From Mycobacterium paraseoulense (lineage in GTDB: Bacteria > Actinomycetota > Actinomycetes > Mycobacteriales > Mycobacteriaceae), in the NCBI RefSeq assembly GCF_010731655.1, contig NZ_AP022619.1, positions 4,588,001 through 4,652,000 on the forward strand: a DNA stretch of 64,000 bases. The letters are read 5' to 3'. Position numbers and translations under genes: made by a program. The notes under the pieces were generated by a model, which saw only the letters and a list, made by a program, of their open reading frames with translations, made no database searches and was not told the DNA's origin. Positions within the stretch are counted from its first letter, which is position 1. Every line of letters begins with the position of its first letter. Shown piece after piece: positions 1-64,000 of the stretch.

Positions 1-1132
1 CGTCCACGTCGGTGGCCCGGGCGGCCGACGCGGCCTGGGTCATGTCGATTCCGGCGGTGCCCACCATTTCGGTAGGCGCTTCCACGACGGCGCCCGCGGC
101 GGTCGGGGCACCCGCCGGCGCCTGCTGACCACCCAGCGACGCCGCGCCGATCGCCGCGCTGGCCGCGGGCTGCGGCGCGGTGTGGACCGGCACCCGAAAG
201 CGCTCCGACAGCCGCGCGGTGAGCAGTGGGATGCTGGCGCCGCCGCCGACGCTCGCGACCGCGGCCAGCCTGGATACCGCAATCCCGTTGCGGCGCAACG
301 CTTCCTCGAGGGTGTCCAGGAATCGGTCCAGCGGCTCGGAGATCAGCTGCTCCAGCTCGGCGCGCGACAGCTGCACGTTGGCGCCCGGAGCCGGCGTGAG
401 CGACGCGGTCGCGGCGGTCGACAGCTGCTCCTTGGCGCGCCGGCATGCGTCGAGCAGTCGGGCCTGCGAGCCCATCCGCACGGTGCCGGCCAGGTCGGCC
501 ATGGTGTCGTCGGAGGCCTGCAGGCGCCCGAGGACGAGCCGATCGATGGCGTCGCCGGAGAAATCGGCGTACCGCACCGACGGACCGATGTGGGTGAAGT
601 TGGCCCCGGCGTCCATCAGGGTGATCGTGGTGCCGCTGGCGCCGAAATCGCACAGCGCGACGACGCCGGCCGTCGGGAATCCCGGCCTGCCGCGTAGTGC
701 CGCGAGCGCGGCGGTGGCGTCGGACACCAGCACCGGGGTCACACCGCCGCGGGCGAGATCCGGCTGGGCGAAGAATTCGTCACGCAGCGCGGCGAACTGG
801 GCGTCGGACCAGTACGCGGGGACGGCGATGGTGATCGGTGCGCCGTAGCCGACCGTGCGGGCCATGGCCTCGATCGCCTCGACCGTCAGCACCTCGCCGA
901 GGTACTTCGTCCCGTCGGCCGCCACCAACGGGGAACGGTCGCCGACGCGCTCGACGAATCCGCGCAGCACCATTCCGTTTTCGGTCAGGTTCGGATTTTC
1001 TTCCGGCAGGCCAACTTCGGTGGGCCGGTGCTCGAAGAGGGTCAACACGGCGCTGCGGACCACCGGGGCGCCGCCCGCCGGGGCCGCCACCAGGTGGGCC
1101 GCCCCGATCGACAGCCCGAGCGACTCGCTCAT
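1..1132 (-). CDS. Hsp70-like actin-fold ATPase, 3' end outside window
   Basis: Only the first 377 codons lie in the window. The protein has an Hsp70/actin-type ATPase fold: a phosphate-binding motif DFGASGTTITLMD near the middle and the adenosine motif VASVGGGASIPLL near residue 305. After about residue 330 it becomes Ala/Pro/Thr-rich, so no normal Hsp70 substrate-binding domain is visible. This layout resembles the mycobacterial Pro/Thr-rich Hsp70-like proteins of the Rv0312/Rv2264c type (family assignment from memory). The ATG at 1132 gives the family N-terminus MSESLGLSIG. It follows a Thr-rich membrane protein gene on the same strand by 55 bp, so the two may be co-transcribed. A chaperone or peptidoglycan-linked role is inference only; cofactors such as GrpE or DnaJ are not adjacent. 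Confidence 0.75.
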   Translation of the reverse strand, partial: MSESLGLSIGAAHLVAAPAGGAPVVRSAVLTLFEHRPTEVGLPEENPNLTENGMVLRGFVERVGDRSPLVAADGTKYLGEVLTVEAIEAMARTVGYGAPITIAVPAYWSDAQFAALRDEFFAQPDLARGGVTPVLVSDATAALAALRGRPGFPTAGVVALCDFGASGTTITLMDAGANFTHIGPSVRYADFSGDAIDRLVLGRLQASDDTMADLAGTVRMGSQARLLDACRRAKEQLSTAATASLTPAPGANVQLSRAELEQLISEPLDRFLDTLEEALRRNGIAVSRLAAVASVGGGASIPLLTARLSERFRVPVHTAPQPAASAAIGAASLGGQQAPAGAPTAAGAVVEAPTEMVGTAGIDMTQAASAARATDVD

Positions 1133-1187
1133 GCCCCGCACCCCACTTCCGATCGCCCGGTGGTCCTCACCATAGCGGCCGACCGGG

Positions 1188-1643
1188 TCAGCGCAGGCCG
1201 GGCGGGACCGTGATCACCGTGGGCACCCCCGGGATCGTGATCACCGACGGCAGCGATGGCAGGTGGTGCCGGTGCGGCGCCTCCTGCTGGCTGGGCTGGC
1301 GCGTGGGCTGCTGCGTCGGCTGCTGTGCCGGCGCCTCGACCGAGCTGCTGGTGGTCGGCGTCGTGGTGGTGGTCGGCGCTGTCGTCGTCGTCGTGGTGGT
1401 GGTCGTGCTCGTGCTGCTGGGGCTCGGGGTGGGGCTGGTGCCCCCTTCGCCGTGCAGCAGCTCGGTGATGCCGTACGCGATCAGCGCGATCAGGATTGCG
1501 ACGAACACCAGCCAGGCGATCAGCAGCGGAGGCTTGCGATACCACGGAGTGGGTTCGCTCTCCAGGTCGTCGAAGGCCTCGGGCTGCTCGAACCCCCCGG
1601 GCGGGTACGGCGGGGGTTCGCCGGAAGTCGGCTGGTCAGCCAT
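1188..1643 (-). CDS. Single-pass membrane protein with Thr-rich extracytoplasmic stalk
   Basis: A 151-residue protein from the ATG at 1643. Residues 1-40 are Pro/Gly/Glu-rich and likely cytoplasmic, then WYRKPPLLIAWLVF begins one hydrophobic helix of about 22 residues. After it comes a low-complexity Thr/Ser/Pro segment, encoded by the GTC/GTG-rich stretch on the plus strand around 1350-1420, then a Gln/Pro stretch and a short hydrophobic tail with repeated VITIPGVP/VITVPP motifs. A GTG at 1706 would add 21 residues; neither start has a clear ribosome binding site. Function is unknown. The topology suggests a cell-envelope anchor or sensor, and the gene lies upstream of the Hsp70-like gene on the same strand. 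Confidence 0.65.
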   Translation of the reverse strand: MADQPTSGEPPPYPPGGFEQPEAFDDLESEPTPWYRKPPLLIAWLVFVAILIALIAYGITELLHGEGGTSPTPSPSSTSTTTTTTTTTAPTTTTTPTTSSSVEAPAQQPTQQPTRQPSQQEAPHRHHLPSLPSVITIPGVPTVITVPPGLR

Positions 1644-1753
1644 GCCGTAGTTGGCATGATGGGTCGCCTGCTCGTGGAAGTCGTCGGGTGGGCCTTTGCG
1701 TTCCACGGCACCGATGGTACTGACCCCGCCTGCGGGGCTCCTGAGGCCGCCGC

Positions 1754-1787
1754 TCAGAACGTGTTGACCTTGTCGAGGCCGACGAAC
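1754..1787. repeat. Direct repeat copy A: orphan 34-bp copy of lpqJ 3' end
   Basis: Matches 3851-3884 at 32 of 34 positions. Read on the minus strand it encodes FVGLDKVNTF plus a stop, almost the last residues of LpqJ (FVSLDKVNTF), but no lpqJ body precedes it. Together with the copy inside lpqJ it brackets the kinase-MurQ gene. Confidence 0.8.
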
Positions 1788-1806
1788 GGTCTCGGGCGTT
1801 GCCGCC

Positions 1807-3525
1807 TCATTGCCCTCCGAGCGCGGCCCGCACGCGTCCCCGCGCCCGGTCGAGCCGGACGGCGGCCTCGACCGCGTCGACGCCGGCGAGCAACGCGACG
1901 ATCGCGGTTTTGGCGTGACCACCCGCGGCGGCGAGTGCTGCGGCCGCGGTTTCCTCGTCGACGCCGGCCGCGTCGCGCACGATCCGCACCGCACGGCGGC
2001 GCAGCTTCGCGCTGGTCGGCCGCACGTCAACCATCCGCGGTCCGTAGGCCTTGCCGAGCGCGATCATCACGCTCGTCGAGAGCGCGTTGAGCACGACCTT
2101 CTGCGCCGTTCCCGCCGTCAGCCGCGTCGAGCCGGCCAACACCTCTGGCCCGGTCAATAGTTCGATCACCACGTCGGCTGATGCCTCACCGCCGGGGTTG
2201 TTGACGATCGCGACCGTCAGCGCACCCGCCGCGCGCGCATGCTCGAGCGCCCCGAGCACGTAAGGCGTGCGGCCCGACGCGGTGATCCCGACAAGCGCGT
2301 CGGCGGCGGTCAATTCGGCGAGATCGGCGGGGTCGAACGCGTCTTCCGCGCCCTCGATCGCCTCGGTCAGCGCCGCCGGCCCGCCGGCGATCACACCGCG
2401 CACCAGGTCGGTGCCGAACGTGGGCGCACATTCGGCCGCGTCGAGCACGCCGAGCCGCCCGGGCGTTCCGGCACCGGCGTAGATCAGGCGGCCGCCGCGC
2501 TCGAGCCGCGCAGCGATCGCCGCGGCCGCCGCCGCGATCCGCGGGACCGCCGCCACCACCGCGGCGTGCGCCTCGCCTTCGGCGGCGACGAGCAGCGCGA
2601 CGACGTCCCCGACGGGCCGCGCGTCGAGGTCGTGCAGGCCTGGACGCACGGCTTCGGTGGCGAGCGCGTCGAGTCCTTGCACGGCAACGGTTTTGGGCGC
2701 CGCCTGCACGCGGATCACGTGCGGCTCGTGGATCGCCCCCAGCCGCAGCGCCCCGTCGAGCGCGTCGCCGGCGGCGGGGACGAGGTCGAGCTGCTCACGC
2801 AGCGCTGTGAACCCGGCCAGCCCGCCGACCATCGCGACCGGGCCATCCCCGGCCGCGCGAGCGGTCGCGGCGAGCGCCTCAGCCGCCGCACCGACGATCG
2901 CCAGCGCGGCGGCGTCGCCCTGCGCGGCGAGGACGTCGGGTGCGAAGGACGCGAGCGCGGCGGCACCGGTGAGCCGCGCGGGCCAGGTCTCGGGCGCGCC
3001 GAAGCGGGCGCGGGCGGCGTCGAGCAGCGCGGTGGACGGGCCGCGGCCGTCGTGCGCGCGCAGCGCCGCGCGCAGCCCGGCGGCGCCGATCCACGCGCCG
3101 CCGCCCTCGTCACCCAGCCACGGGCCCCAGCCGTCGGCGGTCCGCAGCGCGCCGTCAGCGTCGATCGCGAGCGCCACGACGCCGGTGCCCGCGATCAGCA
3201 CGACGCCCGGCTCCCCGTCCAGCGCGCCGGCGTGCGCGATCACGGCGTCGCTGGTCACCGCGACGCGTTCGGCCCGCAGCGAGGTCAGCAGCGCATCGCC
3301 CAGCGCCCGCGCGGCGTCCCGCGCCGCCAGCGCCCCGGCGGCGCCCACAATCACCTCATCGACCGCGCCGAACTCGCGCGCCACGTTCCGGATCGCCGCC
3401 TCCGCGGCCCGCACGCCGCCGGGCGCCGCGAGCCCCGGCGCGCCCGGCCCCCGGGCGCTGCGGCCCCGGGCCGACGCCCGGCACGACGTCTTACCCAGGT
3501 CGACGGCGAGGATCATCGCACCCAT
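1807..3525 (-). CDS. murQ: Fused BadF/NagK-type sugar kinase and MurNAc-6-phosphate etherase
   Basis: A 572-residue fusion. The N-terminal half (about 1-270) has the BadF/NagK ATPase fold: phosphate motif AVDLGKTSCR, then VVLIAGTGVVA and WGPWLGDEGGGAWIG, typical of GlcNAc/MurNAc kinases. The C-terminal half (about 275-572) is MurQ: sugar-phosphate site GAGTPGRLGVLD, catalytic-glutamate motif DAAECAPTFGT, EGAED, ITASGRTPYV and GPEVLAGSTRLTAGTAQK. The predicted path is MurNAc to MurNAc-6-phosphate to GlcNAc-6-phosphate plus D-lactate, a cytosolic peptidoglycan recycling step; that the kinase half uses MurNAc is inference. Start is ATG 3525 or ATG 3516. Some 60-bp stretches (for example 3001-3060) are about 85% GC, richer than neighbours. 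The repeats on both sides and the broken DUF488 gene next to it suggest acquisition by transfer. Confidence 0.85.
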   Translation of the reverse strand: MGAMILAVDLGKTSCRASARGRSARGPGAPGLAAPGGVRAAEAAIRNVAREFGAVDEVIVGAAGALAARDAARALGDALLTSLRAERVAVTSDAVIAHAGALDGEPGVVLIAGTGVVALAIDADGALRTADGWGPWLGDEGGGAWIGAAGLRAALRAHDGRGPSTALLDAARARFGAPETWPARLTGAAALASFAPDVLAAQGDAAALAIVGAAAEALAATARAAGDGPVAMVGGLAGFTALREQLDLVPAAGDALDGALRLGAIHEPHVIRVQAAPKTVAVQGLDALATEAVRPGLHDLDARPVGDVVALLVAAEGEAHAAVVAAVPRIAAAAAAIAARLERGGRLIYAGAGTPGRLGVLDAAECAPTFGTDLVRGVIAGGPAALTEAIEGAEDAFDPADLAELTAADALVGITASGRTPYVLGALEHARAAGALTVAIVNNPGGEASADVVIELLTGPEVLAGSTRLTAGTAQKVVLNALSTSVMIALGKAYGPRMVDVRPTSAKLRRRAVRIVRDAAGVDEETAAAALAAAGGHAKTAIVALLAGVDAVEAAVRLDRARGRVRAALGGQ

Positions 3526-3595
3526 CCTCGATCGGCCCGGGCTGTGTGTCGACAGCCGGGCACACTGGTTAAGTGGGGCGGGCGTTGCTGACCGT

Positions 3596-3817
3596 GGGGC
3601 GCTGGACCAGGTCCTGGCCGACGCAGCCCGGCGCACCACCACGGTGATGTGCAGCGAGAGCGTCTGGTGGCGCTGCCACCGGCGGCTGATCGCCGACGTG
3701 GCGGAGCTCGGTCGCGCCGTGCCGGTGCGACACCTCATGCCGGACGGCCGCCTGCGCCCACACCGCCCCGCCGGCGGTGCCCGCCGCCGCCCCGACGGCC
3801 ACCTGGTATGGGACGGC
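3596..3817 (+). pseudogene. DUF488 protein remnant, C-terminal part only
   Basis: The plus strand encodes a DUF488-like C-terminal half. Recognisable parts are TTVMCSESVWWRCHRRLIAD (the family's Cys-Glu and WRCHRR motif), VRHLMPDGR and a final DGHLVWDG. The first 60-80 residues expected of DUF488 are absent, no start codon with a ribosome binding site precedes it, and the frame runs on through the lpqJ 3' end without its own stop. The missing 5' part stops about 70 bp from the divergent kinase-MurQ start, so insertion of that gene probably deleted it. The remaining bases 3526-3850 hold nothing else I can identify. Confidence 0.6.
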
Positions 3818-3850
3818 CGAGCCGACGGTCGCCGGTCCGGCCTCGGGCCG

Positions 3851-3884
3851 TCAGAACGTGTTGACCTTGTCCAGGCTGACGAAC
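3851..3884. repeat. Direct repeat copy B, within lpqJ 3' end
   Basis: The intact copy, starting at the lpqJ stop codon. It differs from copy A at two positions (22 and 27 of the 34-bp alignment). The pair is 2.1 kb apart in the same orientation. Confidence 0.8.
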
Positions 3885-4444
3885 ATGCCGTGGCCGGTGC
3901 GGTCGTTGGTGAAGCGCGTCCCGTCGGCGGTCGCGTTGATCGTCCAGCCCGCGGCGTTGTAGGTCTTGTAGTCGATCTGGACCGTGGGGATGGCCCCCAG
4001 GTTGCCCAGCACCCACTGCACCTTGCCGCCGGAGTCGACGCTGACGCCGTTGGCGTGTTCGCCGTCTTGCAGAGGGGAGTTGGTGAACGGCGCCTCGCAG
4101 CCGACGGTGTCCTTGTTGATCTGGCAGCGCGTGGTGCCCGACTTGGTCTCGATGAACACGTAGCCGTTCTGGTCGGGCGGCAACGGGATGGTGCCGGCGG
4201 GCGCCGTCGGGTTGGCCGGGGCGGTCGGGAGGCCGGGGGCCGGGCTTGCGGTGGGCGCCGGCGGGGCCGTGCTCGGCCTGGGTGTGGGGAACGTGGGTTC
4301 CACCGGGCCCGCCCCGGGCGCGGCGACCGGGCGGCCGGCGATGGTGGAGGAACATGCGTCGATCAGCGCGGGACTGACCAGGACCGGCGCGATCAGCAGG
4401 GAACCCCCGGCAAGACTCCACCGTGCCCTTTGCGAAAACCGCAC
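3851..4444 (-). CDS. lpqJ: LpqJ-like secreted lipoprotein
   Basis: A 197-residue exported protein from GTG 4444, with GGGAG six bases upstream. The N-terminus is basic then hydrophobic and ends in ALIDAC, a weak lipobox because Asp sits at -2. A Pro/Ala/Thr-rich linker (about 35-85) leads to a compact domain with GYVFIETKSGTTRCQI, VGCEAPF and a final GMFVSLDKVNTF. The paired cysteines suggest a disulfide. Size and position next to ansP2 and dnaK match H37Rv LpqJ (Rv0344c, from memory). Function is unknown. Its last 34 bp are the source of the direct repeat that also occurs at 1754-1787. Confidence 0.75.
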   Translation of the reverse strand: MRFSQRARWSLAGGSLLIAPVLVSPALIDACSSTIAGRPVAAPGAGPVEPTFPTPRPSTAPPAPTASPAPGLPTAPANPTAPAGTIPLPPDQNGYVFIETKSGTTRCQINKDTVGCEAPFTNSPLQDGEHANGVSVDSGGKVQWVLGNLGAIPTVQIDYKTYNAAGWTINATADGTRFTNDRTGHGMFVSLDKVNTF

Positions 4445-4549
4445 GCGCCACTCCCGACGATCACCCGATACCGGAAAATCAGATTACGCGCGAAGCGACG
4501 AAACCCCCTGCAACCGCGCGCCTATCGATGCGACCCCGATGGTGAAGCT

Positions 4550-5035
4550 TTATCGCCGCGTGACCGACTGGACCTCGGCGGCCCGGCGGGCGGCGGCCAC
4601 GATGCCCTGGTAACCGGTGCACCGGCAGAAGTTGCCCGACAGGCCTTCGCGGATCTCCTGGTCGGTGGGATCGGGATTGTCGCGCAGCAGCGCGGTCAGC
4701 GACATGACGAAACCCGGCGTGCAGAAGCCGCATTGCAGCCCGTGGCACTCCCGCAGCGCCGACTGCACCGGCGACAGGGTGCCGTCCGGCGCGGCGACGC
4801 CTTCGACCGTCGTCACCTCCGCCCCGTCGGCCTGCACCGCGAACATCAGGCACGAACGCACGGCCTGGCCGTCCAGCAGCACCGTGCACGCCCCGCACGC
4901 CCCGTGCTCACAGCCCAGGTGGGTGCCGGTCAGCCCGCACTTCTCCCGCAGGAAGTCGGCCAGCGTCATCCGGGGCTCGACCGCGGCCGTGGTTTCAGTT
5001 CCGTTGACGGACAGGTTGATTGGGTGTTCACGCAT
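4550..5035 (-). CDS. Molybdenum hydroxylase small (2Fe-2S) subunit, cluster 1
   Basis: A 161-residue iron-sulfur subunit of the xanthine dehydrogenase/CO dehydrogenase superfamily. It has the plant-type [2Fe-2S] motif CEHGACGACTVLLDG near residue 42 and the second cluster motif [10 protein letters not shown] with CRCTGY near residues 100-140. It relays electrons from the molybdenum site to FAD. It is last in a three-gene operon: the start overlaps the FAD-subunit gene by 8 bp. This cluster is separate from the true CO dehydrogenase operon at 28027-35399, and the large subunit does not carry the CO dehydrogenase loop, so I do not name it coxS. Confidence 0.9.
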   Translation of the reverse strand: MREHPINLSVNGTETTAAVEPRMTLADFLREKCGLTGTHLGCEHGACGACTVLLDGQAVRSCLMFAVQADGAEVTTVEGVAAPDGTLSPVQSALRECHGLQCGFCTPGFVMSLTALLRDNPDPTDQEIREGLSGNFCRCTGYQGIVAAARRAAEVQSVTRR

Positions 5036-5912
5036 GGCTTTCCCCCAGGGCTTCGGTGATCGCTTGCGTCCAGGCGCGGGCGGCCATGGTGGCGCCGACC
5101 CGCAGCCGGTAGGACGCCGACCCCTGCAGGTCGTTCGGGACGTCGTCGAGCCCGCTCATCGCGGCCTCGCCGATCTCCTCGGGCACCAGTTCGGCGACCG
5201 GCCTGCCGACCGCGGCCACCTCGGCCGCCGTGGCGCGCCGGACCGTGGGCCCCATGCCCAGCAGCCCGATCGCGCAGCGCGACACCCGATCGCCGTCGTC
5301 GAGCTGGACGGCGACCAGGGCGCCGGCGATCGCGAAATCGCCGTGCCGGCGGGAGAATTCCTCGACGGCGAACCCGCATCTGCCGTCCCACACCGGGAAT
5401 CGCACCCCGGTCAGCACCTCGTCGGCGTCCATGGTGGTCTCCCACACCCCGGCGAAGAAGTCGGCCGCCGCGATCTCGCGGCGCCGGCGCGGCGACTGCA
5501 CCTCCATCACCGCATCCAGGGTCAAAGCGACCGCCGGGTATTCACCGGCCGCGTCGGCGTGGGCGATCGACCCGCCGAGCGTGCCGCGGCTGCGGATCTG
5601 GAAGTGCCCGACGAACGGCGTCGCCCGCGTCAACAGCGGAACGGCTTGCCGCACTTGGTCATCGGCACCCACTGCGGCCTCGGTGGTGCCGGCGCCGATC
5701 CACAGCTCCGGGCCCCTGCGGTCGATGCCCTGCAGCTCGGGCAGCCGGGAGATGTCGATGAGATGGTCGAAATAGGCCAGCCGCATCGCCAGCATCGGCA
5801 CCAGGCTCTGGCCGCCGGCAAGGATTTTCGCGTCGTCGCCCAGTTCGGCCAGCAGGCCCACCGCGTCGTCGATGGTGTCGGGGCGGTGATAGTCGAACGC
5901 GGCCGGCTTCAC
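5028..5912 (-). CDS. Molybdenum hydroxylase FAD-binding (medium) subunit, cluster 1
   Basis: A 294-residue protein with the CoxM/XDH FAD-binding fold: FAD pyrophosphate motif AGGQSLVPML near residue 33 and the second motif TLGGSIAHAD near residue 110, then the C-terminal FAD domain. It passes electrons from the [2Fe-2S] subunit through FAD to an acceptor. The GTG at 5912 overlaps the large-subunit stop (GTGA), indicating translational coupling, and its 3' end overlaps the small-subunit start. The acceptor (quinone, NAD or O2) cannot be read from sequence. Confidence 0.9.
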   Translation of the reverse strand: MKPAAFDYHRPDTIDDAVGLLAELGDDAKILAGGQSLVPMLAMRLAYFDHLIDISRLPELQGIDRRGPELWIGAGTTEAAVGADDQVRQAVPLLTRATPFVGHFQIRSRGTLGGSIAHADAAGEYPAVALTLDAVMEVQSPRRRREIAAADFFAGVWETTMDADEVLTGVRFPVWDGRCGFAVEEFSRRHGDFAIAGALVAVQLDDGDRVSRCAIGLLGMGPTVRRATAAEVAAVGRPVAELVPEEIGEAAMSGLDDVPNDLQGSASYRLRVGATMAARAWTQAITEALGESHA

Positions 5913-8257
5913 CGTTGCCCCCGTTCCAGCAGGGCGGCGATCGACGCCGGGCTGGCCGGCAGCCGGGTGACCGTCACGCCCAGCGGCGCCAGCGCGTCGT
6001 TGACGGCGTTGATCACCGCCGGCACCGAGCCGATGGCCCCGCCCTCTCCGGCGCCCTTGTAGCCGCCGGGTCCCGGCCCGGGTATCTCGACGTGGCCGAA
6101 TTCGATCGGCGGCACCTCGGTGGCGGTGGGCAACAGGTAGTCGACGAAAGTCGTTGCCAGCGGGTTGCCTTCGTCGTCGTAGACCATGTCCTCCATCAGG
6201 GCGCCGCCGATGCCCTGCACGGTTCCACCGGCGATCTGGCCCTCCACCACCGACGGGTTGATCATGGGCCCGACGTCCTCGCTGACGATGTAGCGCAGCA
6301 GGGTCACCTTGCCGGTCGCCACGTCCACCTCGCAGGTGCAGGCGTGCGTCGCGTTGGACCAGTGGATGGGATTGGTCGAGTTGAACCGCGCGGTCGCCTC
6401 GAGGTTGGTCGACAGTCCCGGCGGCAGCTGCTGCGGCGAGTAGTACGCCACGTAGGCCAGCTCCCCGAATGACACCGACTTGGCCGGATCGTCGCGCGCG
6501 CTGGCCACCGAGAACGCCAGATCCACTTGCGCCTCGGGCACTTTCAGGTGGTGCGCGGCCAGCGCCACGATCTTCTCGCGCAGGATGGCGCCCGCCTCGC
6601 TAACGGCCCCGGCGGTCATCGGCGCGCTGCGGCTGCCCTGCGTCCCGGCCCCGTACGGGGTGACCGCGGTGTCACCCTGGATGGTGGCCACGTCGTCGAT
6701 GTCGGCGCCCAGCGCGTCGGCGGTCAGCTGCACGACGGTGGTCTCGATGCTGTTTCCGCTCGAGCCGCCGTTGACGTACACGTTGATCTTGCCGGTCGGC
6801 TCCATGCGGATGGTCGCGCCCTCGGTGGCCAGGTGCCCGGTCGCCGCGCCGGTCGGCTCGATGTAGGCCGAAAACCCGAGGCCCAGGTAGCGGCCCTGCG
6901 CCAGCGCCTCGGCCTGCTCCTTGCGAAACCCTTCGTGGTCAAGGATTTTCACCGCCTGCTCGAACGTGTCGATCGGGGCGACGTGGTCATACGGCATGCC
7001 GTTGGGGTTGACGTAGGGCATCTCGTCGCGGCGCAACAGGTTGCGCCGGCGCAGCTCGACCGGGTCGACGTTCATCTTGCGCGCGGCGATGTCGAGCAGG
7101 ATCTCGCGGGCCAGCGTCTCGTACTGCCAGGGGCCGCGGTAGGCGGCCAGGCCGCTGGTGTTGGAGAAGACCGTCTTGTAGTTGAAGCTGGCCTTGGGCA
7201 CCCGGTACGGGCCCGGGAAGAACATGCCGATGGCGGCCGTGGTCAGCACCGGGTACGGCGTCGGGTAGGCGCCGATGTCCTGGACGAAGTCGATGTCGGC
7301 CGCGGCGATGTTTCCCTCGTCGTCGAACGCCATCCGCGCCGTGCCGTCGACGTGGCGGGCCTGCCCCGCCGACATCAGGTTCTCGCGCCGGTCCTCGATC
7401 CACTTCAGCGCCGCCGGCACCTTGCGGGCGGCCAGCATGATGCACATGTCCTCGCGCATCGGGACGACCTTCTGGCCGAAGCCGCCGCCGGTGTCGCGCA
7501 TGATGACCCGAACACGTTGCGCCGCAATGCCCAACAGCCGGGCGCAGAACGCCCGCAGCTCGTGCGGGGTCTGGGTGGACGCCCACATCGTGAGTTCCCC
7601 GGTGGCGGCGGTCCATTCGACCACCAGGCCGCGGGTCTCGATCGGCACGGGCGCGTAAATCTGCTGATAGATCTGCTCTTTGACCACGCAGGGCGCGTTG
7701 GCGAACAGCTCCTCGTCGGGCGGGGCTCCGCCCATGCCACCGGCGACGTTGTTCGGGTAGGCGCCGTGCACCAGCACATCGGAGTCCTGCGCCCGGGTGA
7801 AATCGGTGACCGCGGGCAGCGGCTCGTAGTCCACGTCGATGAGTTCCAGCGCGTCCTCGGCGACATACCGGCTCTCGGCGACGACGAGCGCGACGGGGTC
7901 GCCGACGAACTTCGCCTCGCCCTCGGCCAGCGGCGGGCGCGGCGTGTCCGCGACGTCCTTGCCGGCGACGGCGTGCCACCCCTCCTTCGCGTCGGGGTTG
8001 AGGTCGGCGGCGGTGAACACCGCGCGCACGCCGGGCAGCGCCAGCGCGGCCGAGGCGTCGATGCCGTTGATGCGCGCCCGCGCGAACGGGCTGCGCACGA
8101 AGCAGGCGTGCAGCATGCCCGGCCGGACGATGTCGTCGACGAAGCTGCCACGGCCCGTCAACAGCCGGCCGTCCTCCACCCGCTGGACGCGGGTGCCGGC
8201 GTACCGGGGCGCCGGGGTGACCGGCCCGCCCGTTGCCGCCTGCACGTCCTGAGTCAT
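5909..8257 (-). CDS. Molybdopterin-binding large subunit with AYRGPW loop, cluster 1
   Basis: A 782-residue catalytic subunit of the xanthine dehydrogenase family. Residues 17-130 form the fumarylacetoacetase-like hammerhead domain and the rest binds the molybdopterin cofactor (GGGFGQK near residue 255; catalytic glutamate in YKGAGEGGAIGS near the end). The active-site loop at residues 372-377 reads AYRGPW. Form I CO dehydrogenase has AYxCSFR and form II has AYRGAGR, so this is neither; the cysteine that binds copper is absent. An aldehyde or N-heterocycle hydroxylase is more likely than CO oxidation, but the substrate is unknown. It is first in its operon; ACGGAG precedes the ATG at 8257. 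The divergent MocA-like gene could supply the cytosine-dinucleotide cofactor. Confidence 0.88.
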   Translation of the reverse strand: MTQDVQAATGGPVTPAPRYAGTRVQRVEDGRLLTGRGSFVDDIVRPGMLHACFVRSPFARARINGIDASAALALPGVRAVFTAADLNPDAKEGWHAVAGKDVADTPRPPLAEGEAKFVGDPVALVVAESRYVAEDALELIDVDYEPLPAVTDFTRAQDSDVLVHGAYPNNVAGGMGGAPPDEELFANAPCVVKEQIYQQIYAPVPIETRGLVVEWTAATGELTMWASTQTPHELRAFCARLLGIAAQRVRVIMRDTGGGFGQKVVPMREDMCIMLAARKVPAALKWIEDRRENLMSAGQARHVDGTARMAFDDEGNIAAADIDFVQDIGAYPTPYPVLTTAAIGMFFPGPYRVPKASFNYKTVFSNTSGLAAYRGPWQYETLAREILLDIAARKMNVDPVELRRRNLLRRDEMPYVNPNGMPYDHVAPIDTFEQAVKILDHEGFRKEQAEALAQGRYLGLGFSAYIEPTGAATGHLATEGATIRMEPTGKINVYVNGGSSGNSIETTVVQLTADALGADIDDVATIQGDTAVTPYGAGTQGSRSAPMTAGAVSEAGAILREKIVALAAHHLKVPEAQVDLAFSVASARDDPAKSVSFGELAYVAYYSPQQLPPGLSTNLEATARFNSTNPIHWSNATHACTCEVDVATGKVTLLRYIVSEDVGPMINPSVVEGQIAGGTVQGIGGALMEDMVYDDEGNPLATTFVDYLLPTATEVPPIEFGHVEIPGPGPGGYKGAGEGGAIGSVPAVINAVNDALAPLGVTVTRLPASPASIAALLERGQR

Positions 8258-8296
8258 TGCGCTCCGTGATTGTCGCTGTGCGAGAAGCTGAATGTC

Positions 8297-8326
8297 ATCA
8301 TAGGAGAGTGCCGTTATCGCAGTCTA
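8297..8326 (-). promoter_or_regulatory. Possible promoter of cluster 1 molybdenum hydroxylase operon
   Basis: On the minus strand, TAGACT (8326-8321), an 18-bp spacer and TATGAT (8302-8297) resemble a SigA-type promoter 40 bp before the large-subunit ATG. It overlaps the start of the divergent nucleotidyltransferase gene. The -35 match is only partial. Confidence 0.35.
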
Positions 8327-8871
8327 TTGGCCCGGCGCCACACGTCGTCGGAATCCTGCTGGCCGCGGGCGCCGGAAGCCGCTACGGCAAGCCGAAGGTG
8401 CTGGTCGACGGGTGGCTGGAGGCCGCGGTGGACGCGCTGCAGGACGGCGGGTGTGCGGGTGTCGTCCTGGTCCTGGGCGCCGCGGAGGTCCCCGCCCCGG
8501 CCGGGGTCACCGCGATCGTGGCGCCGGACTGGCGCGCGGGGCTGAGCGCCTCGGTGCGGGCCGGCCTGGCCCAGGCCGGCCGCATGCGGGCCGACTACGC
8601 GGTGCTGCACGTCATCGACACGCCCGACGTCGGCGCCGCCGTGGTGGCGCGGGTCCTCGACCGCGCGGTGGGGTCGCCCAGTGGCCTGGCGCGCGCCGTC
8701 TTCGGCGACCGGCCGGGGCATCCGGTGGTGATCGCGCGCCGGCACTGGCCGGAGGTCGTCTCGCGCGTCTCGGGTGATCACGGCGCCGGCGCGTACCTGG
8801 GCACCCGGCCCGACGTCGAGCTCGTCGACTGCGCGGATCTGGCCGGCGGCCGAGACATCGACGAGCCTTAG
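8308..8871 (+). CDS. MobA/MocA-like molybdenum cofactor nucleotidyltransferase
   Basis: A 187-residue NTP-transferase-3 protein. It has the nucleotide-binding signature [14 protein letters not shown] near residue 17, an acidic metal-binding HVIDTPDVG near residue 105, and the family's [11 protein letters not shown] motif. MocA-type enzymes attach CMP to molybdopterin, the cofactor form used by CO dehydrogenase-type enzymes, so it probably matures one or both enzymes in this window. The H37Rv counterpart (Rv0371c, from memory) lies inside the CO dehydrogenase operon; here it is divergent from cluster 1 instead. Start is uncertain: GTG 8308 has AGGAG only one base away, and in-frame GTGs at 8266 and 8278 are possible. 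The 3' end overlaps the convergent permease gene by 4 bp. Confidence 0.75.
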
Positions 8872-10316
8872 GCCGCCGCGGGTGGGTCGACGGCCAGCGG
8901 CGGGGTGTCCTGGGCGGCGGCGTCCACCCGGTGGCGGACCAGATACCAGCCGCCGATCAGCCCGGGGACGCCGATGGCCATGGCGCCGAGCAGCCACGGG
9001 CCCTGGACCTTGTCCAACACCATCAAGACGAGGACGCCGGCCAAAAAGGCCAGCGTGAGGTAGCCGCTGTAGGGCGCCAGCGGCATCCGGAAGTGCGGCC
9101 GTTGCACCGCCCCGGCGCGGGACAGCCGGTAGAACCGCAGCTGGCTCGCCACGATCGTCCCCCAGGCCACCACCACGCCCACGGCGGCGATGTGCAGCAC
9201 GATTTCGAACGCCTGGCTCGGTTTGACGGCGTTGAGCACGATGCCCGAGAGGCCGACGACGGCGGTGAGCAGGATGCCGCCGTACGGCACGCCGTTCTTG
9301 GTCATGGGTGCGGTGAATTTCGGGCCGCTGCCGTTGATCGCCATGGACCGCAGGATGCGGCCGGTGGAGTACAGCCCGGCGTTGAGGCTCGAGAGCGCGG
9401 CGGTGAGCACCACGAGGTTCATCACGCTGCCCGCCCCGCCGAACCCGACCTTCGAGAAGAAGGTGACGAACGGGCTCACGTGATCCCGGTAGGCGGTGTG
9501 CGGCAGCAGCAGCGCCAGCAGGACCGTCGACCCGATGTAGAAGATGGCGATGCGAAACACCACCGAGTTGATCGCCCGCGGCATGATCTTGTGCGGATTC
9601 GCGGTCTCCCCGGCCGCGATGCCGACCAATTCGACCGCGGCGTAGGCGAAGACCACCCCCGAGGTCACCAGCACCAGGGGCAGCAAGCCGGCCGGCAGGA
9701 GTCCCCCATGGCTATCCCATAGCGTCACCCCGGGGTCATGGCCGTCGACCTTGACGCGGCCGACCAGGAAGACGATGCCGACGACGAGGAACGTCACCAG
9801 CGCGAGCACCTTGATCAACGAGGCCCAGAATTCCAGCTCGCCGAAGAGCTTGACCGAGATGAGGTTCATCGCCAGCACGGCGACCAGCGCGATCAACGCC
9901 AGCGTCCACTGCGGGACGGCCTGGAACGCCGTCCAGTAGTGGCAGTAGTGCGCGATCGCGGTGGTGTCCACGATCCCCGTCATCGCCCAGTTGAGGAAGT
10001 ACAGCCAGCCCGCGGCGAACGCGGCCTTCTCGCCGAAGAACTCACGGGCGTAGGAGACGAAGGATCCCGAGGACGGGCGGTACAGCACCAGCTCGCCGAG
10101 GGCGCGCAGGATCAGGAAGACGAAGATGCCGCAGATTCCGTACACCAGAAACAGCCCCGGTCCCGCCGACGCGAGCCTTCCGCCGGCGCCGAGGAACAGG
10201 CCCGTCCCGATGGCGCCCCCGAGGCCGATCATCTGGATCTGGCGGTTGTTCAGGCCCTTGTGATAGCCCGCCTCTTCGCGGGCGAGCCGCGCGGCGGCGC
10301 TGTCTTGCGGTGGCAT
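8868..10316 (-). CDS. ansP2: Amino-acid permease, AnsP2-like (APC family)
   Basis: A 482-residue APC-superfamily permease with about 12 predicted membrane helices. The hallmark first-helix motif [17 protein letters not shown] is at residues 29-45, followed by the conserved [13 protein letters not shown] and [15 protein letters not shown] segments of the amino-acid/GABA permease group. In the cytoplasmic membrane it would import amino acids by proton symport; the L-asparagine assignment rests on similarity to mycobacterial AnsP proteins and on its place before dnaK, as in H37Rv (Rv0346c, from memory). The stop overlaps the convergent nucleotidyltransferase stop. Substrate specificity is not provable from sequence. 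Confidence 0.85.
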
Positions 10317-10395
10317 TGAGTCCTGCCGTGTCGGCTCCGGGAAAGGCTCAGGCTAACCCACCGACGGCCGGGGTGCCCAGTGCAGCGACCCCCCT

Positions 10396-10422
10396 GGGAA
10401 CAAGACGGCGACGCGCGCCGTT
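10396..10422 (+). promoter_or_regulatory. SigH/SigE-type promoter upstream of dnaK
   Basis: GGGAAC at 10396-10401 and GTT at 10420-10422, with 18 bp between GGAAC and GTT, match the heat/oxidative-stress consensus of mycobacterial SigH. The same spacing recurs before clpB. The leader to the dnaK ATG would be about 130 nt. Confidence 0.6.
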
Positions 10423-10436
10423 AGCATGATCGACAA

Positions 10437-10457
10437 GTTGAGCGAACCAGACTCAAG
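10437..10457 (+). promoter_or_regulatory. HAIR element 1 (HspR operator), dnaK promoter
   Basis: GTTGAGC-N7-ACTCAAG fits the HspR-associated inverted repeat consensus CTTGAGT-N7-ACTCAAG with two changes, both in the left arm. HspR with DnaK represses from such sites. Confidence 0.85.
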
Positions 10458-10463
10458 CCTGGG

Positions 10464-10493
10464 TTGACACCACGGTGCGGCCGAGAGCAGTCT
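10464..10493 (+). promoter_or_regulatory. Possible SigA promoter of dnaK operon between two HAIRs
   Basis: TTGACA at 10464-10469 is a perfect -35; CAGTCT at 10488-10493 (18-bp spacer) is a weak -10. HAIR 1 ends 6 bp before the -35 and HAIR 2 covers the -10 edge and start region, so HspR binding would block RNA polymerase. Confidence 0.45.
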
Positions 10494-10512
10494 TGAGCGG
10501 GGTTCACTCAGC
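10492..10512 (+). promoter_or_regulatory. HAIR element 2 (degenerate HspR operator), dnaK promoter
   Basis: CTTGAGC-N7-ACTCAGC: the left arm matches 6/7 and the right arm 5/7 of the HspR consensus. It lies 43 bp upstream of the dnaK start. Confidence 0.7.
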
Positions 10513-10555
10513 ATAGTGGCACCAAAGAAGCTCTACACAATCAGGAGGAATCACT

Positions 10556-12411
<1,856 letters not shown>

Positions 12412-12415
<4 letters not shown>

Positions 12416-13056
12416 CCGAAGGCAATCCACAGGAGCAGGTGACCGTCACCGACAAGCGGCGGATCGATCCGCAGACCGGTGAAGTGCGCCAGTCCCCGTC
12501 CGGCCCCCCTCCCGGCGATGCGCCGGGAGGGGGTTCGGCCGGTGAGTTCGCGGGCGAAAGCCCCGAGGAGGCCGGCAAGGCCACCGAGCTGCTCGCCGAC
12601 CTGCAACGCGTCCAGGCCGACTTCGCCAACTACCGCAAGCGTGCGCTGCGCGACCAGCAGGCCGCGGCCGACCGGGCCAAGGCCGGCGTCGTCAGCCAAT
12701 TGCTGGGCGTGCTCGACGATCTCGAGCGGGCGCGCAAACACGGTGACCTGGAATCCGGCCCGCTGAAGTCGGTGGCCGACAAGCTGGACAGCGCCCTGAC
12801 CGGACTCGGTCTGACGGCGTTCGGCGAGGAGGGCGAGGACTTCGACCCGGTGTTGCACGAGGCCGTGCAGCACGACGGCGACGGCGGCGACGGCTCCAGG
12901 CCGGTGATCGGCACCGTCATGCGGCAGGGTTACAAGCTGGGCGACCAGGTCCTGCGGCACGCTCTGGTCGGCGTCGTCGACACGGTCGCCGACGAGGGTG
13001 GCACGGCGGTCCCACCGGCCGAATCGGACGATAACCCCGGCGCATCCGGTGAATAG
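12412..13056 (+). CDS. grpE: Nucleotide exchange factor GrpE
   Basis: A 214-residue GrpE. A polar, disordered N-terminus (1-55) is followed by a long helix with the dimerisation segment [20 protein letters not shown], then the beta domain that contacts DnaK, with the family signature [12 protein letters not shown] near residue 183. It releases ADP from DnaK. The GTG at 12412 overlaps the dnaK stop by 4 bp, implying coupled translation and matched dosage. A 52-bp gap separates it from dnaJ1. The C-terminal 20 residues are Pro/Asp-rich and variable. Confidence 0.97.
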
Positions 13057-13108
13057 ACCACACAATCAGCACAACAAAAGACAGAAAGGTGAGAGGGGGT
13101 GACGCGAC

Positions 13109-14287
13109 ATGGCCCAGCGCGAATGGGTCGAAAAGGACTTCTACAAGGAGCTGGGCGTCTCCTCTGACGCCAGTCCCGAAGAAATCAAACGCGCGTACCG
13201 CAAGCTCGCGCGCGACCTGCACCCGGACGCCAATCCCGACAACCCCGCCGCCGGCGAGCGATTCAAGGCGGTCTCCGAGGCGCACAACGTGTTGTCGGAC
13301 CCGGCCAAGCGCAAGGAGTACGACGAAACCCGCCGCCTGTTCGCGGGCGGCGGTTTTGGCGGGCGCCGGTTCGACGCCGGAGGTTTCGGCGGGTTCGGTG
13401 CCGGCGGTGACGGCGCCGAGTTCAACCTCAACGATCTGTTCGACGCCGCCGGGCGAAGCGGCGGCGCCAACATCGGGGACCTGTTCGGCGGCCTGTTCGG
13501 GCGCGGTGCCTCTGCCCGTCCCAGCCGGCCGCGGCGCGGCAACGACCTGGAGACCGAGACGCAGCTGGATTTCGTCGAGGCCGCCAAGGGTGTGGCAATG
13601 CCGTTGCGGCTGACCAGCCCGGCGCCGTGCACGAACTGCCACGGCAGCGGCGCGCGGCCGGGCACCAGCCCGAAGGTGTGCCCCACCTGCAACGGCTCCG
13701 GCGTGATCAGCCGCAACCAGGGCGCGTTCGGATTCTCCGAGCCGTGCACCGATTGCCGGGGCAGCGGCTCGATCATCGAGCACCCGTGTGAGGAGTGCAA
13801 GGGCACCGGGGTCACCACGCGCACCCGCACCATCAACGTGCGGATCCCACCGGGTGTCGAGGACGGGCAGCGCATCCGGCTGCCCGGCCAGGGCGAGGCC
13901 GGGCTGCGGGGCGCCCCGTCGGGCGACCTGTACGTGACCGTGCACGTGCGGCCGGACCAGGTGTTTGGCCGCGACGGCGACGACCTCACCGTGACCGTCC
14001 CAGTCAGCTTCACCGAATTGGCCTTGGGCTCAACGATTTCGGTGCCCACGCTGGACGGCAAGGTCGGCGTCCGGGTGCCCAAGGGCACCTCCGACGGCCG
14101 CATCCTGCGGGTGCGCGGGCGGGGTGTCCCCAAGCGCAGCGGCGGCAACGGGGACTTGCTGGTCACCGTCAAGGTCGCCGTGCCGCCCAACGTGGACGGC
14201 GCCGCGGCCGAGGCGCTGGAGGCGTACGCGGCCGCGGAGCGGGCCAGCGGGTTCGACCCGCGCGCGGGATGGGCGGGCAATCGCTGA
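13109..14287 (+). CDS. dnaJ1: Co-chaperone DnaJ1 (Hsp40 type I)
   Basis: A 392-residue type I DnaJ. The J domain (about 8-75) contains the HPD triad at 38-40, which stimulates DnaK ATPase. A Gly/Phe-rich stretch (85-150) follows, then a zinc domain with four CxxCxGxG repeats ([32 protein letters not shown]) and the C-terminal substrate-binding domain. It delivers unfolded proteins to DnaK. The ATG at 13109 has a purine-rich GAGAGGGGGTGA upstream. The stop overlaps the hspR start by one base (TGATG). Mycobacteria also carry DnaJ2 elsewhere; linkage to dnaK and hspR makes this DnaJ1. Confidence 0.97.
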
Positions 14288-14673
14288 TGGCCAAGAATTC
14301 ACGGGAAGAGTCCCGGACGTTCCTGATCTCGGTGGCCGCCGAGCTGGCCGGCATGCACGCCCAGACCCTGCGCACCTACGATCGCCTCGGCCTGGTCAGC
14401 CCGCGCCGCACATCCGGTGGGGGACGGCGCTATTCGGAGCACGACGTAGACCTGCTGCGCGAGGTGCAGCGGCTGTCGCAGGACGAGGGCGTCAACCTCG
14501 CCGGCATCAAACGCATCATCGAGCTGACCAACCAGGTGGAGGCGCTGCAGGCGCGGGTCAAGGAACTGACCGACGAGTTGGCGCAGGTGCGCGCCGGGCA
14601 GCGCCGCGATCTGGCGGTAATGCCCAAGAGCACCGCCGTGGTGGTGTGGCAGCCGCGCCGAACGCGCGGCTGA
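14287..14673 (+). CDS. hspR: Heat-shock repressor HspR (MerR family)
   Basis: A 128-residue MerR-type regulator, matching the family length. The winged helix-turn-helix includes AAELAGMHAQTLRTYDRLGL (residues 16-35) and SGGGRRYSEHDVDLLREVQ; a coiled-coil dimerisation helix (VEALQARVKELTDEL) and a short hydrophobic tail follow. HspR binds HAIR palindromes and represses the dnaK operon and clpB, with DnaK as co-repressor, so this last gene closes the feedback loop. Three HAIR-like sites are present in this window (10437, 10492, 18993). The ATG overlaps the dnaJ1 stop. It converges on the aldose epimerase gene with no gap. Confidence 0.97.
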   Translation: MAKNSREESRTFLISVAAELAGMHAQTLRTYDRLGLVSPRRTSGGGRRYSEHDVDLLREVQRLSQDEGVNLAGIKRIIELTNQVEALQARVKELTDELAQVRAGQRRDLAVMPKSTAVVVWQPRRTRG

Positions 14674-15576
14674 TCACACCCGGATCGAGAACTGCGCGAC
14701 GGCCGGTTCGCCCGGCCGTGCGCAGCGGTAGCCGCCGCGGCGCAGCGCGTCGGTCGGTGCGGTCATCGGCTCGAAGCACACGATTTCTTTTTCGGGGCCT
14801 TCGCCCCTCGGGGCGAAGATCTGCGTCGCCGGATACCCCCGCTCGAAGCGCACCTCCACCCGTCGGCCGCCGCCCGAGACCGCGAACACCGCGCCGTCGG
14901 GCACCTGGTCGTAGGCATCGTCGAAAGCCTTGTCCCCCAACGCCTCGTCGCGCGCCGGCGCTGGTTTGGACGCTCCGGTCGGCAGGCCCCGGTCGTCGAG
15001 GGCCAGCTGCCGCAGCGGTGGCGTGTGAATGACCCACTCGCCGCGGGGCACGCCCGGCAGGCGCAGATAGGGATGAAAGCCGAAGCACAGCGGGACCGCC
15101 AGGTCGCCCGTGGCGGTCACCGTGGTGCGCACCGTCAGCGTCCGGTCGGCCAGCCGCACCGCCACCGTCAGCACGTGCGGGTAGGGGAAGCTGGCGAGCA
15201 ATCGCGGATCGTCGGCGAAATCGAGCTCGGCAGTCAGCCCGTCGACCGACTCGGCGGTCACCCGCCAGCCCGGGTGGCCCGCCAGCACACCGTGGATCGG
15301 CAACCCGTTGGGGTCGGCGCGGACGCCGTTTTCGCCCGGCGTCAGCGTCGCCGTCACGCCCTCCGCGGTGTAGGTGTTGGCGCCCAACCGGTTTGCCCAG
15401 GGATACAGGATCGGTATCCCCATCGTCTTGCCCGCCTTCACATAGGCGTCCAGCCCGCGCCGTTGCCCGAGCAGCTCCACGCCGGCATCGCTCAGCGAGG
15501 TGCCGACCATGCCCGCCTCGGGCACGAATTCCGCGGCCACCGACGATGTCGGGTCGCGCAGGGTGACGACACGCAT
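14674..15576 (-). CDS. Aldose 1-epimerase family protein
   Basis: A 300-residue galactose mutarotase-like protein. It shows YPWANRLG near residue 60, HGVLAGHPGW near 95, the catalytic-histidine strand FGFHPYLRLPG near 165 and catalytic glutamate in IVCFEPMTAPTDAL near 270. The reaction would be interconversion of alpha and beta anomers of hexoses or related sugars in the cytoplasm. The ATG at 15576 is preceded by GGAGGT at good spacing and is preferred over a GTG four codons upstream. It is followed directly by convergent hspR. Substrate is unknown; it is not in a sugar operon. The stretch after hspR is a synteny break relative to H37Rv. Confidence 0.85.
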   Translation of the reverse strand: MRVVTLRDPTSSVAAEFVPEAGMVGTSLSDAGVELLGQRRGLDAYVKAGKTMGIPILYPWANRLGANTYTAEGVTATLTPGENGVRADPNGLPIHGVLAGHPGWRVTAESVDGLTAELDFADDPRLLASFPYPHVLTVAVRLADRTLTVRTTVTATGDLAVPLCFGFHPYLRLPGVPRGEWVIHTPPLRQLALDDRGLPTGASKPAPARDEALGDKAFDDAYDQVPDGAVFAVSGGGRRVEVRFERGYPATQIFAPRGEGPEKEIVCFEPMTAPTDALRRGGYRCARPGEPAVAQFSIRV

Positions 15577-15588
15577 GCCTACCTCCAC

Positions 15589-16761
15589 TCAACTCGATAG
15601 CGGGTCGTGCTGAATGCTTTCCGGCGGAGCGCCTTTGGCGATCAGGGCGGCCTTGGTGGCCCGCACCATGGCCGGGCCCCCGCAGATCAGGATCTGCCGG
15701 TCGCCCCACCCACCGTATTTGGTCACCACGTCGGGGAGCCGGCCGGTCTGGCGCACGTGCAGGCCGCGCGGCGGCGTGACGTCGGGATAGTCGGCGGCCC
15801 ACGCCGGGTCGGCGCTGTACTCGGAGACCGGCGAGACCGACAGCCACGGATTGTGGGAGGCCACCTGCCACAGGGTCGGCAGGTCGTAGAGCTCGCAGCG
15901 ATAGCGCGCGCCGAAGAACAGGTGCACCCGCGGATTCACCGCATACCGGCACAGGTCCATGATGAGCGCGCGCAGGGGGGCCAAGCCGGTGCTGCCGGCG
16001 ACCATCAGCACGTCGCCGCCCTGCCGGTCGACCCGCAGGCCGCCGTGCGGGCTGGACAGCCGCCACCGGTCGCCCGGCCGCGTCTCGTTGACGATGGCGG
16101 TGCTGACCAAGCCGCCGGGCACCACGCGGACGTGGAACTCGATGCCGCCGCCCGGATCCGCCGGGATGGCGGGCGAGAGGTAGCGCCAGCGGCGCGGGCA
16201 TTGCGGGACGTGCACATTCACGTATTGGCCGGCGTGGTAGTCCAGCGGCCGGTCGAGCTGCAGCCGGACCACCGCGAGGTCGCGGGAGACCCGCATGTGC
16301 TCGATCACCGTGCCGTCCCACCAGGCCGGCCCCTCGTCGGCCTCCGCGGCGCCGCGCATCACCCCGGTGATCAGGTTCAGCGACTGCTGGGCCGCGCCGT
16401 CGACGGCGTCGGTCCAGGCGTCGCCGAGCTGTGCCCGCAGCGTTGACAACAACGCGCGGCGCAACGTGTCGTAATGCGCCGGCAGCACACCGTATTTGCG
16501 GTGGTCCCGGCCGAGCTGGGCGAGAAAGGCCACCGGCTCCTGGGCGCGCTGGTCGACGAGTTCGCCGTACACCCAGTGCAGGGCGTGCGCGAAAGCGGCG
16601 CGCTGCCCGCCCATTTCGGGCGGAAAGAGGTCGCGGACCGAGACGTCGAGGCCGAACCAGTGGGTGTAGAACCGGCGGACGAGTTCATCGCCGGATCCCG
16701 AGTCGTCCCGCGCGAAGGCGTCGCGCAGCACCCGCAACGCATCGGTGTCCTCGAGCCCCAC
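15589..16761 (-). CDS. Type II flavohemoglobin-like globin-reductase
   Basis: A 390-residue two-domain protein, the same length as H37Rv Rv0385 (from memory). Residues 1-140 resemble a globin: RRFYTHWFGLD, a predicted proximal histidine in LGRDHRKYGVLPAHY, and a helical end. Residues 150-390 form a ferredoxin-reductase module: RWRYLSP (FAD contact), GSTGLAPLRALI (nucleotide binding) and QILICGGPAMVRATK. Mycobacterial type II flavohemoglobins differ from NO-detoxifying type I forms, and D-lactate-linked redox activity has been reported for this group. The GTG at 16761 reproduces the family length; the open frame upstream is only antisense to the next gene. It lies 12 bp downstream of the ABC-2-like gene on the same strand, so the two may be co-expressed. 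Confidence 0.85.
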   Translation of the reverse strand: MGLEDTDALRVLRDAFARDDSGSGDELVRRFYTHWFGLDVSVRDLFPPEMGGQRAAFAHALHWVYGELVDQRAQEPVAFLAQLGRDHRKYGVLPAHYDTLRRALLSTLRAQLGDAWTDAVDGAAQQSLNLITGVMRGAAEADEGPAWWDGTVIEHMRVSRDLAVVRLQLDRPLDYHAGQYVNVHVPQCPRRWRYLSPAIPADPGGGIEFHVRVVPGGLVSTAIVNETRPGDRWRLSSPHGGLRVDRQGGDVLMVAGSTGLAPLRALIMDLCRYAVNPRVHLFFGARYRCELYDLPTLWQVASHNPWLSVSPVSEYSADPAWAADYPDVTPPRGLHVRQTGRLPDVVTKYGGWGDRQILICGGPAMVRATKAALIAKGAPPESIQHDPLSS

Positions 16762-16772
16762 GGGGCCCGATT

Positions 16773-17765
16773 CTAGGCTCGCCGCGCGCCGGCAATCCCG
16801 ATCAGCACGGCCGCGGCGGCCACCCAGCAGCACAGCACGAGGCCGGCGGTCGTCGCCCCGGCGCCGGAGAAATACGCCGTCGAACGCAACAGGGTGGCAT
16901 TGGCCCCCTGCGGCAGCAGCTGACCCAGCGCGCCCCACCCGGACGGCAGCATCTCCGGGGCGCTCATCAGGCCGGACAGCGGGTTGCCCAGCAGCATGGC
17001 CACCGCCACCGCACCACTCAGGCCGGCCCGGCCGAACAGCGAGCCCAGGGCCAGGGTCGGCAGCGCCATCGCCAGGGTGCCCAGCGTGAGTCCGGCGGCC
17101 ACGCCCCAGAAATTCTGGTCGACCGAGCCCAGCACGTAACGCAGCAGCACGGCGATGGTCACCGCAACGCTGACCGAAAAAGCCGTCACCACAGCGCAAT
17201 TCAGCCAGGGCCGGCGCGGAAATGCCAGCAGCAGCACGATGGCGGGCAGGATCCCGGCCAGGGTGATCGGCAGCGCGGAGGCGGCCAGGCCGGCGCCGCG
17301 CGGATCGTCGGCGGGCAACGGCGCCAGGTCTTCGGTGCGCAACGGCGCGCCGGTGCGTTGGGCGACGCGGTCGCCGATCTGCGTCAGCAGTTGGGCGACG
17401 GTCGGGCTCGCCCCGGACGCGAGCAGCAGGGTGGGGCCGTTGGGGGTGACCACCAGGCCGCCGTAGCCGTCGCGGTTGCGGATCGCCGAGCGCAGCGCGG
17501 CCTCGTCGGGGTAGGTGGTCACGGCGAAGCCGCCCGGGGCGACCGTGTCGAGCTGGCTGCTGATCAGCCCGGTCACCAGGCCCGGTCCCACCACGCCGAT
17601 CGGGATGTGGTGCGGCTTGGAGCGTGCCGCCGGCAGCGCGAAGGCGATGCAGATGACGGCGATCGCCACGGTCATCGCCGCGACGAGGCCCGTCGCGCGG
17701 AACAGGGGCAGCGCCGGGCGGGGGCGTGCGGGCCGGCCGTGCTGGGGGAGCGACTGCGTGATCAT
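16773..17765 (-). CDS. ABC-2/YhgE-type integral membrane protein
   Basis: A 330-residue membrane protein. Residues 20-45 form the first helix, then about 150 residues of extracytoplasmic domain beginning PIGVVGPGLV and rich in short hydrophobic repeats, then five helices including LPITLAGILPAIVLLLAF, with FWGVAAGLTLG between them and PLSGLMSAPEMLP before the last. This is the topology of ABC-2 type export permeases. No ATPase gene is adjacent. AAGGTG six bases before the ATG at 17765 supports that start; ATG 17783 would add six residues. It is divergent from a TetR gene, and two inverted-repeat operators lie at and upstream of its start, so it is probably the regulated efflux target. Substrate is unknown. 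Confidence 0.75.
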   Translation of the reverse strand: MITQSLPQHGRPARPRPALPLFRATGLVAAMTVAIAVICIAFALPAARSKPHHIPIGVVGPGLVTGLISSQLDTVAPGGFAVTTYPDEAALRSAIRNRDGYGGLVVTPNGPTLLLASGASPTVAQLLTQIGDRVAQRTGAPLRTEDLAPLPADDPRGAGLAASALPITLAGILPAIVLLLAFPRRPWLNCAVVTAFSVSVAVTIAVLLRYVLGSVDQNFWGVAAGLTLGTLAMALPTLALGSLFGRAGLSGAVAVAMLLGNPLSGLMSAPEMLPSGWGALGQLLPQGANATLLRSTAYFSGAGATTAGLVLCCWVAAAAVLIGIAGARRA

Positions 17766-17777
17766 GCGCGACACCTT

Positions 17778-17795
17778 TTTCATCAGTGGATGAAA
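17778..17795. promoter_or_regulatory. TetR operator copy 1, TTTCA-N8-TGAAA
   Basis: Perfect inverted repeat; the arms extend to TTTCATC/GATGAAA around AGTG. It overlaps the alternative start of the membrane-protein gene. A second copy with identical arms and spacing lies 54 bp away, centre to centre. Confidence 0.65.
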
Positions 17796-17831
17796 TATGA
17801 CGCTCGCGAGCGTATCCGCGCCGCGCAGTAT

Positions 17832-17849
17832 TTTCAACAAACAATGAAA
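17832..17849. promoter_or_regulatory. TetR operator copy 2, TTTCA-N8-TGAAA
   Basis: TTTCA, eight bases (ACAAACAA) and TGAAA, ending 15 bp before the TetR ATG, where it would also support autorepression. Confidence 0.6.
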
Positions 17850-17864
17850 TGCTACCGTCGTCGT

Positions 17865-18512
17865 ATGCCGTCACCTGCCGCTTCCCCCGCACGCAAGCGC
17901 CGGGGCCGCCGCCAGGGTGAGCCCGTGTCGAAGGACGTGGTGCTCCGCGCGGCCAAGCAGCGGTTCGCCGCCCAGGGCTACGAGAAGACGACGCTGCGTC
18001 ACATCGCCGACGACGCCCACGTGGACGCGGCGATGGTGATCTATTTGTTCGGGTCCAAGGCCGAGCTCTTTCGCGAGTCGATGCGGCTGATCGTGGACGG
18101 TGGCGTGCTGGCCGCCGCGATGACCGCAGGCTCGCTCGAGGACATCGGCGTCCGGTTGGTGCGGGCCTACCTGCAGATCTGGGAGGAGCCGGAGACCGGC
18201 CCGACCATGGTGGCCATGCTGCACTCGGCCATGCTGCACTCCGACGCGTACGAGGCGTTCCGCGACTTCATGCGCGGTTACGTGATGGCCGCCATCGCCG
18301 GCGTCCTGGGCGAGGGGCCCGACACCGCGCTGCGGGCGAACCTGGCCGGCACCAATTTGGTCGGCACCGCGTTGTTTCGCTATGTGATGCGGGTCGGCCC
18401 GCTGGCCGAACTCGGCACCGAGGAGGTGGTCCGGCTGATCGCGCCCAGCGTGCAGCGGTACCTGACCGCGGGCGCCGACGAACTCGGCCTGCCCGCCGCC
18501 TATCGCGCCTGA
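17865..18512 (+). CDS. TetR family transcriptional regulator
   Basis: A 215-residue TetR protein. After a basic, Pro-rich N-terminal tail (1-20), the helix-turn-helix spans about 24-70 with AAKQRFAAQGYEKTTLRHIA and MVIYLFGSKAELFRES. The C-terminal ligand-binding domain is helical with TetR_C-like features. The ATG at 17865 lies 15 bp from an inverted repeat that is duplicated near the divergent ABC-2-like gene start. The simplest reading is a repressor of itself and of the divergent export protein, released by an unknown ligand. Its 3' end converges on the DUF3060 gene. Confidence 0.85.
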   Translation: MPSPAASPARKRRGRRQGEPVSKDVVLRAAKQRFAAQGYEKTTLRHIADDAHVDAAMVIYLFGSKAELFRESMRLIVDGGVLAAAMTAGSLEDIGVRLVRAYLQIWEEPETGPTMVAMLHSAMLHSDAYEAFRDFMRGYVMAAIAGVLGEGPDTALRANLAGTNLVGTALFRYVMRVGPLAELGTEEVVRLIAPSVQRYLTAGADELGLPAAYRA

Positions 18513-18517
18513 CCGGC

Positions 18518-18946
18518 TCAGCCCTGCCCGACGGTGTTGGCCGTACCGGCGTTGACGACGTTCGGTGAGCCCCAGTGGTAGGTGATCGCGTTGCCGGTCC
18601 CGGACGTGCTCACCGCGTCCGTGCTGTCGACCGCCACCCGGTTGCCGTGTCCGGAGACGCTCAGGCTGGTGCAGTGGCCGGTGACGGTGACGGTGTTCGT
18701 CTGGCCGCTGACCGACAGGTAGCCGCCGTGGCAGCCGATGGTCTTGGTCGTGCCGGTCCCGTTGACCTGCAACGTGCCCGACTCCGGGACGGCCGCCGAG
18801 GGGCCTCCGCCGGCGAGATCGGTGCGGGTTCCGGCCGCGGCGAGTCCCGCCAGCGCCAGCGCGCCGACCACCACCGTGGCCAGCCTGAAGGCGCCGGGAA
18901 CCCGGCGCGCGCCGGCCCCGTCCTGGTGCGGCTCCCTCTGTGTCAT
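18518..18946 (-). CDS. DUF3060-type exported protein
   Basis: A 142-residue protein from ATG 18946. Residues 22-42 form a signal-like hydrophobic helix ([17 protein letters not shown]), and the remainder has short beta repeats of the DUF3060 type: [43 protein letters not shown] and [18 protein letters not shown] units, suggesting a small right-handed beta helix stabilised by two cysteines. It probably faces the periplasm or cell surface. It is divergent from clpB; the HspR site between them is nearer to clpB. The role is unknown. Confidence 0.7.
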
Positions 18947-18992
18947 CGCTTCGGGGGTACCCCGTGCGCCACGCCGGGCAAAACTCGTTAGA

Positions 18993-19013
18993 GTTGAGCG
19001 GAACACACTCAAC
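18993..19013 (+). promoter_or_regulatory. HAIR element (HspR operator), clpB promoter
   Basis: GTTGAGC-N7-ACTCAAC, a close match to the HspR consensus and with the same left arm as the dnaK HAIR 1. The GGAAC of the SigH-type promoter falls within its N7 spacer. Confidence 0.8.
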
Positions 19014-19025
19014 CTTGACGGCGTT
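19000..19025 (+). promoter_or_regulatory. SigH-type promoter of clpB, inside HAIR
   Basis: GGAAC at 19000-19004 and GTT at 19023-19025 with 18 bp between, the same geometry as before dnaK. Because the -35 lies inside the HAIR, HspR and the sigma factor would compete for the site. Confidence 0.6.
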
Positions 19026-19068
19026 GAACATCGCGACAAGCATTTGGTACTACTCGAACGGAGGCGTC

Positions 19069-21615
<2,547 letters not shown>

Positions 21616-21630
21616 GGGTGAGCGCGGCCC

Positions 21631-21704
21631 GAGTGTGAATGCCGGGCTTTGAGTGTGAGCGCGGGGCGGGAAAATCGCGAAAGTCCCGCCGCCGGCTCAC
21701 ACTC
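21631..21704. repeat. Intergenic palindromic element, copy 1 (after clpB)
   Basis: A 10-bp perfect inverted repeat GAGTGTGAGC (21651-21660) with GCTCACACTC (21695-21704) encloses a second one, GGCGGGA (21665-21671) with TCCCGCC (21684-21690). An extra GAGTGTGAA lies at 21631. Sequence around GGGCTTT-AGTGTG and GGGCGGGA recurs at 25629-25679. It could act as a transcription terminator after clpB, though no T-run follows. The remainder of the 212-bp gap holds no gene I can support. Confidence 0.6.
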
Positions 21705-21827
21705 GAGGCCGTCAGCGCACACGGCCCGCGGGGGACCGGGCCTCAGCGGCACCCGATTCGTCCTGTAATTGGGTTGTGACCAGCCGGACTTCTTTATTCC
21801 GGCGCAATTGCAGATACCCTGTGTGGG

Positions 21828-22688
21828 ATGGTCCCCCTTTGGTTCACGCTCTCCGCGCTGTGCTTCGTCGGCGCGGGCGTGTTGCTGTACGTCGACCTCG
21901 ATCGACGCCGCGGCCGCAGCAGGCGCCGCAGGTCGTGGGCGCGCTCGCACGGATTCGACTACGAGCGTGAATCGGCCGACATCCTCAAGCGCTGGAAGCG
22001 CGGGGTGATCTCGACGGTGGGCGACATCGCCGCCGAGAACGTCGTGCTGGGTCAGATCCGCGGCGAGGCGGTGTACATCTTCGACCTCGAGGAGGTCGCC
22101 ACCGTGATCGCGCTGCACCGCAAGGTGGGCACCAACGTGGTGGTGGACCTGCGGCTCAAGGGGCTGAAAGAGCCTCGGGAAAGCGACATCTGGCTACTGG
22201 GTGCGATCGGCCCGCGGATGGTGTACTCCACCAACCTGGACGCGGCCCGCCGGGCCTGCGACCGCCGCATGGTCACCTTCGCGCACACCGCGCCGGACTG
22301 CGCCGAGATCATGTGGAACGAGCAGAACTGGACGCTGGTCGCCCTGCCCATCACCAGCACCCGCACCCAGTGGGACGAGGGGTTGCGCACCGTGCGGCAG
22401 TTCAACGACCTGTTGCGGGTGCTGCCGCCGCTGCCGGAGGAGACCCAGCAGGAGGCGGGCGCGCCCGCGGGCCTGCGCAACGCGTCGCCCAGCCGACCGC
22501 TGGCCCCCGCGGGCCGCGCGGAGTTGCCGCCCCGGCGCGCGCAGCAGGACGTCGGGGGGCTGCTCGGAGATGCGTCCGCTCGCCGACCGGCCGAGCCGAT
22601 CCGCCGGGAACAGCGCGGTCCGGACGCCGTTCGCCGTCCGCCGCCGGCCGGGCGCAACGGCCACCAGGCCACCAACTATCAGCGCTGA
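21828..22688 (+). CDS. ttfA: TtfA, trehalose monomycolate transport factor
   Basis: A 286-residue protein matching H37Rv Rv0383c in length, layout and linkage to clpB and pyrE (from memory). Residues 3-22 form one N-terminal membrane helix (LWFTLSALCFVGAGVLLYV), followed by a basic stretch, a folded cytoplasmic domain (about 40-195) with VGDIAAENVVLGQIRG and IMWNEQNWTLVALP, and a Pro/Arg-rich disordered tail. TtfA works with MmpL3 to move trehalose monomycolate across the inner membrane for the mycolate outer membrane, and is essential in characterised mycobacteria. The ATG at 21828 begins directly at the membrane helix. It is first of a compact same-strand group ending with the RNA methyltransferase. 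Confidence 0.88.
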   Translation: MVPLWFTLSALCFVGAGVLLYVDLDRRRGRSRRRRSWARSHGFDYERESADILKRWKRGVISTVGDIAAENVVLGQIRGEAVYIFDLEEVATVIALHRKVGTNVVVDLRLKGLKEPRESDIWLLGAIGPRMVYSTNLDAARRACDRRMVTFAHTAPDCAEIMWNEQNWTLVALPITSTRTQWDEGLRTVRQFNDLLRVLPPLPEETQQEAGAPAGLRNASPSRPLAPAGRAELPPRRAQQDVGGLLGDASARRPAEPIRREQRGPDAVRRPPPAGRNGHQATNYQR

Positions 22689-22742
22689 CGGCGCGCCGGG
22701 CGCCGGGTCGGCGGCGCCGCCGCCGTCATTAGGATGTCGCTC

Positions 22743-23516
22743 ATGCCTCGTCCCGTCGCCCTGATCACCGGCCCCACGTCCGGGATCGGCGCCGGCTACG
22801 CGCGACGTTTCGCCTCCGACGGCTATGACCTGGTCTTGGTCGCCCGCGACGCTGACCGGTTGACGCGACTGGCGGGTGAACTGGAAGGCCGGGCCGGCAA
22901 CGTCGAGGTGCTGCCGGCCGACCTGGCCGATGCCGCCGGTCGCTACAAGGTCTGCGAACGCCTGGCGCGGGGAGTCCGGGTGCTGGTGAACAACGCGGGC
23001 TTCGGCACCTCCGGCGACTTCTGGGCCACCGACCCCGCGCTGCTGCAGTCTCAGCTGGACGTCAACGTCACCGCGGTCATGCACCTCACCCGGGCCGCCC
23101 TGCCGGCCATGCTCGAGGCCGGCGCAGGCACCGTCGTCAACATCGCCAGCGTCGCCGGGCTGGTGCCAGGGCGCGGATCGACGTATTCGGCGTCCAAGGC
23201 GTGGGTGATCTCGTTCAGCGAGGGCCTGGCCGTCGGCCTGCAGGGCACCGGCGTGGGCGTGCACGCCGTGTGTCCGGGCTACGTGCACACCGAATTTCAC
23301 GCCCGGGCCGGGATCGACATGGCCAAGTCGCCGTCGTTCATGTGGCTCGAGGTGGACGACGTGGTGAACCAGAGCCTGGCCGACATCGCCCGGGGCAAGG
23401 TGATCAGCATCCCGGGCCTGCAATACAAGGCGATCATCGCCGCCGAGCGGATGATTCCGCGGACCCTGATGCGGGCGGTCACCAAGCGGATCGGCGGTGG
23501 CCGTGGCCGGACCTGA
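22743..23516 (+). CDS. Short-chain dehydrogenase/reductase
   Basis: A 257-residue classical SDR. The NAD(P)-binding motif is TGPTSGIG near residue 9, the NNAG motif in LVNNAGFGTSG near 82, and the catalytic set is Ser in NIASVAG, with Tyr-x3-Lys in YSASK near 150. ARDADRL after the second strand suggests NADP preference. ATG 22743 has AGGATG upstream; ATG 22734 would add three residues. Its end overlaps the pyrE start by 20 bp, so it is translated with the pyrimidine gene, although no metabolic link is evident. The substrate is unknown; the C-terminal AAERMIPRTLMRAV resembles membrane-associated SDRs of lipid metabolism. Confidence 0.85.
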   Translation: MPRPVALITGPTSGIGAGYARRFASDGYDLVLVARDADRLTRLAGELEGRAGNVEVLPADLADAAGRYKVCERLARGVRVLVNNAGFGTSGDFWATDPALLQSQLDVNVTAVMHLTRAALPAMLEAGAGTVVNIASVAGLVPGRGSTYSASKAWVISFSEGLAVGLQGTGVGVHAVCPGYVHTEFHARAGIDMAKSPSFMWLEVDDVVNQSLADIARGKVISIPGLQYKAIIAAERMIPRTLMRAVTKRIGGGRGRT

Positions 23517-24057
23517 GTCGCCTCTATCCGCGCGTGAAGAGCTGGCCGAGCTGGTGCGCCGGCTGTCGGTCGTGCACGGCCGCGTCACGCTGTCGTCGGG
23601 CAAGGAGGCCGACTACTACGTCGACCTGCGCCGCGCCACCCTGCACCACCGGGCGTCGGCCTTGATCGGCAGGCTGATGCGCGAACTCACCGCCGACTGG
23701 GACTACGCGGTGGTCGGCGGGCTGACCCTGGGCGCCGACCCGGTGGCCACCGCCGTCATGCACGCGCCGGGCCGCCCGATCGACGCGTTCGTCGTGCGAA
23801 AGTCCGCGAAAACCCATGGGCTGCAACGCCTTATCGAGGGCTCCGAGGTTGCCGGCAAGCGGGTGCTGGTGGTCGAGGACACCAGCACCACGGGCAACTC
23901 GGCGCTGACGGCGGTGCGCGCCGTGCGCGAGGCCGGCGGGCAGGTGGTCGGCGTGGCCACGGTCGTCGACCGCGCCACCGGCGCCGCCGAGGCCATCGAG
24001 GCCGAGGGGCTGCCGTACCGCAGCGTGCTGGGCCTCGCCGACCTGGGGCTGGGCTAG
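23497..24057 (+). CDS. pyrE: Orotate phosphoribosyltransferase PyrE
   Basis: A type I phosphoribosyltransferase of 186 residues. The PRPP-binding loop is VLVVEDTSTTGNSAL near residue 122 and the flexible catalytic loop includes VRKSAKTHGLQRLIEG near 100. It converts orotate and PRPP to OMP in pyrimidine synthesis. The GTG at 23497 lies inside the preceding dehydrogenase gene; GTG 23503 is an alternative. The next gene, a lipoprotein, starts immediately after its stop. Linkage pyrE-clpB-ttfA agrees with H37Rv Rv0382c-Rv0384c (from memory), but the block is in the opposite orientation here. Confidence 0.95.
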   Translation: MAVAGPESPLSAREELAELVRRLSVVHGRVTLSSGKEADYYVDLRRATLHHRASALIGRLMRELTADWDYAVVGGLTLGADPVATAVMHAPGRPIDAFVVRKSAKTHGLQRLIEGSEVAGKRVLVVEDTSTTGNSALTAVRAVREAGGQVVGVATVVDRATGAAEAIEAEGLPYRSVLGLADLGLG

Positions 24058-24966
24058 TTGCATTGCCGCGCAATCCTTCTCGCGGTAGCGGCCTGCGCGC
24101 TGGCCTGCCTGACGGGATGCACGGGCTCGAGTCACCCGGTGCGCCCCTACGGCGCGCAGGGCGCGTGGCTCGGGGAATCGCTTGCCCTGCTGGGCTGGAA
24201 CATGTCGGTGTCGAACCTGCGCTGGGCCGACGACTACGTGCTCATCGACGTCGACGCGTCCGCCGCGGACCCGCACGCGCCGCACACCAAGCCCGAGGAC
24301 ATCCGCTTCGGGCTCTACGGGGCGCTGTCGCACCCGATCGAGGCCACCGGGCTGGGCAGCTGCGACCGCCCGACGGCCAAGCCGCCCGACGTGCACTCGC
24401 CGCTGTCGGCTTCCGGAGACCGGCTCGCCGGGACGGTTTGCCTTGGGCCGCTGAAGGATCGGAGCCAGGTCCGCGGCGTGTACGGCTACTCGCCGCGCGA
24501 CCGGATCCCGAACACGTCCGCGGCCTACCCGGCCGCCTTCCCGGTGGGGCTGATGCCCACCAACGCCAACGACACCGGCCTGGCGGTGAAGACCACCAGC
24601 CTGTCGGCCTGGCGGGCCGACGGCGCCCCGATGACCAAGGCGCAGCTCGGCGATCCCGCGGCGTTCAACGGGACCGGCTACATGCTGCTGGGCCTGGAAG
24701 CCGACGGGCTCGCGGCGCGGTATCGCGACGACTCGGCCCAACGCGGCGGCCCGCTGATGCTGCTGGCGTCGCCGACCCTGCCCGGCGCCGGGCTGAACCC
24801 GGCCTGCGCGGCGTACGGGTCGTCGGTGCTGATCCTGCCCGACGCCTCGCTGGACGCCGTGCACGTCAGCGCGTCGCTGTGCACCCAGGGCGAGATCAAC
24901 GAGGCGCTGCTTTACGCGACGGTGGCGGTCGACGGCACCCATGCCGGCGTGTGGACGCCGCGATGA
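24058..24966 (+). CDS. Putative lipoprotein (Rv0381c-like)
   Basis: A 302-residue exported protein. TTG 24058 abuts the pyrE stop and gives a typical lipoprotein signal: hydrophobic AILLAVAACALACL then the lipobox LTGC at residues 18-21. The mature part is about 280 residues with several cysteines (SCDRPTAK, GTVCLGP, NPACAAYG, ASLCTQG) and no domain I recognise. It probably sits on the outer face of the plasma membrane. It ends with an ATGA overlap to the RNA methyltransferase gene, so both are likely translated together. Position matches Rv0381c. Confidence 0.7.
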   Translation: MHCRAILLAVAACALACLTGCTGSSHPVRPYGAQGAWLGESLALLGWNMSVSNLRWADDYVLIDVDASAADPHAPHTKPEDIRFGLYGALSHPIEATGLGSCDRPTAKPPDVHSPLSASGDRLAGTVCLGPLKDRSQVRGVYGYSPRDRIPNTSAAYPAAFPVGLMPTNANDTGLAVKTTSLSAWRADGAPMTKAQLGDPAAFNGTGYMLLGLEADGLAARYRDDSAQRGGPLMLLASPTLPGAGLNPACAAYGSSVLILPDASLDAVHVSASLCTQGEINEALLYATVAVDGTHAGVWTPR

Positions 24967-25607
24967 CCGGTCCGGGGCCGACCGAGTGGGCCGCACCGGC
25001 CGGCGGGGTGGGGCCCTGGGCGGGCGAGCCGCCCGACGACCCACGGTATGACCCGGTCCTGTTGCGCGAGGGCGATACTCGCAACGTCGTCGACGCCTAC
25101 CGGTACTGGACGCGGGAGGCGATCATCGCCGACATCGACCGGCGCCGGCACCCGCTGCACGTGGCGATCGAGAACTTCGGACACGACGCCAACATCGGCT
25201 CGGTGGTGCGCACCGCCAACGCCTTCGCCGTGCACACCGTGCACATCGTGGGCCGGCGGCGCTGGAATCGCCGGGGCGCCATGGTGACCGACCGTTATCA
25301 GCGGCTGTGCCACCACGACAGCACCGCCGAGCTGCTGGGCTTCGCGGCCCGCGCCGGGCTGGCGGTGGTGGCGGTGGACAATGTCCCGGGGGCGACGCGG
25401 CTCGAGGAGACCGCCCTGCCGCGGGAGTGCCTGCTGGTGTTCGGGCAGGAGGGTCCGGGCATCACCGACGACCTGCGGGCGGGCGCGGCGATGACGGTGT
25501 CGATCGCCCAGTTCGGCTCGACCCGCAGCATCAACGCCGGCGTGGCCGCCGGGATCGCGATGCACGCCTGGATTCGCCGGCACGCCAACCTGACCCAGGC
25601 CTGGTAG
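24963..25607 (+). CDS. SpoU (TrmH) family RNA 2'-O-methyltransferase
   Basis: A 214-residue SPOUT methyltransferase. The three family motifs are present: motif 1 NFGHDANIGSVVRTANAF near residue 61, motif 2 LLVFGQEGPGI near 158 and motif 3 SIAQFGSTRSINAGVAAG near 178, which form the trefoil-knot SAM site. It methylates a ribose 2'-OH in rRNA or tRNA; the target is unknown. Residues 1-35 are Pro/Gly-rich and variable. The ATG at 24963 overlaps the upstream stop. It is the last gene of the clpB-side group; in H37Rv secE2 follows (Rv0379), but no dodecin-like gene is present here. Confidence 0.88.
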   Translation: MTGPGPTEWAAPAGGVGPWAGEPPDDPRYDPVLLREGDTRNVVDAYRYWTREAIIADIDRRRHPLHVAIENFGHDANIGSVVRTANAFAVHTVHIVGRRRWNRRGAMVTDRYQRLCHHDSTAELLGFAARAGLAVVAVDNVPGATRLEETALPRECLLVFGQEGPGITDDLRAGAAMTVSIAQFGSTRSINAGVAAGIAMHAWIRRHANLTQAW

Positions 25608-25628
25608 CGCGCCACCGCGCGTGCGCTG

Positions 25629-25679
25629 AGGGCTTTCAGTGTGCGCCCAGGGCGGGATTTCGGCCGGTTTCCCGCCCTG
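25629..25679. repeat. Intergenic palindromic element, copy 2
   Basis: Begins GAGGGCTTTCAGTGTGCGC and contains a 10-bp perfect inverted repeat CAGGGCGGGA (25648-25657) with TCCCGCCCTG (25670-25679). It shares the GGGCTTT-AGTGTG-GC-C-GGGCGGGA skeleton with the element after clpB. Its position after the RNA methyltransferase stop fits a terminator. Apart from it and the palindrome at 25752, the gap 25608-25834 shows no gene. Confidence 0.55.
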
Positions 25680-25751
25680 CATGCACGCCCGAAGCCCACG
25701 ATTCACGCTCGAGACGGGCCGCGTTCCGGGACCATGCGCGCGCTCAGGAAT

Positions 25752-25773
25752 TTGATATCGCGGGCGATATCAA
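25752..25773. promoter_or_regulatory. Perfect 22-bp palindrome, unassigned operator
   Basis: TTGATATCGC, two bases, GCGATATCAA: 10-bp arms without mismatch, AT-richer than the surroundings. It lies 62 bp beyond the LysR stop codon and away from any obvious promoter. Confidence 0.5.
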
Positions 25774-25834
25774 GTTCGCGGGCCACATGCCGTTCGGAAA
25801 CTGGTGCTGCCGTGACGGGTGGGGTGAAAACCGT

Positions 25835-26800
25835 TCAGCTCCACAGCGTCACGTGCACCTTCGGGCGAAATCGGGTCACGCCCACGCCGGATCCGCGGAT
25901 CATCGCCTGCGTGCATCGCGGGGTGGTGATGAAGCGGACCAACTCGGAGACGGCCGGCTGACGGGCCGAGGGCGCCAGCGTCGCCGCGCACCACTCGCCC
26001 GACCGGTCCAGCCCGGGACCGTGCACATGCGCCAGCCGTCCGGCGGCCAGGTCCTTGGCAACCGCGAAGCCGATGGTCAACGTGACCCCGCCGACCCGCT
26101 GCACCTCCTCGAGGGCGGCCGCGTCGCTCTGAAAAATTCGCTGCTGCGACTCCGGAATCGCCAAGTCGCGCAACATGGTTGCGATCTCGCCGTCCACTCC
26201 GCCCGCCGACGGGCCCAGCATCCACTGTTGCTGACGCAGCAAAGCCGGCGTCGGAACGCCAACGGCCAGCGGGCTTTTGGGCGTCGCGACGGCGATGATC
26301 TGATACTTCAGGAACGGCCGCACGAACAGCGCGTCGTCCGCGCCGATCGAACTCTCGCTGGCCGGGCCGATCGCGATGTCCACGGCGCGCGAGCAGATCA
26401 GGTCGCGAAACCGGCTCGTCGGATGCACGCTCAACTCGACCGACAGGTCGTCGGCCCGCGACGAGAAGAGCTCGATCAGCCCGGGCGCGGCGTGTTCGGC
26501 GAACGCCGTGGACGCCGCGATCCGCAGCAACCGGCGTCCGTGGGCGGCCTCGGTGACTTCGATGGCGGTTTGCTGTTGCAGACCCAGGATTTCGACCGCG
26601 CGGCTGGCCAGCCGCAGCCCCCCGGGGGTGAACGCCAACCCGGCGCCGGTCCGGGTGAACAACGGGTCGTCGAGCTCCTTGCGCAGCGCCGTTACGAGCA
26701 TCGAGACGCCGGCGTCGGAAACACCCAGCTCCGCGGCGGCCGCCCGCACCGAGCCGAGGCGAACCACCGCCGAAAAGGCCCGAAGTTGAGCCGGGGTCAT
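25835..26800 (-). CDS. LysR family regulator of the CO dehydrogenase locus
   Basis: A 321-residue LysR protein. The winged helix-turn-helix is at residues 1-60 (TPAQLRAFSAVVRLGSVRAA, then LGVSDAGVSMLVTALRKEL), with the standard linker helix and a periplasmic-binding-like effector domain from about 90 containing RRLLRIAAS. It is divergent from the first XdhC gene of the CO dehydrogenase operon with only 22 bp between start codons, so both promoters must overlap. The H37Rv equivalent is Rv0377 (from memory). A role as activator of CO oxidation genes is inferred from position; the effector is unknown. Confidence 0.85.
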   Translation of the reverse strand: MTPAQLRAFSAVVRLGSVRAAAAELGVSDAGVSMLVTALRKELDDPLFTRTGAGLAFTPGGLRLASRAVEILGLQQQTAIEVTEAAHGRRLLRIAASTAFAEHAAPGLIELFSSRADDLSVELSVHPTSRFRDLICSRAVDIAIGPASESSIGADDALFVRPFLKYQIIAVATPKSPLAVGVPTPALLRQQQWMLGPSAGGVDGEIATMLRDLAIPESQQRIFQSDAAALEEVQRVGGVTLTIGFAVAKDLAAGRLAHVHGPGLDRSGEWCAATLAPSARQPAVSELVRFITTPRCTQAMIRGSGVGVTRFRPKVHVTLWS

Positions 26801-26822
26801 GGAGTCAGCCTAATTTAAAAGG

Positions 26823-27983
26823 GTGCGTGACGTGCTTGCCCAGCTGATGTCGATCTGGCGCGCCGGCGACACCGCGGGGCTTGCGACGGTGGTGCGCACC
26901 TTCCGGTCCGCGCCACGCCCGCCGGGGGCCGCGATGGTGGTGGCGCCGGACGGCTCGGTCAGCGGGTCGGTGTCGGGCGGCTGCGTGGAAGGCGCGGTCT
27001 ACGACCTCGCCGCCGAGGCGGCGAAAACCGGCGCGCCGCGGCTGGAACGCTACGGCGTCAGCGACGACGACGCGTTCGCGGTCGGCCTGACGTGCGGCGG
27101 CGTCATCGACGTGTTCGTCGAGCCGGTTTCGCGCGCGTCGTTTCCCGACCTCGGCGCGGTGGCCGACGACATCGCCGAGCGCCGCGCGGTGGCGACCGCG
27201 ACCGTCATCGCCCACCCCGACCCGGCCCGGGTCGGCCGGCGGGTCGTGATCCGGCCCGACGGGATGGCGGGGTCGCTGGGCTCGGCGCGCGCCGACGCCG
27301 CGGTCGCCGACGACGCGCGCGGCCTGCTCGCGCTCGGCCGCAGCGAGGTGCTCGAGTACGGGCCCGACGGGCAGCGGCTCGGCGACGGCATGGAGGTCTT
27401 CGTGTCCAGCCATGCGCCGCCGCCGCGGATGCTGGTGTTCGGGGCGATCGACTTCGCCACGGCGCTGGCGCGCCAGGGCTCGTTCCTCGGCTACCGCGTC
27501 ACCGTGTGCGACGCCCGCCCGGTGTTCGCCACGCGGGCGCGCTTTCCGACGGCCGACGACGTCGTCGTCGACTGGCCGCACCGCTATCTCGCCGCCCAGG
27601 CCGAGGCCGGTGCCATCGACCGCCACACGGTGATCTGCGTGCTCACGCACGACCCCAAGTTCGACGTGCCGGTGCTCGAGGTGGCGCTGCGCCTGCCCGA
27701 GGTCGGTTACGTGGGGGCGATGGGGTCGCGGCGCACCCACGACGACCGCCTGGCCCGGCTCAAGGCCGCCGGCCTGTCAGACGCCGAGCTGAGCCGGCTG
27801 TCCAGCCCGATCGGGCTGGATCTCGGCGCGCGCACCCCGGAGGAGACCGCGGTTTCGATCGCCGCCGACATCATCGCCCGGCGCTGGGGCGGCGGGGGCA
27901 GGCCCCTGGCCCAGATCATCGGGCGGATCCACCACGACGCCGAGGTGGAGGGCGGCTTCCCGGCGAGTTCAGGGATTGCTTAA
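26823..27983 (+). CDS. XdhC/CoxI-type molybdoenzyme maturation factor
   Basis: A 386-residue XdhC-family protein. The N-terminal XdhC_CoxI domain has PPGAAMVVAPDGSVSGSVSG and GCVEG near residues 38-60; the C-terminal Rossmann-like domain has LVFGAIDFATALARQ near 205, the HDPKFDVP motif and GAMGSRRTHDDRL near 300. Such proteins bind the molybdenum cofactor and assist its sulfuration and insertion. GTG 26823 is the first gene of the CO dehydrogenase operon, and a 43-bp gap precedes coxM. The second XdhC-like gene at 31780 differs by a C-terminal YHS domain. Corresponds to Rv0376c. Confidence 0.85.
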   Translation: MRDVLAQLMSIWRAGDTAGLATVVRTFRSAPRPPGAAMVVAPDGSVSGSVSGGCVEGAVYDLAAEAAKTGAPRLERYGVSDDDAFAVGLTCGGVIDVFVEPVSRASFPDLGAVADDIAERRAVATATVIAHPDPARVGRRVVIRPDGMAGSLGSARADAAVADDARGLLALGRSEVLEYGPDGQRLGDGMEVFVSSHAPPPRMLVFGAIDFATALARQGSFLGYRVTVCDARPVFATRARFPTADDVVVDWPHRYLAAQAEAGAIDRHTVICVLTHDPKFDVPVLEVALRLPEVGYVGAMGSRRTHDDRLARLKAAGLSDAELSRLSSPIGLDLGARTPEETAVSIAADIIARRWGGGGRPLAQIIGRIHHDAEVEGGFPASSGIA

Positions 27984-28026
27984 CTCGCTATTGACGCCCC
28001 TGTCAGGGCGGCTGACACTGTGGCGC

Positions 28027-28908
28027 ATGCAAGTACCCGGGCCCTTCGAATACGAACGCGCGACCAGCGTCGACCACGCCATCGGACTGCTGGACCGGTT
28101 GGGGGAGGGGGCGCGGATCGTCGCCGGCGGGCACAGCCTGCTGCCGATGATGAAACTGCGCATCGCCAACCCCGAATACCTGGTGGACATCAACGATCTC
28201 GCGCTCGAGCTCGGATACGTGATCACCGATCCGACGCTGGTGCGCATCGGCGCGATGACGCGGCACCGGGAGATCCTGGAGTCCGACGCCCTGGCGGCCG
28301 TGTGCCCGATCTTCCGGGACGCCGAGCGGGTGATCGCCGACCCGGTGGTGCGCAACCGCGGCACCCTCGGCGGTTCGCTGTGCCAGGCGGACCCGGCCGA
28401 GGACCTGTCGACCGTGTGCACGGTGCTGGACGCGGTATGCCTGGCGCGGGGGCCGTCCGGTGAACGCGAGATCGCGATCGACGAGTTCCTTGCCGGCCCG
28501 TACGAGACCACGCTGGCCCCCAACGAGATGCTCATCGAGGTCCGGATCCCGCTGCGGCACAACAGCTCCAGCGCGTATGCCAAGGTGGAGCGCCGGGTGG
28601 GTGACTGGGCGGTCGCGGCCGCGGGGGCGGCCATCACCCTGGACGGCGACCAGATCGCCGCCGCGCGGGTCGACCTGACGGCGGTGAATTCCGATCCCGG
28701 CGGCCTGGCCGAGCTGTCGGCCGCGTTGGTCGGCCAGCCGGCCACCGAGAGCGTCTTCGCCGACGCGGGCCGGCGCGCCGCGCAGGCCTGCGACCCGGTC
28801 ACCGATGTCCGCGGCAGCGCCGAATACAAGCGCCACCTGGCCTCCGAGTTGACCATCCGCACGTTGCGCACCGCCGCCGAGCGGGTCCGCGAACAAGGGG
28901 GTAACTAG
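28027..28908 (+). CDS. coxM: CO dehydrogenase medium (FAD) subunit CoxM
   Basis: A 293-residue FAD subunit. FAD motifs are [17 protein letters not shown] near residue 33 and [15 protein letters not shown] near 111, both typical of CO dehydrogenase medium subunits. It takes electrons from the 2Fe-2S centres and delivers them to quinone, probably with the help of CoxG encoded in the same operon. The ATG at 28027 begins the order coxM-coxS-coxL characteristic of form I CO dehydrogenases. Only 2 bp separate its stop from coxS. Confidence 0.92.
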
Positions 28909-28910
28909 CC

Positions 28911-29383
28911 ATGCAAGTCAACATGACCGTCAACGGCGAGCAGGTCAGCGCCGACGTCGAGCCCCGGATGCTGCTCGTGCACTTCCTGCGGGATCAGTTG
29001 CGGCTCACCGGAACTCACTGGGGATGCGACACCAGCAACTGCGGGACGTGCGTGGTCGACGTGGACGGCGTGCCGGTGAAGTCCTGCACGATGCTGGCCG
29101 TGATGGCGTCCGGCCACAGCGTCCGGACCGTCGAAGGGTTGGCGGTTGACGGCCGGCTCGACCCGGTGCAGGAAGGGTTCATGCGCTGCCACGGGCTGCA
29201 GTGCGGCTTTTGCACGCCGGGGATGATGATCACCGCCCGCGCGCTGCTCGACCGCGATCCCGACCCCGACGAGCAGACCATCCGCGAGGCGATCTCCGGG
29301 CAGATCTGCCGGTGCACCGGATACACCACGATCGTGCGCTCCATCCAGTGGGCCGCACAGCACAGCTCCGCGGAGGCCACGTC

Positions 29384-29387
<4 letters not shown>
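28911..29387 (+). CDS. coxS: CO dehydrogenase small (2Fe-2S) subunit CoxS
   Basis: A 158-residue protein with the N-terminal plant-type ferredoxin domain ([16 protein letters not shown] near residue 40) and the C-terminal four-helix [2Fe-2S] domain ([10 protein letters not shown] near 100, ICRCTGYTT near 135). It links the Mo-Cu centre with FAD. The stop overlaps the coxL ATG by 4 bp (ATGA), supporting fixed stoichiometry of subunits. Confidence 0.93.
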
Positions 29388-31779
<2,392 letters not shown>

Positions 31780-31783
<4 letters not shown>

Positions 31784-32667
31784 GCGCGATCAGCGAGCGG
31801 GCCCAGCAACTGTTGGCCGCGCGCACACCGTTCGTGCGCGCGACGGTGGTGCGCGCCCAGCCGCCCGCCTCCGCGTACCCCGGCGACGAGGCGATCCTGT
31901 TGGCCGACGGCACCATCGAGGGCTTCGTCGGCGGCCAGTGCGCGCAGAACTCGGTCCGCAAGGCCGCGCTGGGCGCACTGCAAGCGGGCGAAAGCGTGCT
32001 GCTGCGAGTGCTTCCCGACGGCGACGTCCACTTTCCCGAGGCGCCCGGCGCCTGCGTCGTCGTCAACCCGTGCCTGTCCGGCGGGTCGCTGGAGATATTC
32101 CTGACGCCGCAGCTGCCGCCGCCGATGATCCGGATCCACGGCGAGACGCCGATCGCCGACGCCCTGGCCCAGATCTGCGGCGTGCTGGGTTACGAAGTCC
32201 GCCGCGACGCAGACGCGACCGGCACCGCCGCCTCGCCCACCGCGATTGTGATCGCCAGCCACGGCGGGCCGGAAGCCGACATCATCCGCGCCGCACTGGA
32301 CGCCGGCGTCGGCTACATCGGCCTGGTCGCCAGCAGGGTTCGCGGCGCCTCGATCGTGGACGCGCTGGACCTGTCCGACGTCGAGCGGGCCCGCATCCAC
32401 ACCCCGGTCGGATTGCGCATCGGGGCCAAGACTCCCGCGGAGATCGCCGTGTCGATCGCCGCCGAACTGATCGCGGCCGTGCGCGACGGCAGCCTGCCGC
32501 GAGCCGCCGGCGCGGTGAATGACGCCCCCGCCGAGGCGGTCGACCCGGTCTGCGGCATGACCGTGCCGATGGGCGCCGCCGCCGAGCACCTGCGGCTGGC
32601 CGGCACCGACTACTGGTTCTGCGGCCCGGGCTGCCGCACGGCGTTCGCGGGGAAAGCCGGCGCATGA
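31780..32667 (+). CDS. XdhC-like maturation factor with C-terminal YHS metal domain
   Basis: A 295-residue protein. Residues 1-250 are XdhC/CoxF-like (GFVGGQCAQNSVR near 48, VVVNPCLSGG near 90, GLVASRVRGASIV near 185). Residues 253-290 form a YHS domain, DPVCGMTV and YWFCGPGCRTAF, with three cysteines that can bind metal. The start is TTG 31780, overlapping the coxL stop, with no better alternative. Position corresponds to Rv0372c. Because the CO dehydrogenase centre needs copper beside molybdenum, a YHS domain on a maturation factor suggests copper handling; that is inference. The end overlaps the MoxR gene by 4 bp. Confidence 0.8.
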
Positions 32668-33542
32668 CGCCGGCGGCGTTCGGCGACGTCGACGACGTGA
32701 TCGCCCGGTTCGACGCGCGGGACTACCTGCTCGACACCGGGACCGCGTCCGCGATCTACCTGGCGGTCACGCTGGGCCGGCCCCTGCTGCTGGAAGGCGA
32801 GCCGGGCGTCGGCAAGACCACCGCCGCGAAAACCCTTGCGGACGTGCTGGATACCCCGCTGGTCCGGCTGCAATGCTATGAAGGACTGACCGCCGGCGAG
32901 GCGCTCTACGACTGGAACTACCAACGCCAGCTGCTGTCCATCCGGCTGGCCGAAGCCCAGCGGACCCAGATCGCCGAGGCCGACCTGTACACCGAGGCCT
33001 ACCTGGTCGACCGGCCGATCCTGCGTTGCGTGCGGCACCGCGGGCCCAACCCGCCGGTGCTGCTGATCGACGAGATCGATCGGGCCGACGACGAATTCGA
33101 GGCGCTGCTGCTGGAGTTCCTCGGTGAATCCGCCGTCACCGTGCCCGAGCTGGGCACCTTCGTCGCCGAGCGCCCGCCCATCGCGGTGCTCACCTCCAAC
33201 CGGAGCCGCGACCTGCACGACGCGCTGCGCCGCCGCTGCCTGTACCACTGGATCGACTACCCGGAGGCGTCGCGGGCGGCCGCGATCGTGCGGCGGACCG
33301 TGCCGGGCGCCGCGGCCCCGCTGATCGAGCACGTCACCCAATTCGTCGGGGCGGCAAGGGATCTCGACCTGGACAAGCCGCCGGGTGTGGCCGAGACGAT
33401 CGACTGGGTCGCCGCCCTGGTATCGCTGGGCGTCGCCGACCTGGTCGATCCGGCGGCGCTGGTCAGCCTGGGGGCGCTGGCCAAGACCCCCGACGACCGT
33501 ACGCTGATTCGCGACGCGTTTGTCGAATACAGCCGCACCTGA
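32664..33542 (+). CDS. MoxR/CoxD-type AAA+ ATPase
   Basis: A 292-residue AAA+ ATPase of the MoxR type. Walker A is [12 protein letters not shown] near residue 48, Walker B LLIDEIDRADDEF near 133, followed by sensor 1 IAVLTSNRSRDLHDAL and arginine-finger region RRRCLYHWIDYP. In CO dehydrogenase clusters CoxD with CoxE (VWA protein) is thought to activate the apoenzyme, including sulfur and copper insertion. The ATG at 32664 overlaps the XdhC-YHS stop. Equivalent to Rv0370c. The MocA-like gene found at this place in H37Rv is not between these two genes here. Confidence 0.88.
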   Translation: MTPAAFGDVDDVIARFDARDYLLDTGTASAIYLAVTLGRPLLLEGEPGVGKTTAAKTLADVLDTPLVRLQCYEGLTAGEALYDWNYQRQLLSIRLAEAQRTQIAEADLYTEAYLVDRPILRCVRHRGPNPPVLLIDEIDRADDEFEALLLEFLGESAVTVPELGTFVAERPPIAVLTSNRSRDLHDALRRRCLYHWIDYPEASRAAAIVRRTVPGAAAPLIEHVTQFVGAARDLDLDKPPGVAETIDWVAALVSLGVADLVDPAALVSLGALAKTPDDRTLIRDAFVEYSRT

Positions 33543-33554
33543 GAGGACCCCGGG

Positions 33555-34202
33555 ATGAAGATCGCCAACCAGTTCACCGTCAGCGCGCCCATCGACCAGG
33601 CGTGGGACGTGCTGTGCGACCTGGAACAGGTGATCCCGCTGATGCCGGGCGCGCAGCTCACCGGTCACGAGGGCGAGGACTACTCCGGCAAGGTAAAGGT
33701 CAAGGTGGGGCCGGTCACCAGCGAGTTCAGCGGCAAGGTGCGTTTCGTCGAGCAGGACCGCGGCCAGCACCGCGCTGTCATCGACGCCAAGGGCAAGGAG
33801 ACGCGCGGCACCGGCAACGCGGCCGCGACGGTCACCGCCCAGCTGCAGGCGCACGGCGACAAGACCAGCGTCACCGTGGACACCGACCTGAAAATCGTCG
33901 GCAAGCTGGCCCAATTCGGCAGCGGCATGCTGCAACAGGTGTCGGAGAAGCTGCTGGGGCAGTTCGTGGAGTCGCTCGAGGCCAAGCTCGCCGCCGAATC
34001 GGTGGCGGCCCCGGCCACACCCGAGGGACCGCCGCAGGTCGGGCGCATCCCGGAGCCGCGCCACGCCGCCACCAGCGCCGAGCCCGAACCCATCGATCTG
34101 CTCGAGCTCGCCGGCGGCGACCAGCTCAAGAAATACGCCCCCCTGCTGCTGGCCGTGCTCGCCGGGCTGGTGCTGGGCTGGTTGCTCGGCCGGAGGCGTT
34201 AG
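33555..34202 (+). CDS. coxG: CoxG, SRPBCC-fold membrane-anchored CO dehydrogenase partner
   Basis: A 215-residue protein. Residues 1-145 are the CoxG SRPBCC domain (FTVSAPIDQAWDVLCDLEQV, then LMPGAQL and KVKVGPV), a Pro/Glu linker follows, and residues 190-210 form a C-terminal membrane helix (YAPLLLAVLAGLVLGWLLG) with an RRR end. CoxG is reported to connect CO dehydrogenase to membrane menaquinone, so the enzyme can feed the respiratory chain. The ATG at 33555 has AGAGGA upstream. It lies 12 bp after the MoxR gene. Equivalent to Rv0369c. Confidence 0.88.
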   Translation: MKIANQFTVSAPIDQAWDVLCDLEQVIPLMPGAQLTGHEGEDYSGKVKVKVGPVTSEFSGKVRFVEQDRGQHRAVIDAKGKETRGTGNAAATVTAQLQAHGDKTSVTVDTDLKIVGKLAQFGSGMLQQVSEKLLGQFVESLEAKLAAESVAAPATPEGPPQVGRIPEPRHAATSAEPEPIDLLELAGGDQLKKYAPLLLAVLAGLVLGWLLGRRR

Positions 34203-34208
34203 CGCCGC

Positions 34209-35399
34209 GTGGGCACCCCGGTGCTGTTGCGGGGCGTCGACCTGGCGGCGTTCGCGTCGGCACTGGTCGCGCGGCTGCGCGGCGCCGGAGTCCTGGTCTC
34301 GGCCAGCGGCCCGGCCAGCTTCGTCCAGGCGCTGCGAAAGCTGGTGCCGGACAACACAACTGCGCTCTATTGGGCGGCTCGGCTCACGCTGGTCAACCGG
34401 ATGGAGGATCTCGCCGCCTTCGACGCGGTCTTCGCGGCGGTCTTCGGCGCCGCCGACCCCGACGGCACCGGCCGCCCCAGCACGCCGCTGCCGCTGCCCG
34501 GCCCCAGAGCGCCCGCGGCCGGCACGCTGCGTCCCGCCGGAAGTGGCTCCGCGTCCGCCCACACCCTGCCCTGGGCGACGCGAACGCCGGCCGCCACCGA
34601 CGACGCGGCGGGCCCGAGCCTCCTGCTGCCGGACGTGCTGCCCAGCCGGATCGCCGCGCTGGCCGACGAACCGTTCGACCGCTTCGACGCCCAGGACCTC
34701 CGGCTGCTCGGCAGCTGGCTGGAGGCGACCGTCACGCGCTGGCCGCGGCGGCGCAGCAGGCGATTCGAGCGCAGCCCCGCCGGCAAGCGGATCGACCTGC
34801 GGGCGACCATGAACGCGTCGCGCAAGAGCGGCTGGGAAGCGATGGTCCTGGCGCGGACCCGGCCGCGGCTCCGGCCCCGGCGGGTCGTCCTGGCCTGCGA
34901 CGTGAGCCGTTCGATGCAGCAATACGCCACGGTATATCTGCATCTGATGCGGGCGGTGTCGCGCCAGGCCGGAACCCACCCCGAGGTTTTCGCCTTCTCG
35001 ACGTCGCTGACCCGGCTCACCTCGGTGCTGGCGCACCGATCCGCGGAGGTGGCGCTGCAGCGGGCCAACGCCAAGGTCGCCGACCGGTACGGCGGAACGT
35101 TCATCGGCCGCAGCGTGAACGGGCTGCTGGCCCCGCCCCACGGCAACGCGCTGCGCGGCGCCGTGGTGATCATCGCCTCGGACGGCTGGGACAGCGATCC
35201 CGCCGACGTGCTCGCGCACGCGATGGCCCGGCTGCGGCGCCGCGCCGAGTTGGTGGTCTGGCTCAATCCGCGTGCGGCGCGGGGCGATTTCCAGCCGCTG
35301 GCCGGCTCGATGGCCGCGGCCCTGCCGTACTGCGATCTATTTCTGCCCGCACACTCCCTTGCGGAGATACGGCAATTGTTGCTCGCGTTGTGTCTTTGA
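34209..35399 (+). CDS. CoxE-type von Willebrand A domain protein
   Basis: A 396-residue VWA protein of the CoxE family. An N-terminal helical part (1-100) leads through a Pro/Ala-rich segment to a C-terminal VWA domain with the metal-ion motif ACDVSRSM near residue 235 (DxSxS) and DGWDSDPADVL near 325. It is expected to partner with the MoxR ATPase in activating CO dehydrogenase. GTG 34209 follows coxG by 6 bp. It is the last gene of the operon. The final 137 bp overlap, on the opposite strand, the extended end of eutC. Equivalent to Rv0368c. Confidence 0.87.
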   Translation: MGTPVLLRGVDLAAFASALVARLRGAGVLVSASGPASFVQALRKLVPDNTTALYWAARLTLVNRMEDLAAFDAVFAAVFGAADPDGTGRPSTPLPLPGPRAPAAGTLRPAGSGSASAHTLPWATRTPAATDDAAGPSLLLPDVLPSRIAALADEPFDRFDAQDLRLLGSWLEATVTRWPRRRSRRFERSPAGKRIDLRATMNASRKSGWEAMVLARTRPRLRPRRVVLACDVSRSMQQYATVYLHLMRAVSRQAGTHPEVFAFSTSLTRLTSVLAHRSAEVALQRANAKVADRYGGTFIGRSVNGLLAPPHGNALRGAVVIIASDGWDSDPADVLAHAMARLRRRAELVVWLNPRAARGDFQPLAGSMAAALPYCDLFLPAHSLAEIRQLLLALCL

Positions 35400-36099
35400 G
35401 GGCGACCCCCGAGCGGCCGAGTTCGCGGGCGCCGGCCACCAGCGCGGCGGTGACCGCCGCCGCCGTCGGGTAGTCCAGACCGTCGGGCGGATGAATGTTG
35501 GAGACGCAGTTGCGCTCGGCGTCGGTGCGCCCCGGCGCCGGCCGATGCGTCAGGTAGATGCCCAGGCTGTCGGCGACCGACAGCCCCGGGCGTTCACCGA
35601 TGAGCACGAGAACCGTTGTGACGCCGAGGGCTTGGCCGATGTGGTCGCCCAGCGCGACGCGGGCCTGGGTCGCGATGACCGGCGGGGCTATCCGGTAGCG
35701 GCCGTCGAATTCTGCGACCAGCGCGCCGACCATGCCCGCGGCGTGCTCGGTCACGGCCCGCGGCGAGAGCCCGTCGGCAAGGATAAAACCGATGTCCGCC
35801 TTGGTTTTTGGCAGGTCCGACAGGTCGGCCGGGCTGCGGCCGAGGTCGGGCCGGCGCAGATACTCGTCGCGCGAGGCCGCCCGGCTGCACACCCGTAGCG
35901 GCTCGCCGAGGCCGGCGCCGACGTCGTGCAACCGCCGGATCAGGCCGTCGACGTCGAGTGGCTCGTGCACGGCGTCGCGCGCGGCGGCGTGCGCGGCCTG
36001 GAATTCCAGGACGCGCCGGGTCGGCAGCGAATTCCCCGCCCGCCCGAGCCCGATGCGGGCCTGGGTGGTGGCCCGCAGCGGCGCCCAGAGGTCGTTCAT
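35263..36099 (-). CDS. eutC: Ethanolamine ammonia-lyase small subunit EutC
   Basis: A 278-residue EutC. Recognisable parts are TTQARIGLGRAGNSLPTRRVLEF-type N-terminus (start of it: TTQARIGLGRAG near residue 10), DIGFILADGLSPRAV near 100, LGDHIGQALG near 150 and LIGERPGLSVADSLGIYLT near 167. With EutB it forms the adenosylcobalamin-dependent enzyme that splits ethanolamine into acetaldehyde and ammonia. The family normally ends near SGVALKDT; here about 40 residues follow and overlap the 3' end of the CoxE gene on the other strand. The GTG/ATG at 36099 overlaps the eutB stop. Confidence 0.88.
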   Translation of the reverse strand: MNDLWAPLRATTQARIGLGRAGNSLPTRRVLEFQAAHAAARDAVHEPLDVDGLIRRLHDVGAGLGEPLRVCSRAASRDEYLRRPDLGRSPADLSDLPKTKADIGFILADGLSPRAVTEHAAGMVGALVAEFDGRYRIAPPVIATQARVALGDHIGQALGVTTVLVLIGERPGLSVADSLGIYLTHRPAPGRTDAERNCVSNIHPPDGLDYPTAAAVTAALVAGARELGRSGVALKDTTRATIAVSPQGSVRAEIDRSTAGPRPSSRPAAGNRPAPHAD

Positions 36100-37505
36100 C
36101 AGCCGGCCGCCAGGGCGCGCAGCGGCGACGTCGCGAGGTCGACGGGAAGGATCCGGCCGTCGGCGTCGGCCATGCCCAGGCCGGCCAGCCAGGCCTCGAA
36201 CTCGGGTGCGGGCCGCAGCCCCAACGCTTTTCGCACGTACAGCGCGTCATGAAAGGACAGGCTCTGATAGCCGAGCATGATGTCGTCGGCGCCCGGGACG
36301 GTGATGACGAACGCGGTGCCCGCCGCGCCCAGCAGGGTGAGCAGCGTGTCCATGTCGTCCTGGTCGGCCTCGGCGTGGTTGGTGTAGCAGACGTCGACGC
36401 CCATCGGCAGGCCAAGCAGTTTCCCGCAGAAGTTGTCCTCGAGCCCGGCGCGGATGATCTGCTTGCCGTCGTAGAGGTACTCCGGTCCGATGAAGCCGAC
36501 CACGGTGTCGATCAACAACGGCTGCAGCGCCCGGGCGACCGCATAGGCGCGCGCCTCGAGCGTCTGCTGATCGACCGGCTTGTTCCCCACGCCGAGGTGC
36601 GCCCCGGCCGACAGGGCCGCGCCCTGCCCCGTCTCCAGGTACATGACGTTGTCGCCGACGGTGCCGCGGCGCAGCGACCGGGCGGCCTCGTTGGCCTCGG
36701 TCAGCATCGCGATCGAGGTGCCGAAGGAGGCGTTGGCGCCCTCGGTGCCCGCGATCGATTGGAACACCAGGTCGACGGGCGCGCCCCGCTCGATCAGCTC
36801 CATGGTCGTCGTGACGTGGCACAGCACGCACGACTGGACCGGAATCGCGAACCGCTGGCGAATGTCGTCGAGCAGGTGCAGCAGGTCCGACGCCGCCTGG
36901 GGCGAGTCGGTCGCCGGGTTGATGCCGATCACCGCGTCACCGCAGCCCAGCAACAGGCCGTCGAGCATCGCCGCGGCGATTCCGCGCGGGTCGTCGGTGG
37001 GGTGGTTGGGTTGCAGCCGGGTCGCCAGCGTGCCCGGCAGGCCGATCGTGGTGCGGAAGGCCGCGGTGGCCGTCGCGGCGGCGGCCACCAGGATCAGGTC
37101 CTGGTTGCGCATGATCTTCGACACCGCGGCAACCATTTCCGGCGTGAGCCCGGCGGAGACGGCGGCGATCCGCGCCGCGCTGTCGTCGCGGCAGGCCGCG
37201 TCCAGCAGCCAGTCGCGCAGGCCGCCCACGGTCAGGCCGGCGATCGGGCCGAACGCCTCGCGATCGTGACCGTCGATGATGAGCCGGGTGACCTCGTCGG
37301 TCTCGTACGGCACGACCGCCTCGGTGAGGAACGTCGCCAGCGGCATGTCCGCCAGCACCCAGGCGGCGGCGGCCCGCTCGGCGTCGGAGCCGGCGGCGCA
37401 CCCGGCCAGCTGGTCGCCGGAGCGCAACGGTGTGGCCTTCGCCATCACGTCGACCAGGCCGGAGAAGGTGTGCGTGGTCCCCGAAATGGTTTGCCGGTAG
37501 CGCAT
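36099..37505 (-). CDS. eutB: Ethanolamine ammonia-lyase large subunit EutB
   Basis: A 468-residue EutB, typical length. The TIM-barrel active-site segments are visible: LATRLQPNHPTDDPRGI near residue 160, DAVIGINPATDS near 190, FQSIAGTEGANASFG near 255, YLETGQGAALSAG near 293 and CYTNHAEADQDDMD near 380. It binds ethanolamine and the B12 cofactor. No microcompartment shell, EutA reactivase or acetaldehyde dehydrogenase gene is next to it, so acetaldehyde must be handled elsewhere; ammonia would serve as a nitrogen source. Only 27 bp separate it from the divergent GH76-like gene, too short for a B12 riboswitch. Confidence 0.93.
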   Translation of the reverse strand: MRYRQTISGTTHTFSGLVDVMAKATPLRSGDQLAGCAAGSDAERAAAAWVLADMPLATFLTEAVVPYETDEVTRLIIDGHDREAFGPIAGLTVGGLRDWLLDAACRDDSAARIAAVSAGLTPEMVAAVSKIMRNQDLILVAAAATATAAFRTTIGLPGTLATRLQPNHPTDDPRGIAAAMLDGLLLGCGDAVIGINPATDSPQAASDLLHLLDDIRQRFAIPVQSCVLCHVTTTMELIERGAPVDLVFQSIAGTEGANASFGTSIAMLTEANEAARSLRRGTVGDNVMYLETGQGAALSAGAHLGVGNKPVDQQTLEARAYAVARALQPLLIDTVVGFIGPEYLYDGKQIIRAGLEDNFCGKLLGLPMGVDVCYTNHAEADQDDMDTLLTLLGAAGTAFVITVPGADDIMLGYQSLSFHDALYVRKALGLRPAPEFEAWLAGLGMADADGRILPVDLATSPLRALAAG

Positions 37506-37532
37506 ATATCAGTATGAGGCAGGATCGGCGGT

Positions 37533-38654
37533 ATGGATCAGCTATGGGCCAACCGGGCGGCCAGCTCCGAAGCCGCTGTCGCGCAACGGCACCTGAAACG
37601 GCTGTGGGGGCTGCCCGGGACCCAGCTGGGCGTGGTGGCGTGGCCGCCGACGCGGCGGGACCGGATGTTCGGCACCTGGCATTACTGGTGGCAGGCGCAT
37701 CTGCTGGATTGCCTGGTCGACGCGCAGCTGCGCGACCCGCGGCCCGACCGGCACACCCGGATCAGCCGGCAGGTGCGCTCGCACCGGCTGCGCAACAACT
37801 TCCGCTGGACCAACAGCTACTACGACGACATGGCCTGGCTGGCGCTGGCGCTGGAACGCGCCGCCCGGATCGCCGGCGTCGAGCGGCACCGCGCGCTGCC
37901 CAAGCTGGCCGACGAGTTCCTCGACGCGTGGGTGCCCGAGGACGGCGGCGGCATTCCGTGGCGCAAGCAGGACCAGTTCTTCAACGCCCCGGCCAACGGC
38001 CCGGCGGCCATCTTCCTGGCCCGCTACGGCGGTCGGATGCGGCGCGCCCAGCAGATGGCCGACTGGATCGACGAGACCCTGATCGACCCGGTGACGCACC
38101 TGGTGTTCGACGGCGTCAAGGCCGGCTCCCTGGTCCGCGCCCAGTACACCTATTGCCAGGGCGTGGTGCTCGGCCTGGAAACCGAACTCGCGGCCCGCAC
38201 CCATGACGATCGGCACGCGCCGCGGGTGCACCGGCTGGTCGCCGCCGTCGCCGAGCACATGGCGCCGACGGGCGTGCTGGCCGGCGCCGGCGGCGGGGAC
38301 GGCGGCCTGTTCTCCGGCGTCACCGCCCGATACCTCGCGCTGGTCGCCACCGCGCTGCCGGGCGACTCCGCCGACGACGCCGCGGCCCGCGACACCGCCC
38401 GGCGGATCGTGCTGGCCAGCGCGAAATCGGCGTGGGACTACCGGCAAACCGTGGACGGGCTGCCGCTGTTCGGGCCGTTCTGGGACCGCGACGCGCAGCT
38501 GCCCTCCCAGGCCGGCGGGGAGGCGCAGTCCGTGGACGGCGCCGTACACAGTTCCGAGGTCGCCGAACGGGACCTGTCGGTGCAGCTGTCGGGCTGGATG
38601 CTGATGGAGGCCGCCTGTAACGTCACCGCCGTGACGGCAGGCAGCGCGACATGA
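37533..38654 (+). CDS. Glycoside hydrolase family 76-like protein (Rv0365c-like)
   Basis: A 373-residue (alpha/alpha)6-barrel protein like GH76 alpha-1,6-mannanases. The paired catalytic aspartates fall in NSYYDDMAWLALALERA near residue 94, and further repeats of the barrel appear in IPWRKQDQFFNAPANGPAAI and YCQGVVLGLETELA. There is no signal peptide, so it acts in the cytoplasm or is exported by another route; activity on mannan-like glycans is inference. ATG 37533 is chosen as first start. Its end overlaps the acetoacetyl-CoA synthetase ATG by 4 bp (ATGA). Equivalent to Rv0365c in position and size (376 residues, from memory). Confidence 0.78.
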   Translation: MDQLWANRAASSEAAVAQRHLKRLWGLPGTQLGVVAWPPTRRDRMFGTWHYWWQAHLLDCLVDAQLRDPRPDRHTRISRQVRSHRLRNNFRWTNSYYDDMAWLALALERAARIAGVERHRALPKLADEFLDAWVPEDGGGIPWRKQDQFFNAPANGPAAIFLARYGGRMRRAQQMADWIDETLIDPVTHLVFDGVKAGSLVRAQYTYCQGVVLGLETELAARTHDDRHAPRVHRLVAAVAEHMAPTGVLAGAGGGDGGLFSGVTARYLALVATALPGDSADDAAARDTARRIVLASAKSAWDYRQTVDGLPLFGPFWDRDAQLPSQAGGEAQSVDGAVHSSEVAERDLSVQLSGWMLMEAACNVTAVTAGSAT

Positions 38655-40600
38655 CCGAGCCCGGCGGCTGGATTCCCGACGAGGCCACGCTGGCCCGGGC
38701 AAACCTCACCCGCTTCATGGCCTGGCTCGGCCAGACCGGCCGCGGCGACTACGGCGACTACCACGCGCTGTGGCGCAAGTCCGTCGAGGACATCGAATGG
38801 TTCTGGGACGCCGTGTGGCACTACTTCGACATCCGGGCGGCCAGCCCGCCCCGCGAGGTGCTGGGCAACCGCGCCATGCCCGGCGCCGAGTGGTTCCCCG
38901 GCGCCACGCTCAACTACGCCACCGAGATCTTCCGGCACGCCACCGACGAGCGGCCCGCGATGGTCGTCGTCGGCGAGGACGGCGCGTGCGAGTGGTCGTG
39001 GGCGCGGCTGCGCCGCGAGACCGCCGCGTTCGCGGCCTACCTGCGCGGCCTCGGGGTGCGGCCCGGTGACGCCGTCGTCGGATACCTGCCCAACGTCGCC
39101 GAGGCGGCCGTCGCCGCCCTGGCCGCGGCCAGCGTCGGCGCGATCTGGGCGGTGTGCAACCAGGACGTGGCCGTCGACGGCGTGATCGCGCGGCTGGGCC
39201 AGGTGGAGCCGGCCGTGCTGGTCGCCACCGACGGCTCGGTCTACGACGGCAAGCGCATCGACCGGCGCGCCGAGCTGGACGCGATCCGGCGCGCGATGCC
39301 CAGCCTGCGGGCCACCGTGGTGGTGCCGCGGCTCGGGCTCGAGACCGGCGGCGAGACCGTGCCGTGGGCCGCGGCGACGCACTCGGATGCCGAGCTGGAG
39401 ATCACCGCCGTGCCGTTCGCGCACCCGCTGTGGGTGATGTTCTCCTCCGGCACCACCGGCAAGCCGAAAGGCATCGTGCACGGGCACGGCGGCACCGTGC
39501 TCGAGCACCTGAAATACCTGAACCTGCAACTGGAGCTGTACGCCGGCGAGCGCTTCCTGTGGTACTCGTCGACCAGCTGGATGATGTGGAACCTGCTGCT
39601 GTCCGGGCTGCTGGCCGACACCACGATCGTGCTGTACGACGGCAGCCCAACGCATTTGGGCACCGACGGGCTGTGGCGGGTCGCCGCCGAGGCCGGCGTG
39701 AACGTGCTCGGGGCCGGCGCGGGCTACCTGCTCGCCTGCGCCAAGAAGGAGCTCAAGCCCGGGGCGACGTACCCGCTGGACGGGCTGCGCGCCGTGGGTT
39801 CCACCGGTTCGCCCCTGCCCGCGTCCGGATTCCGTTGGGTCCAGGAGGGACTCGGCCGGACCGTCCCGGTGATCTCGATGAGCGGCGGCACCGACGTCTG
39901 CACGGCATTCATCGGCGGCTGCGCGATCCTGCCGGTGGTGGCCGGCGAGCTGTCGTGCATCTGCCTGGGGGCGGCCATCGAAGCCTGGACGGGTCCGAAC
40001 CATCCGGTCGTCGGGGAAGAGGGCGAGCTGGTGATCACCGAGCCGATGCCCTCGATGCCGGTGGTCTTCTGGAACGACGACGACGGCAGTCGGTACCGGG
40101 CCGCCTACTTCGAGAAGTACCCCGGCGTGTGGTGTCACGGCGACTGGATCACCATCACCGAACGGGGATCCGTTGTGGTGCACGGCCGTTCGGACGCGAC
40201 GCTGAACCGGATGGGTGTGCGGATGGGCAGCGCGGAGATCTACACCGCGGTGGAGGGCCTGCCCGAGGTGGGGGACTGCCTGGTGGTCGGCGTCGAGCAG
40301 GACGACGGTGGCTACTGGATGCCGCTGTTCGTGAGCCTGGTGGACGGCGCCGAACTCGACGAGCGGCTGCGGTCGGAGATCGTGGCGGCCATCCGCCGGC
40401 ACGCCTCCCCGCGCCACGTGCCCGACGACATCCTGGCGGTGCCGGGCATACCGCGGACGCTGACCGGCAAACGGCTGGAGATCCCGATCAAGCGGATCCT
40501 GCTGGGCGCGGCGCCGGGCGAGGCGGTGCAGCAGAGTTCGATCGACCGCCCGGAACTGCTAGACGCTTTCGTTGCGTACCGCAGAAGTCGGGTGTCCTGA
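38651..40600 (+). CDS. Acetoacetyl-CoA synthetase
   Basis: A 649-residue adenylate-forming enzyme matching the length and N-terminal domain (ACAS_N: YGDYHALWRKSVEDIEWFW) of acetoacetyl-CoA synthetases. The P-loop-like A3 motif is FSSGTTGKPKGIVHGHGG near residue 260; the Trp-rich WYSSTSWMMWNLLL near 302 is typical of this subfamily; the C-terminal catalytic lysine lies in TLTGKRLEIPIKR near 618. It activates acetoacetate for lipid or sterol-type carbon use. It overlaps the upstream GH76-like gene by 4 bp and its last 42 bp overlap the convergent DedA gene. It is not part of the H37Rv order I recall between Rv0365c and Rv0364, so it is an insertion here or a loss there. Confidence 0.88.
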   Translation: MTEPGGWIPDEATLARANLTRFMAWLGQTGRGDYGDYHALWRKSVEDIEWFWDAVWHYFDIRAASPPREVLGNRAMPGAEWFPGATLNYATEIFRHATDERPAMVVVGEDGACEWSWARLRRETAAFAAYLRGLGVRPGDAVVGYLPNVAEAAVAALAAASVGAIWAVCNQDVAVDGVIARLGQVEPAVLVATDGSVYDGKRIDRRAELDAIRRAMPSLRATVVVPRLGLETGGETVPWAAATHSDAELEITAVPFAHPLWVMFSSGTTGKPKGIVHGHGGTVLEHLKYLNLQLELYAGERFLWYSSTSWMMWNLLLSGLLADTTIVLYDGSPTHLGTDGLWRVAAEAGVNVLGAGAGYLLACAKKELKPGATYPLDGLRAVGSTGSPLPASGFRWVQEGLGRTVPVISMSGGTDVCTAFIGGCAILPVVAGELSCICLGAAIEAWTGPNHPVVGEEGELVITEPMPSMPVVFWNDDDGSRYRAAYFEKYPGVWCHGDWITITERGSVVVHGRSDATLNRMGVRMGSAEIYTAVEGLPEVGDCLVVGVEQDDGGYWMPLFVSLVDGAELDERLRSEIVAAIRRHASPRHVPDDILAVPGIPRTLTGKRLEIPIKRILLGAAPGEAVQQSSIDRPELLDAFVAYRRSRVS

Positions 40601-41272
40601 GCCGGGCTCCTGCTCGGGCTGCTGCGGCCCCCGCCGCCGGCCCCGGTAGCTGCGCCACGCCGCGATGAACGCCGGCATCAGGGAGACCACCAGGATGACC
40701 AGCAGGATTTTCTGCAGGTTGTGGTGCACGAACGGCACGTTGCCCAGAAAGTAGCCCGCCAGCGTCACGCCGCCGCCCCACAGGATGCCGCCGACGATGT
40801 CGAAGCCCAGGAACACCGGGTAGCGCATGTAGGACACCCCGGCGACCGGCGGGACGAACGTCCGCACGAACGGCGCGAAGCGCGCCAGGATGATCGCCCA
40901 CGGCCCGTACTTCTCGAAGAAGGCGTGCGACTCGGTCACGTAGTGCTTCTTGAAGAACCGGGAGTCTTCCTTCTTGAACAGCGCGGGGCCGATCCGCCGT
41001 CCGATGAAGTACCCGGTCTGATCGCCCAGGATCGCCACGGTGGCGACGGCGGGGGCGAGCACCCAGATGCTGGCCGGCGGGTTCGGGTGCGCGGCCAGCA
41101 GCCCACCGGTGAACAGCAGCGATTCGCCGGGCAGCAGCGGAAACAGCAGACCGGTCTCGATGAAGACGATGATCAGGATGCCGGGCAGCACCGCGGACCC
41201 GAAGACGCCGTCGGCGCCCAACCAGTACATCGGGTCGAAGATGTGGGGCAGGGCCGTCACGGTGGTGCTCAC
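40559..41272 (-). CDS. DedA (VTT-domain) membrane protein
   Basis: A 237-residue DedA protein. It has the characteristic half-helix motifs ETGLLFPLLPGESLLF near residue 40 and the conserved GDQTGYFIGRRIG near 83, then FARFAPFVRTFVPPVAG near 130, with two to three more membrane helices and a polar tail. DedA proteins are undecaprenyl-phosphate or phospholipid scramblases/flippases in the plasma membrane. The ATG at 41272 is 58 bp from the divergent fba gene. Equivalent to Rv0364. The 3' end overlaps the acetoacetyl-CoA synthetase gene by 42 bp on the opposite strand. Confidence 0.88.
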   Translation of the reverse strand: MSTTVTALPHIFDPMYWLGADGVFGSAVLPGILIIVFIETGLLFPLLPGESLLFTGGLLAAHPNPPASIWVLAPAVATVAILGDQTGYFIGRRIGPALFKKEDSRFFKKHYVTESHAFFEKYGPWAIILARFAPFVRTFVPPVAGVSYMRYPVFLGFDIVGGILWGGGVTLAGYFLGNVPFVHHNLQKILLVILVVSLMPAFIAAWRSYRGRRRGPQQPEQEPGSGHPTSAVRNESV

Positions 41273-41330
41273 GATGCTTCAACATACCGGTGTTGAGATA
41301 CTGGACGGGCCAAGTCGCCAGGAGGAGCCC

Positions 41331-42380
41331 ATGCCCATCGCCACGCCCGAGGTGTACGCCGAGATGCTGGGCCGCGCCAAGGAGAATTCGTACGCCTTCC
41401 CGGCCATCAACTGCACCTCCTCGGAGACGGTGAACGCCGCGATCAAGGGCTTCGCCGACGCCGGCAGTGACGGCATCATCCAGTTCTCCACCGGCGGCGC
41501 GGAGTTCGCCTCCGGGCTGGGGGTGAAGGACATGGTGACCGGGGCGGTGGCGCTGGCCGAGTTCACCCGCGTGGTCGCGGCCAGGTACCCGATCAACGTC
41601 GCGCTGCACACCGACCACTGCCCCAAGGACAAGCTGGACAGCTACGTGCGGCCGCTGCTGGCCCTCTCCGCCGAGCGGGTGGCCGCGGGTCAGGACCCGC
41701 TGTTCGGATCGCACATGTGGGACGGCTCGGCCGTGCCGATCGCCGAGAACCTGGCCATCGCGCAGGAACTGCTCAAGCAGGCCGCGGCCGCCAAGATCAT
41801 CCTGGAGATCGAGATCGGCGTGGTGGGCGGCGAGGAGGACGGCGTCGCCCACGAGATCAACGACAAGCTGTACACCACGCCGGAGGACTTCGAGAAGACC
41901 ATCGACGCGCTGGGCCACGGCGAGCACGGCAAGTACCTGCTGGCCGCGACGTTCGGCAACGTGCACGGCGTCTACAAGCCCGGCAACGTCAAGCTGCGCC
42001 CCGACATCCTGGCGCAGGGGCAACGGGTGGCCGCGGCGAAGCTGGGGTTGCCCGACTCTGATGGCTTGCAGGCCAAGCCGTTCGACTTCGTCTTCCACGG
42101 CGGCTCGGGCTCGCTCAAGTCCGAGATCGAGGAGTCGCTGCGGTACGGCGTGGTGAAGATGAACGTCGACACCGACACCCAGTACGCGTTCACCCGCCCG
42201 ATCGCCGGTCACATGTTCAGCAATTACGACGGCGTGCTCAAGGTCGACGGCGAGGTGGGCGCCAAGAAGGCCTACGACCCGCGCAGCTACCTCAAGAAGG
42301 GCGAGGCGTCGATGAGCGAGCGCGTGGTGGAGGCCTGCGAAGACCTGCATTGCGCCGGGAAGTCCGTGGGCCCGAGCTAG
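41331..42380 (+). CDS. fba: Fructose-bisphosphate aldolase, class II
   Basis: A 349-residue class IIA aldolase. The catalytic aspartate and zinc-binding histidine lie in NVALHTDHCPKDK near residue 90; further zinc ligands are in FGNVHGVYKPGNV and VFHGGSGS, and NVDTDTQYAFTRP near 275 binds the substrate phosphate. It cleaves fructose 1,6-bisphosphate in glycolysis and runs in reverse in gluconeogenesis, where it is essential in mycobacteria on host carbon. AGGAGGAG precedes the ATG at 41331. Equivalent to Rv0363c. Repeated GC-rich sequences follow the stop. Confidence 0.96.
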   Translation: MPIATPEVYAEMLGRAKENSYAFPAINCTSSETVNAAIKGFADAGSDGIIQFSTGGAEFASGLGVKDMVTGAVALAEFTRVVAARYPINVALHTDHCPKDKLDSYVRPLLALSAERVAAGQDPLFGSHMWDGSAVPIAENLAIAQELLKQAAAAKIILEIEIGVVGGEEDGVAHEINDKLYTTPEDFEKTIDALGHGEHGKYLLAATFGNVHGVYKPGNVKLRPDILAQGQRVAAAKLGLPDSDGLQAKPFDFVFHGGSGSLKSEIEESLRYGVVKMNVDTDTQYAFTRPIAGHMFSNYDGVLKVDGEVGAKKAYDPRSYLKKGEASMSERVVEACEDLHCAGKSVGPS

Positions 42381-42391
42381 CCGGTTCGCCG

Positions 42392-42450
42392 TGAATGCCC
42401 GGCTGGGCGGGCACTCGACGCCGAACGTGCGGCTGGCCGGGCACTCGGCG
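42392..42450. repeat. Imperfect tandem repeat after fba
   Basis: Two units of 29 bp (42392-42420 and 42422-42450) agree at 23 positions, sharing CGGCTGG and CGGGCACTCG. They fill most of the gap between convergent fba and the next gene and may work as a bidirectional terminator. Confidence 0.5.
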
Positions 42451-42460
42451 GAACGACCAG

Positions 42461-42486
42461 CTAGCCGCTCGGGCTAGCCGCTGGGG
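42461..42486. repeat. 13-bp tandem duplication over a stop codon
   Basis: CTAGCCGCTCGGG (42461-42473) and CTAGCCGCTGGGG (42474-42486) differ at one base. The second copy encodes the last codons and stop of the minus-strand gene, so the gene end was duplicated downstream. Confidence 0.55.
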
Positions 42487-43304
42487 GACTGGCAGATCTT
42501 CCACTGGTCGTCGCGGTACTGCAGGTCCAGGCTCCGGGTCGACCGCAGCGACGGGTCGTAAGCCATGAACGTGGTGACGTTGGCCTCGGCATGCTGGCCG
42601 TTGACCACCACCTGGTCGATGCTGGCGATCACCGGATACTGCTTGGCCGCCGACACCCGCCGGTAGGTCTCGTCCCACGAGTGCTCGTCGTAGTCCGCAT
42701 ACCCGTCGCGCGTGGTGCCGCAGGTGATGGTGCGCAGCGTGGTCAGGTCGCCCTTCTGGATTGCGGTGTCGAAGCTTTGGATGGTGGTCCGGACCTGGTC
42801 TTCCTGCGACACTTTGGTGTGCTTGCCGCGGGTGAGCAGCACCGTGCCCAGGATCGCGATCGCGGCCAGCGCCAGCACGATCAGCACCAGCGCCAGCACC
42901 CAGCCCCAGTTGAACTGCCGGGAGGTGCGCAGCTTTCCCCCGAGCCGGGGCGGGATCGATTGCGGCACAGCCGGTTTGGGATGCATGCCGGGCTGTGCTG
43001 GCATGCCCTCCGGCGGTGAGGCGAAGACCTCCGTGGCGGGCTCCGGGGTGGTCGCGATCACGGCGGTCTCTTTGGCGTCGAAGCCGGGCGCGGTGAAGCG
43101 GCGTTCGCGCAGCCCAACGTCCGCGTCCTCCCCGGGATCCCCCTGACCGCCGCCGGAATCGGGTCTGATCACCACGGTCTCGGTCTCGGAGTCGCTCGGT
43201 ACCAGCGGGACGCTCTCCGTCGCGTCCTCGCCTGATGGCGCGGCCCATTCGTGCCCGGGCGGATTCGGCGGGCCGCCGCGGTCGGGCTCGGGTGGCTGGG
43301 GCAT
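42474..43304 (-). CDS. Single-pass membrane protein (Rv0361-like)
   Basis: A 276-residue protein, same size as H37Rv Rv0361 (about 275). Residues 1-130 are acidic and Pro-rich, with many Thr/Ser-Glu pairs, and cytoplasmic. One membrane helix follows (WGWVLALVLIVLALAAIA), then an extracytoplasmic domain of about 115 residues (FDTAIQKGDLTTLRTITCG, YRDDQWKIC) with an NTF2-like or DUF4878-type look and two cysteines. The layout resembles phospho-regulated mycobacterial membrane proteins; the Thr-rich tail could be a kinase target, which is inference. Function is unknown. Confidence 0.75.
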   Translation of the reverse strand: MPQPPEPDRGGPPNPPGHEWAAPSGEDATESVPLVPSDSETETVVIRPDSGGGQGDPGEDADVGLRERRFTAPGFDAKETAVIATTPEPATEVFASPPEGMPAQPGMHPKPAVPQSIPPRLGGKLRTSRQFNWGWVLALVLIVLALAAIAILGTVLLTRGKHTKVSQEDQVRTTIQSFDTAIQKGDLTTLRTITCGTTRDGYADYDEHSWDETYRRVSAAKQYPVIASIDQVVVNGQHAEANVTTFMAYDPSLRSTRSLDLQYRDDQWKICQSPSG

Positions 43305-43427
43305 GAGTACGGCTGTCCTCCGCTATCGGATGGGGTAATTGGAGAGCTTAGCGACCCGCCCCCGTCGATGGGGTGATGGTCGAGGTCCCGCGGTCCGGTC
43401 AAAAGGGGCAGCTGCAGAATAGGAGCC

Positions 43428-43841
43428 ATGACGCCGACGCGAGACCTTCTCGGACCCGACCCGACCCTGCTGCCGGGTGATCCCGACGCCGAGGCGGAGC
43501 TGCTCGCCGGCGAGAAGCCCGCGATCGTCGCCGCCGCGCACCCGTCGGCGTCGGTGGCCTGGGCGGCGCTGGCCGAGCAGGCGCTCGCCGACGACCAGGC
43601 CATCACGGCCTACGCCTACGCCCGCACCGGCTATCACCGCGGCCTGGACCAGCTGCGGCGCAACGGGTGGAAGGGCTTTGGCCCGGTGCCCTATTCGCAC
43701 GAGCCCAACCGCGGATTCCTGCGCTGCGTGGCGACACTGGCGCGCGCCGCCGACACGATCGGCGAGGCCGACGAGTACCAGCGCTGCCTGGACCTGCTCG
43801 ACGACTGCGATCCGGCGGCGCGGCCGGCGCTGGGGCTCTAG
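43428..43841 (+). CDS. DUF3151 protein (Rv0360c-like)
   Basis: A 137-residue soluble protein of the actinobacterial DUF3151 family. Typical segments are DLLGPDPTLLP at the start, AYAYARTGYHRGLDQLRRNG near residue 65 and KGFGPVPYSHEPNRGFLRC near 83. It looks like a short helical-repeat (TPR-like) protein; function is unknown. ATG 43428 is the clear start. It is divergent from the Rv0361-like gene and its stop overlaps the convergent CDF gene by 4 bp. Confidence 0.82.
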   Translation: MTPTRDLLGPDPTLLPGDPDAEAELLAGEKPAIVAAAHPSASVAWAALAEQALADDQAITAYAYARTGYHRGLDQLRRNGWKGFGPVPYSHEPNRGFLRCVATLARAADTIGEADEYQRCLDLLDDCDPAARPALGL

Positions 43842-44734
43842 AAGGTTTCCGAGCACCCCGCGTCGCCCGGGGAGTCGATCTGCACGGTCGCGTGCTGCAG
43901 CCCCCGCGCCGACAGCACCGCACGGGCGTCCTGCAGCACCCGGGCGGAGTCGCCGGCGCTCCGCAAGTGCGCGGTGCACATGTCCTTACCGGGCGACAGC
44001 GTCCAGACATGGAGGTCGTGCACCTCGGTCACGCCGTCGACGGCGCCCAGCGCCGATCGCAGCTCGTCGACGTCGATGTGCGTCGGCGACGATTCGGACA
44101 GGATCCGCAACGCGTCGCGCGCCAGCGAGATCGCCCGCGGCAGCACCCACAGCGCGACCAGCACGGCGACCACCACGTCGGCGTACGGCCAGTGCGTCGT
44201 CACGGTGACGATGCCGGCGATCAACACGCCCAGGCTGCCGACGCTGTCGGCGACCACCTCCATGTAGGCGCCCTTGACCGCCAGGCTCTGCCCGGACTGC
44301 GACCGCAGCAACAACGCGACCATCAGGTTGGCCAGCAGCCCGGCCAGCGCGACGACGATCATGGGCACACCGGGGATCGACGGGGTTTCCCTGAGCCGCT
44401 GGATCGCCTCCCAGAGAATGAACAGGGCGACCCCGATCAGCAGCCCCGCGTTGGCGACCGCCGTGAACACCTCGGCCCGATGCCAGCCGTACGTCCGTGC
44501 CGGCGACGAGCTGCCCCGCCGGGCCAGCGTCACCGCGGCCAGTCCCATGAAGACCGCGACGACGTCGGTCAGCATGTGACCCGCGTCGGCCAGCAGCGCG
44601 ATCGAGTTGATCAGCAGCGAGGTGGTCAACTCCACCACGAAAAACGCCGCCAGTATCGCGGCGGCGATGATCATGCGGGGAATCAACCGGGCCCCGTCGG
44701 TGTCGGCGGGACTGTGGTTGTGGCCGGCGCCCAT
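43838..44734 (-). CDS. CDF family metal efflux protein (ZitB/CzcD type)
   Basis: A 298-residue cation diffusion facilitator with six helices. The transport site lies in ALLADAGHMLTDVVAVF (helix II) and EVVADSVGSLGVLIAG (helix V); the N-terminus has GHNHS, and the C-terminal cytoplasmic domain has HIDVDELRSALGAVDGVTEVH with the metal-binding DLHVWTLSPG. It would export zinc or a related divalent metal in exchange for protons. A 24-bp palindrome of ArsR/SmtB type overlaps its promoter. ATG 44734 is preferred to the TTG at 44743 because the predicted -10 ends seven bases upstream, giving a leaderless transcript. Confidence 0.88.
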   Translation of the reverse strand: MGAGHNHSPADTDGARLIPRMIIAAAILAAFFVVELTTSLLINSIALLADAGHMLTDVVAVFMGLAAVTLARRGSSSPARTYGWHRAEVFTAVANAGLLIGVALFILWEAIQRLRETPSIPGVPMIVVALAGLLANLMVALLLRSQSGQSLAVKGAYMEVVADSVGSLGVLIAGIVTVTTHWPYADVVVAVLVALWVLPRAISLARDALRILSESSPTHIDVDELRSALGAVDGVTEVHDLHVWTLSPGKDMCTAHLRSAGDSARVLQDARAVLSARGLQHATVQIDSPGDAGCSETF

Positions 44735-44741
44735 GCCGTGC

Positions 44742-44771
44742 AATATATGCGGATCTGCGCATATATGGCAA
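44742..44771 (-). promoter_or_regulatory. Promoter and metal-sensor operator of the CDF gene
   Basis: Minus strand: -35 TTGCCA (44771-44766), 18-bp spacer, -10 TATATT (44747-44742), then seven bases to the ATG at 44734. A perfect palindrome ATATATGCG-N6-CGCATATAT (44743-44766) fills the spacer and -10. Arm sequence and spacing resemble SmtB/NmtR/CzrA operators, so a metal-released ArsR repressor is expected. No such gene is in this window. Confidence 0.7.
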
Positions 44772-44774
44772 GGG

Positions 44775-45548
44775 TCAGATCCAGCGGCTCCAGAAGCGGG
44801 TCAGCAGGTTGCCCGCGGACACCAGCCAGGTCGGCACCCCGGAGAACTCGAACAGCCACAGCACGGCCTGGAAGAACCAGTGGCTGGCCGGCAGCAGCAG
44901 AAAGAGCAGGATGAAAAAGCCCCACTGCTTGGCCGGCGCGACCGCACGTTGCGTTTCCGGGCTGAGGTGCGGTTCCAGGGCGTCGTACCCGTCCAGGCCC
45001 GGGATGGGCAGCAGGTTCAGCACCACCGCCGTCAGTTGCAGGAAGCCCAGGAACGCCACTCCCGCCCACAGCACCTGATGGAAAGGGTCGTAAAACAACC
45101 GCGTCAGCGTCAGCAGGAGCACCGCCAGCACCAGGTTGGCCGCCGGCCCCGCCAGGCTGACCAGGCTGCGCCGGTTCGGCGTCATGAACCAGGTCCGCAC
45201 GTATACGGCGGCGCCCGGCAGGCCGATCCCGCCCAGGGCGATGACCACCATCGGCAACAGCAGCGACAGCGCGGGATGGCTGTAGCGGCGCGGATCCAGC
45301 GTCAGGTAGCCGCGCACGGCGGCGTCGTGGTCGCCGAACCGCCAGGCGGTCACGGCGTGGCCGAACTCGTGCAGGCAGAGCGACACCAGCCAGCCGGCGA
45401 TGACGAAGGTGAACACCCCGAAGTACGCCAGCGGCCGCACGGTGCTGCCGGCCAGCCATGCCAGCACGCCGCCGGCCGCCGTCAGGGCCAACAGGGCCAG
45501 GAAGAGGGGGCTGGGTCGCACCGATTCGCGCCGGGCGGGCAGGGTCAC
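44775..45548 (-). CDS. Site-2-protease family (M50) membrane metalloprotease
   Basis: A 257-residue intramembrane zinc protease. The HExxH motif is CLHEFGHAVTAW near residue 58 and the second zinc-ligand motif is NLLPIPGLDGYDAL near 180; about six helices surround them. SLVSLAGPAANLVLAV lies between. No PDZ domain is present, as in the short M50B group. It probably cleaves a membrane-bound protein; the substrate is unknown. The GTG/ATG at 45548 begins with TLPARRESVRP. It corresponds to Rv0359 and lies 40 bp upstream of the CDF gene on the same strand, with the CDF promoter in the gap. Confidence 0.86.
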   Translation of the reverse strand: MTLPARRESVRPSPLFLALLALTAAGGVLAWLAGSTVRPLAYFGVFTFVIAGWLVSLCLHEFGHAVTAWRFGDHDAAVRGYLTLDPRRYSHPALSLLLPMVVIALGGIGLPGAAVYVRTWFMTPNRRSLVSLAGPAANLVLAVLLLTLTRLFYDPFHQVLWAGVAFLGFLQLTAVVLNLLPIPGLDGYDALEPHLSPETQRAVAPAKQWGFFILLFLLLPASHWFFQAVLWLFEFSGVPTWLVSAGNLLTRFWSRWI

Positions 45549-45584
45549 CGGTCGAAACTATCCGACCGCCGGCCGGCGGCCCCG

Positions 45585-46120
45585 CTATGGGGTTCCGGTG
45601 ACCTCGCGGGCGCGGCGCCGCGCGATAACCCGATCCGCGCGATTCGCGGCGAACAGTGCGCCGGCCGCGGCGGCGATCCGAACCAGGTTGAGCCGGTACC
45701 AGATCCGGATGCGGGCATCCCGTTCGGCCGGCGGAGGCGCCGTGGCGGCGAACATCACCCCGACGTTCACCGTCCGGATCAGGTAGCCGCTGATGACCAG
45801 ACCGGCGATGGAGCAACCCGCCGTCGCGGCCAACCACCGCCGCGCGCCTTCGATCTGCCACCCGCTGCTCGCGGCCGCGGCCGTCGTCAGCAACGTGATC
45901 GGTGCGGCGGGAGCGAATAGCGCAGCGGACTGCCCGGCGCCAGGAGTGACGACCGAGGGCTGCCGCCCTCCCGGGTCGCGGGGCGGGGCTCGGCGGCTAG
46001 CCGGTCCGGGATCTTCACCACCGCCTCGTAGATGTTGCCGAACAACCAGTGGGCATGGCCGAGCTGGGCCAGGCCCAGCAGCCGGGAAAGTCGGTTGAGT
46101 TGGCGCATCGTTACGGGCAT
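45585..46120 (-). pseudogene. Membrane protein gene broken by a frameshift
   Basis: From ATG 46120 (GGGGAGGG upstream) the frame reads MPVTMRQLNRLSRLLGLAQL, HAHWLFGNIYEAVVKIPDRL and ends SLLAPGSPLRY before going out of frame near 45915. The next frame continues at once with APAAPITLLTTAAAASSGW, a helix ISGYLIRTVNVGVMF and RIWYRLNLVRIAAAAGALF to the stop at 45585. One missing base around 45912-45918 explains both. The joined product would be about 178 residues with four helices, similar in layout to DUF1772-like membrane proteins. Either a real recent mutation or a sequencing error. Confidence 0.65.
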
Positions 46121-46197
46121 CGGTGTTCCCTCCCCGAGGAGTCGATCTCTGGATAACGACGCGTCGGCCGCCCAAAATGTGACCGGGCGGCCGTGCC

Positions 46198-46830
46198 TCA
46201 TCCGACCGCCAGCCAGCCGTCGACGTTGCGGTAGAACGTGGACCGGCGTGCCGGGCGCGGCGCGGGCACGCCGTCGCGGACCACGGTGACGCCGGTGCTG
46301 CCCAGCTGCACCGCGCGCCCGGCCACCCAGCGACGCCAGCCCGTCGGCACCCGGGCGCGCAGGCCCGGCACCGCCAGTGTCGGCTCGATGTGGACGGCGC
46401 GGGCGGCGCCGTCGAACAGCACGGCGTCGTCGACGACGGCTTCTCCGCGCAGGCACGCGCCGTCCGGCGGCACCCAACCGGCCCGACCGACGACCACCGA
46501 CCCGGTTTCGTCGCGGACCAGCGTCACCCGCCGCGCGGTACCGCGCCGGGCGCGCCGCGCGGCGCGCCGTCCGGCCGGCAGGCGGTAGATCCGGGTCGCG
46601 CGGGTGCGGCGGCGCGGCACGTAGGCCACCTCCACGTCGAGCCGGCCGGCCCGCAGCAGCCGGGTCAGCACGCCGGCCAGGTCGGCGTCGGCGCCCACTA
46701 CCACCAGCCGCCGGTACGGCCCGACCGCGGCGTCGAGGTCTGCTGTGTGGATCGGCAGGCCGATCAGCGGCGGCGGCACCCGTCGATCACCGAACAGCAA
46801 CACCGCTAGGGCGCGATCTTCCTGCCTCAC
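46198..46830 (-). CDS. Conserved hypothetical protein (Rv0358-like)
   Basis: A 210-residue protein close to Rv0358 in size and place (215 residues, from memory). It has an alternating hydrophobic N-terminal part (VGPYRRLVVVGADADLAGVL) that looks like a Rossmann-type nucleotide or sugar fold, a strongly basic middle (AGRRAARRARRGTARR) and beta-rich C-terminal half. It carries resemblance to diacylglycerol-kinase or NAD-kinase-like folds only weakly, and I do not assign a function. GTG 46830 or TTG 46833 are possible; AAGGAT lies upstream. The 170-bp gap upstream is AT-richer than average but holds no gene I can support. Confidence 0.65.
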   Translation of the reverse strand: MRQEDRALAVLLFGDRRVPPPLIGLPIHTADLDAAVGPYRRLVVVGADADLAGVLTRLLRAGRLDVEVAYVPRRRTRATRIYRLPAGRRAARRARRGTARRVTLVRDETGSVVVGRAGWVPPDGACLRGEAVVDDAVLFDGAARAVHIEPTLAVPGLRARVPTGWRRWVAGRAVQLGSTGVTVVRDGVPAPRPARRSTFYRNVDGWLAVG

Positions 46831-47002
46831 CAATATCCTTGTCCTTCAATGCCTCTCGTACGTGCGGCGGCCAGACCGTTTGGGCGCGGCATGATCTCGT
46901 CATAACGACGCAGTCACAACATGGTTTCGGACTGCGAAAGTTGTTGCGCCAGCGCATGGTAACAACCGGATACTTTACTCCTGCCACGGGGTAAACGAAT
47001 GG

Positions 47003-48016
47003 GTGGCCAAGAGAACGGAGAACTGCCATCCGCCGCCTCATCGCCGTCTTACCAACCGCGCGAACCGCGCCGCCCGCTTCCGGTCCCGGCCCCACGCGCA
47101 TCCGTTGCTGAGCAAGCACCTGCGCCGTGTTGGCGCCGTGGCGGTTTCGGCCGTCCTGCTGTGCGTCGGGCCGGCGACGGCCTCGGCCGACGAATCGATC
47201 GTGATCGACTTGGTGCGCCATGGCCAGTCGCAGGCCAATGCGGCGCGCATGATCGACACGTCGGTGCCCGGAACGGTACTTACGGCGCTCGGCCAGCAAC
47301 AGGCGCAGAACGTCGGCAACGTTCTTGCCGCCCAGGGGCCGTTCGCCGGGATCTTCGCGTCGCAGTTGATCAGGACGCAGCAGACCGCCGCGCCGTTGGC
47401 GGCCACTTTGGGGATGAGCGTTCAGGCGCTGCCCGGGCTCAATGAGATCGACGCCGGCGTTTTCAATGGGCTGCCGCAGTTCAGCCTCGCGGGGCTGGCG
47501 TACCTGCTGGGCCCGGTGGCGTGGCTGCTGGGCCTGCGCATCGTGCCGATGCTGGCTCCGGGCTCCGCCGACGCCAACGGGTTCGAATTTCACAAACGCT
47601 TCAACGGCGCGCTGCAAACGATGTACGGCAACGCCGTGACCGACGCGGGCCGCTTCAACGACTCCCTGCAAATGATGTACGGCAACGCCATGGCCAACCC
47701 GGTCCGGACCGCGGGCGGCAAGATCACCGAAGTGGCGTTCTCCAGCGAGTTCGCCATCGGGGTCGGGACGATGATGAGCGTCAAGAACCCCGATCCGCTG
47801 CTCCTGCTCTTCGACCCGCTGCCCAACACCGGCATCGTCGTGATCCAGGGCAACCCGCACGACGGCTGGACACTGGTCAGTTGGAACGGGAAACCGGTGT
47901 GGCCGGGTTGGGCGGCCAAGAGGACCGCTCGCGACCCCAAGCAGCCCCTGTGCCTGATGTTGGACGCGCCGACCGCCGGCGGTGTATGCGCGGCTAAGCC
48001 GCCCCCGACGCCGTGA
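47003..48016 (+). CDS. Secreted histidine-phosphatase-like protein with internal duplication
   Basis: A phosphoglycerate-mutase-like protein. The phosphohistidine motif IDLVRHGQSQAN and the following FASQLIRTQQTA arginine are present. GTG 47003 gives 337 residues, but the signal peptide (HLRRVGAVAVSAVLLCVGPATASA) fits better with a start near TTG 47105; both lack a strong ribosome binding site. Two 18-residue units RFNGALQTMYGNAVTDAG and RFNDSLQMMYGNAMANPV stand in tandem (54 bp each). The second catalytic histidine, expected as SHG after a VAF strand, reads SSEF, so phosphatase activity is doubtful. It lies upstream of purA; the role is unknown. Confidence 0.75.
   Translation: MAKRTENCHPPPHRRLTNRANRAARFRSRPHAHPLLSKHLRRVGAVAVSAVLLCVGPATASADESIVIDLVRHGQSQANAARMIDTSVPGTVLTALGQQQAQNVGNVLAAQGPFAGIFASQLIRTQQTAAPLAATLGMSVQALPGLNEIDAGVFNGLPQFSLAGLAYLLGPVAWLLGLRIVPMLAPGSADANGFEFHKRFNGALQTMYGNAVTDAGRFNDSLQMMYGNAMANPVRTAGGKITEVAFSSEFAIGVGTMMSVKNPDPLLLLFDPLPNTGIVVIQGNPHDGWTLVSWNGKPVWPGWAAKRTARDPKQPLCLMLDAPTAGGVCAAKPPPTP
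47597..47704 (+). repeat. 54-bp in-frame tandem duplication
   Basis: Units 47597-47650 and 47651-47704. Both begin CGCTTCAACG and share ATGTACGGCAACGCC; they have diverged at several codons, so the duplication is not recent. Confidence 0.8.
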
Positions 48017-48084
48017 GCGGGCCTGTCCGGGACACGCGTCGGGGTCAAACGGCCCTTGACGAGGGTGCGTCCCCGGCCGACGTT

Positions 48085-48252
48085 TAGGATCGCCACGTGA
48101 GCGCGGCAAGCAACGATGCCCCCAGCTACGCGCAAGGTCCCGGTGTGGTCAACCGAGGCGCTGGGGCGGGTCGGCAGCTCGAGCCACCGGGTGATGCCGC
48201 AAACCGTTGCAGCGCCGCAAGATACGGCGCTTTGCCAGTCGAACCACAGTAA
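48085..48252 (+). CDS. Possible leaderless small ORF before purA
   Basis: GTG 48097 opens a 51-codon frame ending at TAA 48252, 16 bases before the purA ATG. TAGGAT (48085-48090) lies six bases upstream of the GTG and fits a -10 for a leaderless transcript; no acceptable -35 is at 17-18 bp. The peptide starts [14 protein letters not shown] and has no known domain. It could be a regulatory upstream frame for purA or a chance frame; the interval listed includes the -10. Confidence 0.3.
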
Positions 48253-48268
48253 GCAGGCGGGAGCAGTC

Positions 48269-49567
48269 ATGCCGGCAATCGTCCTCATCGGCGCCCAATG
48301 GGGCGACGAGGGCAAAGGTAAGGCCACCGACCTGCTCGGCGGGCGCGTGCAGTGGGTGGTGCGCTACCAGGGCGGCAACAACGCCGGGCATACCGTCGTC
48401 CTGCCCACCGGCGAGAACTTCGCACTGCACCTGATTCCCTCGGGAGTGCTGACCCCGGGCGTCACCAACGTCATCGGCAACGGCGTGGTGGTCGATCCGG
48501 GGGTGCTGCTCGACGAGCTCAAGGGCCTCGAAGACCGCGGCGTGGACACCACCAAGCTGCTGATCTCCGCCGACGCGCACCTGCTGTTGCCCTACCACGT
48601 CGCCATCGACAAGGTCACCGAGCGCTACATGGGCAACAAAAAGATCGGCACCACCGGCCGCGGCATCGGGCCGTGCTACCAGGACAAGATCGCCCGCCAG
48701 GGCATCCGGGTCGCCGACGTGCTCGACCCCGAACATTTGACCCACAAGGTCGAGGCCGCCCTGGAACTGAAGAACCAGATCCTGGTCAAGATCTACAATC
48801 GCAAGGCGCTGGACCCGCACCAGGTCGTCGACGCCCTCCTGGAACAGGCCGCGGGGTTCCGCCACCGCATCCGCGACACCCGGCTGCTGCTCAACGCCGC
48901 GCTCGAGACCGGCGAAACCGTGCTCCTGGAGGGCTCCCAGGGCACCCTGCTCGACGTCGACCACGGCACGTATCCCTATGTGACGTCGTCGAATCCGACC
49001 GCCGGCGGCGCGGCGGTCGGGTCCGGCATCGGCCCCACCCGCATCACCACCGTGCTCGGGATCCTCAAGGCCTACACCACCCGGGTGGGCTCCGGCCCCT
49101 TCCCCACCGAGCTGTTCGACGAGAACGGCGAATACCTGTCCAAGACCGGCGGCGAATACGGCGTCACCACCGGGCGGCGGCGCCGCTGCGGCTGGTTCGA
49201 CGCCGTCATCGCTCGCTACGCCACCCGCGTCAACGGCATCACCGACTTCTTCCTGACCAAGCTCGACGTGCTCTCCAGCCTGGAGACGGTCCCGATCTGC
49301 GTCGGGTATCGCATCGACGGCGAGCGCACCAACGACATGCCGATGACGCAAACCGACCTCGCCCGCGCCGAACCGATCTACGAGGAGCTGCCGGGCTGGT
49401 GGGAGGACATCTCGGACGCGCGCGAGTTCGACGACCTGCCCGCCAAGGCGCGGGACTACGTGTTGCGGCTGGAAGAGCTTGCCGGGGCGCATGTTTCGTG
49501 CATCGGCGTCGGTCCGGGACGGGAACAGACGATCGTGCGTCGCGACGTCCTGGCGGCGCGCCCGTGA
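48269..49567 (+). CDS. purA: Adenylosuccinate synthetase PurA
   Basis: A 432-residue enzyme, exactly the mycobacterial length. The GTP P-loop is [14 protein letters not shown] at residues 8-21; HTVV, the catalytic loop [16 protein letters not shown] near 130, the switch [12 protein letters not shown] near 238 and [12 protein letters not shown] near 300 are in place. It joins aspartate to IMP using GTP in AMP synthesis. ATG 48269 (CGGGAG upstream) starts the conserved MPAIVLIG; upstream frame is not coding for PurA. The stop overlaps the next gene (GTGA). Equivalent to Rv0357c but on the plus strand here. Confidence 0.97.
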
Positions 49568-50202
49568 CGGAACTCGACCCGAAAGAACTCGACCCCGAAT
49601 ACGAACACCACGGCGGCTTCCCCGAATACGGCCCGGCCAGCCCGGGCCCGGGGTTCGGCCGGTTCGTCGCGGCCATGCGCGCGCTGCAGGACCTCGCCGT
49701 GTCTGCCGACCCCGGCGACGACGTGTGGGACGATGCGGCCGACCGGACCGCGGACCTGGTGCAGCTGCTCGCGCCGTTCCAGGCCGACGAGGGCAAAGCG
49801 CCGGCCGGGCGGACGCCCGACCTGCCCGGCATGGGCAGCCTGCTGCTGCCGCCGTGGACGCTGACGCGCTACGCGCCGGACGGCGTGGAGATGACCGGGT
49901 CCTTCAGCCGGTTTCACGTCGGCGGAAACCACGCGGTGCACGGGGGCGTGTTGCCGCTGCTGTTCGACCACATGTTCGGCATGGTGTCGCACGCCGCGGG
50001 CCGGCCGATCAGCCGGACGGCGTTCCTGCACGTCGATTACCGCAAGGTCACCCCGATCGACGCGCCGCTGGTGGTGCGCGGCCGCGTCACGGGCACCGAG
50101 GGCCGCAAGGCGTTCGTCGCCGCCGAACTGCTCGACGGCGAGCACGCGGTGCTGGCCGAGGCCAACGGGCTGATGGTGCGGCTGCTTCCCGGCCAGCCCT
50201 GA
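49564..50202 (+). CDS. Hotdog-fold thioesterase-like protein (Rv0356c-like)
   Basis: A 212-residue protein. The C-terminal half (about 105-210) is a PaaI-type hotdog domain, with [20 protein letters not shown] (the HGG helix of acyl-CoA thioesterases) near residue 118 and [16 protein letters not shown] after it. The N-terminal half is acidic and specific to mycobacteria. It would hydrolyse acyl-CoA thioesters; substrate unknown. GTG 49564 overlaps the purA stop by 4 bp. It is the last gene of the block that is inverted relative to H37Rv. Confidence 0.82.
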
Positions 50203-50231
50203 GGTCCCCGCAACGCACCTATCCTTGAGCG

Positions 50232-51458
50232 GTGACCGACGGACCAGACGACAGGACGAGCTTGCTCGCCGTGCCCGCGCAACCGCCGGCGGAGGTCACC
50301 GGCGTCCGGCCGCGGGTGGTGGTGCTGGGCTCCGGCGAGCTTGCCCGGGAACTGGCGGTCGCGCTGGGCCGCCTCGGCGCGCGGGTCATCGCGGTCGGCG
50401 AGCGCGCGGATGCCCCCGCGCACGGGGTGGCCGACCAGTCGCTGGTGGTCCCGATGACGGATGCCGACGAGCTGATCACGGCGATCCGCGCGCTGCAGCC
50501 GGACTTCGTGGTCACCACCACCGGCGAGGTCGCGACCCAAGCCCTCGAGGGGCTCGAGGCCGCGCAGCTGGTGCCCAGCGCCCGCGCCGTGCGGCTCGCC
50601 GCCGACCGGGAGGGCCTGCGCCGGCTGGCCGCCGACGACCTGGGGCTGCCCACGGCGCCGTTCTGGTTCGTCGGGTCCATCGGCGAACTCGAGGCGGTCG
50701 GCGCCCACGCCGGCTACCCGTTGCTGGTGAAGCCGGTGCACGCGGCCGCGGGGCTGAGGCAGTCGGTGGCCTCGGGGCCCGACGACATCGGGCCGGCCTG
50801 GCAGCGCGCAACGGGAGGCCAGGGCGACCGGCACCGCGTGCTGGCCGAAACGGTGGTGGAGGTCGAGTTCTACGTCACCCTGCTGGCCGTGCGCAGCGAC
50901 GACCCGCAGGGGCCGCGGATCGACTTCTGCTCGCCCATCGGCCACCGCGAGGGCACCCCTGACGTGGTGGAGTCCTGGCAACCGCAGCAGATGAGCACCG
51001 CGGCGCTGGACGCCGCCAAATCGATCGCCGCGCGGATCGTCAAGGCGCTCGGCGGGCGCGGCGTCTTCGGCGTCGAGCTGATGATCAACGGCGACGAGGT
51101 CTACTTCGCCGATGTCACGCTCGGCCCGGCCGACAGCGCCTGGGCGACCGTGCGCAGCCAGCGGCTGTCGGCATTCGAACTGCAGGCCCGCACCATCCTC
51201 GGCCTGCCGGTGGACACGATGATGGTCTCGCCGGGCGCGGCCCACCGGGTGGAGCGCGCCGACGCGCCGCCCGCCGCGCTTGCCGGAGCGCTGGGCGTGC
51301 CGGAAAGCGACCTTCGCGTCGTTGGGAGCGGATTTCAGGCACTGGCCACGGCGCCGGAGGTGTCGGCGGCGCGCGACCGCGCCCGCGAGGTGGCGGACCG
51401 GCTGGCCGTACGACACCTGGGTCCACACAGCTCGGTCACGCGAGAGGCGCGGCCATAA
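50232..51458 (+). CDS. purT: Formate-dependent GAR transformylase PurT
   Basis: A 408-residue ATP-grasp enzyme. The N-terminal pre-ATP-grasp domain has VVVLGSGELARELAVALGRL near residue 30, and the central domain has YPLLVKPVHAAAGLRQS and a metal-binding FGVELMINGDEVYFADVT near 280. It makes formylglycinamide ribonucleotide from GAR, formate and ATP in purine synthesis, independent of formyltetrahydrofolate. GTG 50232 lies 29 bp after the thioesterase gene. Equivalent to Rv0389 and in the same orientation as there. It starts the run purT-rhodanese-metZ. Confidence 0.94.
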   Translation: MTDGPDDRTSLLAVPAQPPAEVTGVRPRVVVLGSGELARELAVALGRLGARVIAVGERADAPAHGVADQSLVVPMTDADELITAIRALQPDFVVTTTGEVATQALEGLEAAQLVPSARAVRLAADREGLRRLAADDLGLPTAPFWFVGSIGELEAVGAHAGYPLLVKPVHAAAGLRQSVASGPDDIGPAWQRATGGQGDRHRVLAETVVEVEFYVTLLAVRSDDPQGPRIDFCSPIGHREGTPDVVESWQPQQMSTAALDAAKSIAARIVKALGGRGVFGVELMINGDEVYFADVTLGPADSAWATVRSQRLSAFELQARTILGLPVDTMMVSPGAAHRVERADAPPAALAGALGVPESDLRVVGSGFQALATAPEVSAARDRAREVADRLAVRHLGPHSSVTREARP

Positions 51459-51478
51459 CCTCGCTACCATCCGAGGTC

Positions 51479-51913
51479 ATGAGCACACAGCGCCCGGGAT
51501 CCTACGCCGGAGACATCACGCCCCAGCAGGCATGGAAGCTGCTCAGCGACAACCCCGACGCTGTGCTGGTCGACGTGCGCACCGACGACGAATGGCGGTT
51601 CGTCGGCGTGCCCGACCTGTCCGGCCTGGGCCGCGAGGTGGTGTTCATCGAGTGGAACACCTCCGACGGCAGGTACAACCCCAACTTCACCGACGAGCTG
51701 CGCGACCGCGTGCCCGACACCGACGCCGAGCGGCCGGTGGTCTTCCTGTGTCGCTCGGGCAACCGCTCCATCGGCGCCGCCGAGGCCGCCACCCGGGCCG
51801 GCATCACCCCGGCCTACAACGTGCTGGACGGGTTCGAAGGCCACCCGAACCCCGCCGGGCAGCGCGGCGAATCGGGCTGGCGCGCCATTGGATTGCCCTG
51901 GAAGCAGCTGTGA
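51479..51913 (+). CDS. Rhodanese-like sulfurtransferase
   Basis: A 144-residue single-domain rhodanese. The active-site loop FLCRSGNRSIGAA has the catalytic cysteine near residue 88, with the first-half motif LVDVRTDDEWRFVGVPDL near 30. It carries a persulfide to an acceptor, perhaps for the next gene's homocysteine synthesis or for cofactor sulfur. ATG 51479; the stop overlaps metZ by 4 bp (GTGA), tying it to methionine synthesis. Equivalent to Rv0390. Confidence 0.9.
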   Translation: MSTQRPGSYAGDITPQQAWKLLSDNPDAVLVDVRTDDEWRFVGVPDLSGLGREVVFIEWNTSDGRYNPNFTDELRDRVPDTDAERPVVFLCRSGNRSIGAAEAATRAGITPAYNVLDGFEGHPNPAGQRGESGWRAIGLPWKQL

Positions 51914-53136
51914 CCTCCCCGCCGGGGGACTCCGTCCGCGCGCCCAAGGCGCTGCCCGACGGCGTCGGCCAGGCCACCCTCGGCGTGCGCGGCGGGCTGC
52001 TGCGCTCGGGGTTCGACGAGACCGCCGAGGCGATGTTCTTGACCTCCGGCTACGTCTACGAGTCGGCGGCGGTCGCCGAGAAGTCGTTCACCGGCGAGCT
52101 GGACCACTTCGTGTACTCGCGGTACGGCAACCCGACCGTGACGATGTTCGAGGAGCGGTTGCGCCTCATCGAGGGCGCGCCCGCGGCCTTCGCCACCGCG
52201 AGCGGCATGGCGGCGGTGTTCACCTCGCTGGGCGCGCTGCTGGCCGCCGGGGACCGGCTGGTCGCCTCGCGCAGCCTGTTCGGGTCGTGTTTCGTGGTGT
52301 GCAACGAGATCCTGCCGCGCTGGGGCGTCGAGACCGTCTTCGTCGACGGCGACGACCTGGCGCAGTGGGAGGAGGCGCTGTCCGTGCCCACCGCTGCCGT
52401 CTTCTTCGAGACGCCGTCCAACCCGATGCAGTCGCTGGTCGACATCGCCGCGGTGGTCGAGCTCGCGCACGCGGCGGGGGCAAAAGTGGTGCTGGACAAC
52501 GTCTTTGCCACGCCGCTGCTGCAGCAGGGCATTCCGCTCGGGGTGGACGTGGTGGTGTACTCGGGCACCAAGCACATCGACGGTCAGGGCCGGGTGCTGG
52601 GCGGCGCCATCCTCGGGGACAAGGAGTACATCGACGGCCCGGTGCAGAAGCTGATGCGGCACACCGGACCGGCGCTGAGCGCGTTCAACGCCTGGGTGCT
52701 GGTGAAAGGCCTTGAGACGCTGGCCGTCCGGGTCGAGTACAGCAATTCCTCGGCGCACCGGATCGCGGAATTCCTTCAGACCCATCCCGCGGTGAGCTGG
52801 GTGCGCTACCCGTATCTGCCCTCGCACCCGCAATACGACCTGGCCAAGCGCCAGATGTCCGGGGGCGGGACGGTCATCACCTTCGCTCTTGATTGCCCCG
52901 ACGACAAGGCGAAGCAGCGGGCCTTCGAGGTGCTGGACAGGCTGCGGCTGATCGACATCTCCAACAACCTGGGCGACGCCAAATCCCTTGTCACCCATCC
53001 GGCCACCACGACCCACCGGGCGATGGGCCCGGAGGGCCGCGCGGCGATCGGCCTGGGGGACGGCGTGGTCCGGATCTCCGTCGGGCTGGAGGGCACCGAC
53101 GACCTGATCGCCGACATCGACCAGGCGCTCGGCTAA
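51910..53136 (+). CDS. metZ: O-succinylhomoserine sulfhydrylase MetZ
   Basis: A 408-residue PLP enzyme of the Cys/Met metabolism family. The PLP-binding lysine is in VVYSGTKHIDGQGR near residue 220; SRYGNPTV near 75, ATASGMAAVFTSL near 98 and SLVTHPATTTHRAM near 360 are family signatures. It makes homocysteine from O-succinylhomoserine and sulfide in direct sulfhydrylation. GTG 51910 overlaps the rhodanese gene, consistent with sulfide or persulfide supply. Equivalent to Rv0391. The 3' end overlaps convergent ndhA by 4 bp. Confidence 0.94.
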   Translation: MTSPPGDSVRAPKALPDGVGQATLGVRGGLLRSGFDETAEAMFLTSGYVYESAAVAEKSFTGELDHFVYSRYGNPTVTMFEERLRLIEGAPAAFATASGMAAVFTSLGALLAAGDRLVASRSLFGSCFVVCNEILPRWGVETVFVDGDDLAQWEEALSVPTAAVFFETPSNPMQSLVDIAAVVELAHAAGAKVVLDNVFATPLLQQGIPLGVDVVVYSGTKHIDGQGRVLGGAILGDKEYIDGPVQKLMRHTGPALSAFNAWVLVKGLETLAVRVEYSNSSAHRIAEFLQTHPAVSWVRYPYLPSHPQYDLAKRQMSGGGTVITFALDCPDDKAKQRAFEVLDRLRLIDISNNLGDAKSLVTHPATTTHRAMGPEGRAAIGLGDGVVRISVGLEGTDDLIADIDQALG

Positions 53137-54512
53137 CCGGCTTGCTTCTCGGCCGCTTCGATGCGTTCGGCGGCCGCCAGCGTTCCCTCCTGCGCCTGCC
53201 GCTCCACCCAGTCCACCACCGGCCGTGCGTACATCATCTGGCTGGTGATGGCCATCTGGCCGCGGGTGCGGCCCAGGAAGGAGATGCCCCAGGCGAACAT
53301 GGCGGCGATGCGGTTGCGGTGGCCGATCAGGTAGTACAGGTGCAGCAGCAGCCACGCCAGCCAGGCGATGAAGCCGCCGAACTCCAGCTTGCCGACCTTG
53401 GCGACGGCGCTGTACCGGGAGATCAGCGCCATGCTGCCCTTGTCGAAGTACTTGAACGGCTTGCGGTTGGCCGGGTCGTCCTGGCCCTTCACCGCGTGCT
53501 TGATCAGCGTGGTGACGTAGTGCGCGCCCTGGATGGCGCCCTGCGCCATCCCCGGTACGCCGGGCACCGACATCAGGTCGCCGACGACGAACACGTAGGG
53601 ATGTCCCTTGACGCTGAGGTCGGGCTCGACGATCACCCGCCCGGCGCGGTCGGTCTCGGTTCCGTCGGACTGCTCGGCGACCATCCTGCCCAGCTCGCTG
53701 GCCTGCACGCCGGCGGCCCACACCTTGCACGCGCATTCGATGCGGCGCTCGCTGCCGTCCTTCTCCTTGACCGTGATGCCCATGTAGTCCACCGCGGTCA
53801 CCATGGCGTTCAGCTGGATCTCGACGTCCATCTTCTCCAGCCGGCGCTTCGCCTTGAGGCCAAGGTTCTCGCCCATCGGCGGCAACACCGCGGGCGCGGC
53901 GTCGAGCAGGATGACCCGGCATTCGCTGGGCGTGATGGTACGGAACGCGCCGGCCAGGGTGCGCTCGGCGAGCTGGACGATCTCGCCGGCCAGCTCGACT
54001 CCGGTCGGCCCGGCACCGACCACCACGAACGTCAGGCGGCGCTGCCGCTCCTCCGGGTCGGTGGCGACCTCGGCGGCCTCGAACGCGCCGAGGATGCGGG
54101 CCCGCAGCTCGAGGGCGTCGTCGACGCTCTTCATGCCGGGCGCGAAGGCGGCGTACTGATCGTTGCCGAAGTAGGACTGCTGCGCCCCGGCGGCCAGGAT
54201 GAGGCTGTCGTAGGGCGTCACCGTCTGCATGCCCATCAGGTGCGACGTGACCGTCTTCGCCGTCAGGTCGATCCCGCTGACCTCCCCCCACAACACCCGG
54301 ACGTTCTTCTGCCGGCGCAGGATCAGCCGGGTGGTCGGGGCGATGTCGCCTTCCGAGAGGATGCCGGTGGCCACCTGGTACAGCAACGGCTGGAACAGGT
54401 GGGTCGTGGTCTTCGAGATCAGGGTGACGTCGACGTCTGCCCGTTTGAGGGACCTGGCCGCATTCAAACCGCCGAATCCGCTCCCGATGATGACGACGCG
54501 ATGACGCGACAT
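53133..54512 (-). CDS. ndhA: Type II NADH dehydrogenase (NdhA-like)
   Basis: A 459-residue single-subunit NADH:quinone oxidoreductase. FAD-binding GSGFGGLNAARSL is at residues 11-23, NAD-binding VVGAGPTGVELAGEI near 168, and the quinone/FAD-site motif VFVVGDLMSVPG near 310. The C-terminal half has a hydrophobic region (FIAWLAWLLLHLYYLIG) for membrane association. It feeds electrons to menaquinone without pumping protons. Mycobacteria have Ndh and NdhA; linkage to metZ (Rv0392c next to Rv0391) indicates NdhA. ATG 54512. Confidence 0.92.
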   Translation of the reverse strand: MSRHRVVIIGSGFGGLNAARSLKRADVDVTLISKTTTHLFQPLLYQVATGILSEGDIAPTTRLILRRQKNVRVLWGEVSGIDLTAKTVTSHLMGMQTVTPYDSLILAAGAQQSYFGNDQYAAFAPGMKSVDDALELRARILGAFEAAEVATDPEERQRRLTFVVVGAGPTGVELAGEIVQLAERTLAGAFRTITPSECRVILLDAAPAVLPPMGENLGLKAKRRLEKMDVEIQLNAMVTAVDYMGITVKEKDGSERRIECACKVWAAGVQASELGRMVAEQSDGTETDRAGRVIVEPDLSVKGHPYVFVVGDLMSVPGVPGMAQGAIQGAHYVTTLIKHAVKGQDDPANRKPFKYFDKGSMALISRYSAVAKVGKLEFGGFIAWLAWLLLHLYYLIGHRNRIAAMFAWGISFLGRTRGQMAITSQMMYARPVVDWVERQAQEGTLAAAERIEAAEKQAG

Positions 54513-54722
54513 GCTTACCCCTTATCGGCCGTGTCGTACTGGTCGCACGCTGCTTTCAGCACATGTCCACCGTACGACTCCGGCGGGGCGAGCGTCACGG
54601 GAAGGCCCGGATCGGGGCGGTACCGGTACAGAACCGGCTGCCAGACAGGGCAATCCGCTCCTCGGCGCGGATAAACGAATTGGGCCGCGCGGGTAAGCGC
54701 GACCCAATTCGCCACCCAGTGG

Positions 54723-54842
54723 TTACTGGCAGGTCAACGACGGACCGCAATCAATCGTTATCGGCGTCGTACAAGCAGAAGCCGCACAGACGGTGAAGCC
54801 GAGCATCGCTGCGAGAATGACCTTGCCGGTGAACCGTGACAT
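54723..54842 (-). CDS. Small secreted or lipid-anchored peptide, 39 residues
   Basis: ATG 54842 with GGGGTGG four bases upstream opens a 39-codon frame ending in TAA at 54723. Residues 1-24 form a classical signal: MSRFTGK, hydrophobic VILAAMLGFTV, then CAASAC; SAC could be a lipobox or signal-peptidase site. The mature part is about 16 residues (TTPITIDCGPSLTCQ) with cysteines at 32 and 38 that could form a disulfide, plus Cys24. No family recognised. It is alone between ndhA and the secreted-protein gene; bases 54513-54722 and 54843-55074 hold nothing else I can support. Confidence 0.55.
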   Translation of the reverse strand: MSRFTGKVILAAMLGFTVCAASACTTPITIDCGPSLTCQ

Positions 54843-55074
54843 CACACCACCCCGTTCTTGGTTGGACAATTTCCCTGACTACCTCGATTGCCCGATGGCG
54901 GAAGTGTACGTTGTGATCGCAGTCGCGCCAGCGGATTTCGGAAACAGGCGCGCCGAATTTTCGGCGTGATTTGGCCGGCCCCGCCAAACGTGTTGAATTC
55001 AATTCACAAACCGCCGAGTAGGCGACGGCGCGGATTGATGACGAAAGACGTCCGCGTACAACGGATTTCGCGCC

Positions 55075-55692
55075 CTAGAACGGCCACCCGTTGGAGTTGT
55101 CCTTGAATTTGCCGTTGACCGCGGTGCAAAAGTCGTCAGCGGTACCGGCGAGCAGGATGTAGTAGGTCTCGCCGCGGCGGCTCTCGTAGGTGTTGGGGGT
55201 GCTCCAACCGGTGTTGCAGAGCGAACTCTGCGTGCCGGCGGAGGCCCTGCGCCAGTTCGTCTTGGCGCAGGCCGCCAGTCCGTCGACGTTGGGCGTCGCG
55301 CTCTTGGCCGCGACCAGCATCGCTCCTCCCCACTGCCCGTCGCCGCGCCGATAGGCGCGCGCCCCGAATCCGGCATTGTTGGTTTGGCACGCCAGTGCCC
55401 GGCGCATCAGCGAGAAGGGCGCGGCCAGTTGCTGATTGGCGCTCCCGGCGGCGGCCGTGATGAATTGGGCCGCGTCCGAACCGTCGACCTCCTGCACGTT
55501 GGGAGTGCCGAAGCTGAACAGCTGCGCCGCGATGCCGGCGTTGCTGCCGCCGCCGATGATCGGACCGCCCCCGGTCGACGTCATCGGGGGCAGCGCGACG
55601 GTGGGATCGGCGCCGGCCGCGGGCGCCAGGGCGGCGACACCCAGGGCCAGCGCCGCCACCGTGCTGCCGATCCGGTGCGCGGTGCCTGTCAT
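55075..55692 (-). CDS. Secreted protein (Rv0398c-like)
   Basis: A 205-residue exported protein. The signal peptide (residues 1-29: RIGSTVAALALGVAALAPAAGA) ends near AGA-DP. The mature part has four cysteines (LACQTNN, AACAKT, SSLCNTG, DFCTAVN), and repeated Gly/Asn/Ala stretches, with AKSATPNVDGLAACAKTN-type segments. This size and its place beside fadE7 match Rv0398c. Function unknown; disulfides suggest an extracellular stable fold. ATG 55692 has GGGAG close upstream; ATG 55701 would add three residues. Confidence 0.72.
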   Translation of the reverse strand: MTGTAHRIGSTVAALALGVAALAPAAGADPTVALPPMTSTGGGPIIGGGSNAGIAAQLFSFGTPNVQEVDGSDAAQFITAAAGSANQQLAAPFSLMRRALACQTNNAGFGARAYRRGDGQWGGAMLVAAKSATPNVDGLAACAKTNWRRASAGTQSSLCNTGWSTPNTYESRRGETYYILLAGTADDFCTAVNGKFKDNSNGWPF

Positions 55693-55767
55693 GGCTCCCA
55701 TTCCAGCACGTGTGCGCAACCGGCGCGAGGTATTCGCGCACCAATGCGCGTCGGTCCAGCCTTCCCG

Positions 55768-56952
55768 TCAGCGGAAGGCGTCGCTACCGGTGAACGCCTG
55801 GCCGAGGACGAGCTGGTGCATCTCGGGTGTGCCCTCGTAGGTGAGCACCGACTCCAGGTTGACCATGTGCCGGATGACCGGATACTCCAGCGATATCCCG
55901 TTGCCGCCCAGTATGGTTCGGGCGGCACGGCAGATCTTGATGGCCTCCCGCGTGTTGTTCAGCTTGCCGAAGCTCACCTGCTCGGGACGCAGCCCGACGC
56001 CGTCCTTGAGGCGGCCGAGGTGCAGCGACAGCAGCTGACCCTTGTGCAGCTCGACCGCCATGTCGACCAGCTTCGCCTGGGTCAACTGGAACCCCGCGAT
56101 CGGGCGCCCGAATTGGGTGCGCTGCGTGGCGTAGTCGAGCGCGGCCTGCCAGGCCGACCGCGCCGCGCCCATCGAACCCCAGATGATCCCGTAGCGCGCT
56201 TCGGACAAACACGACAGCGGTCCCCGCAGGCCTTTCGCCTCGGGCAGCATCGCGTCGGCGGGCAGCCGCACGCCGTCGAGCACCAGCTCGCTGGTGATCG
56301 AGGCGCGCAGCGACAGCTTGTGGTGAATGGTGTTGGCGGAGAAGCCCGGCGTGTTGGTCGGGACGATGAAACCGCGAATGCCTTCGTCGGTGGAGGCCCA
56401 CACGACGGCGACGTCGGCAACCGAGCCGTTGGTGATCCACAGTTTGCGGCCGTCGAGCACCCAGTCCGAACCGTCGCGCCGCGCGCGGGTTTTCATCGCG
56501 GCCGGATCGGACCCCACGTCGGGCTCGGTCAGCCCGAAGCACCCCAGCAACTCACCCGACGCCATCGCGGGCAGCCACTGCTTCTTGTGTTCCTCGGACC
56601 CGAAATTCCAGATCGCGAACATCGCCAGCGACCCCTGCACCGAGACCATCGAACGGATGCCGGAGTCGGCCGCCTCCAGCTCCGTGCACGCCAGGCCGTA
56701 GTGGACGGCCGAGGCGCCGCCGCAGCCGTAGCCGTGCAGGTGCATGCCCAGCAGTCCCAGTTCGCCGAACTGCTTGGCCAGTTGGCGGACGGGCAGGTCG
56801 CCGATCTCGAACCACTCCGCGACGTGTGGGATGACGTGCTCGGCGCAGAACCTTCTGACGGTGTCGCGCACCGCGAGCTCGTCGTCGGACAGCGAGGCGT
56901 CCAGGCCCAGGGGGTCGTACCGGTCGAAGGCGGGAGGTTTTTGGGTGCTCAT
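55768..56952 (-). CDS. fadE7: Acyl-CoA dehydrogenase FadE7
   Basis: A 394-residue acyl-CoA dehydrogenase, one shorter than H37Rv FadE7 (from memory). FAD/substrate motif CFGLTEPDVGSDPAAM near residue 132, LWITNGSVADVAVVWA near 165, the middle IIWGSMGAARSAWQAAL and the catalytic glutamate in LTYEGTPEMHQLVLG near 373 are typical, in the glutaryl/isobutyryl-type branch. It introduces a 2,3-double bond in an acyl-CoA, passing electrons to ETF. ATG 56952. The next gene is divergent (DUF3054). Substrate chain length is not decided by sequence. Confidence 0.9.
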   Translation of the reverse strand: MSTQKPPAFDRYDPLGLDASLSDDELAVRDTVRRFCAEHVIPHVAEWFEIGDLPVRQLAKQFGELGLLGMHLHGYGCGGASAVHYGLACTELEAADSGIRSMVSVQGSLAMFAIWNFGSEEHKKQWLPAMASGELLGCFGLTEPDVGSDPAAMKTRARRDGSDWVLDGRKLWITNGSVADVAVVWASTDEGIRGFIVPTNTPGFSANTIHHKLSLRASITSELVLDGVRLPADAMLPEAKGLRGPLSCLSEARYGIIWGSMGAARSAWQAALDYATQRTQFGRPIAGFQLTQAKLVDMAVELHKGQLLSLHLGRLKDGVGLRPEQVSFGKLNNTREAIKICRAARTILGGNGISLEYPVIRHMVNLESVLTYEGTPEMHQLVLGQAFTGSDAFR

Positions 56953-57022
56953 GGGTGTCAGCCTGCCACCACCCGGCGCGGGTGCGGCGACCTTGGCGGC
57001 CCGCCCCCGGTAGTCTCGCGGC

Positions 57023-57385
57023 ATGCGACGGCTGGTGTGGCTCGGCCTCGACGTCATCGGTGTGGTGATCTTCTGCGCCGCCGGCCGCCGCAGCCACGAC
57101 GAAGGGCTCGACGTCGCCGGCGTCGCCACCACCGCCTGGCCGTTTCTCGCCGGAACCGTGGTCGGCTGGCTGGCGTCCCGTGCGTGGCGCCGCCCCACTG
57201 CGGTGGTGCCGACCGGGGTGGTGGTCTGGCTGTGCACGGTTGTCGTCGGGATGGTGTTGCGCAAGGCCACTTCCGCGGGTGTGGCGGCCAGTTTCGTGGT
57301 GGTGGCGGCGTCGGTCACCGCGTTGTTGCTGCTCGGCTGGCGAGCGGTCGCCGGGCTGGCCCTGCGGCGCCGGTCCGGCGTCTGA
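57023..57385 (+). CDS. DUF3054 membrane protein (Rv0401-like)
   Basis: A 120-residue protein with four predicted membrane helices: WLGLDVIGVVIFCAAG, VATTAWPFLAGTVVGWL, VPTGVVVWLCTVVVGMVL and FVVVAASVTALLLLGW. The first helix carries the family's DVIGVVIFCAAGRRSHDEG motif. DUF3054 proteins are common in actinobacteria and of unknown function. ATG 57023. It lies 71 bp divergent from fadE7 and 3 bp from the methyltransferase gene downstream, so these two are probably co-transcribed. Confidence 0.85.
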   Translation: MRRLVWLGLDVIGVVIFCAAGRRSHDEGLDVAGVATTAWPFLAGTVVGWLASRAWRRPTAVVPTGVVVWLCTVVVGMVLRKATSAGVAASFVVVAASVTALLLLGWRAVAGLALRRRSGV

Positions 57386-57388
57386 GCC

Positions 57389-58261
57389 ATGGCGGCGACG
57401 GCGGGTGCGGCGGTGACCTCGGCGTTCGGCGCCGCCGCTCGGGCCGTCGCCACCAACAAGGGGCTGCTGAGCGACCCCTTCGCCGAACCGTTGGTGCGCG
57501 CCGCCGGCGTCCACCACTTCGTCCGCGTGATCGACGACGACCGGTTCGCCGCGGACGACACCGGCGGCCCGCGATTCCTGGACATCTGCGCGGCGCACGC
57601 CCGGTTCGTCGACGAGTTCTTGGCCGAGGCCGGGGCGGCGGGCCTGCGCCAGGTGGTGATCCTGGCAGCCGGGCTGGACACCCGGGCGTACCGGCTGTGG
57701 TGGCCGCCGGGCACAACGGTGTACGAGATCGACCGGCCCGAGGTGCTCGACTTCAAATCCGAAGCGCTGCGCGGCCTGGGCGCCGAACTGACCGCGAGCC
57801 GGCGCGCCGTCGGCGTCGACCTGCATCGGGACTGGCCGGCCGCCCTGCGGCGGGTCGGTTTCGACGCCACCGCGCCCGCGGTGTGGATCGCCGAGCAGTT
57901 GCTGATCGGCTACCTGACGCCCGCCCTGCAGGACCGCGTGCTGCAGGGGGTCACCGCGATGAGCGCCGCGGGCAGCCGCTTCGCCGCCGACCACATGCCG
58001 ACCTGGACCCCGCTGCAGCTCGAGGCGGAGCGGTCGTTCGTCGATGGCTGGCGCCGGCACGGCCTGGACGTCGACCTCGCCAGCCTGACCCATCCGGGGC
58101 AATACCACTACGTGCCGGAATACTTGGCCGCCCGCGGCTGGGACACGGTGCAGCGCACCGTCGCCGGCCTGCTGGGAGCCGTGGGGCTGCCCGGCCCGCG
58201 GCGGGGTGGGCCCGGCCACGCCGAGTTCGTGCCGGAATACCTCACCGCCGCGCGACCATAG
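57389..58261 (+). CDS. SAM-dependent methyltransferase, mycobacterial TIGR00027 type
   Basis: A 290-residue class I methyltransferase of the leucine-carboxyl-methyltransferase-like family expanded in mycobacteria. SAM motif I is QVVILAAGLDTRAYRLWWPP near residue 93, the acidic motif II is VYEIDRPEVLDFKSEAL near 113 and IAEQLLIGYLTP near 168. The target is unknown; family members are often annotated as O- or lipid methyltransferases. ATG 57389 overlaps nothing and follows DUF3054 by 3 bp. The AT-rich palindrome at 58280 lies just after its stop. Confidence 0.8.
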   Translation: MAATAGAAVTSAFGAAARAVATNKGLLSDPFAEPLVRAAGVHHFVRVIDDDRFAADDTGGPRFLDICAAHARFVDEFLAEAGAAGLRQVVILAAGLDTRAYRLWWPPGTTVYEIDRPEVLDFKSEALRGLGAELTASRRAVGVDLHRDWPAALRRVGFDATAPAVWIAEQLLIGYLTPALQDRVLQGVTAMSAAGSRFAADHMPTWTPLQLEAERSFVDGWRRHGLDVDLASLTHPGQYHYVPEYLAARGWDTVQRTVAGLLGAVGLPGPRRGGPGHAEFVPEYLTAARP

Positions 58262-58279
58262 CCGGCCCTGCCGACGACA

Positions 58280-58308
58280 TTAAGTTGATTAAAGTTTAAT
58301 TAACTTAA
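58280..58308 (+). promoter_or_regulatory. 29-bp AT-rich palindrome upstream of mmpL
   Basis: TTAAGTTGATTAAA, central G, TTTAATTAACTTAA: symmetrical except for one G/T pair, and almost pure A/T in a roughly 70% GC genome. It lies 83 bp before the mmpL ATG. A TetR- or MarR-type operator controlling the transporter is likely; no such regulator gene is next to it. Confidence 0.65.
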
Positions 58309-58391
58309 ATTCGTGGCGCCGATCCTTGAACCCCGTGCGGCCTATCGTCGTAACACGCTGTGTGAACCGCGACGAGGAAGGGCCGGCGCCC

Positions 58392-60626
58392 ATGCTGAGT
58401 CGACTGGCCCTGGTCGCCATCGCCGCTCCGCGGCGAGTGATCGCGGGCGCGGTCCTGCTCGCCGTCCTGGCCGCCGTCTTCGGCATCCCGGCCGCGGCGA
58501 CCCTGCCCGGCGGTGGATTTCTCGACCAGACGGCCGAATCCGCGCGTGCGGCAGCGGTTCTCGCCGACAAGTTCCATCAGGGTGACATGGAGATGACGCT
58601 GCTGGTGAGCTCGCCGGGCGGCGTCAACGACGGCCCCGCGCGGATGGTGGGCATGGACATCGTCGAACAGCTGGGCCGATCACCGTTCGTCGCCCAGGTG
58701 GAGTCCCCGTGGAACGCGCCGCGGCCCGGCTTCATCAGCGCCGACGGAAAGTCGGCGCTGATCCTGGTCTCGCTCAACGGAGGGGAAAGTGGCGCGCCGA
58801 AGCACGCCCGGGAGCTGGCGGACCGCCTGGGGCGGGACCGCGACGGGGTGACCGTACGGGCCGGTGGGATGGCCATGATCTACGAAGAACTCAACCGGCA
58901 GACCGAAAATGACCTATTGCGAATGGAATTCGTTGCCATACCGTTGAGTTTCGCCGCGCTGGTATGGGTTTTCGGCGGGTTGCTTGCCGCGGCACTGCCG
59001 ATCCTGGTCGGCGGCTTCGCGATCCTGGGCGCACTCGCGGTGTTGCGCGCGGTGGCCGTGGTCGCGGACGTGTCGATCTTCGCCGTCAACGTCGCGGTGG
59101 CGCTGGCCTTGGCGTTGGGCATCGACTACACCCTGCTGATCATCAGCCGCTACCGCGACGAGCTGGCCGAGGGGCGCAGCCCCCGCGAAGCCCTTCCGCG
59201 CACCATGGCCACGGCCGGGCGCACCGTGCTGTTCTCCGCCATGACCGTGGCCCTGGCCCTCTCGGCGCTGGTGATCTTCCCCATGTACTTCCTCAGGTCG
59301 TTCGCCTACGCCGGGGTTGCGGTGGTGGCGTTCGCGGCGTTGGCCGCGATGGTGGTTGCGCCCGCGGTGATCGTGTTGTTGGGGGACCGCCTCGACGCGC
59401 TCAACGTCTGGGACTTGGGGCGCAAGCTGTTTCGGCGCCCGCCGCCATCCCCGGTAGCCATCGAACAGACCTTCTGGTACCGCGCGGCCACGCTCGCCAT
59501 GCGGCACGCCATCCCCGTTGGCCTGGCGATCATCGCCCTCCTGCTGGCTCTGGGCGCACCGTTCCTCGGCATCAAATGGGGTTATCCCGACGATCGGGTG
59601 CTACCGGCGTCGTCATCGGCGCGCGCCGTCAGCGACCGGATCCGGCAAGACTTCGGTGCCGATGCCGCGGCCACGGTGCGGGTCGTCATCGCGCGCACCG
59701 AGGGCCTGACGACGAGCGAGCTCGAAGAGTACGCCGCGCGGCTGTCCCGGGTTCCCGACGCATCGGCGGTGTCCTCGCCGACGGCGACCTTCGTCGCCGG
59801 CGAGCGGAGGGGGCCGCCGTCCGCGCCGGCCGGCATGGCGGGCGGCAGCGCCTACCTGACCGTGGCCAGCGGTGCGGCGCTGTATTCCGCGGCGTCTGAC
59901 GCCCAGCTGGACCGCCTGCACGCGGTTCCGGTGCCCGGGGGGCGGCAGGCCGAGATGACCGGCATGGCACAGATGAATCGTGACTCGGTGCAGGCGATTA
60001 CGTCGCGATTGCCGTTGCTGTTCGGCTTCGTCGGGTGCGTCACGCTGGTGCTGCTGTTCCTGCTCACCGGCAGCGTGGTGCTGCCCGTCAAGGCGGTGCT
60101 GCTCAACATGCTGTCGTTGACGACGGGATTCGGCGCGTTGGTGTGGATCTTCCAGGACGGGCATCTGGGGGCGTTGGGCACCACCCCGACGGGCACGCTG
60201 GTCGCCAACATCCCGGTGTTGATGTTCTGCATCGCATTCGGATTGTCCATGGACTACGAGGTTTTCCTGCTGGCCCGCATCCGCGAATACTGGCTGGACT
60301 CGCCCCGCGGCCGTTCCGACAACGACGAGAGCATCGCGTTGGGCGTCGCCCGGACGGGCCGGATCATCACGGCGGCAGCGCTGCTGATGTCGATCTCGTT
60401 CGCGGCCCTGACGTCCGCGGATGTCTCGTTCATGCGGATGTTCGGGGTGGGGCTGACCCTTGCCGTGCTGATCGACGCCACCTTGGTGCGGGTGCTGCTC
60501 GTCCCGGCCTTCATGCACGTGTTCGGGCGCCTGAACTGGTGGGCGCCCGCACCGCTGGCCCGGCTCCGCCGAGGGGCGGACGTCCGGCCGGCGGACGCAC
60601 CGCGCGCGCCCGACCCGGTCGGGTGA
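58392..60626 (+). CDS. MmpL family RND lipid transporter
   Basis: A 744-residue MmpL with 11-12 helices and two extracytoplasmic loops. The proton-relay Asp-Tyr pairs are in GIDYTLLIISRYRDEL near residue 250 and CIAFGLSMDYEVFLLARIRE near 615. PTGVGKT is absent, as expected for proton-driven RND pumps. The shorter loops and missing long cytoplasmic tail place it near the MmpL11/MmpL13 branch rather than the large lipid-virulence MmpLs. It probably exports a lipid or drug. ATG 58392 (GAGGAAGG upstream) is preferred to an ATG-less 66-bp extension. No mmpS gene accompanies it. Confidence 0.85.
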   Translation: MLSRLALVAIAAPRRVIAGAVLLAVLAAVFGIPAAATLPGGGFLDQTAESARAAAVLADKFHQGDMEMTLLVSSPGGVNDGPARMVGMDIVEQLGRSPFVAQVESPWNAPRPGFISADGKSALILVSLNGGESGAPKHARELADRLGRDRDGVTVRAGGMAMIYEELNRQTENDLLRMEFVAIPLSFAALVWVFGGLLAAALPILVGGFAILGALAVLRAVAVVADVSIFAVNVAVALALALGIDYTLLIISRYRDELAEGRSPREALPRTMATAGRTVLFSAMTVALALSALVIFPMYFLRSFAYAGVAVVAFAALAAMVVAPAVIVLLGDRLDALNVWDLGRKLFRRPPPSPVAIEQTFWYRAATLAMRHAIPVGLAIIALLLALGAPFLGIKWGYPDDRVLPASSSARAVSDRIRQDFGADAAATVRVVIARTEGLTTSELEEYAARLSRVPDASAVSSPTATFVAGERRGPPSAPAGMAGGSAYLTVASGAALYSAASDAQLDRLHAVPVPGGRQAEMTGMAQMNRDSVQAITSRLPLLFGFVGCVTLVLLFLLTGSVVLPVKAVLLNMLSLTTGFGALVWIFQDGHLGALGTTPTGTLVANIPVLMFCIAFGLSMDYEVFLLARIREYWLDSPRGRSDNDESIALGVARTGRIITAAALLMSISFAALTSADVSFMRMFGVGLTLAVLIDATLVRVLLVPAFMHVFGRLNWWAPAPLARLRRGADVRPADAPRAPDPVG

Positions 60627-60642
60627 GCGAGCCGAATGGAAT

Positions 60643-61188
60643 GTGTCGCGCTCGGAGGCGTTGGATGGTGACGTGGTGCACCCGTCAAACCCGCCGGCCG
60701 TGGGCCGCCGGCTGCGGTTCGTGTCGGCCACCCACGACGACCCGTTGGCGCGCCCGCTGCTGGCCGAGCTGGCCGACGAGTACGCGCAGCGCTACGGCGG
60801 CACGCCGAGCACGCACCTGTCCTGGCTGCCGGTGCCGGCGAGCGAGCTGGCGGCGCCGGACGGCGGCCTGCTGATCGGTGTGCTGGACGGCGTGCCCGTC
60901 ACCGGCGGCGCGTTCCGGCGCTACGACGCCGAGACCGCCGAGCTCAAGCGGATCTGGACCGACCGCGCACATCGGCGCCGCGGTTACGCGCGGGCGCTGC
61001 TGGCGGCCCTGGAGGCCGAGACCTCCGCGCGCGGATACCGGCGCCTCTACCTGATCACCGGCAACCGGCAACCCGAGGCCGAGGCGCTGTACGAAGCGAC
61101 GGGCTACGCCCGGGTGCCTGCCGACCCGCTGCCCAACTGGGGGCCGTTTCGCCCGATCGCCTTCGAGAAGTGGCTGGTTACCGAGTGA
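60643..61188 (+). CDS. GNAT family N-acetyltransferase
   Basis: A 181-residue acetyltransferase. The acetyl-CoA binding motif A is IWTDRAHRRRGYARALLAAL near residue 105 (RxxGxA type), followed by motif B YLITGNRQPEAEALYEATGY near 138. It transfers an acetyl group to an amine; the substrate is unknown. GTG 60643 is 17 bp after the mmpL stop; a GTG near 60673 behind GGAGG is an alternative. Only loosely linked to its neighbours. Confidence 0.82.
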   Translation: MSRSEALDGDVVHPSNPPAVGRRLRFVSATHDDPLARPLLAELADEYAQRYGGTPSTHLSWLPVPASELAAPDGGLLIGVLDGVPVTGGAFRRYDAETAELKRIWTDRAHRRRGYARALLAALEAETSARGYRRLYLITGNRQPEAEALYEATGYARVPADPLPNWGPFRPIAFEKWLVTE

Positions 61189-61224
61189 AATGGCGCCGTT
61201 GACAATGGGTTTCGCCAGCTCAGC

Positions 61225-61977
61225 CTAGCTGCCGCCGGCCAGCGCGAGCGCCGCGGCGGTCGCCTCACGGATCGGGCCTCGCCACACGTCGCCGTGCCCC
61301 GGCAGCAAGACCTCGGTGTCGAGCAACGCCAGCGCGGACAGGGTGCGGATGCAATCCTGTTGGCTATAGCTGAAAATCGCCGGCAGCAGCTGCGGTCCGC
61401 GGTGCCGCAACAGCGGGTGGCCGGTGATCAGCGCGTCGCCGCTGACCAGCACGCCGTCCACCAGGTACGAGCAGTGCCCGTTGGTGTGGCCGGGACTGAA
61501 GACGGGCCGCGGCTGGCCCGGCAGGCCGGCGGCCACCTCGCCGGTCAGCGGTTGGGCGGTGGGGATGCCGTCGCGGATCAGCCCGCCGCTGCGGATTACG
61601 TGGGTGGTCCACTTCGCCCACCGGGGCCGCCAAATCCGCAGCGCCACATCGACGATGGACACCTGTTCCAGGTACTCGCGCTTCGCGTGCCCCACCTCGT
61701 CGGCGTGGCAGTACACGGGGATGCCGTGCGCGGCGGCGAACCAGATCGCCGAACCCAGGTGGTCGATGTGGGCGTGGGTCAACAGGACGGCACGCACGTC
61801 GGCCACGCCGTAGCCCAGCTTGTCGAGCGAGGTCAGCACGTCATCGCGGTCCCCGGGATAGCCGGCGTCGATCAGCATGACGCCGGTGCCGTCGACGACC
61901 AGCGTCCAGTTCACGGCGTGCCCCTGGGCGAGGTACACGGTGTCGGTGACCTGAACAAGAGTCGGTGCCAGTCCCAT
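61225..61977 (-). CDS. Metallo-beta-lactamase-fold hydrolase (Rv0406c-like)
   Basis: A 250-residue MBL-fold protein. The zinc motif is LLTHAHIDHLGSAIWF near residue 68; later ligands fall in FSPGHTNGHCSYLV, VSGDALITGHP and LLPGHGD. It could be a lactonase, glyoxalase II-like or other hydrolase. ATG 61977 is chosen because TAGAGT (61990-61985) lies seven bases upstream as a -10 for leaderless expression; TTG 61983 is in frame. It is divergent from fgd1, as Rv0406c is in H37Rv. Substrate unknown. Confidence 0.83.
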   Translation of the reverse strand: MGLAPTLVQVTDTVYLAQGHAVNWTLVVDGTGVMLIDAGYPGDRDDVLTSLDKLGYGVADVRAVLLTHAHIDHLGSAIWFAAAHGIPVYCHADEVGHAKREYLEQVSIVDVALRIWRPRWAKWTTHVIRSGGLIRDGIPTAQPLTGEVAAGLPGQPRPVFSPGHTNGHCSYLVDGVLVSGDALITGHPLLRHRGPQLLPAIFSYSQQDCIRTLSALALLDTEVLLPGHGDVWRGPIREATAAALALAGGS

Positions 61978-62061
61978 GCCCAAGACTCTAGGAGCGATCG
62001 CAAGCGCGGCGGAGCCGGGCGTGGCGGGTCGCGACCATCGGTGTAGGAGTAGAAATAAGCC

Positions 62062-63072
62062 GTGGCTGAACTAAAACTCGGATACAAAGCGTCCGCTGAA
62101 CAATTCGCACCCCGTGAGCTCGTCGAACTGGCCGTCGCCGCCGAAGGTCACGGCATGGACAGCGCGACCGTCAGCGACCACTTCCAGCCGTGGCGGCACG
62201 AGGGCGGGCATGCGCCCTTCTCGCTGGCGTGGATGACCGCCGTCGGCGAACGCACCGAGCGGATCGTCCTGGGCACCTCGGTCCTCACGCCGACCTTCCG
62301 CTACAACCCGGCCGTCATCGCGCAGGCCTTCGCCACCATGGCCTGCCTGTACCCGGACCGGATCTTCCTGGGTGTGGGCACCGGCGAGGCGCTGAACGAG
62401 ATCGCGACCGGATACGAGGGCGATTGGCCGGAGTTCAAGGAGCGGTTCGCCCGGCTGCGCGAGTCGGTGCGCCTGATGCGCGAGCTGTGGCGCGGGGACC
62501 GCGTCGACTTCGACGGCGACTACTACCGGCTCAAGGGCGCCTCGATCTACGACGTGCCCGAGGGCGGCGTCCCGATCTACGTCGCCGCCGGCGGGCCGGC
62601 GGTGGCGAAATACGCCGGGCGGGCCGGCGACGGCTTCATCTGCACCTCCGGCAAGGGCGAGGAGCTCTACAAGGACAAGCTGATCCCGGCGGTGAAAGAG
62701 GGTGCGGCGGCCAACGACCGCAACGTCGACGACATCGACAAGATGATCGAGATCAAGATCTCCTACGACCCGGACCCCGAGCTGGCCCTGGAGAACACCC
62801 GGTTCTGGGCGCCGCTGTCGCTGACCGCCGAACAGAAGCACAGCATCGACGACCCGATCGAGATGGAGAAGGCCGCCGACGCGTTGCCGATCGAGCAGGT
62901 CGCCAAGCGCTGGATCGTCGCGTCCGACCCCGACGAGGCCGTCGAGAAGGTCAAGGCGTACGTCGACTGGGGGCTCAACCACCTGGTGTTCCACGCCCCC
63001 GGCCACGACCAGCGCCGGTTCCTGGAGCTCTTCGAGAAGGACCTGGCCCCCAGGCTGCGGCGACTTGGCTGA
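62062..63072 (+). CDS. fgd1: F420-dependent glucose-6-phosphate dehydrogenase Fgd1
   Basis: A 336-residue luciferase-like TIM-barrel enzyme, exactly the mycobacterial length. Catalytic and F420-contact residues are in place: Asp39, His40 and Trp44 in SDHFQPW, and Glu109 in GTGEALNE. It oxidises glucose 6-phosphate and reduces F420, the reductant used for nitroimidazole prodrug activation and for redox defence. GTG 62062 with AGGAG 12 bases upstream gives the family N-terminus [11 protein letters not shown]. The pta start overlaps its stop by 8 bp. Confidence 0.96.
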
Positions 63073-64000
63073 GCCCGCCGCTCCTGCTTCAGGGATCTAC
63101 ATAGCCGCTCCGGAACCGGAGACCGGCAAGTCGACGATCGCGCTGGCGCTGCTGCACCGGTTGACCGCGACCGTCGCCAGGGTCGGCGTGTTCCGGCCCA
63201 TCACGCGGGTCACCGACGGCAAGGATCGCGACTACATCCTGGATCTGCTGCTGCGGCACACCACCGCGGGCCTGTCCTACGAGCAGTGCGTCGGCGTGAC
63301 GTACCAGCAGCTGCACGGCGACAACGACGCCGCGATCGCCACCATCGTCGACGCCTATCACGCGATGGCCGACGACTGCGACGCGGTGGTGATCGTCGGC
63401 AGCGACTACACCGACGTCGCGCGGCCCGCCGAGCTGTCGGTCAACGCCCGGATCGCCGTCAACCTCGGCGCGCCCGTGCTGCTCACGGTCAGCGGCCGCG
63501 GCCGCACGCCCGACGAGGTGGCGCGCGTCGTCGAGGCGTGTCTGGCCGAGCTGGCGGTCCAGCGCGCGCACGCCGCGGCGGTGGTGGCCAACCGCTGCGA
63601 GCCGGCCCGCCTGGGGGAGGTTGCCGAGGCGCTGGAGGCCTTTACCCAGCGCAGCTACGTGCTGCCCGAGGAGCCCCTGCTGTCCGCGCCGACGGTCGCC
63701 GAACTCGAGCGGGCGGTCAACGGAACGCCGGTCAGCGGTGAGGCATCGCTGCGCGAGCGTGAGGTCACCGGCGTGCTGGTCGCCGGGATGACCGCCGACC
63801 ACGTGCTGGAACGCCTGGGCGACGGCATGGCGGTCATCACCCCCGGCGACCGTTCCGACGTGGTGCTCGCCGTGGCCAGTGCCCATGGGGCCGAAGGCTT
63901 TCCATCGCTGTCGTGCATCGTGCTCAACGGTGGCTTCCCCCTCCACCCTTCCATCGCGGCGCTGGTCGCGGGGCTGCGGCTGCGCCTGCCCATCATCGCC
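63065..64000 (+). CDS. pta: Phosphate acetyltransferase Pta, 3' end outside window
   Basis: The first 312 codons only; the full protein is about 690 residues in H37Rv (Rv0408, from memory). TTG 63065 gives [30 protein letters not shown], written here only in part: the N-terminal P-loop is PEPETGKST near residue 15, followed by a DRTGG-type domain with VGVFRPITR. The start overlaps fgd1 by 8 bp. Pta interconverts acetyl-CoA and acetyl phosphate; ackA usually follows. The C-terminal PTA catalytic domain lies beyond the window. Confidence 0.9.

Follow-up and report, generated by a model that had tools for sequence, protein, structure and literature searches.

The N-acetylmuramic acid 6-phosphate (MurNAc-6P) etherase MurQ is a stand-alone protein in Escherichia coli, Haemophilus influenzae (structures 1nri and 4lzj), and Streptomyces coelicolor (SCO4307). 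PMC5061867 describes S. coelicolor as recycling N-acetylmuramic acid (MurNAc) via MurQ though a MurP ortholog is missing, and as accumulating MurNAc-6P when MurQ is lacking. Kinases of the MurK type, such as 8zo3 and MurK of Tannerella, are likewise separate proteins. In Tannerella, murK is linked to murQ and its product has Thr before the catalytic Asp, a position at which most of the glucose and N-acetylglucosamine (GlcNAc) kinases compared carry an Asn that, by that account, would collide with the lactyl group (PMC10465942). MurQ of Mycobacterium smegmatis (msmeg_0193) was credited with MurQ-dependent MurNAc recycling by glmS rescue, M. smegmatis being the only species tested that has MurQ (PMC13041923); that text names MurQ and MurK as separate, and the likeness to the present system lies in MurQ-dependent recycling in a mycobacterium. 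Although M. tuberculosis and BCG use MurNAc, neither has MurQ, which is also absent from M. leprae (PMC6572805), in agreement with an earlier sequence-only reading of the present locus, by which MurQ is usually described as missing from the tuberculosis group. A search of titles and abstract openings turned up none on a kinase-MurQ fusion or on MurQ across slow-growing mycobacteria, which leaves absence from print unproven.

Here, we report a gene of Mycobacterium paraseoulense that encodes a sugar kinase and MurQ in one polypeptide. Both enzymes are already known. The window, the whole stretch of DNA analyzed, comprises 64,000 nucleotides of a 6.09-Mb Mycobacterium genome in one contig (NZ_AP022619.1, positions 4,588,001 to 4,652,000) and contains the following features.

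1..1132, minus strand: Hsp70-like gene at the window start, next ancestral neighbor (label by eye)
1188..1706, minus strand: TT-rich gene, a Thr-rich membrane protein, ancestral downstream neighbor of lpqJ (from the loci of relatives)
1754..1787, minus strand: copy A, a repeat of the lpqJ 3' end; it marks the ancestral end of lpqJ and lies 47 bp away from where the TT-rich gene starts
1807..3516, minus strand: kinase-MurQ fusion gene, 569 amino acids (domain and structure-sequence matches, purifying selection)
1819..2688, minus strand: C-terminal MurQ (MurNAc-6P etherase) domain, about residues 277 to 566 (NCBIfam and solved structures)
2344..2346, minus strand: codon of E391 (EGAED), invariant in 24/24
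2431..2433, minus strand: codon of E362, which aligns to the DASECPPTFG Glu of solved MurQ; invariant in 24/24
2707..3516, minus strand: N-terminal BadF/NagK-type sugar kinase domain, about residues 1 to 270 (PF01869 and solved kinases)
3247..3249, minus strand: codon of D90, predicted catalytic aspartate, after Ser89 (alignment with 8zo3 and the description of Tannerella MurK)
3573..3850, plus strand: DUF488 gene with an internal deletion, start and C-terminal part kept (PF04343, E 8.3e-8; alignment with relatives' loci L025, L049, and L029)
3851..3884, minus strand: copy B, with which the present lpqJ ends (repeat comparison)
3851..4444, minus strand: lpqJ-like lipoprotein gene (name from the sequence-only reading; no Pfam or NCBIfam match)
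4550..8257, minus strand: coxSML-like genes, upstream neighbors of lpqJ (label by eye)

The open reading frame of the fusion ends at 1807 and is read here from a conserved ATG at 3516, giving 569 amino acids; other in-frame starts lie at ATG 3525, three codons upstream, and at ATG 3738, the mechanical call (643 amino acids). That a NagK/BadF kinase and MurQ share one chain, as the sequence-only reading had proposed, was confirmed in both halves. The C-terminal half scored 329.4 bits against the NCBIfam MurQ model PRK05441 (cut-off, 168; model positions 4 to 295 of 300), and residues 277 to 566 aligned to solved MurQ structures with E 8e-70. The whole domain, its motifs, and both glutamates are those of MurQ from E. 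coli, H. influenzae, and S. coelicolor, where the enzyme stands alone, whereas here it is the C-terminal half of a larger protein. E362 and E391 are the residues that we take to be the catalytic MurQ active-site glutamates, their positions coming from E. coli work. Against TIGR00274 the window's protein scored 292.9 bits, just below the equivalog cut-off of 302, an observation that we counted against the explanation preferred below. The N-terminal half matched Pfam BcrAD_BadFG (PF01869, E 3e-19), carries DLGKTS and SDA motifs, and found the solved kinases 2e2n, 8zo3, 1zc6, and NAGK. With 8zo3 and Tannerella MurK it has class, catalytic Asp, and phosphate motifs in common, the differences being that it is fused and that the sequence match is weak (E 1e-13).

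Purifying selection acts on the fusion (dN/dS, 0.18 to 0.29 in 10 comparisons). Among the nearest named matches listed, identity was 94% to M. seoulense and 93% to M. europaeum, and public records among the matches listed label the protein N-acetylmuramic acid 6-phosphate etherase. The best 120 of 2470 homologs from a 5.8-billion set were close relatives only and are uninformative on fusions elsewhere. An AlphaFold model was poor (pLDDT, 60.5; pTM, 0.42; shallow alignment), which we likewise counted against the preferred explanation, and was left unused.

Gene neighborhoods outside the genus supply a close counterpart. Microbacterium ureisolvens (locus L082) has a cluster of a GH3 (nagZ-like) gene, AnmK, kinase, MurQ, and an RpiR/SIS gene, with the same two enzymes as the fusion in the same order and on the same strand (about 45 to 50% identity); there they are two genes in different frames, overlapping by 8 bp as judged from the predicted start, whereas in Mycobacterium they are one. 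Apparent fusions in Microbacterium, Plantibacter, Arthrobacter, and Leifsonia were rejected on inspection, kinase and MurQ being separate neighboring genes. Streptomyces loci pair an SSF transporter and the kinase, divergently, with a MurR-like regulator and MurQ (domains checked in L085). The product of AnmK is the substrate of MurQ. Within Mycobacterium, AnmK was present in only 2 of 248 genomes, and in both the stretch matching the fusion is followed by the AnmK start at a distance of 3 to 6 bp.

The fusion occupies several chromosomal sites in Mycobacterium, labeled here by letter, and its neighbors differ among them (genes were called with a simple finder based on codon scores). Site B has an M15 carboxypeptidase and hydrolases of the beta-lactamase family among its neighbors, site D an Amidase_2 protein, site E a protein in which NlpC/P60 is combined with a YkfC SH3 domain, and site C a P450 and a general amidase. 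No peptidoglycan-recycling neighbor was seen at the window's locus or at the examined C, F, and gordonae-type sites, and no MurNAc transporter was identified in Mycobacterium, both of which speak against the preferred explanation. On the unfused cluster, the adjacency of AnmK, and the peptidoglycan-hydrolase neighbors we base the assignment of function: the fusion is probably a Mycobacterium-specific, bifunctional MurNAc kinase/MurQ, and the likely series in one protein is MurNAc to MurNAc-6P to GlcNAc-6-phosphate plus D-lactate. The complete route in a single chain suggested by the sequence-only reading is supported as probable.

A search of actinobacterial genomes, which that reading had called for, covered 396 genomes from 236 genera; 51 had a match, and the full-length fusion was found in four, all Mycobacterium (with three candidates scored in each genome, a second piece could have escaped notice). 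In 248 evenly drawn Mycobacterium genomes, the fusion was present in 46 (6 of them partial), always as one copy per genome; in G121 no more than a 92-residue piece is left, well inside a long contig. TIGR00274 matched in 44 of the 248, all at fusion places, a statement on stand-alone MurQ that holds for the sampled genomes, M. smegmatis being outside the sample.

Left flanks of 54 Mycobacteriaceae loci and the window fell into six multi-member clusters and seven singletons, and the genome data add a gordonae-type cluster (n = 5). Sites B and E share stretches at different distances and so may be one neighborhood with an insertion; we therefore give the site count as six or more. Further sites are possible, since G250 and G253 match no known site and just one flank of G140 matches site C, at 82%. 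Between representatives of different sites, the aligned block starts no more than about 24 bp before the start codon and ends in the last codons or a few bases beyond, with further common stretches at a distance in some pairs.

On the gene tree, sites are largely clade-bound: site labels took 8 changes against a minimum of 7 and a shuffled mean of 28.6 (45 of 55 loci, the 10 partial loci being dropped), and 10 against a minimum of 7 when further genomes were added (40 of 46 genomes, without the 6 that had partial matches). On an rpoB tree of 60 of 64 genomes, including genomes without the gene (G007, G021, G033, and G035 absent), the labels were less orderly, which counts against the preferred explanation: all labels took 17 changes against a minimum of 9 (shuffled mean, 39.5), and site B alone took 6; genomes without the fusion took four changes on this tree. 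Fusion divergence roughly tracks rpoB (correlation, 0.57; 741 pairs), with fusion/rpoB distances of 0.088/0.036 for A-A, 0.141/0.052 for A-D, and 0.192/0.070 for A-B pairs. The lowest ratios were those of A-E and D-E pairs. They speak against strictly vertical descent, and the gene may instead have passed from clade to clade and then been lost. Many branches of both trees are poorly resolved.

At the window's locus, the gene is flanked by two 34-bp direct copies of the lpqJ 3' end, verified as first described (32/34 identical; spacing, 2097 bp). They enclose two genes only, the fusion and DUF488. Chance does not explain the repeats: their direct-repeat score was 28, whereas 89 mismatched flank pairs reached 14 at most, and control loci totaling 82,251 bp contained no match to a 33-nt lpqJ-end probe even with up to 11 mismatches allowed. 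The other 43 fusion loci tested scored 8 to 14, and the 35 at other sites 8 to 12, within the mismatched-pair range, in a scan of 600 bp to the left and 250 bp to the right of the gene that would miss repeats further out. It misses the copy A/lpqJ pairs of L025, L027, L029, and L030, in which the end of lpqJ is beyond the 600-bp limit. Copy A is kept in 5 of 10 clade loci with an lpqJ flank (these four and the window) and was not found in the clade loci L021, L022, L026, L049, and L068. In L029 the fusion reading frame runs out in the lpqJ C terminus, DKVNTF. The repeats were also considered as a general signature of the fusion gene and rejected, being unseen at other sites within the scanned span.

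In 11 genomes the TT-rich gene follows within about 80 bp of the lpqJ stop, an empty site (G031, G026, G023, G015, G029, G007 [by eye], G083, G253, G263, G250, and G140), so copy A marks the original lpqJ end and copy B the present one. Six of the 11 hold the fusion elsewhere (G007, G083, G253, G263, G250, and G140). In four other genomes (G270, G256, G085, and G142), DUF488 (85 to 87%) adjoins lpqJ with no fusion there, the fusion copy lying elsewhere in all four. Copy A was not found in these genomes, the G085 stretch stopping short of the TT-rich gene, and this counts against the recombination path proposed below. DUF488 is a 176-amino-acid open frame in L025 and L049, and G036 has about 14 kb between lpqJ and DUF488.

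Two readings of the protein compete with a MurNAc kinase/MurQ. In the one, which we hold unlikely, the kinase half would act on GlcNAc, or on amino sugars in general, and the protein would serve GlcNAc use with MurQ as a secondary or separate step. Its best named NCBIfam kinase model is indeed NagK_SO3507, though at 51.9 bits, far under the cut-off of 370, and 2e2n and NAGK are among its matches. The product of such a kinase needs no MurQ, however, and the tie to MurQ, in other actinobacteria also to MurR-like, AnmK, and GH3 genes, speaks against this reading. The same is true of the residue before the catalytic Asp, which is Ser or Gly and not Asn: the Asp is kept in all 23 fusion rows with letters there (24 rows aligned), after Ser in 18 and Gly in 5. 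Space for a lactyl group would call for the absence of Asn here and of a bulky residue in the loop of MurK from S133 to L135, which aligned poorly. The residue before the Asp is a hint only and does not decide specificity, because Asn stands there in 8zo3, named a MurNAc/GlcNAc kinase, and in 5 of the 19 actinobacterial kinases that are unfused and lie near MurQ. The other reading, a regulator like the glucokinase regulatory protein (GKRP) whose SIS domains sense MurNAc-6P and control the bound kinase without etherase activity, we find scarcely credible. Pfam GKRP SIS domains do match, but they also match the separate MurQ of L082, the MurQ models score far higher (329 bits), and both MurQ glutamates are invariant.

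As to the history of the gene, the sequence-only reading had favored a transferred cassette, and we consider it very unlikely that the gene is a recent or mobile one with the 34-bp repeats as attachment sites or target duplication of a fusion-carrying element. In favor of such a cassette are the reality of the repeats, with copy A at the ancestral lpqJ-end position, the variability of the gap between lpqJ and the TT-rich gene (empty as above, or, in ten further genomes, occupied by different genes over about 0.8 to 4.4 kb), and a block aligned between sites that barely exceeds the coding sequence. The repeats are nonetheless not the ends of a fusion-only unit, because they also enclose DUF488, already beside lpqJ in four genomes, and no such repeat lies at the other-site loci in the span scanned. 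No integrase or transposase was noticed by eye among the predicted neighbors or between copies A and B, and none of 72,556 plasmid and 50,697 phage records covers 80% of the fusion protein in one place. Composition, from which recent transfer was also considered, led to its rejection: GC does reach about 85% in parts of the gene, as had been noted (0.837 per 300 bp, 0.855 per 200 bp, and 0.91 per 100 bp), but the excess lies in codon positions 1 and 2 (0.832 and 0.595), and GC3 is ordinary (0.902, against 0.920 +/- 0.023 for 52 predicted genes). With ordinary GC3, divergence that roughly follows rpoB, sites largely clade-bound on the gene tree, and DUF488 also enclosed, a recently transferred cassette is not supported. 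Normal codon use and absence of the repeats from relatives carrying the gene, both of which the reading had named as evidence against itself, were largely what we found, whereas the fusion is not at the same locus in all relatives. A further possibility, which we think unlikely, is that a near-exact coding unit moves singly between the six or more sites in slow growers, the shared DNA stopping near the ribosome-binding site and within the last codons and no carrier element having been seen. If true, this would mean that single genes can be relocated or captured in a way yet to be described, and that selection acts on their re-siting beside other cell-wall recycling genes.

The explanation that we prefer, and regard as probable as a whole, is a bifunctional MurNAc-recycling enzyme that is old, mostly vertically inherited, lost, and re-sited. 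The kinase half would phosphorylate free MurNAc at O6 with ATP in the cytoplasm, and perhaps also act on the N-glycolyl form from mycobacterial walls; the MurQ half would then remove D-lactate to leave GlcNAc-6-phosphate, which NagA could convert to GlcN-6-phosphate. The gene may have arisen in Mycobacterium by fusion of two adjacent genes of an actinobacterial cluster of the nagZ-anmK-kinase-murQ-murR type. It would since have been an accessory gene of slow growers, descending mostly vertically, with at least five changes of site and with loss from many lineages. An old insertion in the M. scrofulaceum clade would have brought the fusion and DUF488 between lpqJ and the TT-rich gene, the left join probably through homology in lpqJ, while the right join may have cut the old lpqJ 3' end, of which the last 34 bp would remain as copy A.

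For the recovery of muramic acid by mycobacteria, the fusion would offer many slow-growing relatives a one-protein route. Its product is a candidate MurNAc kinase for actinobacteria with MurQ but without MurP. The repeated re-siting of one gene would make a tractable evolutionary puzzle, and the presence or absence of the fusion gives a natural set of species with and without it, in which wall recycling may be compared.

The DUF488 gene beside the kinase-MurQ fusion (window 3573-3850) carries an internal deletion in this genome, whereas its frame is full-length and open in two clade relatives that have the fusion at the lpqJ site (L025 and L049). In three further such relatives (L027, L029 and L030), the fusion frame itself is closed by residues resembling the lpqJ C terminus, an ending that apparently arose by a small later deletion. 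In the close relative G036 (L154), this lpqJ junction holds about 14 kb of extra genes between lpqJ and the DUF488 gene, including a 1008-aa open reading frame labeled by eye as adenylate-cyclase-like. Another Mycobacterium genome, G121 (L232, about 1998-2285), retains a remnant of the fusion gene, reduced to its first 92 residues and located mid-contig (877-kb contig).

Outside Mycobacterium, a contig titled as a gammaproteobacterial MAG (L072) encodes a kinase and MurQ pair of actinobacterial-like type (MurQ identity, 61%); this bin may be mislabeled. At three Streptomyces loci with unfused kinase and MurQ (L077, L083 and L085), the kinase gene is adjoined by a sodium:solute symporter gene (Pfam check in L085), whose product is a candidate MurNAc transporter.
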